From a virus, in IMG/VR virus record IMGVR_UViG_3300026257_000010, positions 1-31,602 of that record: 31,602 nucleotides of DNA. One strand, written 5' to 3'. Under the pieces are notes generated by a model. The model was not told the DNA's origin. It saw nothing but the letters and a program-made list of their open reading frames with translations, and did not search any database. Shown here piece by piece: positions 1-31,602 of the stretch (position 1 is the stretch's first letter; each line of letters begins with the position of its first letter). The position numbers and the translations under genes were made by a program.

Positions 1-20
1 ATTAGGACGAATACCTTTTG

Positions 21-28
21 TATAAATA
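21..28 (+). promoter_or_regulatory. T4-type late promoter box TATAAATA
   Basis: An exact TATAAATA match to the T4 late promoter -10 element lies upstream of the first small gene. T4 late promoters are read by host RNA polymerase carrying gp55 and gp33. The start point would fall a few bases past the box, near position 33, which argues for the downstream ATG at 71 and against an ATG at 32. Confidence 0.7.
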
Positions 29-70
29 ATAATGTCCACAACGGACATGACACACACACAGGAGAATAAA

Positions 71-301
71 ATGTCAGAAAACAAATCAGGCTTTGAAATA
101 AGAGCCGACTTACTAAACCAAGCTCAATGTATAATCGAGCAAAACCGTAATCTTAAAATCGACGCATATCACAATGCTGTCCAAAGAGCACAAGATCAAA
201 AGGATATTCCTTATCCTGAATTCCCAATGGTTAAACATATAACTGCTGAAGAAGTTATTGAAGTGGCCAGCAAACTAAACGAGTTTGTTAATCAAAAATA
301 A
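71..301 (+). CDS. Small conserved-type hypothetical protein, 76 aa
   Basis: I do not recognise this protein. The 76-residue product is soluble, has no membrane segment or signal peptide, and is mixed-charge and probably mostly helical. The ATG at 71 is preferred over one at 32 because AGGAG sits 7-11 bases upstream and the late box at 21-28 would start transcription at about 33. It is transcribed convergently with gp23, and the two genes are separated by a hairpin at 315-342. A late promoter suggests a role in assembly or lysis timing, but nothing in the residues shows a function. Confidence 0.75.
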   Translation: MSENKSGFEIRADLLNQAQCIIEQNRNLKIDAYHNAVQRAQDQKDIPYPEFPMVKHITAEEVIEVASKLNEFVNQK

Positions 302-310
302 ATTCTAGTC

Positions 311-342
311 AAAAAAACGGGCTGCCTATTGGGAGCCCGTTT
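311..342 (-). terminator. Rho-independent terminator of the gp23 transcript, possibly bidirectional
   Basis: A perfect 9-bp inverted repeat (AAACGGGCT / AGCCCGTTT, arms 315-323 and 334-342) encloses a 10-base loop. Read on the minus strand the stem is followed by seven T residues, the classic intrinsic terminator form, 30 bases beyond the gp23 stop. On the plus strand it follows the small gene and is trailed only by a short, interrupted T run, so it may stop that transcript less efficiently. Confidence 0.85.
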
Positions 343-372
343 AGAATTCCTTTCGGAAAATTAGACCTAAAA

Positions 373-1638
373 TTACATTAAGTTTGTAACTTTAACGGAT
401 CTGTAGTACTGGTTACGATCTGCAGTAAATGTGTCTGCATCCGTAGTTCCGTTTGACTGCATTACGAATGGGTTAGCGATCATGCCATATCGAGTTTTGA
501 ATCCGATTTTTGGTTGGAATGTGCTTGGGTCAATAGCCCTTACCATTTGTAGTGGGACATACGGACAATAGAATAGACCAGCGTCATAAGGGCTAGTGCC
601 TTTATAACCACAAACATAAAACTGGCTAGCAGCTCCTGTGTTTGCTGAATATGGATCTATGTAAACTCTATAACGACCGTTTAAAACACCAGCAAATGTA
701 TTACCTGTGTCATCAACATTTAAATTAGTTGATAAAGCTGGTGCATAGTCAAGTACACCTGACATTGAAAGAGCACTAGCAACATCTGATGAACAGATGA
801 TGAAGTTTCCTTTTCCACGCCTTGTGTCTTGTGCTATAACATTAGCATCACGCTCGATATTGAATAAAAGACCTTTAAATCTTTCTACTGACCACCTACC
901 GTTACTGTCAACATCTAAATCAAATGTTCCAGCTGTAGCAGTTGAGGCTGAGCCTGTTTTTGCTACTTTGTAAATAGTTCTAATAACCTCACGGTTGATT
1001 TCTGCAAGTATTTCTTGTGAAAGAATATTACTTAGTTCTGATTCCGCATCTAAACCATGAACAGCTTTTAAATCTTGAGCAAGTTCTACGGTGTACTGAG
1101 CTTTTAACGCTCTGGACTTAGCCGTAACAGTTGTCTTCTCGATTGAAAACGCCATTTCATTAAGTGTAGTTGAATCACCAAAACCTTCTGCAGTACTTGT
1201 GGATACACCTGCTCCAGTTGTGTAAGTACCGTCTACTGGATTAGCTCCAGCGTGTGTACCTGCACCTGAAAAGTCAGTGTCTGCTTCGTTAAATAAAGCT
1301 TCTGTTCCAGCTTGTGTGCTGTAATGAGACTTCATTGCGAAGATAAGGCCAGTTGGCCCAGACATAGGTTGTACGCCACAAACATCATATGCCATAAGGT
1401 TAGGCAAAGCACGTCTAACTAACGATATTAATATCGGATCATAGTTATCAACGCCAGAGCCTGTTTGGTTAGCATGTGTAGCCTCGAAAAGAGCTTCCTT
1501 CTCCTCACGGAGAGCTTTCTCTTGGTTTTCGAGTACTACTGTGGTAACAGCTTTTTTGTATGGATCATTGATCTCAGTGAGTTCAGGGTGATCTAAAACT
1601 GGTTGCCACTTCTTTTGTAGTTCTTCTGAAAGATACAT
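373..1638 (-). CDS. gp23: Major capsid protein gp23
   Basis: This is the main hexameric shell protein of the T4-like head. The 421-residue product is shorter than T4 gp23 (521 aa). The diagnostic core is visible at residues 75-105: RRALPNLMAYDVCGVQPM, followed by SGPTG. Residues 50-52 (Leu-Phe-Glu) before Ala-Thr fit the [L/I]xE prohead protease consensus, so about 52 N-terminal residues are probably removed during head maturation. The start has AAGGAG 7-12 bases upstream, and a TATAAATA late box lies at 1684-1691. It is the last gene of the block and is closed by the hairpin at 311-342. No gp24 vertex paralogue is adjacent, as I recall for marine T4-like phages. Confidence 0.97.
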   Translation of the reverse strand: MYLSEELQKKWQPVLDHPELTEINDPYKKAVTTVVLENQEKALREEKEALFEATHANQTGSGVDNYDPILISLVRRALPNLMAYDVCGVQPMSGPTGLIFAMKSHYSTQAGTEALFNEADTDFSGAGTHAGANPVDGTYTTGAGVSTSTAEGFGDSTTLNEMAFSIEKTTVTAKSRALKAQYTVELAQDLKAVHGLDAESELSNILSQEILAEINREVIRTIYKVAKTGSASTATAGTFDLDVDSNGRWSVERFKGLLFNIERDANVIAQDTRRGKGNFIICSSDVASALSMSGVLDYAPALSTNLNVDDTGNTFAGVLNGRYRVYIDPYSANTGAASQFYVCGYKGTSPYDAGLFYCPYVPLQMVRAIDPSTFQPKIGFKTRYGMIANPFVMQSNGTTDADTFTADRNQYYRSVKVTNLM

Positions 1639-1683
1639 CAGTTTCTCCTTATTTTACTTTGTTTGTTATTTCTATAACTTAAT

Positions 1684-1691
1684 TATTTATA
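1684..1691 (-). promoter_or_regulatory. Late promoter box for gp23
   Basis: TATAAATA on the minus strand (TATTTATA as printed) lies in the 59-base gap between gp22 and gp23, 46 bases before the gp23 ATG. Position and orientation fit independent strong late transcription of the most abundant virion protein. Confidence 0.8.
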
Positions 1692-1697
1692 AAAAAA

Positions 1698-3068
1698 TTA
1701 ATTTTTAACCTTATCAAACTTCGCTGCTTGAGAAATACCTTGTACATATCTGCTCATTACGGTGTTGTCTGCTAAAGTTCCTTGATCAACGCTATCTTCT
1801 AGCTTATCACTATCATCAGCTTTCGCTTTAGGAAAATAATTTTCCTTGATAACATTAAGTTTCGAAGCGTACATTTCTTCGTTGTCGAATGTTACATCTT
1901 CAACCAATCCTGCAAACTTCTCTACTTCTGTTTCAGCTAGATCGTCAACCACGGAACGGAAAACTTTTTCCTTGTGTAGTTGTTCTCTCTCTTCGCTGAT
2001 TTCAATAGACTTGTTGATTTCTTCGTCTAACTTAGATTTCAGTTCGTCTATTTGTGCCTGTTGTTCTGTTAACACATCGAATTTTTCTTCAGGAACATCA
2101 ATATAATGTTCTGTGAAAACCTGCTTCATTCCATTAATGAATGATTCAGTAATTTCGCTGCGTAGGCCAGATTCAACAGCCAACTCGTTTTCTTTGAGCC
2201 ACTGCTCTGTCACATAGGACAGATATTTGTCTACATTTTCTACGAGTTTCTCTTTTGCTTCGTCAAAAGCCTTATTGGCTTCCTCAACAAGTTCGTTTTC
2301 AATGGTTTCCATTTGTTGATTGACTCGAGCCACAACCGATGCTTCAAATAATGAAGCTGCTTGTGTTTTAAATTCTTCTGAAAGATGCTCTTCGTCGGCA
2401 AAAAGGTTAGCTATGTCCTCTTCAAAAAGTGTTTCAGTTTCAGAATCTTCTTCTGCTACTACTTCATCTTCTTCAGATTCTGCAATAACTTCTTCGTCTT
2501 CGTCTTCTTCTTCACCTTCGTTAACATATTCTGCTTCCTCTACTCCCTCTTCAGTCTCTTCTTCAGCAACGACTTCTTGGTCTTCCTCTGGAGTTTCTTC
2601 AGAATCTAGAACTTCTTGTTCTTCTTCTGCTTCTACTTCTTCGTCTTCACCAATTGGTCCTCTGTTACCTTGTGAGCTTGATTGATTAACTACTGACTTA
2701 GGATCTTCCTGGTCGTTGTAGTTAGGAGCTTTACCAGCACCCTCACCTTCTAGGCCGGGAGCCTTTGAAGCTTTAGATGATGCTGCTTTTCCTACTGGGC
2801 TTGTTAATCCACCTGTTGTATCAGAACCACTTAGGTCTTGTTGTTCAGGGTTTGGATTAGAAGAGCCTTGTAGGGGAGGTGTAGCGTCGCCAGCTTTTTT
2901 ATCTAACGGACGGTGTGCATCCGCTGAAGACGTTGGCAAATTAGCTGTTGAACTGCTACCTTGTCTAGGTGGCTGTTGATCTCCAGCGACTTGCTCGTCT
3001 ATAACTGCTACGGTATCGTCTTGCAACTTACCTTCTAACAGTTCTCTGATTTTGGATTCTACTCCCAT
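1698..3068 (-). CDS. gp22: Prohead core scaffold protein gp22
   Basis: This is the internal scaffold around which the T4-like prohead assembles; it is later degraded by gp21. Identification rests on its place between gp21 and gp23 and on the helical, highly charged C-terminal half (residues about 230-420). At 456 aa it is much longer than T4 gp22 (269 aa). The excess is N-terminal: residues 1-140 are a low-complexity Ser/Gly/Pro/Gln region, and residues 141-228 are an almost continuous Glu/Asp tract. Several [L/I]xE sequences that gp21 could cut are present. The ATG is preceded by AAGGAG, and tandem late boxes lie at 3123-3136. Antisense reading frames over the acidic tract are shadows. Confidence 0.88.
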   Translation of the reverse strand: MGVESKIRELLEGKLQDDTVAVIDEQVAGDQQPPRQGSSSTANLPTSSADAHRPLDKKAGDATPPLQGSSNPNPEQQDLSGSDTTGGLTSPVGKAASSKASKAPGLEGEGAGKAPNYNDQEDPKSVVNQSSSQGNRGPIGEDEEVEAEEEQEVLDSEETPEEDQEVVAEEETEEGVEEAEYVNEGEEEDEDEEVIAESEEDEVVAEEDSETETLFEEDIANLFADEEHLSEEFKTQAASLFEASVVARVNQQMETIENELVEEANKAFDEAKEKLVENVDKYLSYVTEQWLKENELAVESGLRSEITESFINGMKQVFTEHYIDVPEEKFDVLTEQQAQIDELKSKLDEEINKSIEISEEREQLHKEKVFRSVVDDLAETEVEKFAGLVEDVTFDNEEMYASKLNVIKENYFPKAKADDSDKLEDSVDQGTLADNTVMSRYVQGISQAAKFDKVKN

Positions 3069-3122
3069 GTTACTCTCCTTTTTTATTTAGGATTATTTAA
3101 ATTTTAATATAATCTAATAAAC

Positions 3123-3136
3123 TATTTATATTTATA
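3123..3136 (-). promoter_or_regulatory. Two overlapping late promoter boxes for gp22
   Basis: TATAAATA occurs twice on the minus strand, at 3123-3130 and 3129-3136, sharing two bases, in the 78-base gap upstream of gp22. The boxes are offset by six bases, so two start points a half-turn apart are possible. Either could serve gp22 and gp23. Confidence 0.72.
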
Positions 3137-3146
3137 AAGATTTCTA

Positions 3147-3806
3147 TTATATTTTGGACAATTTATCTAAGAAATTACTAAAAACAGCGAATTTAGCTTC
3201 TTCTAGATTTCTCTGTGAAGCACTATTAATTACTGCTTGTGACTCTTCGATGTCTTGTTCAGTCCATTTACCATTAACAAAAACCCATTCCCTTCCTTCC
3301 ATAATGCCGGATACAAAAGCGTCTGGAGCGCTAGGATCTGCAACAATATCTGCTGCTGTGGCAAGCATAAAGTCATCTTGTACTTCATTAATGCCATTCC
3401 TCTCTTTTAAAGAGCCCAATCCTCTGGAGCTTACTCCAAGCTGAGCGCCTTCGCTAATAAGTTCTTTTACAATTTTACCCATTGGTGTATCCATTATTTT
3501 GGCCTTACCAATGTAATTGCTGCCGTCTTCTCTAAGAGATGTAATCATGTGAGATACTCTGTCTAAATTAACTGTTGGGCCATCAGGGTGTCCTAATTCA
3601 CCATAAGCTCTTTTAGTTTTAACATTCTCTTCAACATATCTGTTGACTTCTCGTTGCATGATCTCTCTAGGATATACACGACCGTTTTTGTTCTTTAAAT
3701 CTGATTGTAAGAATACTCCTTCAATGAATACATTAGGTTTCTTAGGATCTTTACTTTCTTCTGTAATGTAATTGATACTTTCGTTAAACTCTTTAATAAG
3801 TCTCAT
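3147..3806 (-). CDS. gp21: Prohead core protease gp21
   Basis: This is the maturation protease that cuts gp22, gp23 and other prohead proteins at [L/I]xE sites. The 219 aa match T4 gp21 (212 aa). The N-terminal protease part contains a conserved His in GELGHP (H73) and a Ser pair in GVSSRGLG (S126/S127). These are the likely catalytic His and Ser of the T4 prohead protease family. The DIVADPSAPDAFVSGIME segment at residues 153-170 is also typical. The ATG has AAGGAG upstream. It lies between the head-associated small genes and gp22, as in T4. Confidence 0.93.
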   Translation of the reverse strand: MRLIKEFNESINYITEESKDPKKPNVFIEGVFLQSDLKNKNGRVYPREIMQREVNRYVEENVKTKRAYGELGHPDGPTVNLDRVSHMITSLREDGSNYIGKAKIMDTPMGKIVKELISEGAQLGVSSRGLGSLKERNGINEVQDDFMLATAADIVADPSAPDAFVSGIMEGREWVFVNGKWTEQDIEESQAVINSASQRNLEEAKFAVFSNFLDKLSKI

Positions 3807-3816
3807 TCTTTTCTCC

Positions 3817-4242
3817 TTAACCTAATGATCCGCCGTCATAGACAGCACCTGCGTCATCTGTGTCTAGTGGAGCATCTTGATGTTGTTGTGAACCGTAACC
3901 AGAAACTTTAGCACAATCAACTATAACAGTTCCGCCATTCCCGCCGGCTATAACTACTTCTATATCTGATGTGTTTTCTGAGTTATCGACATATCCGTAC
4001 ATATCTAATGAACCATTTTCGAGTAGTTCGTATAGTACAACGGAGTTTCGTTGAACCTTTGCACTAGCACCGCTAGACAAAGTCCAATGTAGTCCCTTAA
4101 TGTTTACTGCTGGGGAGCTTTGAGTCTCAGTAGATTTCTTTAGTGTTGTTGCTAAAGCAATTGTTCCGGTTGCTGCAGTACCCCTAACAGAAACGACACC
4201 CTGGACTTGGGTGAGTTTTAAATTGTTTACTGTGACTGCCAT
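3817..4242 (-). CDS. Beta-rich conserved phage protein in the head gene cluster, 141 aa
   Basis: The function is unknown. The product is Val/Thr/Gly-rich with alternating hydrophobic residues, so an all-beta fold is likely; it has no signal peptide or membrane helix. The C-terminal tail, after about residue 115, is Asp/Gly-rich and probably flexible. It sits 10 bases before gp21 and 12 bases after the 101-aa gene in the same transcript, where T4 carries small prohead core genes. From memory, similar proteins occur at this position in marine T4-like phages. A head decoration or minor head role would fit but is inference. AAGGAA precedes the ATG. Confidence 0.85.
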   Translation of the reverse strand: MAVTVNNLKLTQVQGVVSVRGTAATGTIALATTLKKSTETQSSPAVNIKGLHWTLSSGASAKVQRNSVVLYELLENGSLDMYGYVDNSENTSDIEVVIAGGNGGTVIVDCAKVSGYGSQQHQDAPLDTDDAGAVYDGGSLG

Positions 4243-4254
4243 TTGTTATTCCTT

Positions 4255-4560
4255 TTATTTTGGTAAGTTATACTTTTGTTTTGATTTGTGATTCATATGA
4301 GCGTTCTCTTCTAGAACTTCTACATTAGGGTCATCCACTTCAACTGTTTCTATACCGTGTTCAAACATTACTTTATACCATGCAACCTTCCCATCAACAG
4401 GTTCTGCGTGTTCACCTATGATAGTTTTGCCTTCGTTCCACTCTTTGTGGAATATTTTACTAGCACACATATGGCCTTCACCTTCTAGTGAGCCTTTAGC
4501 GACACCATCAACAGGACTCTCGGTAATTGTCCCGCCTCTGAAATCTTTAAATGTCTTCAT
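4255..4560 (-). CDS. Conserved small protein of the gp20-gp21 interval, 101 aa
   Basis: I know no defined function. The N-terminus MKTFKDFR resembles short peptides that begin many T4-like head-cluster proteins. The middle (about residues 45-75) is a compact region with GEHAEP, an Asp-Gly turn, AWYKVMFEHGIETV and an acidic strand, which suggests a small beta barrel. The C-terminus is His/Lys-rich (HMNHKSKQK). It overlaps the preceding gene by 14 bases, consistent with translational coupling, and lies where T4 has genes 67 and 68, although sequence similarity to those is not evident to me. Confidence 0.82.
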   Translation of the reverse strand: MKTFKDFRGGTITESPVDGVAKGSLEGEGHMCASKIFHKEWNEGKTIIGEHAEPVDGKVAWYKVMFEHGIETVEVDDPNVEVLEENAHMNHKSKQKYNLPK

Positions 4561-4819
4561 TCGTTTCCCCTACAGGTCTACCAGTTGTAGTATCTATATC
4601 AACAAGTGAGTCTTCTAAACTAACACCTTGTGGTTCCATATTCGGATCTACAACATGTTTATTAAAAACATCTTGTGCTTGTGATGCTTTTAGATCGTCT
4701 AGTGCCTCTCCGGCTCTAGATGCCATCTGGTCGTTAAATTTTTCTTGTGCCTCCGCAGAGTTACCTGCAAGTATATCGCTTACAAAATCATTAACTTCTT
4801 TTGTTCTATCTTCTGCCAT
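4547..4819 (-). CDS. Putative prohead core component (gp67/gp68 position), 90 aa
   Basis: This small acidic, Ala/Glu/Asp-rich helical protein follows the portal gene directly, where T4 encodes the prohead core proteins gp67 and gp68. The start is taken at the ATG at 4819 because GGAG lies seven bases upstream and the ATG falls just past the gp20 stop. A longer frame opening at 4873 would run 53 bases into gp20 and has no better ribosome site. The residues EVNDFVSDILAGNSAEAQ near the N-terminus recall the small protein after gp20 in marine T4-like phages. A core or scaffold role is inferred from position and composition. Confidence 0.75.
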   Translation of the reverse strand: MAEDRTKEVNDFVSDILAGNSAEAQEKFNDQMASRAGEALDDLKASQAQDVFNKHVVDPNMEPQGVSLEDSLVDIDTTTGRPVGETNEDI

Positions 4820-4820
4820 T

Positions 4821-6416
4821 TTATGCTCCATTATCTGGTCCAGGTACAGGGTTACCCTCTCCTGGTACTTCATTACTTATATCACCGCCACCATTCGGTG
4901 CGTCTTGTGGGACTGCACTAAGTGGCGACCATTGATACTGTCTTTGATACTGTGGCTCTGCTAGGAGTTCAGTTTCAATAGTATCTATCTCTTCATCAGT
5001 TAACATTAATACATTCTTTTGTATGTAACGCTTACTAAAAAATGTTCCTATGTAAGCAGCAAGACCGTTTAGTACTTCTACCCTACTTCGTAAAATCTCT
5101 TGTTCTTTAGATTCTGTATAGTAGGCATCAGTAGCAAATTCGTATTCTATATCATCTTTAATAGAATCCCAATCGTCTTCTGTTATAACACCTTTTAGTA
5201 AGAGCTGCGTTCTTAAAAGATCGTTTAATAAAACTGAGAACTTTCTTCTTAACTTGATGATGAATTTTGTAAACTTCATCTCGTCTCGGTTTATCTCAGC
5301 TGCTCTACCAAAGTTTAATCCAGCCTGTTGTTCTAATCTCGATACAGGAATGTTTAATGACTGATACAATTTCCTTTGAAAATATTCTACATCTTCAATC
5401 TGCCCCAGGTTTTGGCCTGCTGGCAATGTATCAATACTTGTTCCTGTTCCGCCTTCCCTTCTAGGTAACCAGAAGTCTTCCAACATAGACATGAACTTCT
5501 TATCATCTCTAATTTCACCTGTGTTAGCATCGTAAACTAACTTATTACGATATCTATCCATGATGTCTTTTAGATATTGTTCTGCCTTCATCTTCGGCAA
5601 GTTACCAACATCTACATAAAATATTCGTCTTTCAGGTGCTCTTGTTATTCTATATATAACAACAGCGTTCTCCATCATACGAAGCTGGTTTGCAGGCCTA
5701 ATAGCCTTATGTAGATACGACAATGCTATATTCTTATCGTGATCTACCAAACCACTTGGTGCGTATGCTATAGCGTCTTTTGTTATTTTTAAACCTTGTT
5801 GGTTTTCAGGAGCTACATAAGCACCTGGTTTTGTTGTTACTCCTTTATCGTTATAGATAAAGAACTCTTCAACAGATTTAACAAATAATACGCCAGTAGG
5901 ATTCTTCTCCTTCTTAACTTCACGCACTTTCCTAATTTTTCTAGGATCAATATATCTAATATCCTTAATCCCGTCTTTAGGTTGATCCATATCGATGACT
6001 TTATGAAAATACAATTTGCCATCTATGTACCATCTTCTAAAGTAATCCTGGGCTCTTTCCTTAAAGTCCATCATGTTCTTTAGTTCTTCAAATTCTTTTT
6101 GGATTGATTTCCTAACTGCTGACGACAATTCTACATCGTCTAAGTTAAGTTCGACGGGAGATTCATTCTCCAATTGTGCAATAGACTCGTTAATTATATC
6201 TTCTACGGCCGTGTCTACATCAGCCATTGCTGCTATATCACGATACCTTTTAACGAGTTCAGACTCCGTGTGGGCGACACCTTCCAAATCCATGTAAGTG
6301 CCATAATACCCACCGGCCCGGATGCTTTCTATTGCATCGTCTTGGGAAGGCGCTACAAACGACTTTTCGCCTGTAGCATCTTTCTTCCTTTTTATTTCAA
6401 ACCCAAATAAATCCAT
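4821..6416 (-). CDS. gp20: Portal vertex protein gp20
   Basis: This is the dodecameric portal at the unique head vertex, docking site for the terminase and later the neck. The 531 aa match T4 gp20 (524 aa). Recognisable segments include AGGYYGTYMDLEG (residues 34-46), the DVDTAVEDIINESI helix (about 66-79), the YFRRWYIDGKLYFHKVID stretch (about 124-141) followed by DIRYIDPRKIRK, and PRREGGTGTSIDTLPAGQNL further on, all hallmarks of T4-like portals. The last 30 residues are Pro/Gly/Asn-rich and likely disordered. It shares a transcript with gp19 and the small prohead genes. A GGGAT sequence precedes the ATG. Confidence 0.96.
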   Translation of the reverse strand: MDLFGFEIKRKKDATGEKSFVAPSQDDAIESIRAGGYYGTYMDLEGVAHTESELVKRYRDIAAMADVDTAVEDIINESIAQLENESPVELNLDDVELSSAVRKSIQKEFEELKNMMDFKERAQDYFRRWYIDGKLYFHKVIDMDQPKDGIKDIRYIDPRKIRKVREVKKEKNPTGVLFVKSVEEFFIYNDKGVTTKPGAYVAPENQQGLKITKDAIAYAPSGLVDHDKNIALSYLHKAIRPANQLRMMENAVVIYRITRAPERRIFYVDVGNLPKMKAEQYLKDIMDRYRNKLVYDANTGEIRDDKKFMSMLEDFWLPRREGGTGTSIDTLPAGQNLGQIEDVEYFQRKLYQSLNIPVSRLEQQAGLNFGRAAEINRDEMKFTKFIIKLRRKFSVLLNDLLRTQLLLKGVITEDDWDSIKDDIEYEFATDAYYTESKEQEILRSRVEVLNGLAAYIGTFFSKRYIQKNVLMLTDEEIDTIETELLAEPQYQRQYQWSPLSAVPQDAPNGGGDISNEVPGEGNPVPGPDNGA

Positions 6417-6459
6417 AATTATTTTATCCCGTTTCTTTGTATGCCCTTAAGCATTAAAG

Positions 6460-6972
6460 TTATGAGGCTTTTGCGTTAGTGTAATGTTGATACTGGAATG
6501 TTACCGTAAACTCTTCAATAATATCGTTCTGTGCATATTGTAATGCTATTTCTGACATATTGATTGGGAAAGCTTGAATGAGTGAGTATGTTTGGATTAC
6601 TGCATCGTTCCTATCTAGGTGTTCGACAGTCAGATCCGTTTGATACGATTCCCATTCTACTTCTCCCCCGTTATCTTGTTTATTATTAATCTTCTCCATC
6701 CAATCCTCGAACCTAGTTCGAAGGCTGAATTTTGCATCGTTAATAATGGTAATAGTCCATGGATCAAAAATTCTTTCTCCAGCAAATTTAACTTCCCTGC
6801 CTCTGTATTGAGTTATTACAGGGTTAACTGTAGAAGCTGGAATTGCTGCGCCAGTAACCAATAATTGTTCGTCGGCATTAGAACCGCCGTCTGGGAAGAG
6901 AAGTCCTACCTTAAATTGGTTAGGACGAGCTCCACCTTGTTTCAGTGCTGTTTTAAATTGATTTACATCCAT
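6460..6972 (-). CDS. gp19: Tail tube protein gp19
   Basis: This protein stacks as hexamers to form the rigid inner tube of the contractile tail. The 170 aa match T4 gp19 (163 aa). The order of features fits: N-terminal DVNQFKTAL and FKVGLLFP, AAIPASTV and GREVKFAGERIFDPWTITI in the middle, and a C-terminal EFTVTFQYQHY strand. AGGAG precedes the ATG, and a late box at 7002-7009 lies 30 bases upstream. It sits between sheath gp18 and portal gp20, as in T4. Confidence 0.96.
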   Translation of the reverse strand: MDVNQFKTALKQGGARPNQFKVGLLFPDGGSNADEQLLVTGAAIPASTVNPVITQYRGREVKFAGERIFDPWTITIINDAKFSLRTRFEDWMEKINNKQDNGGEVEWESYQTDLTVEHLDRNDAVIQTYSLIQAFPINMSEIALQYAQNDIIEEFTVTFQYQHYTNAKAS

Positions 6973-7001
6973 TATAGTCTCCTATTCCTATTGTTTAATG
7001 T

Positions 7002-7009
7002 TATTTATA
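7002..7009 (-). promoter_or_regulatory. Late promoter box for gp19 (and gp20)
   Basis: TATAAATA on the minus strand lies in the 39-base gap between gp18 and gp19, 30 bases before the gp19 ATG. It would let tail tube and portal be transcribed separately from sheath. Confidence 0.78.
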
Positions 7010-7011
7010 AG

Positions 7012-8925
7012 TTAACCGCCAATTTCTTCGAAGTTAACACCTGTTCTAGTAGCTATAAAGTTCAATGTAATGAAGTTTATGCTTCTTGCTGGTTTAATAA
7101 AGATATCCGCAACAAATTCGTTTGCGTCAATTACTTGACCTGTGTTGTTGCTTTCGTTACAAACTACTTTGAAATCGAATATACCTCTACGACCTTGTAC
7201 ATTTCTTAAGAAAGGATTTACAATAGATGTAAACTGGTTTCTTGTAAATGCGTCGTTAAATTCAAACAATTGGAATTTCGCTGCTGTTGAAATAGCCTTT
7301 TCAAGAACGATGAATAGTCTTCGAACATTAATTCTATCAAACGCACTAGGTGCTGCTAATAGAGTTTTGTCTCCAAAGAGTACAATACCGTTTCCTGGGC
7401 TGTTTATAACTGGGTTAATACCAATTTTGTAAAGTTCGTCTCTGTTAGTCTTATTAGGACTCCAGGCCAACTTAACAGCGTTTCTTACTTGTCCTCTGTT
7501 GAAGCCTGCTGGTGAGTACCACGGATCGTTACTTAGATCAGTAGCGGCACATAGTCCTGCAATGTCTGCATTTAAAGGTATCCATCTGTACACATCGTTA
7601 TAACGATCGTACATGTATTTCCAGTTGCCGTCCATCACTGAATATGATGTAGCAGCTAGTGCTCCTTTATCTGCTTGTACAGCTGTTAGCTCAGATCCTG
7701 CGTTGTTAACAACGGATGCTAAAAGAGGTGAGTGGAATGATACACAATCCTTTCTCACTTTAGAAATATTGTCTTGAACATATTTCTGATCTGCCATAGA
7801 TCTAGCTCCAGCAATAAGTAAGTTAACATCAGTCTCTTCTGCGTCTGCAAATAGAGTCCAGCCTGCTTGATAGTCTGCTGAATCTGCTAAGTCGTCAACT
7901 CCACCTGTTAAAGAAACAGTTGATTCTGCTGCTGTAAATCCTGATGTGAATGTTGTACCTACTCCAGTAGTTCCCCATGTAGAGTCACTTGCTGGATGGT
8001 CTGTCCAATAAACATATTGGCTCTGTGTATTAACTACATCTTTATAGAATATAGATCCACCTTCTAGTCCTCTAGCATCGGATGCTTTAGAACAATTTGG
8101 GAATCTTTCTAGAATTGTACCTATAACACCACTAAATAGGCCGTCTTCATCAATTACAACGACATGAAGTTCATCATTTGAACCGCCTTGTACTGCAACT
8201 TTTGTTGAAGTTAGGGGAGCTCTATCAAACTCTCCTTTGTATGTCCAATCAGTTGCTAAGACTGCTGTAGCTGCTGCTCCAGTTCCGCCTCCACCACTGA
8301 ATGTAATAGCTGGTGCTGATGTGTATCCATTACCTGGGTTCGTTATAGTAATTGCTGTTACTGCACCGCCACTTATTGTAGCTGTACCAGTAGCAGTTAC
8401 ACCTGAACCTGGTGCTGCAAAGGATACGGTTGGGGCTGATGTATAACTGGAACCACCTGCTGATACAGTAGCTGACGCAACAGAGTTGGTGTCAAAGTTA
8501 CTGGAATCTGCAAATGAAACCTTAAGCGAATTGCCTAAAGCTCCAGGATATTTAGCTGCCCACATTCCATTGGTTCCTGAACCAGTAGAATGGTTGTCAA
8601 AGTAGTCAGTAGCGTTTTTAATCAGTGTTGCTGAACCTGATGCAACAGCATTAACTGCTGTAGTATCATCAACCACTCTAACTGTCTTTAGGTTATTACC
8701 ATAAGCCAAGAATGAAGCCGCTGTTAAAAAGTCAACAGCTGTATCATCGTTTGGCTGGGCGAACTTAGATGCAAGTTCGTTTTCTGTACTAATTGTTGTG
8801 ATCTCGCCTGCAGGCCCCCAACGGAAGTCTCCAACAAAAGCGCCTATTGAAGTCGCGACTGCTGGTATTACGCTAGTAAGGTCTGTTTCCTTAACAAGAA
8901 CACCTGGTGATAGCTGAAATGCCAT
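7012..8925 (-). CDS. gp18: Tail sheath protein gp18
   Basis: This protein forms the contractile sheath around the gp19 tube. The 637 aa are close to T4 gp18 (659 aa). The N-terminus ([18 protein letters not shown], residues 6-23) and the C-terminal 110 residues ([16 protein letters not shown], then the [14 protein letters not shown] block) are the conserved sheath core. Residues about 148-225 hold a Gly/Thr-rich insertion with two GYTSAP-like repeats, also present in a structural protein 22 kb away (30500-30727). This insertion lies in the variable outer part of the protein and is probably exposed. GGAG precedes the ATG, and a late box lies at 8990-8997. Confidence 0.96.
8251..8484 (-). repeat. 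GYTSxP beta-repeat domain inserted in gp18
   Basis: These bases encode gp18 residues 148-225, with two related units: [11 protein letters not shown] and, 40 residues later, [11 protein letters not shown], each followed by a Gly-rich turn and an Ala/Thr-rich strand. The same two-unit domain, also led by SVASA, is encoded at 30500-30727. Confidence 0.85.
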
Positions 8926-8989
8926 GTTTTTTCTCCTCGGTTTATATTATTATCTTATGAATGACACAAGTTTTTAATTATCATCCTAC

Positions 8990-8997
8990 TATTTATA
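8990..8997 (-). promoter_or_regulatory. Late promoter box for gp18
   Basis: TATAAATA on the minus strand lies in the 129-base gap between gp17 and gp18, 65 bases before the gp18 ATG. The rest of this AT-rich gap shows no gene or strong hairpin. Confidence 0.78.
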
Positions 8998-9054
8998 CAC
9001 GACAAGATTTTAACAATCAATTTTGTAAATACACGATATTTTATGTAAATACAA

Positions 9055-10716
9055 TTACCTGTTAATCAATTCCTTCAGTTTTTTCTGTAAATTACTTGGG
9101 CTATACTCGTCTTCTAATAGCCAAACATCATTTCCTATAACTTCTACTTCTGGTTCCTGTCCATCTACTCTAATAAATGGTGTAAGGTTTGTTTCTATTT
9201 CTCCCATTTGTTGGCCGTATAAACCTTCTCTAGTATTTACATCTGTCATGTCTTTAAAAAAGTTTTGACTTGATAGCCATCCAAATAGTACCATACACAT
9301 AACTAAATCATCGTGATAGCCTTCATCAGCTTGGTATGTATTTCCTTTTTCAATAAATGTTGATATCTCATGTATTATATGCTCATCAAACACCAACAGT
9401 TTTTGTTCTTCTAGTAAAGACTTAAATGTAAAACACCCTTGTCTTTTAACTGCTTTAGAAGTTGTAACACCTAACTTGGTTGCTTTACCAAAGCCAGGGC
9501 TTACATATTGTCTGTTCTGTTCTGTAACTGTGCTAAGAATGTTCTCATATTCTACTTCTTGATGTAGTATTTCTACTACCTGTTGTCCTATATCATTTAC
9601 TTCTACTAATATAAAAGCATTATTATAATCCCTTCCTACTTTCCCTATTACATCAGGGAATAACATAGGCGCAATTGAATTATCTCTGTATTTTGCTACT
9701 ACTTTGTATGGCATTTGGGTTATATCTACCACTACAAAGGCAGAGTAATCACCACCTATACCTCTGGCAGTATCACATGCCATTGCGTAGTAATGCCCTT
9801 CTTGTGGATCTTCAAATATATCTAGTCCTGCATTATGGAACTCTGGTTCTTTTGTACTTAGTCTACCAATTGTGGCAGAATTAATTAAAGTATTTGTGGA
9901 CCCTAAAAACTCACATAAAACCTCTTGGTTAAATTTAACCTCTCCTAAGAGGCCTTTTTGTTCTTCTAACCACTTCTCATCTCTTCCTGGTATCTCATAG
10001 TAAGGTATGAACATGTGTTCAAAACCATTTTGTTTTTTCTCTGCTTCATTCCAGAACTTCCAGAAGTGATTGTAGCCTAGTGGTGTAGATGTAAGTAGAA
10101 TTTTAGTTGTTTCACCAGCAGAAATAGTAGGATAAACAGAAGTAAAGAACTCGTCTGCTATATTGTTAGGTATAATTGCTGCCTCATCAATATACAACCA
10201 GTTAACTGATTTACCACGAATGGCGGATGCTGTTGTAGCTGCTGATAATACTTTACTATTGTTTTCTAATTCTACATCACCCTTATTCCATACTCTAACA
10301 CCTTGTTGCATCCACAAAGGTAAGTTCTCATACATTATTTGGTATCTGTTTAATACTTCTCTTGCTGCTGAGGCTTTGTTGGCCATGATAGCTACTGTTT
10401 TATCTTCTGAAAAGATTGTATAGTGTAATATACACGCAGCTGCTGTTACTGTTTTACCTTGTTGTCGTCCTTCCATTAAGATAACTTTTCTGTTATCCAT
10501 TATAAGATCTACTTTCGTTTTTTGACAATCAAATAATTTAAATGGTTGTAAGCCTGCATCAAGTGTAATAATTTTTACATAGTTTTCTATAAAGTACTTA
10601 GCATCGTTTTGACATTTAACATACTCTGAAATTTCTTCTTTAGTAAAATCGTGTTGATATGATAACGGTTTAAGGTTAGGGTTACCATGATATGATGTGA
10701 CTTCAGGTCTTGCCAT
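9055..10716 (-). CDS. gp17: Terminase large subunit gp17
   Basis: This is the packaging motor: an N-terminal ATPase drives DNA into the head and a C-terminal RNase H-like nuclease cuts the concatemer. The 553 aa are somewhat shorter than T4 gp17 (610 aa). Walker A is GRQQGKT (residues 83-89), Walker B is LYIDE (174-178) and the coupling motif is TSTP (209-212). Candidate nuclease metal ligands are D315 in ACDTARG, E372 in LVEVND and D469/D470 in YHDD. All motifs appear intact. It overlaps gp16 by 14 bases, so the two subunits are probably translationally coupled. Confidence 0.97.
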   Translation of the reverse strand: MARPEVTSYHGNPNLKPLSYQHDFTKEEISEYVKCQNDAKYFIENYVKIITLDAGLQPFKLFDCQKTKVDLIMDNRKVILMEGRQQGKTVTAAACILHYTIFSEDKTVAIMANKASAAREVLNRYQIMYENLPLWMQQGVRVWNKGDVELENNSKVLSAATTASAIRGKSVNWLYIDEAAIIPNNIADEFFTSVYPTISAGETTKILLTSTPLGYNHFWKFWNEAEKKQNGFEHMFIPYYEIPGRDEKWLEEQKGLLGEVKFNQEVLCEFLGSTNTLINSATIGRLSTKEPEFHNAGLDIFEDPQEGHYYAMACDTARGIGGDYSAFVVVDITQMPYKVVAKYRDNSIAPMLFPDVIGKVGRDYNNAFILVEVNDIGQQVVEILHQEVEYENILSTVTEQNRQYVSPGFGKATKLGVTTSKAVKRQGCFTFKSLLEEQKLLVFDEHIIHEISTFIEKGNTYQADEGYHDDLVMCMVLFGWLSSQNFFKDMTDVNTREGLYGQQMGEIETNLTPFIRVDGQEPEVEVIGNDVWLLEDEYSPSNLQKKLKELINR

Positions 10717-11218
10717 TATCTTTTTCTACTTTGCCTTCTATTATTGTACTAGCTTGTTCGCCTTTTAATGCTTGTAATAAATCCTTTGTACTACCTACGA
10801 ACATGTTGTTCTGTGTTTTAATATTTTTGCCTTTTGTGCCATCGTCTACTATACGCTTATGCTTTTCTTGTACTTCTAGCATGTCTTTAGCTGTGTCTTG
10901 TAAGTTTTTAATTAGTCCGCCTGCTACTTCATAAGCACGGGGTTGATCTGAGTTTCTTGCTATATGTAATATGCCTTCAATGGCCTCAGCATTGTATGCC
11001 TCTGCCTGTTTTAAAATAGACCTAGCATATTGTAAATCTTCTTCTTGCTGTTTTGCGTGTAGAGCGTCTTTTTGTTCTTCAGACATGTCTACTGCTGGTA
11101 GTTGTCTTTCGTCTTCGACTTTCTTAAGATTAGTTTCTAGAGCTTTTGTTATTTCTTTTGTGTTAAAACTCTTATCTAATTCTTCAAAGCCACTATTTTT
11201 AGTCTTCGAATGCTTCAT
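10703..11218 (-). CDS. gp16: Terminase small subunit gp16
   Basis: This ring-forming DNA-recognition and regulatory subunit partners gp17. The 171 aa are close to T4 gp16 (164 aa). The central helical hairpin (about residues 60-120), with DLQYARSILKQAEAYN and SDQPRAYEVAGGLIKNLQD, is the conserved oligomerisation core. The flanks are charged and likely flexible. The ATG at 11218 is chosen because GGAGG lies seven bases upstream; the TTG just before it is not needed. It overlaps the end of gp15 by 20 bases. Confidence 0.93.
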   Translation of the reverse strand: MKHSKTKNSGFEELDKSFNTKEITKALETNLKKVEDERQLPAVDMSEEQKDALHAKQQEEDLQYARSILKQAEAYNAEAIEGILHIARNSDQPRAYEVAGGLIKNLQDTAKDMLEVQEKHKRIVDDGTKGKNIKTQNNMFVGSTKDLLQALKGEQASTIIEGKVEKDNGKT

Positions 11219-11993
11219 CAAATTCCTCCAAGAATGAATATGTGTCGGCTGGTGTAGCAGTTAAAGGATTAACAGAAGCTGTTACTCTCCCTCTTCCTGA
11301 TGCTAATGCTGTTTTATCTAAAGTCATGTCAGGATCACTATACGCATCCACGACTGCTTTCTTAATAACATCAACATTTGATACATGACTGTAAAAATTA
11401 AGTCTCATGGTAAAATTTAATGTCCATATTACACTTAATCTATTTTCGTAAGCCCCTTCGTATTCATCTTCATAACCAACATTATCTAAAGTTATTTTTA
11501 AATCTCTTTTGATCCCCATCTCTGGAAGATCGTTTATTGTTACATTAAAGTCTGGATTAAAGTAAGGAAGTATTTGTTCAATACAAGATAATCCATCGTT
11601 TTGATTCTTCGCAAATATATATAAGGCCAAGTTCATGTTCCATGGCGCGGAAGCAAATACAGATCTAACTGTATTAACATCATCTCCCGTTCCAACTACT
11701 TTGTGTCTTGTAATTGGCATTACTTTTCTTGCTGGATCATAGTCTAATCCGTTTATTTCAAAACCCATTCTAGGTAAAGTTAATGCTACTTCACCTCTTG
11801 TACTTGTATCTGCTACCCTGGCAATCCTTGTTAAGAATTTTTGTTTTGTAGAGTATGCTAAAGGCACTCTTAATACTTGTGCTACTGCGCCTGCTGAATT
11901 CTTTCTTTCAATGTTTATATCATTGAATATTGTTCCAAAAGCAATGATTGCTTTTCTTACATGACTATGGTAGAAAGATTTATCTTTAAACAT
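11199..11993 (-). CDS. gp15: Tail sheath stabiliser / tail terminator gp15
   Basis: This protein caps the head-proximal end of the tail and joins it to the neck. The 264 aa match T4 gp15 (272 aa). The N-terminus (HVRKAIIAFGTIFNDI), the LTLPRMGFEINGLDYD segment (about residues 73-88) and KNQNDGLSCIEQILPYFNP in the middle are typical. Its ATG overlaps the gp14 stop in a TAATG junction, with AGGAGG nearby, so it is probably coupled to gp14 translation. Confidence 0.94.
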   Translation of the reverse strand: MFKDKSFYHSHVRKAIIAFGTIFNDINIERKNSAGAVAQVLRVPLAYSTKQKFLTRIARVADTSTRGEVALTLPRMGFEINGLDYDPARKVMPITRHKVVGTGDDVNTVRSVFASAPWNMNLALYIFAKNQNDGLSCIEQILPYFNPDFNVTINDLPEMGIKRDLKITLDNVGYEDEYEGAYENRLSVIWTLNFTMRLNFYSHVSNVDVIKKAVVDAYSDPDMTLDKTALASGRGRVTASVNPLTATPADTYSFLEEFDEAFED

Positions 11994-12745
11994 TATGAAT
12001 AACCTCCTATCTCACCGAATGGATTAGATTCGCTAAAGTCTAATATTCCTTCTAATGTTACAAGGTTATCAAAGTCTGCATTGTCTATTGGTTCAGATAC
12101 AGTTGTTTGATATGCCTCTGTAATTAAACTACCATTATTTTCTTTCAATAATAGGCCACCATCTTCTAATTTAAATTGATACTCTAACATATCTTGAGAG
12201 TATTTTGTTTCTATAGCATCTATATCTGCAATACCTGTATCCATATCCTCTGAACTGTATTCGAATAGTTCACAAGTTAATTTAAATACATATATCTGAT
12301 TTGCTTGATAAAATGGATTTTGAAAATCTACATATTTGATTTCAAATAATGACTTTGTCCTGCCGAAATATATTAAATCACCTTCTACTGGCCTAGCTGC
12401 TCGAGCTACTGCAGGACCTTGTCTTGTAACCATGTCCTCCCAACGCCTTTTTGCTAGAACGAAAGTTGCTTGATCTCTAACTTCCATTCCAAATCTTGTA
12501 AATATATCTCCTTGTCCACCAAAGCCTTCTACATTTTCCAAATACATTTCTAAAGGATATGCTTGTGTAAATCTAGACAATTGATCCTCATCAAAGATAT
12601 CATCTTTGTTGATCATTGTTCTCGGTAAGTAATAAGTATCGTGGCCGTATATTTTTAGGCTCTCGATAATAAGATCTTCTATTAGGCGCTGTTCATTTGT
12701 TTCGCCTATTCCCGTGCCTGATTGAAAATAATTATTCGTTGGCAT
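11993..12745 (-). CDS. gp14: Neck protein gp14
   Basis: This head-completion neck protein acts with gp13 to seal the portal and attach the tail. The 250 aa match T4 gp14 (256 aa). Typical features are the N-terminal NNYFQSGTGIGETNEQ, then LIIESLKIYGHDTYYLPR (about residues 27-44), YLENVEGFGGQGDIFTRFG and the later LFEIKYVDFQNPFYQ with QIYVFKLTCELFEYSSE. It lies four bases after gp13 and overlaps gp15 by one base, a compact neck operon. Confidence 0.95.
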   Translation of the reverse strand: MPTNNYFQSGTGIGETNEQRLIEDLIIESLKIYGHDTYYLPRTMINKDDIFDEDQLSRFTQAYPLEMYLENVEGFGGQGDIFTRFGMEVRDQATFVLAKRRWEDMVTRQGPAVARAARPVEGDLIYFGRTKSLFEIKYVDFQNPFYQANQIYVFKLTCELFEYSSEDMDTGIADIDAIETKYSQDMLEYQFKLEDGGLLLKENNGSLITEAYQTTVSEPIDNADFDNLVTLEGILDFSESNPFGEIGGYS

Positions 12746-12749
12746 GGTA

Positions 12750-13727
12750 TTATCCTATCATAAATTGAGGAGGTAATTCATATTTAAGTTGCATTTCCTG
12801 TTCAATTGCCTGTATCTCTTGTACTGCCTCGTTATAAATTGTTTCTCCGTTTAAAGTTACGCCACCAGGCATTTGAATACCTGCAAACTTCTTAAGGTTG
12901 TCACCCCATTGTTTTTTAAATAATGCTGTTGTATATTTTTTGAGAAACATATCATCATATACCTCTGTGTATGTTGATGGATCTATAATTGCATAAGCTT
13001 CAGCTATAACATAGTCGCCTATATTATATGTTTTATCCCAATCTGTATCTATATAAAGTTTATCTGTTTTTCTATTCCAACGAATTTGTCTTTCACCTAC
13101 TAATAGTTTTTCTAATGTTGTTAAATGAGATTGTACGACTGAATAATATATCATGTCTGCTCCCATTAAATTATATAGATCGTTCATTCTAAACTGATAC
13201 ATTAAATCAAACAGTTGGCCGTCTTTTGTATTGTTTGTAGCTGCTCCACCAAAGTTAAATACTCTAGTTATACCTAGTATATTATTACTAATAGGAAGAT
13301 ATCCGTTTTCAATATCTCCTTTTACATAAAAATTACTAGAATGTAGCGTAGCAGTAGCTCCTGACTCACTACCTGTTACTGTCTCAGATGCTTGGAATGT
13401 TCCAGATTTAATCTGTTCTACATATAAGAATTGAGCTGTTGAATCTGTACTATCAAATATTGCTACAGCTCCAGATGTTCCGCCAGTTAAATCCTCTCCT
13501 TTGAAAAAATTACCACCAAGGTTGGCAGTTAACTTTAATGAAGAACCAGTTATTTGATGTTTTACGAAAGTTTTTTCTACACCGTCAAAGTGATACTCTT
13601 GAAAGAACTGTAATGCGTCATCTATACGATCAGAGAGCTGTGCCTCATCTACATTAATTTCTATTACAGGATGTCCTAATCTCCTTAGTGAATAATCCTG
13701 TAAGTCTGTTCTACTTGCTAAAGCCAT
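12750..13727 (-). CDS. gp13: Neck protein gp13
   Basis: This protein completes the head below the portal. The 325 aa are slightly longer than T4 gp13 (309 aa). The N-terminus (SRTDLQDYSLRRLGHP, then DRIDDALQFFQEYHFDG) and the core after residue 148 (NNILGITRVFNFG, then DMIYYSVVQSHL and RQIRWNRKTDKLYIDTDW) are characteristic. Residues about 60-137 contain an inserted pair of FxxGExLTGxTSGA-type beta repeats more usual in marine phage fibres. AGGTAAG precedes the ATG. It is transcribed from the fibre block upstream; no late box of its own was found. Confidence 0.94.
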   Translation of the reverse strand: MALASRTDLQDYSLRRLGHPVIEINVDEAQLSDRIDDALQFFQEYHFDGVEKTFVKHQITGSSLKLTANLGGNFFKGEDLTGGTSGAVAIFDSTDSTAQFLYVEQIKSGTFQASETVTGSESGATATLHSSNFYVKGDIENGYLPISNNILGITRVFNFGGAATNNTKDGQLFDLMYQFRMNDLYNLMGADMIYYSVVQSHLTTLEKLLVGERQIRWNRKTDKLYIDTDWDKTYNIGDYVIAEAYAIIDPSTYTEVYDDMFLKKYTTALFKKQWGDNLKKFAGIQMPGGVTLNGETIYNEAVQEIQAIEQEMQLKYELPPQFMIG

Positions 13728-13738
13728 ACTTACCTACC

Positions 13739-15727
13739 TTAATTTAATTTAGTTCCACTTGCGTTATATATTGCTGTTCCTGTTATTGTGGCCGTTGAGC
13801 CTTCACCCTGTGAGTGAGAAATGGTTATCCCATCTCCTCCAGCTACTTGAGCCATATAATTACCTGTGGTATCTGTTCCTAGTGCAACACTATTAGCTGC
13901 TATAGTTAATGCAGTTGCTAAGTTACCTGAGCCATCAAAGTCTCCTGTACCTGTAACATCTCCTGTAAACGATAAAGTTCTTGCTGTTGCAAGTGCCGAA
14001 GCTGTTGATGCATTACCTGTTAAAGCTGCTGCTACGGTTGTAGTAGTTAATAAACCACTTGAAGGATTATAAGTTAATCCTGTATCAGTTTCTATACCCT
14101 GACTACCTGTTGCCCCATCAACGAATGTTGGATAAACCGTTTCATCTGTTGAATTATTAGCTGTTGCTGTAATTAAATCTGCTGTTCCTGTTGTGTCTTG
14201 GTTAAGTGTTCCTACTGTAAAGTCTATTGTATTATCACCATCTTCATAAGCTACTGTAATACCACTTTCAGTATTTGAACTAACCATTGCACCAACTGTA
14301 TCAGCAATATATTCGTTTAATGCTGTTCCATCAACTGTATAAGCATCCGCTTCCATTGTTCCATCAACATCTGCATTACCTGATATGTCTAATGAACTAA
14401 ATGTTCCTATACCAGCTGTAAAGTTAGCTGCTGTATATGTTAAGTTGCCTGTTGATGCTCCTGTAAATGAACCTGTTCCTATTACAACATTGTCTGAACT
14501 TTCGTCCCAACCAATTAATACATTGTCTGAAGAACCTCTTTCAAGAACAAGACCCATATCATTGGCTGGTGTTCCTGATGTTCCTGTTCCTAACTCTATT
14601 AATCTATCTGCAATAGTTGAGTTTGTAGTGTCTAAAGTTGTAGTCGTTCCGTTTACATCTAGGTTACCTGTAATAGTTACATTACCTGTTGCTGCTACAT
14701 CTGCAAAAGTTACATCGTCTGTTGTTGCTACTGCTTGGCCAATTGAAACTGCTGTGCCTGAAACTCCAACACCAGTGCCTGCTGTTAGTGTAGTTACATT
14801 TGCACTACCATCAAAACTTACACCGTTTATTGTTCTTGCTGTTGCTAAAGTAGTAGCTGTTGCTGCTAATGCAACTGCTATATTTGCAGTACCATCAAAT
14901 GATGTACCACCAATAGTCCTAGCTGTTTCTAGAGCTGTTGCTGTTGCTGCGTTACCCGTAGTGTCTTGGTTAAGTGTTCCTACTGTAAAGTCTAGAGTAT
15001 TGTCTCCGTCCTCATAGGCCACTGTAATACCACTTTCAGTATTACTTGAAACCATAGCTCCTACTGTATCTGCTATGTATTCGTTTAATGCTGTGCCGTC
15101 GACTGTATAAGCGTCTGCCTCTAATGTACCATCAATGTCTGCGTTACCTGATATATCAAGTGTTGCTGATACTAACGCTCCGCCTATTGTTAAATCCCCA
15201 TCACTAGGGTTATATGTAAATCCTGTGTCTGTTTCTATACCTTGACTTCCTGTTGCTCCATCTACAAAAGTTGGATAAACTGTTTCGTCTGTGCTATTGT
15301 TTGCAGATGCTGTTATTAGATCTGCTGTTCCTGTTGTGTCTTGGTTAAGTGTTCCTACAGAAATTGTTGTTCCTGATATGGATAATCCTGTGCCAAGATC
15401 TAAAAACGCTGTTGCTCCAGCGCTGTCATCCCAAAATATAATTTCATCCGCATTTGGGTCTGATAGGCTTTCTAAGCCTAAGTGTGATAAGTTTACTGTA
15501 GCACTTCCGCTAGTAGCTCCTCCTGAAAGTCCTGTGCCTGCTACGACTGCTGTAATATCTCCTGCTTGTATTTCAGAATATTTGGCTAGTCTTATACCGC
15601 CTGCTGTTGAACCGTCATGTACTCGAACTGTATCTAGCGTAGTATCTACGGAAAGTTCACCTACCGCACCAGTGAAGGATTCGTTCTGTGTCGTCGTCCC
15701 TCTTCTAAATTGTACTTGTGTTGGCAT
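13739..15727 (-). CDS. Large repeat-containing tail fibre-like protein, 662 aa
   Basis: This is a probable fibre or adhesin; no enzyme motif is visible. The N-terminal module (residues 1-50: VQFRRGTTTQN, then GELSVDTT and RVHDGSTAGG) is shared with the adjacent 74-aa protein. The shaft is Thr/Gly/Ala/Asp-rich and has a duplicated block: GTLNQDTTGTADLIT to YNPS at 125-175 and 506-556, and LDISGNAD to EDGDNT at 190-244 and 446-500. Between them a NGTTTTLDTT to ERGSSDNVLIGWDES module (359-410) resembles one in the 471-aa fibre gene. It ends in IYNASGTKLN, as does the 176-aa gene at 29612. AGGAGACAATA precedes the ATG. Confidence 0.85.
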   Translation of the reverse strand: MPTQVQFRRGTTTQNESFTGAVGELSVDTTLDTVRVHDGSTAGGIRLAKYSEIQAGDITAVVAGTGLSGGATSGSATVNLSHLGLESLSDPNADEIIFWDDSAGATAFLDLGTGLSISGTTISVGTLNQDTTGTADLITASANNSTDETVYPTFVDGATGSQGIETDTGFTYNPSDGDLTIGGALVSATLDISGNADIDGTLEADAYTVDGTALNEYIADTVGAMVSSNTESGITVAYEDGDNTLDFTVGTLNQDTTGNAATATALETARTIGGTSFDGTANIAVALAATATTLATARTINGVSFDGSANVTTLTAGTGVGVSGTAVSIGQAVATTDDVTFADVAATGNVTITGNLDVNGTTTTLDTTNSTIADRLIELGTGTSGTPANDMGLVLERGSSDNVLIGWDESSDNVVIGTGSFTGASTGNLTYTAANFTAGIGTFSSLDISGNADVDGTMEADAYTVDGTALNEYIADTVGAMVSSNTESGITVAYEDGDNTIDFTVGTLNQDTTGTADLITATANNSTDETVYPTFVDGATGSQGIETDTGLTYNPSSGLLTTTTVAAALTGNASTASALATARTLSFTGDVTGTGDFDGSGNLATALTIAANSVALGTDTTGNYMAQVAGGDGITISHSQGEGSTATITGTAIYNASGTKLN
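14057..15355 (-). repeat. Intragenic duplicated blocks in the 662-aa fibre gene
   Basis: Two copies of a roughly 110-130 residue segment lie at 14954-15355 and 14057-14392. The two sub-blocks occur in order A-B in the N-terminal copy and B-A in the C-terminal copy, with GTLNQDTTG at three junctions. Protein identity between copies is very high while synonymous bases differ, so the duplication is not brand new. Confidence 0.85.
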
Positions 15728-15740
15728 TATTGTCTCCTAA

Positions 15741-15965
15741 TTAATATGTTCCGCCGTCGATATTACCGCCAGATATACTTGTACCTGCGATATTTCCTGA
15801 TATATTAGTAGCATCTGCTTTCATTAACTCTGTGCCACCTGCTGTGCTTCCATCATGGACCCTAATAGAATTGTTCGTAGTATTTATAGAAATTTCACCT
15901 ATTGAACCGGTAAACGCATTGTTCTGTGCTGCTGTGCCTCTCCTAAATTGTACTGTAACTGCCAT
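15741..15965 (-). CDS. Minimal fibre-like protein: N-module plus IDGGTY tail, 74 aa
   Basis: This small protein joins the fibre N-terminal module (residues 1-48: VQFRRGTAAQNNAFTG, then GEISINTT and RVHDGSTAGG) directly to a short repeat NISGNIAGTSISGGNIDGG and a GGTY end. The N-module closely matches residues 1-45 of the 662-aa gene just downstream, and its leader AGGAGACAATA is nearly identical too. The tail matches the ends of the 471-aa and 85-aa genes. It could be a genuine short subunit or the relic of recombination between fibre genes. The intact frame and ribosome site favour expression. Confidence 0.75.
   Translation of the reverse strand: MAVTVQFRRGTAAQNNAFTGSIGEISINTTNNSIRVHDGSTAGGTELMKADATNISGNIAGTSISGGNIDGGTY
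15891..15898 (-). promoter_or_regulatory. Possible internal late promoter box
   Basis: TATAAATA on the minus strand lies inside the 74-aa gene, 164 bases before the 662-aa fibre ATG. It could add late transcription of that fibre gene, but chance matches are expected in AT-rich coding sequence. Confidence 0.35.
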
Positions 15966-15982
15966 CTATTGTCTCCTAAGTA

Positions 15983-16297
15983 TTATGACATAGCTCCTAA
16001 GTCTTCTGTGGCTAAACGATATTGTATGGCCGTCTGTAGATCGTATATTTGATCTAAGTATTGTCCAAAAGCATCTGTACTTAAAGAGCTTGCTACTGAT
16101 CCGTAATCGCCAGTAGGAAACACCAAGCTTTGATCTGCTTCTACATAGTTAGCTATGGTAACAATAGCATTGCTACTATCTCTAACATATAGTTTTTGAT
16201 CTGCTGTGTTAATTGCTACCTCACCGGCTACCAAATCACTGGTAGTAGGCGCGTCGCTTGCTGTTTCTGATTTCTTTAACTTTATTACAGTTGCCAT
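15983..16297 (-). CDS. Small tail fibre-like protein, 104 aa
   Basis: The N-terminal module (residues 1-50: VIKLKKSETASDAP, then DLVAGEVAINTADQKLYVRD) is a variant of the N-modules in the neighbouring fibre genes. The C-terminal half has DYGSVASSLSTDAFGQYLDQIYDLQTA and ends in EDLGAMS, which looks like a helical oligomerisation element. It is probably a fibre or fibre-attachment component. It lies 17 bases before the 74-aa gene and five bases after the coiled-coil gene, in one transcript. Confidence 0.8.
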   Translation of the reverse strand: MATVIKLKKSETASDAPTTSDLVAGEVAINTADQKLYVRDSSNAIVTIANYVEADQSLVFPTGDYGSVASSLSTDAFGQYLDQIYDLQTAIQYRLATEDLGAMS

Positions 16298-16302
16298 TTA
16301 TT

Positions 16303-16686
16303 TTATTCCTCGTTTGCCAATTTAGGATTAGGGATAAGAGGCCTCGGTCCATCAACCTTTTTATTCCAACCTTTCGGTTTAGGAGCCTTAACTAAAGGAG
16401 GGAGAGAAGGTTTCTTCTCTTCTTTTACTTCCTCTACTTTAGGCTCTGGAGTTGAGTTTATTGGAGCTGTTGTATAATCGGAATGTGGATTAGCCGACGG
16501 TGTAGAGTATGTACTCTCCGGTGCCGGTTTCGTCTTCACTTCCTCTTTCTCCTCAGTCTTCAACCTCTCTTGTTCCCTTTTCTCTAAAAGACTTAATCTA
16601 GTTTTAAGTAATATGTTCTCTTGGGTCAAGTTGTTAACTTGATTTGCCAAGTTGTTAATGTATTCATTAATTAATTGTTCATCCAT
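16303..16686 (-). CDS. Coiled-coil protein with Pro/Lys/Glu-rich linker, 127 aa
   Basis: The function is unknown. Residues 1-45 form an evident coiled coil (INNLANQVNNLTQENILLK with leucines and asparagines at heptad positions). The rest is a charged, Pro-rich, probably disordered segment with KPKGWNKKVDGPRPLIPNP near the end. There is no enzyme motif. The context among fibre genes suggests a trimerisation or adaptor role in fibre assembly, which is inference. AGGA precedes the ATG. Confidence 0.78.
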   Translation of the reverse strand: MDEQLINEYINNLANQVNNLTQENILLKTRLSLLEKREQERLKTEEKEEVKTKPAPESTYSTPSANPHSDYTTAPINSTPEPKVEEVKEEKKPSLPPLVKAPKPKGWNKKVDGPRPLIPNPKLANEE

Positions 16687-16707
16687 TTCAAAAATCCTTA
16701 AGTATTA

Positions 16708-18123
16708 TTAATATGTTCCACCATCAATACCGCCAAACTCTGGTGTACCACCTGATCCTGCTTGTAGGACCTGGCCATCAGTGCCGGCTGCTGTTACTTG
16801 TAAAACTCCAGCGCCATTACCGTAAAGGATACCTTTACTTGTAAATGTACTAACACCTGTACCACCATCTGCTACTACTAGATCAGTAATACCAGTAATT
16901 GTACCGCCAGTAATTGTAGCACTAGCTGATTCTATAGCTGCTACTAATGTACCGACTGCATAACCTGTTCCCGATGTGTTAACAGTTGTGGTTGGTGCTG
17001 CTTGTAAGTCTTTAAATAACTTCCATTTACCAGAGTCGTTAGCGTCTCTGAATAAACCACCGTATAAGTCCAGGGAACCACTTGTATCATACAGACCATA
17101 TATACCTAAGTCAACGACGTCGGATGAATTATTGCCTGTAGCAAGTGAGATCAACGGATCTGCTACGGATAATGTAGTGGAATCAACAGTTGTTGTTGTT
17201 CCTGATACTGTTAGGTTACCTGAAACTATTGCGTTTCCGCCAATAGTTACATTATCTGGTAACGCTATATTGATCTTATTGTTGGAAACAGTTGTAACGA
17301 TTTCGTTTGCTGTTCCTTCAAAAGTCAATGTGTCTGTTCCTACTGTAACTGTATCATTAGAGCCACTGTCGGCTGCTATAGTTAGAGTAGAGCTTGTTGA
17401 AGCAGTCGATGCTGCTGTAATACGACCTTGGGCGTCAATAGTTAATACAGGTATTGCAGATCCAGAGCCATATGCTCCTGCTGTAACCGCTGTATTGTCT
17501 AGAGTGGCTGTAATTGTAGTGCCGGAAGCTGCAGTTGTAATACCTGTGCCACCTGCTACTGTAAATGTTTCTGAATCTAGATCTACATCTATTGTTCCAG
17601 AATCACCAGCTGCGTCTAAATCTCCAGCTGTTACTTGTGCGTCTACATAAGCTTTAACTGATTGTTGAGTTGGGATAAGTGTAGCACTGTTAGATGCCAT
17701 GTTATCTTCGTCAACAAAAGCTGTAGCTGTAATTGTACCGTCTGAAAGAGAGCCCCATTGTACTGTTCCAGAAGCTGTAATATTTGTAGCCCCTGTTATA
17801 GCACCAGAAGCAGCACTTAGAGTACCGTCTGTTAATGTGCTACCAGTAATTGTTGCGCCATTAAAGTGGCCACTTCCATCTCTTTTAACAAGTGTAGATG
17901 CTGTAGCAGCATTCGTAGCGTTGTCAATAAGATCTGTGTAGTATTTACCACCTATCTCTTGTATAACTTCACTACCACCTGAATCAATAGATGAAATGTA
18001 GAGTTTTGCAGAAGCACCTGAACCAGTTCTATCTTCAGCATAAGCCAATTCGCCTTCAATTAGATCGTTAGCAACCGGAGCTGCTGAGCCCGTGCTTCTC
18101 TTAATTTGAATTGTTGTTGCCAT
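16708..18123 (-). CDS. Tail fibre-like protein, 471 aa
   Basis: This is a fibre or adhesin-type structural protein. The N-terminal module (residues 1-60: TIQIKRSTGSAAP, then DLIEGELAYAEDRTG and KLYIS) is a third variant of the module found in the neighbours. It is followed by a Thr/Ala/Gly-rich shaft, a SGTTTTVDSTTLSVADPLI module, GLFRDANDSGKWKLFKDL (about residues 362-379), and a C-terminal LVVADGGTGVSTFTSKGILY block of the kind common in phage fibres. It ends in FGGIDGGTY. CTAGGAG precedes the ATG. The dense Ser/Thr content makes it a candidate glycosylation target. Confidence 0.85.
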   Translation of the reverse strand: MATTIQIKRSTGSAAPVANDLIEGELAYAEDRTGSGASAKLYISSIDSGGSEVIQEIGGKYYTDLIDNATNAATASTLVKRDGSGHFNGATITGSTLTDGTLSAASGAITGATNITASGTVQWGSLSDGTITATAFVDEDNMASNSATLIPTQQSVKAYVDAQVTAGDLDAAGDSGTIDVDLDSETFTVAGGTGITTAASGTTITATLDNTAVTAGAYGSGSAIPVLTIDAQGRITAASTASTSSTLTIAADSGSNDTVTVGTDTLTFEGTANEIVTTVSNNKINIALPDNVTIGGNAIVSGNLTVSGTTTTVDSTTLSVADPLISLATGNNSSDVVDLGIYGLYDTSGSLDLYGGLFRDANDSGKWKLFKDLQAAPTTTVNTSGTGYAVGTLVAAIESASATITGGTITGITDLVVADGGTGVSTFTSKGILYGNGAGVLQVTAAGTDGQVLQAGSGGTPEFGGIDGGTY

Positions 18124-18175
18124 TTATTTTCTCCTAGTTAAATGTCTTTTATATTATATAAAGCTTTATTTAATA

Positions 18176-18433
18176 TTAAAATGTGCCACCATCAATTGCT
18201 GTAATAGATGAAGCAACATCACTCGCTGGTGCTGCCTCCCAATTACCGCTAGAACCATCATAAACTAGAGTGTATCCATTTTGTTTTGAACTGGTATCAA
18301 TACCACTCAAATTGTCAATGGTTGTGGACGTCGCCACTTGAGACTGAGTTGTTGAAGTTGTAACTACTCTAGTACTACCTGTCGATACGGATACCGAAAC
18401 AGGGTTGCTTGTAGTGCTTACATTAACTGCCAT
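18176..18433 (-). CDS. Small fibre-like protein, 85 aa, IDGGTF tail
   Basis: The first 40 residues are almost all Ser, Thr and Val, including VSVSVSTGSTRVVTTSTTQS. A KQNGYTLVYDGSSGNWEAAP motif follows (residues 50-69), which recurs in marine phage fibres, and then an IDGGTF end like those of the 471-aa and 74-aa neighbours. No enzymatic motif is present. It is probably a short fibre or tip component. AAGGAG precedes the ATG; it is cotranscribed with the 109-aa gene upstream. Confidence 0.8.
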   Translation of the reverse strand: MAVNVSTTSNPVSVSVSTGSTRVVTTSTTQSQVATSTTIDNLSGIDTSSKQNGYTLVYDGSSGNWEAAPASDVASSITAIDGGTF

Positions 18434-18444
18434 TTATTCTCTCC

Positions 18445-18774
18445 TTAAGCTCTTGTAACATTTGGTGTTACTGTTACTAATCCTTCTAATACTCTTAATG
18501 TTTCCGAACTGGATGCTATCTCAATGTCGTAAACATATCTTCCTGATTTAATTGCAGCAGTTTGTGCTGCAGTTAACGATATTGTAATTTTACCTGTGGC
18601 ATTAACCTGTGCTGTAGTAAAGTCAGTAGCTGTTGTAGACTCATACCCCTTCCTCATCTGAGCAGTTGTAGTATAACCCGTCAAATCCTTAGCAGTAGTG
18701 TCGTCATTAGTTAAATTAACGTCTAATGAAAAGGTTGTACCCTGATCTATTACTATATTTGAAATGGTTGCCAT
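18445..18774 (-). CDS. Ig-like virion protein (BppU N-terminal-like), 109 aa
   Basis: This compact beta-sandwich-like protein has VIDQGTTFSLDVNLTND (residues 8-24), AKDLTGYTTTAQMRKGY (28-44), GKITISLTAAQTAAIKSGRYVYDIEI (about 61-86) and a closing GLVTVTP strand. This is the pattern of small phage structural proteins related to the N-terminal domain of baseplate or adhesin proteins. It probably attaches fibres to the tail or decorates the virion. It is the first gene of the minus-strand fibre operon, 32 bases from the late box at 18806-18813. Confidence 0.8.
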   Translation of the reverse strand: MATISNIVIDQGTTFSLDVNLTNDDTTAKDLTGYTTTAQMRKGYESTTATDFTTAQVNATGKITISLTAAQTAAIKSGRYVYDIEIASSSETLRVLEGLVTVTPNVTRA

Positions 18775-18805
18775 CAGTTATATCTCTAATTATCGTGTAT
18801 AGTCT

Positions 18806-18817
18806 TATTTATAAATA
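18806..18817. promoter_or_regulatory. Palindromic bidirectional late promoter TATTTATAAATA
   Basis: This 12-base perfect palindrome contains TATAAATA on both strands: 18806-18813 for the minus-strand fibre operon and 18810-18817 for the plus-strand glycosyltransferase island. The minus start point would give a leader of roughly 25 bases. The plus start point would fall near 18823, leaving only some seven bases before the ATG at 18830. A weaker sigma70-like pair, TTGCCA (18768-18773), 17 bases, TATCGT (18791-18796), could give the plus strand a longer leader. Confidence 0.65.
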
Positions 18818-18829
18818 AAAGTGATTACA

Positions 18830-19498
18830 ATGAAAACTATTTTAACATTAAAATACGGTGACAAATACAGCGCAGACGCTGTTAATTCTATATACGAGCA
18901 CACAGAAGGCCGGTATAATTATGTCTGTGTAACTGATGACCCTAAGGGCCTGCACCCTGATATAGGTATTTTGTATTTAGAACATGAACCAAACGGTAAT
19001 ATGGAAAAGTTAAAACTATTCCAACTGAAAGACATGGGTACTATTCTGTACTTAGATTTAGATATAAGAATACAAAAACCAATAGATCATTTGTTTGATT
19101 ATTGTATTGATAATCCTGTTATAGTATATACATGGTGGAAAGACAAAGGCAATGAACAAATAAACATACACGACTTTCCATGGCAACCAGACTTTGTAGG
19201 TCCATTAAGTAATTATAATTCTAGTATTATGTTGTGGAAAGATGCAACGCATATATGGAAACATTATAACGAATATCCTGAGATGTATGATGTTCAATAT
19301 CCATATGGCGATGATACATTTTTATATCATGAAGGATTTACATTTGAACATTTACCTAATGAAGAGGTATATGCTTTTAGAACGACAGGAAGAAAGTATA
19401 GGCCCGAATATACAATATGCTTATTAAATGGCTTAGATAAAAACCCGGAGATTGAGAAAGAATATGATGAACTTTGTATGCATCAAGTGGGGCACTAA
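18830..19498 (+). CDS. Glycosyltransferase-like protein 1 (GT-A type, DLD motif), 222 aa
   Basis: This is a putative nucleotide-sugar-dependent glycosyltransferase. The N-terminal Rossmann-like strand TILTLKYGDKYSADAVNSIY (residues 3-22) aligns with the starts of three paralogues downstream. LYLDLDIRIQ holds the DxD metal-sugar motif at 76-78. NYNSSIMLW (129-137) and YGDDTFLYH (159-167) match the acceptor-side and catalytic-loop positions of the paralogues. The ATG at 18830 is used instead of GTG at 18821 because it matches the paralogues and because GTG would precede the predicted late start point. The substrate and sugar are unknown. Confidence 0.82.
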   Translation: MKTILTLKYGDKYSADAVNSIYEHTEGRYNYVCVTDDPKGLHPDIGILYLEHEPNGNMEKLKLFQLKDMGTILYLDLDIRIQKPIDHLFDYCIDNPVIVYTWWKDKGNEQINIHDFPWQPDFVGPLSNYNSSIMLWKDATHIWKHYNEYPEMYDVQYPYGDDTFLYHEGFTFEHLPNEEVYAFRTTGRKYRPEYTICLLNGLDKNPEIEKEYDELCMHQVGH

Positions 19499-20246
19499 AT
19501 ACGAACCACACTATGTAAACAACCTGTATCGTATGGTGCAGGAACACTATCACGACGACTTTACATTTACCTGTTTTACCGATGACCCTAAAGGATTAAA
19601 TTGTGATACTAGAGATATACCTGACATAGATCCTTTACATCCTAAATATTGGTTTGGTAAAGAAAACTATTGCTGGGATAGATCTAAATTTCTAGTATTC
19701 AACTCACATAACTTTTTAGGTTATGAAGGTAAATGGTGTTACTTAGATTTAGATGTTATTATACAGAGTGATATAACAGACTTAAATGAATTGGCCTTAA
19801 AGCCTAGGATAATAGATGTAACTTGGGACAATCCTAAAAGAATACACGAAAGAAGATTTATAGAAATTAGAGGATCATTATATAACTCTAGTGTAATGTG
19901 TTGGAATAGAGAACAATGTGAACATATATTCTGGGAGGCAATGGACGAAGATCAACAGATATTTAGAACATTTTTTAAAGGTACTGATAACTATCACTTC
20001 TGGAGACAAAGAGAGTTTTGGAATAACATACCACACGCGTGGGTGTATAGTTATAACCGAGGTATGCAATGGCCTGATGATTTAGAGGCATATAAATATA
20101 GAGAAGAACCTAAGTTTTGTTTGTTCAATGTGGATTCAAACCCACCACCCAAATCGAAGAAACAAATTAAGATTGATGAATTAGAAAATGAGACACTTTT
20201 GAGAATATGGCATGGTAACAATTATAGCAAATCAGCTAGACAATAA
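19464..20246 (+). CDS. Glycosyltransferase-like protein 2 (DLD motif), 260 aa
   Basis: This paralogue shares the FVCIKWGTKYEPHYVNNLY start, the FTCFTDDPKGL segment (also in the first gene), WCYLDLDVIIQ with DxD at 95-97, YNSSVMCW and GTDNYHFW, then WVYSYNRGMQW near the end. It is most like the 270-aa paralogue at 22229, with which it shares HPKYWF and a CWDR segment. The ATG at 19464 (or the adjacent one at 19467) is chosen over a TTG at 19452 by paralogue alignment; GAGAAAG lies upstream. It overlaps the first gene by 35 bases. It is probably a cytoplasmic sugar transferase acting on an unknown acceptor. Confidence 0.82.
   Translation: MMNFVCIKWGTKYEPHYVNNLYRMVQEHYHDDFTFTCFTDDPKGLNCDTRDIPDIDPLHPKYWFGKENYCWDRSKFLVFNSHNFLGYEGKWCYLDLDVIIQSDITDLNELALKPRIIDVTWDNPKRIHERRFIEIRGSLYNSSVMCWNREQCEHIFWEAMDEDQQIFRTFFKGTDNYHFWRQREFWNNIPHAWVYSYNRGMQWPDDLEAYKYREEPKFCLFNVDSNPPPKSKKQIKIDELENETLLRIWHGNNYSKSARQ
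20091..20098 (+). promoter_or_regulatory. Possible internal late promoter box
   Basis: TATAAATA on the plus strand lies inside glycosyltransferase gene 2, about 115 bases before the 496-aa gene. It is correctly oriented to serve the rest of the island, but a chance match in AT-rich coding sequence is equally plausible. Confidence 0.3.
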
Positions 20247-21702
20247 TTATAGTCAAAACCAAATAAATGCTTTTTATACGCAGTGCAAAAAACTGATAGA
20301 AAGGCCTTTTGACTTCTATGTCTTTATCAATAAAGAAGAAGAAAAACTACTAAAAGAAACTAAAAAGAAAGAAGGCTATATAGATTGTATTAACTTTCAT
20401 GTTCCTAAGTATGGTGTTGATTGGTTAGAAATAGATATCATGCAACATACAAAACCTAATAGTACTTCATTGTTTATTACACCTAACACTATTATTAACA
20501 ACATAGAGGACATAGAGACTTATAAGGCCAACAAGAAGATTAGACTTCAGGACGGTAACCTAGCATACTTTATTTTCCGAAACGATAAAGTAGAAAATAT
20601 ATTAGAAGAATGGGACGAATCTGAAGACAATCTATTATATGAATATGATATTTTTAGTGAGAAGTTTTTAATAGAGGAAGGTACTTTACCTTTCCTACAA
20701 GATAGTACAGCAACATACCCAGAAAAGATAGATGGAAATATAGTTGCATTGCCTTTTTGGTATGAGGATTTTACTGAAGAACAATTAGATATAATGTACA
20801 ATAAAGAAACAGACTTATATCCATGGCTACCTGAGAGGATAGAAATAAATCCAATAGACGGTGAAGACTATTTAACATTAGAACAAATAGAAGATACATT
20901 TACAAAAGACTATATAGAAAAATCTAAAATAAAAAGAATACATTTTAAAGGTACGAATACAGATCCTACATTAAACCCTGAACTATTTGATATTGCCCAC
21001 TTCTTTATGTCTAGGTGGGGCATAGGTGGTTGTGATATAACTACAAATGGCAAACACAATGAAACTATTTGGTGGAAGAACTTAGGTTTAATGTTTTTAG
21101 AAGCAGGCAATATTACATTTAATATTAATACAGGCAATCCAGATAGAAAAATATTACAAAATGCAGAAGCATTAATAGAATCTGGGTGTAGAGTGTTTTG
21201 GAATTATGTACATACAAATCAAATAGATTCAGACATACAAAAAGCTAAGAAGATATCAAAGCAATATAATTTTTATGGTTTTATATATGACAACCAAGTC
21301 CCTGAAACAAAAGAACCCATAAAGAAAAACATAAAACAAGAGATGCCAGACTATAAACTTATAGAACTAGAGACTCTACAGACACGAAAAAAAGACGACA
21401 TATATAAAGAGAGAACAATAAAATTTTCACCACATGTTAAGTGCGAAGGTAAAGTTAATAATTCATTTTATTTAAACGCAACAGGTAATGTGTTTCCCTG
21501 TAAACATGTGGCTCTTAATTTAACTACTGCAAATAATTCTCCTGAACACAAGACAGAATTGTTGTATAGTTGGGATAAGAATAATATAAATGAACACACA
21601 CTAGAAGAAATTTTTACAAATGACTTCTATAAAGGATACTTTAATAACCTATTAAAGTTAAATCCAGAAATAATACACAATGAACAAGGTGGAATATGTT
21701 AA
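20212..21702 (+). CDS. Fusion of degenerate GT-like domain and cysteine-poor radical-SAM/SPASM-like domain, 496 aa
   Basis: The N-terminal part (about residues 1-120) follows the paralogous glycosyltransferases: NNYSQNQINAFYTQC then FDFYVFIN. Where they have DLDxxI it reads FITPNTII, so DxD is lost. From about 205 on, the order of features matches radical SAM enzymes: LTLEQIEDTF, IHFKGTNTDPTLNPELFDI (243-261, the GGEP-like region), ITTNG (276-280) and WWKNLG. A SPASM-like tail carries C411, C430 in GNVFPCKHV and the C-terminal C496. The CxxxCxxC motif that binds the catalytic 4Fe-4S cluster is absent. It may be a pseudoenzyme or a scaffold. It overlaps the previous gene by 35 bases. Confidence 0.75.
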   Translation: MVTIIANQLDNNYSQNQINAFYTQCKKLIERPFDFYVFINKEEEKLLKETKKKEGYIDCINFHVPKYGVDWLEIDIMQHTKPNSTSLFITPNTIINNIEDIETYKANKKIRLQDGNLAYFIFRNDKVENILEEWDESEDNLLYEYDIFSEKFLIEEGTLPFLQDSTATYPEKIDGNIVALPFWYEDFTEEQLDIMYNKETDLYPWLPERIEINPIDGEDYLTLEQIEDTFTKDYIEKSKIKRIHFKGTNTDPTLNPELFDIAHFFMSRWGIGGCDITTNGKHNETIWWKNLGLMFLEAGNITFNINTGNPDRKILQNAEALIESGCRVFWNYVHTNQIDSDIQKAKKISKQYNFYGFIYDNQVPETKEPIKKNIKQEMPDYKLIELETLQTRKKDDIYKERTIKFSPHVKCEGKVNNSFYLNATGNVFPCKHVALNLTTANNSPEHKTELLYSWDKNNINEHTLEEIFTNDFYKGYFNNLLKLNPEIIHNEQGGIC

Positions 21703-21911
21703 AAGTAACAAACAAAAAATCAGTAATATTAGAGGGCACATTCGAAGACTACGATAACTATGTACCAATAATTAAAGAGTCAGAGTTTGCTGTACTCATT
21801 ATAAGAGCAGATATTACAGACTTTGATTTTAAAACAATGCAAGTTACGGATGAACTTGCTAAAAATAAACTCCAATACGGTAAGGACTATGTCATATGCA
21901 GGTTAAGTTAA
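21696..21911 (+). CDS. Small hypothetical protein, 71 aa
   Basis: I do not recognise this protein. It is acidic and soluble, with alternating strands and helices (SVILEGTFEDYDNYV, then FAVLIIRADITDFDF), suggesting a small alpha/beta fold. AGGTGGA sits immediately upstream of the ATG, a good ribosome site, and the gene overlaps the 496-aa gene by seven bases, so it is probably coupled to it. It could be a partner of that fusion protein, but only adjacency supports this. Confidence 0.7.
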   Translation: MLKVTNKKSVILEGTFEDYDNYVPIIKESEFAVLIIRADITDFDFKTMQVTDELAKNKLQYGKDYVICRLS

Positions 21912-21912
21912 T

Positions 21913-22239
21913 ATGATAAACAATGAAATGATGGATTTAGACGATCTTATTTATTATGTAGGTAAGTGGCACAAAGATAGAAATTTAATTGAAGGTGCAA
22001 ATGATAAAGATCAATTTTGTAAATTAATACAAGAATGTGGAGAACTATCTGATAACATCTGTAAAGGCAAAGATCTTAGAGATGATGTTGGAGATATAAT
22101 GGTTGTACTAATTAACATTTGCGTACGAAATAATATAACACTTGAAGAATGTCTACAGGTTGCTTATGACGACATAAAAGATCGTAAAGGCAAAATGGTA
22201 GACGGAGTATTCATAAAGGCAAAGGATCATGAGAGTTAA
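21913..22239 (+). CDS. MazG-like nucleotide pyrophosphohydrolase, 108 aa
   Basis: This is a putative NTP pyrophosphohydrolase of the all-alpha MazG superfamily, which hydrolyses nucleoside triphosphates to monophosphates and pyrophosphate with Mg2+. The motif pair is visible: QECGEL (E41, E44) followed by RDDVGDIMVVL (D58, D61), matching the ExxE and [E/D]xxD metal ligands. The following helix (CLQVAYDDIKDRKG) is also typical. In phages these enzymes have been linked to nucleotide recycling or control of host alarmones; which applies here cannot be told. It begins two bases after the preceding gene. Confidence 0.82.
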   Translation: MINNEMMDLDDLIYYVGKWHKDRNLIEGANDKDQFCKLIQECGELSDNICKGKDLRDDVGDIMVVLINICVRNNITLEECLQVAYDDIKDRKGKMVDGVFIKAKDHES

Positions 22240-23041
22240 TGTAGTATGTTCAAAATGGGGCGACAGATATGGTCCTCATTTTGTGAACAAATTAAAAAAT
22301 ATGTCAAAGAGAAATTGTAATCCGAAACATGATTTCCATTTCTATTGTTATACAGATAACGCTGAAGGTTTTGATGATGATATAAAAGTCATTCCTTTTC
22401 CAGACATTCCTAACATACATCCTAAGTATTGGTTCCAAAAGGACGACTTTAAATATGGTATGGCAAGATGTTGGGATAGGCCTAAGACAATGGTATTCAA
22501 TACGCATAACTTTGCTGAAGATAAACCCACAGGTCGTTTCATATTTTTTGATTTAGATGTTATTATACAAAATGACATAGAGCCTTTATTGACCTATAAT
22601 ATGGAAAGACCAACTAAGTTAAGAAGCTGGTGGCAAGACCCGCGCCCAATGAAGACGCGGAGATTTAAATTATCTCATGGAGCATATACTAATGGCAGTT
22701 GTCAAGTTTGGTCCGACGATCAAGCAGAATGTATATGGCATGATGTATTAGAGAATCAAGAAAAGATTTGGTTCACATATACAGACGGAACAGATAACTA
22801 TCACTCATGGCGATGGGGTGATTGGGGCAAAAAATTATGGGATCACTTTCCTTCAGACTATGCGTACTCGTATAACCGAGGCCGTAGTTGGCAAGATGAT
22901 GATTTAACCACAGAGATATATAGGGAAACACCTATTCTCTGTGTATTTAATATTGATCTACTACCACAACCAACACCAGATAGAGGCAAAGTAAAACAGA
23001 ACGAACTAGTAGATCCGGAGTTATTAAAGCATTGGCAATGA
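22229..23041 (+). CDS. Glycosyltransferase-like protein 3 (DLD motif), 270 aa
   Basis: This third paralogue starts VNVVCSKWGDRYGPHFVNKL, then has FYCYTDNAEGF, HPKYWFQKDDF, CWDRPKTMVFNTHNF and FFDLDVIIQ with DxD at 108-110. The later positions YTNGSCQVW, GTDNYHSWRWGDWG and YAYSYNRGRSW align with the second gene, its closest relative. The basic TRRFKLSHGAY stretch (about 150-160) could contact an acidic acceptor. The ATG is preceded at short spacing by AAGGA and overlaps the MazG-like gene by 11 bases. The acceptor and sugar are unknown. Confidence 0.82.
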   Translation: MRVNVVCSKWGDRYGPHFVNKLKNMSKRNCNPKHDFHFYCYTDNAEGFDDDIKVIPFPDIPNIHPKYWFQKDDFKYGMARCWDRPKTMVFNTHNFAEDKPTGRFIFFDLDVIIQNDIEPLLTYNMERPTKLRSWWQDPRPMKTRRFKLSHGAYTNGSCQVWSDDQAECIWHDVLENQEKIWFTYTDGTDNYHSWRWGDWGKKLWDHFPSDYAYSYNRGRSWQDDDLTTEIYRETPILCVFNIDLLPQPTPDRGKVKQNELVDPELLKHWQ

Positions 23042-23712
23042 ACATTTATACAGTAAAATGGGGCAGTAAATATTCTGCCAATCATGTGAACAAGATATAC
23101 GAATCCTGTCTGGAATCTATATCTCAAAGCTTTACATTTTACTGTTTAACAGAAAACGCAAAAGGAATTAATCCTGATGTTAATATAATTCCATTTCCTA
23201 AAGATAATAAGTTAGAGAAGTGGTGGAATAAGATGTACTTGTTTGATGATAATGTTGTAAGACAAAAAGGTGAGAACTTATTCTTTGACTTAGATATTAT
23301 TATTCAAAAGAACATAGATGATATAGTAAACTTTGATCCTGAAGACTGTCTATGTTTTGGCCAAACACATTGGCATGATTTAGAAACACAAAAGAAAGAA
23401 ACAGAACATGTTCCTCACAGATATACAGATTTAAATTCTAGTATATTAAGATGGAACGACAATTTAGATAAAGAGAATATTACTCTTTATTTTAAATCAC
23501 ACAAAGAAAAAATCTTATGGTACTATCGGGGATTAGATAACTTCTTTATGCACAAAGGTGTAGCAAGAATTAAATACTTTCCTTTAGGGTGGTTTTATAG
23601 TTATAACCAAGGCTATATATTTCCACATGATATAGAAAAACATGTATTCAGACAAATACCATATGTCTGTTTATTTGATTCAATGGGAAGAAAAGAAGAT
23701 GTTAAATTTTAA
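23038..23712 (+). CDS. Glycosyltransferase-like protein 4 (DLD motif), 224 aa
   Basis: The fourth paralogue has IYTVKWGSKYSANHVNKIY at the start, FTFYCLTENAKGINPDV, LFFDLDIIIQKNIDDI with DxD at 84-86, LNSSILRW, RGLDNFFMH and FYSYNQGYIF. Its ATG overlaps the stop of the third gene (ATGA), which supports coupled translation and the choice of 23038 over a TTG at 23032. It resembles the first gene in size. Four such genes in one island suggest either different acceptors or successive sugar additions; this is inference. Confidence 0.82.
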   Translation: MNIYTVKWGSKYSANHVNKIYESCLESISQSFTFYCLTENAKGINPDVNIIPFPKDNKLEKWWNKMYLFDDNVVRQKGENLFFDLDIIIQKNIDDIVNFDPEDCLCFGQTHWHDLETQKKETEHVPHRYTDLNSSILRWNDNLDKENITLYFKSHKEKILWYYRGLDNFFMHKGVARIKYFPLGWFYSYNQGYIFPHDIEKHVFRQIPYVCLFDSMGRKEDVKF

Positions 23713-24367
23713 TTTTTTAAATAACTTACAACATTGGGGCGATGCTCTTGCTAAAGTAGAGCATGAGATGAAACATAAGCATGATGACTTTAGACAGGCA
23801 TTAAATCCTAATACAATGGAAGCTGCTATATGGCTAGTTGAAGAACTTAAAAATAGTTTAGGCGACTATATGAAAGAGGAACAATTTAATGTTCTTGTAT
23901 TAAACAGCTGGTTAGGCATTCCTTTAGTTCCTCTCTTATGTGAGAACTTATCCATAGGTGAAATGCACCTAGTTGACATCGATAAAGAAGCTTTAGAGCT
24001 CTCTAAGGTGTTTAATAAGCATTATATAGCAGAAGAATACATAAAAATAAATCACTGGAACATGGACATTCCATTCGCATTTGACGAACTAAATCAATTG
24101 AAGGTTGATGTAGTTATTACAATGGGAGCAGAGCAAATGTATCCATTGAAAGATTTAAAGACAGCAAACAAACATGCTATATTTGCTGTTCAAAACTCTA
24201 ATGTAATAGAAGAGATGTATGGTATTAATTGTGTTGATAGTGAGAAAGCATTAATAGAAAATGCAGGACTAAAAGACACCACATACTCAGGTAAAACAAA
24301 ACAGTTCTATTATGATTGGAACGGGAAGGTCTATTTTGATAGGTTCATGGCAATTGGCACGAAATAA
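23699..24367 (+). CDS. SAM-dependent methyltransferase-like protein, 222 aa
   Basis: The central region reads NVLVLNSWLGIPLVPLL (residues 64-80), where class I methyltransferases have the glycine-rich SAM loop, followed by MHLVDIDKEALELSK with acidic residues at the end of strand 2 (D93, D95). A further strand, VDVVITMGAEQMYP, fits motif IV. The canonical GxGxG is not present, so activity is uncertain. The ATG at 23699 is preferred to one at 23642 because the longer form would lie deep inside the fourth glycosyltransferase gene; overlap is then 14 bases. The substrate is unknown; it could be a sugar, protein or small molecule. Confidence 0.65.
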   Translation: MLNFNFLNNLQHWGDALAKVEHEMKHKHDDFRQALNPNTMEAAIWLVEELKNSLGDYMKEEQFNVLVLNSWLGIPLVPLLCENLSIGEMHLVDIDKEALELSKVFNKHYIAEEYIKINHWNMDIPFAFDELNQLKVDVVITMGAEQMYPLKDLKTANKHAIFAVQNSNVIEEMYGINCVDSEKALIENAGLKDTTYSGKTKQFYYDWNGKVYFDRFMAIGTK

Positions 24368-24608
24368 AAGATTACAGAAAGCTTTACACGAAGCAACAGT
24401 AGATACCGCTATTGGAGCAATAATAATGTTTCCTTTAAGTGTGGGTATTATTAAGGCTTGCATTGACTACGCAGGCACCTCAGCTGAGATGGCTGCGTTT
24501 ATAAATTTCTTAGGATTAACTGGTGTTGCTATTGTAAGAAAAGCACTTGTAAGACTTAGGTTTGAGAAAATATATAGAACCCATGATTCCAAAAAAGATG
24601 GGATATAA
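24312..24608 (+). CDS. Small membrane protein, 98 aa
   Basis: There are two hydrophobic segments: TAIGAIIMFPLSVGIIKACI and MAAFINFLGLTGVAIV, followed by a basic RKALVRLRFEKIYR stretch. This arrangement of a charged helix, two membrane helices and a basic C-terminus is common in small marine phage membrane proteins of unknown role. The start is uncertain: ATG at 24312 lacks a clear ribosome site, and TTG at 24354 would give a protein beginning with Ala-Arg-Asn-Lys and a shorter overlap with the preceding gene. Its 3' end overlaps the opposing gene by 53 bases. Confidence 0.6.
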   Translation: MIGTGRSILIGSWQLARNKRLQKALHEATVDTAIGAIIMFPLSVGIIKACIDYAGTSAEMAAFINFLGLTGVAIVRKALVRLRFEKIYRTHDSKKDGI

Positions 24609-24750
24609 ATTCAAAGGCCATAAAAGCTAATATTATTAGCGTCAAAGCTACAGCTGCTTTAAACATAAACATCAATATATCTGGTGCAAATTTAATTACA
24701 AAATATAATAATGTTATAAAGCCTATTACTTGTAATGTTCCTTCCATCAT
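24556..24750 (-). CDS. Small membrane protein, 64 aa
   Basis: This protein is almost wholly hydrophobic: VIGFITLLYFVIKFAPDILM and then AAVALTLIILAFMAFEFISH, giving two probable membrane helices. No enzyme motif is present. It starts at a TAATG junction with the ligase stop, so it is the last gene of a three-gene operon driven from the early-type promoter near 26350. A holin-like or membrane-anchoring role is possible but unsupported. It converges with the plus-strand membrane protein gene and overlaps it. Confidence 0.65.
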   Translation of the reverse strand: MMEGTLQVIGFITLLYFVIKFAPDILMFMFKAAVALTLIILAFMAFEFISHLFWNHGFYIFSQT

Positions 24751-25859
24751 TAGTCGTTCCTTGCTCCTACACCCCAGTCAATTACAACAGGAAATCTAGG
24801 TACTCCGTCAGGGGATAATTCAAAGTATCTACATGTAACCCAAGTAGGTTTAACTTCCTGTTCCAATAAAGTTTTAAGTGTTGCTTGATTGCCTCTAACA
24901 CCACTTTGAAATTGTCTGCCATCACCTAATTCTAGTTTAAAGTGTTTAGCATATCCCGCCCAATTACCTGAGCCTTCTAATACTTCTACAACATCAAACT
25001 CTTCTGTAATGAACTCTTTTCTTTTAAGTAAGTTCTTACTTCTTTTGTTGTCGTAAGGAGCATTGTTACGAACCATTTGGCCTTCATAACCATCTTCGTG
25101 ATAACATGAATATAAAAAATCTAGTTCTTCTTGATTTTCAGCTATAGAAGTAACAACAGTAACTATTGGAAGTTCAAACTCTTGATCTTCTATAAACTTA
25201 ATTCTAGCTAATGTATCTTCTGCTAAACCTCTGCCCCAGTAAGGACAATCATAAACATGATACTCAACAAGTTTTTGACATTCTGTTGCTTCTTCTGGAG
25301 TAGGTTTTACTTTCCTAACAAGACTTGTAATCTTGTTAAAGTCTTCTTTTAATTTGTGATTGTAAAGTTCACCATCTAAAATAGCATCAGGATATTCTAC
25401 AAAGAACGCTTGTAGTTCAAAATGTATATGATCACAAGTTGTAATTGCTTTACCTGCTCTTGTGTAAAGTCCATCTTTTCTTGCAATACATCTAATACCA
25501 TCTAACTTAGGTTGACTAATACCACTTGACTGTGGCCTTTTTGTATAGTCATGAGCTAACATTGGTTTGAACTTATCGTAAGTATCAACCTTTGAAATGT
25601 CTTCAAAGTATTCTTTTTCTACTTTCTTATCCCACATTGCCTGTGCTTCTTTTTGTGCTTGTTCAGCATCTGTAGTAGCATTTGCTTTGCCTGTGTTCTT
25701 GCCTGTAGCATCTTTCCAACCACTTGTAACTAGGTTGCCGTCTTTTATACCAGCAATAGTTCTAGTAGCATTCATTACGCCATTAGAATATTCAACTGTC
25801 AGTTCACGAATGTTTCCGTTCGTGTCTCTTTTGTAGAGTGTTGGTAAAGGAAATATCAT
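24750..25859 (-). CDS. ATP-dependent DNA ligase, 369 aa
   Basis: This enzyme seals nicks in duplex DNA during replication and repair. The nucleotidyltransferase motifs are intact: motif I KLDG with lysine K118 as adenylation site, motif III DGELY (162-166), motif IV EGQMVRN (259-265) and motif V LLKRKEF (277-283, K279 and K281). An OB-like domain (about 288-365) follows. Residues 1-85 form an extra N-terminal domain (LYKRDTNGNIRELTVEY, then GKANATTDAEQAQKEA) that I recall from other phage ligases and that resembles a WGR-type DNA-binding domain. It is shorter than T4 gp30 (487 aa). It overlaps both neighbours by one base (TAATG). Confidence 0.93.
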   Translation of the reverse strand: MIFPLPTLYKRDTNGNIRELTVEYSNGVMNATRTIAGIKDGNLVTSGWKDATGKNTGKANATTDAEQAQKEAQAMWDKKVEKEYFEDISKVDTYDKFKPMLAHDYTKRPQSSGISQPKLDGIRCIARKDGLYTRAGKAITTCDHIHFELQAFFVEYPDAILDGELYNHKLKEDFNKITSLVRKVKPTPEEATECQKLVEYHVYDCPYWGRGLAEDTLARIKFIEDQEFELPIVTVVTSIAENQEELDFLYSCYHEDGYEGQMVRNNAPYDNKRSKNLLKRKEFITEEFDVVEVLEGSGNWAGYAKHFKLELGDGRQFQSGVRGNQATLKTLLEQEVKPTWVTCRYFELSPDGVPRFPVVIDWGVGARND

Positions 25860-26290
25860 TACGCTGCCTCCGCTATTTTTGCTAGTCTTTCGTCTCTGTA
25901 AGCCAGGGCGTCATCACCTAAGTAAATGTTACCGTCGTCTGCTCTGTAAAGAGTTTCAAGATTTGCACTCTGGTCCTTTTGTTTTTGTAAGAGTGAAAAC
26001 TCTGCTTGTTCTAAAGTTATAGCACCAATTTGAACAAAGTCTAAAAGCATGTCTTGAAATGGAACTTCACCATTTGATTTCCATACTGTAAGCCCATCTA
26101 CTTGAGCTGTGTCTTGGAATTTTGTTTCAATAGAATTATCATAAGAATAACCACTTGGTGATGTTCTTATTTGGTTTTTGTAAAGAACATTGCCTGTAAA
26201 AGTTTTGTTCTCATCATGGATGCTGGCCATACCCCATCTTTCTTTGTTAACAGTCTCGCCTGCTATTTTTACTGTGTCATCTAGTATCAT
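25859..26290 (-). CDS. Hypothetical early protein, 143 aa
   Basis: I do not recognise this protein. The residues suggest a mixed alpha/beta fold: a strand-rich N-terminal part (residues 1-75, with KERWGMASIHDENKTFTGNVL), then helices (LLDFVQIGAITLEQAEF and DDALAYRDERLAKIAEAA). There are no cysteines, membrane segments or signal peptide. It is the first gene of the ligase operon, with GAGGA before the ATG and the sigma70-like promoter starting about 30 bases upstream. Its place suggests a role in early replication or repair. Confidence 0.75.
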   Translation of the reverse strand: MILDDTVKIAGETVNKERWGMASIHDENKTFTGNVLYKNQIRTSPSGYSYDNSIETKFQDTAQVDGLTVWKSNGEVPFQDMLLDFVQIGAITLEQAEFSLLQKQKDQSANLETLYRADDGNIYLGDDALAYRDERLAKIAEAA

Positions 26291-26321
26291 AAAGTCCTCA
26301 CTTTTTATTGTTTATGCTTAC

Positions 26322-26350
26322 ATTATGCACTCTTACGAACCATAAATCAA
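26322..26350 (-). promoter_or_regulatory. Sigma70-like (early) promoter for the ligase operon
   Basis: On the minus strand TTGATT (26350-26345) is followed after exactly 17 bases by CATAAT (26327-26322), matching 4 of 6 and 5 of 6 consensus bases. The start point would fall near 26315, giving a leader of about 25 bases to the ATG at 26290. It is the clearest host-type promoter in the window and contrasts with the late boxes elsewhere. The adjoining 26350-26395 is A/T-homopolymer-rich and may be an UP-like element. Confidence 0.7.
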
Positions 26351-26395
26351 GCATTTTTTAGGGTTTTTTGAAATCTTTTTTCTAAGATCAAGGAC

Positions 26396-27043
26396 TTAGG
26401 AGAAATCTAATGGATCTTCTCCTGAAATATCACTAATCATGTCCCTCCACATGTCGATATTAGGGATTACGAACCCTAATGTAAGCCTAGGTTCGTATGT
26501 TCCAGCACAATGATAGTAAACTTTATCAGGTTCTCTGCCCCTTCCAAAGTATCCTACTTTGCCACACCAGCCTCCTGGATCTAACATTTTAACGACTTCA
26601 TGCGTGGCAGGATCTCTATAATTAAAGAACCCACCACCATTTTTTGTGTATGATAATAATATATTATATCCATGTGCGTTCCAGTTATTGTGCCAACCCA
26701 TGAATCCGTTTTTAGGATAATACACATGGACGGCCTCGTTGCGAGCGCCTAACCATGAACACAATTCTGTAGACATTTCTAAATATTTCTCTTGAAATTC
26801 GCCTGGTAAATTACCACCCTTTAAATCATAACTGTATGATATTTCCGGATAGCCTATATGCTGTCCATCTTTTTTTACTATCTCTTCTAGATATTCATCT
26901 GAACAGGCATGTTCAATTGTATTTGTATTCTTTTCATTTTCTTTGGCTTTTTGATTCAGCCAATTAAGTTCTTGCCTGAAGAACCATTCAGTATAAGGCG
27001 TTAATATTTCTAAAACTTCGTCTGATATACTAATCCATCGCAT
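26396..27043 (-). CDS. 2-oxoglutarate/Fe(II)-dependent oxygenase, 215 aa
   Basis: This is a putative hydroxylase using Fe(II), O2 and 2-oxoglutarate. The double-stranded beta-helix core is visible: GWHNNWNAHGYNILLSY (residues 116-132) with first ligand H118, GGGFFNYRDP, a strand with GWCGKVGYFG, then YYHCAGTYEPRLTLGF with distal H178 and R186, the usual 2-oxoglutarate anchor. The second ligand of HxD/E would be N120, which is unusual. It joins the glycosyltransferase gene by a TAATG overlap and probably shares the late promoter at 28292. Substrates could be a virion protein, DNA base or glycan; late expression favours a virion protein. Confidence 0.85.
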   Translation of the reverse strand: MRWISISDEVLEILTPYTEWFFRQELNWLNQKAKENEKNTNTIEHACSDEYLEEIVKKDGQHIGYPEISYSYDLKGGNLPGEFQEKYLEMSTELCSWLGARNEAVHVYYPKNGFMGWHNNWNAHGYNILLSYTKNGGGFFNYRDPATHEVVKMLDPGGWCGKVGYFGRGREPDKVYYHCAGTYEPRLTLGFVIPNIDMWRDMISDISGEDPLDFS

Positions 27044-27789
27044 TATTTTCTCTTTAAATGTATTTCATGTTCGGGTATAGTGTAATGCCAAAAAACAATC
27101 TCCTCATCTTCCAATTCACTATCTTTATAACCATTAACAAAATTCCATCTTACATGTAAATCATCTTTCCATTTTACTTTTGTATCGCCATACTCTAATA
27201 ACTTCCACATAGTAAAGGTATCCCATTTTCTTACATCATCAGGATAATCACCTATGTCATTTACATACCCATGATCGTTATGAAGATTTTGTGCAATATA
27301 TTCTCCATACCAATCTTCCATTAACTTAATTGTATGAGGATTATTCCTATATAAAAACCAACCACAATGTGCTGTCATTTCTTCTGTGTTAGATAACTTT
27401 GTTACTTTAGCATTATATGGCCTGATCTTTGTAAACAATAAATCTAAATCATCTGGTAGTTGTTCAAATACATTTTCTACATCTTCATGTTGGCATACCA
27501 TATCAGCATCTAAATAACATGTTATTCCTTTGTATGGTGTGTTACCTAAAGCCCAAAGTTTAGCTCTAATATGTTTAGGCACTTCCCAATGTACTATATA
27601 ATCTGCGTGATTCCAATCACTAGGTTTAATCCATTCTTCATGATCTACGAATACTGTTATGTGTGCTTCAGGCCAAAAGAGTTTTACAGACTCTGCACAC
27701 TCTATTGCTGCTTTGTAGAACCTCTCTTTTAAAGATGCTACTATTATGAATCCGTTCTCAGGAAACTCTTCAGGATTCCTTTTGTTCAT
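27043..27789 (-). CDS. Glycosyltransferase-like protein 5 (DAD motif), 248 aa
   Basis: This is a GT-A-type sugar transferase. NGFIIVASLKERFYKAAIE starts the nucleotide-binding fold, ITVFVDHEEW follows, and ITCYLDADMVCQ carries DxD at 94-96. Later segments are HCGWFLYRN (about 136-144), KWDTFTMWKLLEY and VFWHYT near the C-terminus, a usual place for a metal-binding His. It is related in plan to the four plus-strand proteins but clearly more distant. GGAG precedes the ATG by seven bases. The stop overlaps the oxygenase ATG. The pairing of hydroxylase and glycosyltransferase in one late operon suggests hydroxylation followed by sugar addition; this is inference. Confidence 0.85.
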   Translation of the reverse strand: MNKRNPEEFPENGFIIVASLKERFYKAAIECAESVKLFWPEAHITVFVDHEEWIKPSDWNHADYIVHWEVPKHIRAKLWALGNTPYKGITCYLDADMVCQHEDVENVFEQLPDDLDLLFTKIRPYNAKVTKLSNTEEMTAHCGWFLYRNNPHTIKLMEDWYGEYIAQNLHNDHGYVNDIGDYPDDVRKWDTFTMWKLLEYGDTKVKWKDDLHVRWNFVNGYKDSELEDEEIVFWHYTIPEHEIHLKRK

Positions 27790-28270
27790 CCATTGTCTCC
27801 ATTAATAATATAGTTGTATATGCTTGTACTTCCATAGGAGATTTGGCTTTACGAATTAATCTTTTTAATTTTATGTTGTCTGAATCTTTAACTGCATCTA
27901 TTTCAAATGATTGTAACTTAGCGCCAAATAATTGTTCCTGTTTAGCTCTTACTACTTCTGTTTCTTTTCTTTCAAGTCTTTTCTTTATTTGTTCGTCTCT
28001 ACGCTTAACACCTTCAGCGGTATTTTCGTCTAATACTTCTTCACCAAACTCTTCTAATACTGCTTTGTAATCTGGATTGGTTCCGTCTTTGTCTTGAATA
28101 GATGCAGTAGATTTTCTACCATCTGGATATTCAAGAGTAACGATCATATGTTTGGCCTCCTTATTAGACCAATAAGGATCTTTATATACGAAGTTTTTCT
28201 TTTTGGGTTCGTCTGGGACTGTTGTTATATTACTTGGGTCAATCTCTAGGACGACTTTATCGTTTGCCAT
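27770..28270 (-). CDS. Charged hypothetical protein, 166 aa
   Basis: The function is unknown. It starts with a short variable region, then KKKNFVYKDPYWSNKEAKHMIVTLEYPDGRK (residues 23-53), which looks like a small beta unit, and then a long Lys/Glu/Arg-rich helical or coiled-coil region (about 83-125). The last 40 residues form another helix (LKRLIRKAKSPMEVQAYTTI). It is the first gene behind the late box at 28292-28299, with GGAG before the ATG, and overlaps the glycosyltransferase gene by 20 bases. Its position beside fibre genes suggests a virion or assembly protein. Confidence 0.78.
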   Translation of the reverse strand: MANDKVVLEIDPSNITTVPDEPKKKNFVYKDPYWSNKEAKHMIVTLEYPDGRKSTASIQDKDGTNPDYKAVLEEFGEEVLDENTAEGVKRRDEQIKKRLERKETEVVRAKQEQLFGAKLQSFEIDAVKDSDNIKLKRLIRKAKSPMEVQAYTTILLMETMDEQKES

Positions 28271-28291
28271 ACTATCTCCATAATGTAAACT

Positions 28292-28299
28292 TATTTATA
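28292..28299 (-). promoter_or_regulatory. Late promoter box for the oxygenase/glycosyltransferase operon
   Basis: TATAAATA on the minus strand lies 22 bases before the ATG at 28270, in a 36-base gap. A 6-bp hairpin (ACTGCT/AGCAGT, 28299-28315) abuts it and carries the stop codon of the preceding gene in its loop, but has no T run, so it is not a convincing terminator. Confidence 0.75.
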
Positions 28300-28306
28300 C
28301 TGCTAG

Positions 28307-29596
28307 TTAAGCAGTTCTAAGCCACAATTTTACCGTACTGACTGTTTCGTTTGAAGCTTGAATTGTGTCGCCTGAGTATGTTCCGGAATAATAGCCTGTA
28401 TATGTTCCAGAGTATGTGCCTGCGTATGCTGAGGTTCCTGTGTAAGTACCTGTGTAATCTTTAGCGCCTGTATATGAACCTGCGTATGCTGAGGTTCCAG
28501 TATATGTTCCTGAATAGTTTTTAGCGCCTGTATAATATCCTGTGTAAGTACCTGTATAAGATCCTGTGTATGATGTTCCGGCATAGCCATCATAAGATGC
28601 TGCGTATGTTCCGGAGTAGTTGCCTGAATAAGCTCCTGAATAACCTGATGTTCCTGTGTAAGCTCCAGTATAGTTTTTAGCTCCTGTGTATGAGCCTGCG
28701 TACGCTGATGTTCCTGTGTAAGTCCCAGAATAGTTCTTAGCGCCTGTGTAGTTGCCTGTGTAACCTCCTGTATAGTTACCTGTGTAAGCTCCAGTATAGT
28801 TTGCTGCTGCTACTTCTTTCTTTGTGTCTATGAATGAGCCTTGATCAACCCATGTACCTGAACCAGGAGCACTTGCTTGTAATACATATTTCCCTTTACC
28901 ACTAGAAATCATGTAATTTCTTAAGTTAGGAACCGTCTGTTCCATTTCTGCTACTGTCATTTCTTGTACGCCAGCGCCACCACCTGTTACTTTAAGTGGT
29001 TTGTAATCTGTAACTGCTGCAGTTGTTGCTGCTGTTTTTTGCCAAATCTTATATGCTGTTGTAGTGCCATCTACTTCTGTGTTGTTTAAAGTATATCTAG
29101 CAGTCCATGTTCCGCCTGAAGGAGAACCTGTTGCTAGTTTGTATTGGCCAATAGTGTAATCGCCTTGGGCACACAAATCATCTATTACTTTATCTAAAAT
29201 ATCTGAATCAAGTTCGCCGTCTGTAAACTCATTTATACCGACTGTGCCACTTGTTTCATATCCTAAAGGTCTGTTAGTTACGCTTTCTGATACCACCGTT
29301 TCTACTTGTTTCGCTGTGTAAGTAGTAACTGTAGAACTCGCACCATCTGTTGGGTGCGTTCCTACTGCGTCGTCTCTTACTGTATCTGTTGCTGTACCTA
29401 TAGAAGTACCTGCCCCTGAAGCATCTGTTGTAACATTTAATTCTACAGTACCTGTTCCGTCTGTATTGTCTGCAATATCTTTTGTTAGAATTGCACTGTA
29501 ATACCGTTCGATCTCTGTATCAGTCATTTCTTGTAACCCTTGAAGGTTACTAGAACTAACTGGATATGCTGATGCTTTAATTCTTAGAGGTCTCAT
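28307..29596 (-). CDS. Tail fibre-like protein with Tyr-Thr-Gly repeats, 429 aa
   Basis: The N-terminal part has RPLRIKASAYPVSSSNLQ and LQEMTDTEIERYYSAIL (21-37), a motif echoed at 210-220 as VQEMTVAEMEQ. Residues 227-250 (NYMISSGKGKYVLQASAPG, then SGTW) are of a type I recall from marine T4-like virion proteins. Residues 267-409 are about 30 consecutive units of Tyr-[Thr/Ser/Ala]-Gly-x, some spaced by AKN or TSA. The last 20 residues are ordinary sequence ending KLWLRTA. It is probably an adhesin or fibre. The repeat offers many Tyr, Thr and Ser hydroxyls and sits next to the oxygenase/glycosyltransferase operon. Confidence 0.85.
   Translation of the reverse strand: MRPLRIKASAYPVSSSNLQGLQEMTDTEIERYYSAILTKDIADNTDGTGTVELNVTTDASGAGTSIGTATDTVRDDAVGTHPTDGASSTVTTYTAKQVETVVSESVTNRPLGYETSGTVGINEFTDGELDSDILDKVIDDLCAQGDYTIGQYKLATGSPSGGTWTARYTLNNTEVDGTTTAYKIWQKTAATTAAVTDYKPLKVTGGGAGVQEMTVAEMEQTVPNLRNYMISSGKGKYVLQASAPGSGTWVDQGSFIDTKKEVAAANYTGAYTGNYTGGYTGNYTGAKNYSGTYTGTSAYAGSYTGAKNYTGAYTGTSGYSGAYSGNYSGTYAASYDGYAGTSYTGSYTGTYTGYYTGAKNYSGTYTGTSAYAGSYTGAKDYTGTYTGTSAYAGTYSGTYTGYYSGTYSGDTIQASNETVSTVKLWLRTA
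28367..28798 (-). repeat. Tandem Y-[TSA]-G-x coding repeat
   Basis: About 30 short units of 9 to 18 bases encode Tyr-Thr/Ser/Ala-Gly. A higher-order unit, AKNYSGTYTGTSAYAGSYTG, is present at 28667-28741 and again, with one change at its end, at 28450-28525, 216 bases apart. Copies differ at third positions. Such arrays can change length by slippage or unequal recombination. Confidence 0.9.
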
Positions 29597-29611
29597 TTCT
29601 TTTATTTCCTA

Positions 29612-30142
29612 TTAGTTTACTCTTGTACCAGATGAGTTATAAATGATTACAGGACTTAACCTGTTCCATTTTGTTGCGCTTACTCCTATCAATTTTAATG
29701 AATGCCCAGGGGCCAAATCTACTGCTACGCCCGAACCGCCTGAATCTACTGTTTCTCCTGATATAGGATACACTTTTAGATTGACTGCGGTATCATTTAA
29801 TATAAATGCTTCTAAGCCAGCTGCACAATCTGGAAGTGAAACTCCCTGGTTGGCTGTGGCCGTTGTAACTATATTATATGATTTAGTTAATGCTGTAGCT
29901 CCTGCTAGATCTGAACCTGCTGCTGAAACTGTAGCAGAAGTACTTAAAGTGGAAGAACCACCTATACTTAATGCTCCTGTTGTAGCAACGCTAGTAACAC
30001 TTACAGTCGTTCCTGCAATAGTGCCAAATGTAGCATTGTTGCCTGATTCGTATTTGTCAGTATTAAGATTGGTAAAGTTAGCGTCAACCTCATTATTAGT
30101 AAGAGGACTACCTTTTGCTGATCTTAATGTAATAGTTGCCAT
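29612..30142 (-). CDS. Fibre-like structural protein, 176 aa
   Basis: The N-terminal segment TLRSAKGSPLTNNEVDANF (residues 5-23) begins many marine phage structural proteins. A Thr/Ser/Ala/Gly shaft follows (about 35-85), then a compact beta domain (about 95-160) with TATANQGVSLPDCAAGLEAF, VNLKVYPISGETVDSGG and a LKLIGVSATKWN strand. It ends in IIYNSSGTRVN, nearly the same tail as the 662-aa fibre gene. It is probably a fibre or tail-tip component. AGGAAG precedes the ATG; the 30151 gene lies eight bases upstream. Confidence 0.82.
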   Translation of the reverse strand: MATITLRSAKGSPLTNNEVDANFTNLNTDKYESGNNATFGTIAGTTVSVTSVATTGALSIGGSSTLSTSATVSAAGSDLAGATALTKSYNIVTTATANQGVSLPDCAAGLEAFILNDTAVNLKVYPISGETVDSGGSGVAVDLAPGHSLKLIGVSATKWNRLSPVIIYNSSGTRVN

Positions 30143-30150
30143 TTTTCTTC

Positions 30151-30381
30151 CTATTTAATTTTGTTGACTAAAATTTCTAATGTTTTCTTTATTTCCACCA
30201 ATTCAGTCTTTAAAGTATTTATATCATTTTCATACTCTACAACCTTAAGATTTGCAGATCTTTTGATTTTATATGCTTTTAAGGCTTCGTCGTTGGTATT
30301 AAGTAAAGCTTTTGAGTTACGATCCCTTACAAGATCTCTCTCTCCTTCAATATTTATAATGCCTGTGGGTATATTATTCAT
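30151..30381 (-). CDS. Small coiled-coil protein, 76 aa
   Basis: This short protein begins NNIPTGIINIEGERDLVRDR, then NSKALLNTNDEALKAYKIKR, a signature I recall from small proteins in marine T4-like phages. Residues 43-76 form a coiled coil (VVEYENDINTLKTELVEIKK). It has no enzyme motif and is probably a small virion or assembly factor. It is one base downstream of the large structural gene and eight upstream of the 176-aa gene, in the same transcript. Two TATAAATA matches lie within it (30216-30223 and 30351-30358). Confidence 0.82.
   Translation of the reverse strand: MNNIPTGIINIEGERDLVRDRNSKALLNTNDEALKAYKIKRSANLKVVEYENDINTLKTELVEIKKTLEILVNKIK
30216..30223 (-). promoter_or_regulatory. Possible late promoter box for the 176-aa fibre gene
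   Basis: TATAAATA on the minus strand lies 74 bases before the ATG at 30142, inside the small coiled-coil gene. A second exact match lies at 30351-30358. Both could be chance matches in coding sequence, although two in 143 bases is suggestive. Confidence 0.4.
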
Positions 30382-30382
30382 C

Positions 30383-31602
30383 TTAAACCTGTAATGCCAT
30401 CGCTCTTAAGTCCTTAAAGAAAGGAACTTTAGAAGTTGTTGTACTTAAAGGCACAACCTTAACTGCAAATGTTTTGTAACCTGTATGGGTTACTGTACCT
30501 ACAGTTGCTGTTGCTGTAGCTCCTGAGCCACTGCCTCCAGTTATGGTAATCGTTGGCGTTGATGTATATTCCCTACCAGGATTTGTTATTGTTATTCCGG
30601 AAACTTGATTGCTTCCGTTTATGCTGGCTATAGCTGCTGCGCCATAACCTCCACCTCCAGTTATTGCCACAGTTGGAACACTTGTATATCCCGAACCTGC
30701 TGCTGTAACTGAAGCACTAGCTACTGATTTTACATCATATTCAAATATGCCAGAGCCATTTAAGCCTGCTGCGTTAGAACCTTTACTAGGTAATCCATAT
30801 TTGTATTCTGCATAATCTTCTGTTGATTCAAATGGGCTTGTTACTGATGATAATTCTACCCAGCTTAAATCGTCTTGGAAGTCTGCTTCATCTACGGAGT
30901 TCATCATCTTACCGTAAACTTTTAAACTTCCTTCTGTTGGGATAGCTGCATCTAAATATACTACTATATCCTCTGCGTCTTGGCCATCCTCAAGTATTAC
31001 TCTCCTTGTTATATATCGAGAAGAAGCGTTACCTTGGAATCTCGTGTCTTCATTAGTAGAGTCATTATTTACACTATTAGCTATACACAAATAATCTATC
31101 TGTGCAAAGTCCATTGCTGGGCTAACATTTTCTTGTGAAGTTGTGAATGAAATATCTAACAACGAGGTCTTATCGTCTTCATAGCCTCCGTTGCCTGTTG
31201 TTTCTAATTCGTTTGATCTACTATATATTGTGTGTTCTTTTAATAGGTTGTTTGTTATATTAAAGTCTATATCTGTGTAAACTTCTGAAACACCTGTTTT
31301 AGAAACTGCATTTGCTGTTCCTGTTTCGTTTATTGCAACTTTAGCGCTTGCTATTGTTGCATCATTAGGCAACATAAGGCCTGAGTTAAGAGCAAGTTCA
31401 TTAACTACTTTATTTGTAAATGAACCTATTGTTCCGTACCCTTGTGTGCTTCCAATAAGTTGTCCTGCTTTTAAAGGTATGCCGTCGTTTCCTCTTTGTA
31501 GTGTAATCTGTTCATCTAATGTGTTCCAATTTTCTACCAAACAATTTTGTAATTGTAATGTTCCTGTTGCTTGTGTTCCTGAGGATGCTGAAATTGCTAT
31601 TG
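30383..31602 (-). CDS. Large virion structural protein, partial (5' end outside window)
   Basis: The frame stays open to the right edge of the window. A TTG near 31540 could be read as a start, but upstream codons continue in frame (GTQATGTLQLQNCLVENWN), so the visible part is the C-terminal 406 residues of a longer protein. Features are a QITLQRGNDGIPLKAGQ segment, a central region with FAQIDYLCIANSVNND, then SRYITRRVILEDGQDAEDI and VYLDAAIPTEGSLKVYGKM, and a two-unit GYTSVP-type beta domain (30500-30727) shared with gp18. I believe related marine T4-like proteins are virion or baseplate-associated, but I cannot name this one. It ends with a short RAMALQV tail. Confidence 0.82.
   Translation of the reverse strand, partial: IAISASSGTQATGTLQLQNCLVENWNTLDEQITLQRGNDGIPLKAGQLIGSTQGYGTIGSFTNKVVNELALNSGLMLPNDATIASAKVAINETGTANAVSKTGVSEVYTDIDFNITNNLLKEHTIYSRSNELETTGNGGYEDDKTSLLDISFTTSQENVSPAMDFAQIDYLCIANSVNNDSTNEDTRFQGNASSRYITRRVILEDGQDAEDIVVYLDAAIPTEGSLKVYGKMMNSVDEADFQDDLSWVELSSVTSPFESTEDYAEYKYGLPSKGSNAAGLNGSGIFEYDVKSVASASVTAAGSGYTSVPTVAITGGGGYGAAAIASINGSNQVSGITITNPGREYTSTPTITITGGSGSGATATATVGTVTHTGYKTFAVKVVPLSTTTSKVPFFKDLRAMALQV
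30500..30727 (-). repeat. GYTSxP beta-repeat domain, second copy
   Basis: This encodes about 76 residues with units GSGYTSVPTVAITGGGG and REYTSTPTITITGGSG, led by SVASASV. Order, spacing and lead sequence match the insertion in sheath gp18 (8251-8484), including the shared ITITNPG. The DNA copies are similar but clearly diverged. Confidence 0.85.

Follow-up and report, generated by a model that had tools for sequence, protein, structure and literature searches.

What is left for a protein to do when it keeps two enzyme folds and has lost the catalytic signatures of both? The question is raised by one open reading frame in a 31,602-nucleotide stretch of viral DNA (positions 1 to 31,602 of IMG/VR record IMGVR_UViG_3300026257_000010), here called the window. 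The window is a piece of a T4-like marine myophage, whose terminase large subunit is approximately 50% identical to its nearest counterparts, those of Pelagibacter phage Mosig and the cyanomyoviruses. The frame (20212-21702) sits within an island of plus-strand genes, with minus-strand structural genes on both sides. The genes of the island are the following:

18821-19498, plus strand: GT1, glycosyltransferase with DLD (phrog_1962, E 1e-9)
19452-20246, plus strand: GT2, glycosyltransferase with DLD, its 3' end overlapping the start of the fusion gene by 35 bases (open reading frame, operon survey)
20212-21702, plus strand: the fusion gene, coding for a double pseudoenzyme of 496 aa with a GT8-like and a radical-SAM/SPASM-like domain (open reading frame; orthologues in 77 IMG/VR contigs)
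21696-21911, plus strand: conserved 71-aa protein directly 3' of the fusion gene (alignment; survey below)
21913-22239, plus strand: MazG-like protein (PF03819), with ThyX or nothing at this place in relatives
22229-23041, plus strand: GT3, glycosyltransferase with DLD (library/profile match)
23032-23712, plus strand: GT4, glycosyltransferase with DLD (phrog_1962, E 9e-9)
23642-24367, plus strand: class-I methyltransferase-like protein at the operon end, weakly identified (Spermine_synth, E 0.016, below cut-off)

The gene order GT1-GT2-fusion-71aa-(ThyX/MazG)-GT3-GT4-methyltransferase is fixed, and the fusion gene thereby holds a constant place among four DLD glycosyltransferases. GT2 lies immediately 5' of it in 68 of 68 loci with flanking sequence, and the 71-aa frame lies immediately 3' wherever the flank is long enough (60 of 60 loci). 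GT3, GT4 and the methyltransferase-like gene come next. When GT3 loci were surveyed instead, a fusion-type gene was found at 76 of 80, the other four being too short upstream. The 71-aa protein has no Pfam or NCBIfam match; it also follows the gene of the relative L290. One exchange slot interrupts the otherwise fixed operon, noted at 21913-22239 (plus strand) and in L003, L004, L009 and L014-L016. In the window a MazG-like gene occupies the slot; many relatives have ThyX there, and in most others it is empty. Outside the plus-strand operon, on the minus strand, an oxygenase-like gene (26396-27043) adjoins a further glycosyltransferase-like gene (27043-27789), both identified by eye and with no library match. 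A minus-strand frame at 28307-29596 has dense YTG/YSG repeats; it is possibly a tail fibre and a conceivable glycosylation acceptor.

The C-terminal half carries the following features:

20824-21294, plus strand: radical-SAM-like barrel, residues 205-361 (profile alignment and structural matches, below)
20848-20871, plus strand: deletion site of the CxxxCxxC cluster loop, residues 213-220 (alignment with L041, L029, L032 and 23 further intact rows)
20950-20967, plus strand: GTNTDP, remnant of the radical-SAM GxxGDP (alignment; not conserved among relatives)
21037-21051, plus strand: ITTNG, the radical-SAM (h)TNG landmark (alignment with intact enzymes)
21124-21144, plus strand: second deletion, residues 305-311, where DG...YR after beta-4 is absent (alignment with intact enzymes)
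21334-21426, plus strand: low-confidence linker, residues 375-405 (pLDDT <50)
21427-21699, plus strand: SPASM/twitch-like tail with C411 (21442-21444), C430 (21499-21501) and C496 (21697-21699), the last residue (Pfam PF13186, conservation)

Searched alone, residues 205-496 matched NCBIfam TIGR04317 (E 1.9e-7) and phrog_21308 (E 1.2e-7), and the family profile aligned with the intact phage radical SAM proteins over 272 columns (hhalign, 99.8%, E 3e-28; best of 60 column-shuffled profiles 0.017). Similarity to Radical_SAM PF04055 stays below the cut-off of that family: the related fusion proteins L092 and L051 matched it at E 2.6e-5 and 1.7e-3 (hmmscan), and the genome search gave 2e-6 and 7e-6, but the best of them, L092, reached 24.9 bits against a cut-off of 29.5, and the window protein was not listed. 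The first-pass annotation, made from the letters of the window alone, had recognized the order of radical-SAM landmarks and the missing CxxxCxxC, and both observations hold. By alignment, GTNTDPTLNP, ITTNG and WWKNLG are true landmarks, equivalent to CGNHGDPVTCK, MHTNG and KVWNRIG of the intact paralogue L041:9961-11229, and CxxxCxxC is absent from the window protein as well as from 77 of 77 relatives. The motif was removed by deletion of the entire cluster loop, and the second SAM-site element, DG...YR after beta-4, was deleted too. Compared with PF04055 enzymes, the protein thus has the barrel and lacks both CxxxCxxC and the SAM-binding elements (GGE-like motif, beta-4 segment). With the same intact paralogue as query, 80 phage loci were found, and the motif CN/QxxCPxC was present in all 43 that were checked. 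Descent of the fusion proteins is seen in the tree, where they form a single clade (support 1.0) nested inside the intact phage radical SAMs.

The 77 relatives, retrieved from IMG/VR contigs by an N-terminal profile search, comprise 59 distinct proteins. It had been anticipated that close homologues at this locus might carry an intact CxxxCxxC and make the window copy merely decayed; with the motif in none of the 77 and a dN/dS of 0.15 (60 pairs), a decayed single copy is ruled out. By region the ratio is 0.11 in the GT-like part, 0.15 in the barrel and 0.12 in the SPASM part, and selection therefore acts strongly on the function of the protein. In L075 (4001-5480) and L234 the fusion gene is frame-split (346 aa and the rest), possibly through assembly error. 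This split, together with the drifting GxxGDP motif, could be taken to mean that the gene is functionless and decaying throughout, an explanation that is hardly credible given a full-length frame in 67 of the 77 contigs (most of the others being cut by contig ends), the low dN/dS and the fixed operon. A frameshift or gene-call artefact was also rejected as the source of the frame, which is intact and of a length kept among relatives. Annotated homologues were not found in 50,697 phage records, either for the full-length protein (tblastn, E 0.01) or for its C-terminal half (tblastn, E 10), and the PDB held no match by sequence. The one match in the species genomes was to a Flavobacteriales MAG, on a contig of 11,980 bp that has the same operon. 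As this lone contig is likely a phage contig, a bacterial origin of the gene was dismissed.

The phages concerned also encode intact radical SAM proteins. The 170-kb contig G001 (IMGVR_UViG_3300020472_001862) carries the fusion gene and at least nine of them (noted at L041:4502-11232, L034 and L036-L038): eight that score above the cut-off and, in addition, the closest paralogue, L041:9961-11229. Five lie in tandem, and a carbamoyltransferase gene and oxygenase-like genes come after them. Much the same holds for G009 and for G028 (165 kb), fusion-bearing contigs that encode several intact radical SAMs. An 830-aa phage frame (L195:2974-5463) contains two tandem radical-SAM regions, with a strong SPASM match (PF13186, E 1e-12) before the second. 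Radical-SAM gene cassettes and GT8-type genes have been reported from the variable regions of pelagimyophages (PMC7029224), and Campylobacter phages have been reported to be rich in radical SAM (PMC2853527). Since the fusion-bearing contigs can encode so many intact enzymes, the fusion protein could be their partner or inhibitor, the dead half of a heterodimer. We consider this improbable, as the intact genes are far from the operon (at 11-19 kb in G001, with the operon at about 70 kb) and the fixed neighbours are glycosyltransferases.

The tail is a more mixed case. That it is SPASM-like and has C411, C430 and C496 was correctly seen in the first-pass annotation; the cluster retention that this implied is weakened. 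The match to PF13186 (19.7 bits, E 1e-3) is below the cut-off of 21.5 bits, and in place of the complete cysteine set of that family the window protein has three cysteines, one of them variable. All 35 representatives have C411 and C496; 31 have C430, and the other four have Ser or Phe there. The last residue is Cys in all complete family proteins except the frame-split L075. L290, which is 40% identical to the window protein and lacks the same cluster loop, ends in CKLKCGAC, and the window protein has HNEQGGIC at the same place, so that His489 and Gly493 replace two of the three tail cysteines. The complete set (...C...FPC...CxxxCxxC) occurs in L290 and in a group of relatives fused to GT2. 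Because L290 retains it, the auxiliary-cluster ligands appear to have eroded later in the window group: judging from the sequences, in the clade's ancestor they probably outlasted the radical cluster, and the window group lost two thereafter, an order drawn from a comparison of two states. A tail in which C411, C430, C496 and another ligand still bind a metal or an Fe-S cluster, structural or redox in role and without radical chemistry, would agree with the two invariant cysteines, the wide presence of the third and the full sets of L290 and the GT2-fused relatives. The substitutions at C430 and the His489/Gly493 pair speak against it, and we regard such a site as unlikely. As the main explanation of the protein, a retained SPASM cluster is weakened by the loss of C430 in some relatives.

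Two features define the N-terminal half:

20212-20823, plus strand: GT8-like domain without DxD, residues 1-204 (hhalign to GT4; AF2 model matches 3tzt, 5gvw GlyE and LARGE1)
20479-20496, plus strand: TPNTII, at the position of DLDxxI in the flanking glycosyltransferases (profile alignment)

Domain libraries gave nothing significant with this half, and it does not resemble the C-terminal half. A profile of 36 family members matched GT4 (hhalign, 73%, E 3e-5), GT2 (E 5e-4) and GT3 (E 7e-4), with 0.03 as the best of 60 column-shuffled profiles and 0.1-0.5 for unrelated window proteins. In this comparison TPNTII pairs with DLDVII of GT4, GT3 and GT2, as had been noticed by eye. With moderate confidence, resting on sequence and model, the half can be called a relative of the flanking glycosyltransferases. 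T90-P91-N92 is invariant in the 35 representatives and occurs also in L290, and TPN is present in every relative in the 77 contigs whose sequence covers the site. The alignment stops near residue 145, and C-terminal glycosyltransferase motifs such as DNYHSWRWG have no aligned counterpart. With respect to GT8 (PF01501), the predicted model has the GT-A fold, and TPN stands where DxD would be.

Metal-independent GT-A enzymes exist, and a missing DxD alone is not proof of a dead glycosyltransferase. The domain might thus be an active transferase with TPN for DxD, the radical-SAM remnant binding its acceptor. Strict invariance of TPN, kept in L290 even at that distance, could mean an unusual active site, and the domain has the lowest regional dN/dS and a preserved fold. 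On the other side, the C-terminal motifs are unmatched, and four DLD neighbours make another transferase unnecessary, though they do not exclude one; on balance we find this rather unlikely.

The AF2 model of the whole protein has a mean pLDDT of 83.6 and a pTM of 0.82. The alignment behind it consisted of 35 rows from the family and 24 from intact radical SAMs, the latter trimmed; with only 11 close sequences the pLDDT was 46. Because of the intact radical-SAM rows, the barrel match depends partly on the sequence result, whereas the glycosyltransferase fold is independent of it, no GT rows having been included. Compared with radical SAM barrels, the model gave Z 17.2 with PqqE (VIA-align, rmsd 3.5 over 229 residues), 16.8 with SuiB and 15.6 with SkfB, and it aligns also with BlsE, BtrN, viperin and MoaA. 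Foldseek returned the GT8 structures GlyE 5gvw (E 1e-5), 3tzt_B (E 3e-4) and LARGE1, and phage glycosyltransferases in BFVD were among the matches. Profiles and predicted structure thus agree with the initial proposal that both folds were kept and both catalytic signatures lost.

Since both signatures are gone, the protein is probably a helper that positions or regulates its active neighbours and not an enzyme. The neighbourhood and the GT2-fused relatives lead us to favour a helper of glycosyltransferases over a new activity. Those distant relatives (L262-L289) include three of the 76 GT3 loci (L262-L264), where the gene is of another type and encodes a single 739-aa polypeptide. In it an intact GT2 is linked through a middle part to half a radical-SAM barrel, and this to a SPASM tail that has all its cysteines. 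Such polypeptides range up to 911 aa, with a middle of varying length (L263:2792-5008, L268:4989-7205, L280:4989-7505, L284:2374-5106). The family profile recognizes their C-terminal part (E 1e-13). Natural fusion of a related, more reduced remnant to an active GT2 suggests that the radical-SAM/SPASM remnant works with GT2. The same relatives are silent on the pseudo-GT part, because in profile comparisons their middle has no detectable relation to pseudo-GT, GT or radical SAM.

We give roughly even odds to the reading that the double pseudoenzyme serves the phage glycosyltransferases as an adaptor or co-activator. The protein would bind the active glycosyltransferases, most directly GT2; its dead GT fold would act as the partner of an active one, and the radical-SAM/SPASM fold would hold or select the acceptor, in a division of labour resembling that of GtfA/GtfB. 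A phage tail protein, a host surface glycan or some other molecule may serve as acceptor. The radical-SAM/SPASM folds of PqqE, SuiB and SkfB bind and act on peptide substrates, and by analogy an acceptor-binding role for this half would be reasonable. More tentatively, and possible without being the likelier case, the fold may have turned stepwise into an acceptor-recognition module of glycosyltransferases: the radical cluster would have gone first, the auxiliary cluster would have been kept for a while, as in L290 and the GT2-fused relatives, and then eroded, with the dead GT domain serving for docking.

Pseudo-radical-SAM proteins have scarcely been studied, and the literature found mentions them in passing. 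The locus offers a natural series from intact enzyme through cluster-free fold to half barrel, under purifying selection and in one operon, and it opens the testable question of how a radical-SAM/SPASM fold is used without radical chemistry. Marine T4-like phages carry glycosyltransferase islands whose proposed purpose is a change of the host surface against competitors (PMC7029224), and the locus offers a way into studying these islands.

Degenerate radical-SAM/SPASM proteins and dead GT partners are each already known; their fusion was not reported in the literature searched, most subscription papers lying outside that search. The nearest enzymes are the phage radical SAM/SPASM and twitch proteins (phrog_21308; nearest profiles NF033640 and TIGR04317), with which the fusion protein shares the barrel order, the (h)TNG, a counterpart of the HNEHQ region and the SPASM-like tail. 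It differs from them in the deleted cluster loop and DG...YR, in fewer tail cysteines and in the GT-like domain in front. TIGR04347, the NCBIfam 'pseudo-SAM/SPASM protein' of haloarchaea, is likewise a degenerate radical-SAM/SPASM family. It is a weak match of the intact phage enzymes and was matched neither by the window protein at E 10 nor by L092, L051 and L044 at E 0.1; to our knowledge, the archaeal family has no GT-like domain. With GT8 proteins (3tzt, GlyE 5gvw, LARGE1) and the phage glycosyltransferases of phrog_1962 the N-terminal half shares the GT-A fold, but TPN replaces DxD and the profile similarity to the flanking enzymes is weak. The closest likeness in working is to GtfA/GtfB of the serine-rich repeat adhesins, where transfer is the task of GtfA and acceptor binding falls to GtfB, which acts as a chaperone (PMC6973325). 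That pair has other GT folds and no radical-SAM part, and no homology is claimed; what the two systems have in common is a non-transferring GT partner next to an active glycosyltransferase, which in the phage operon is seen from genomic position.
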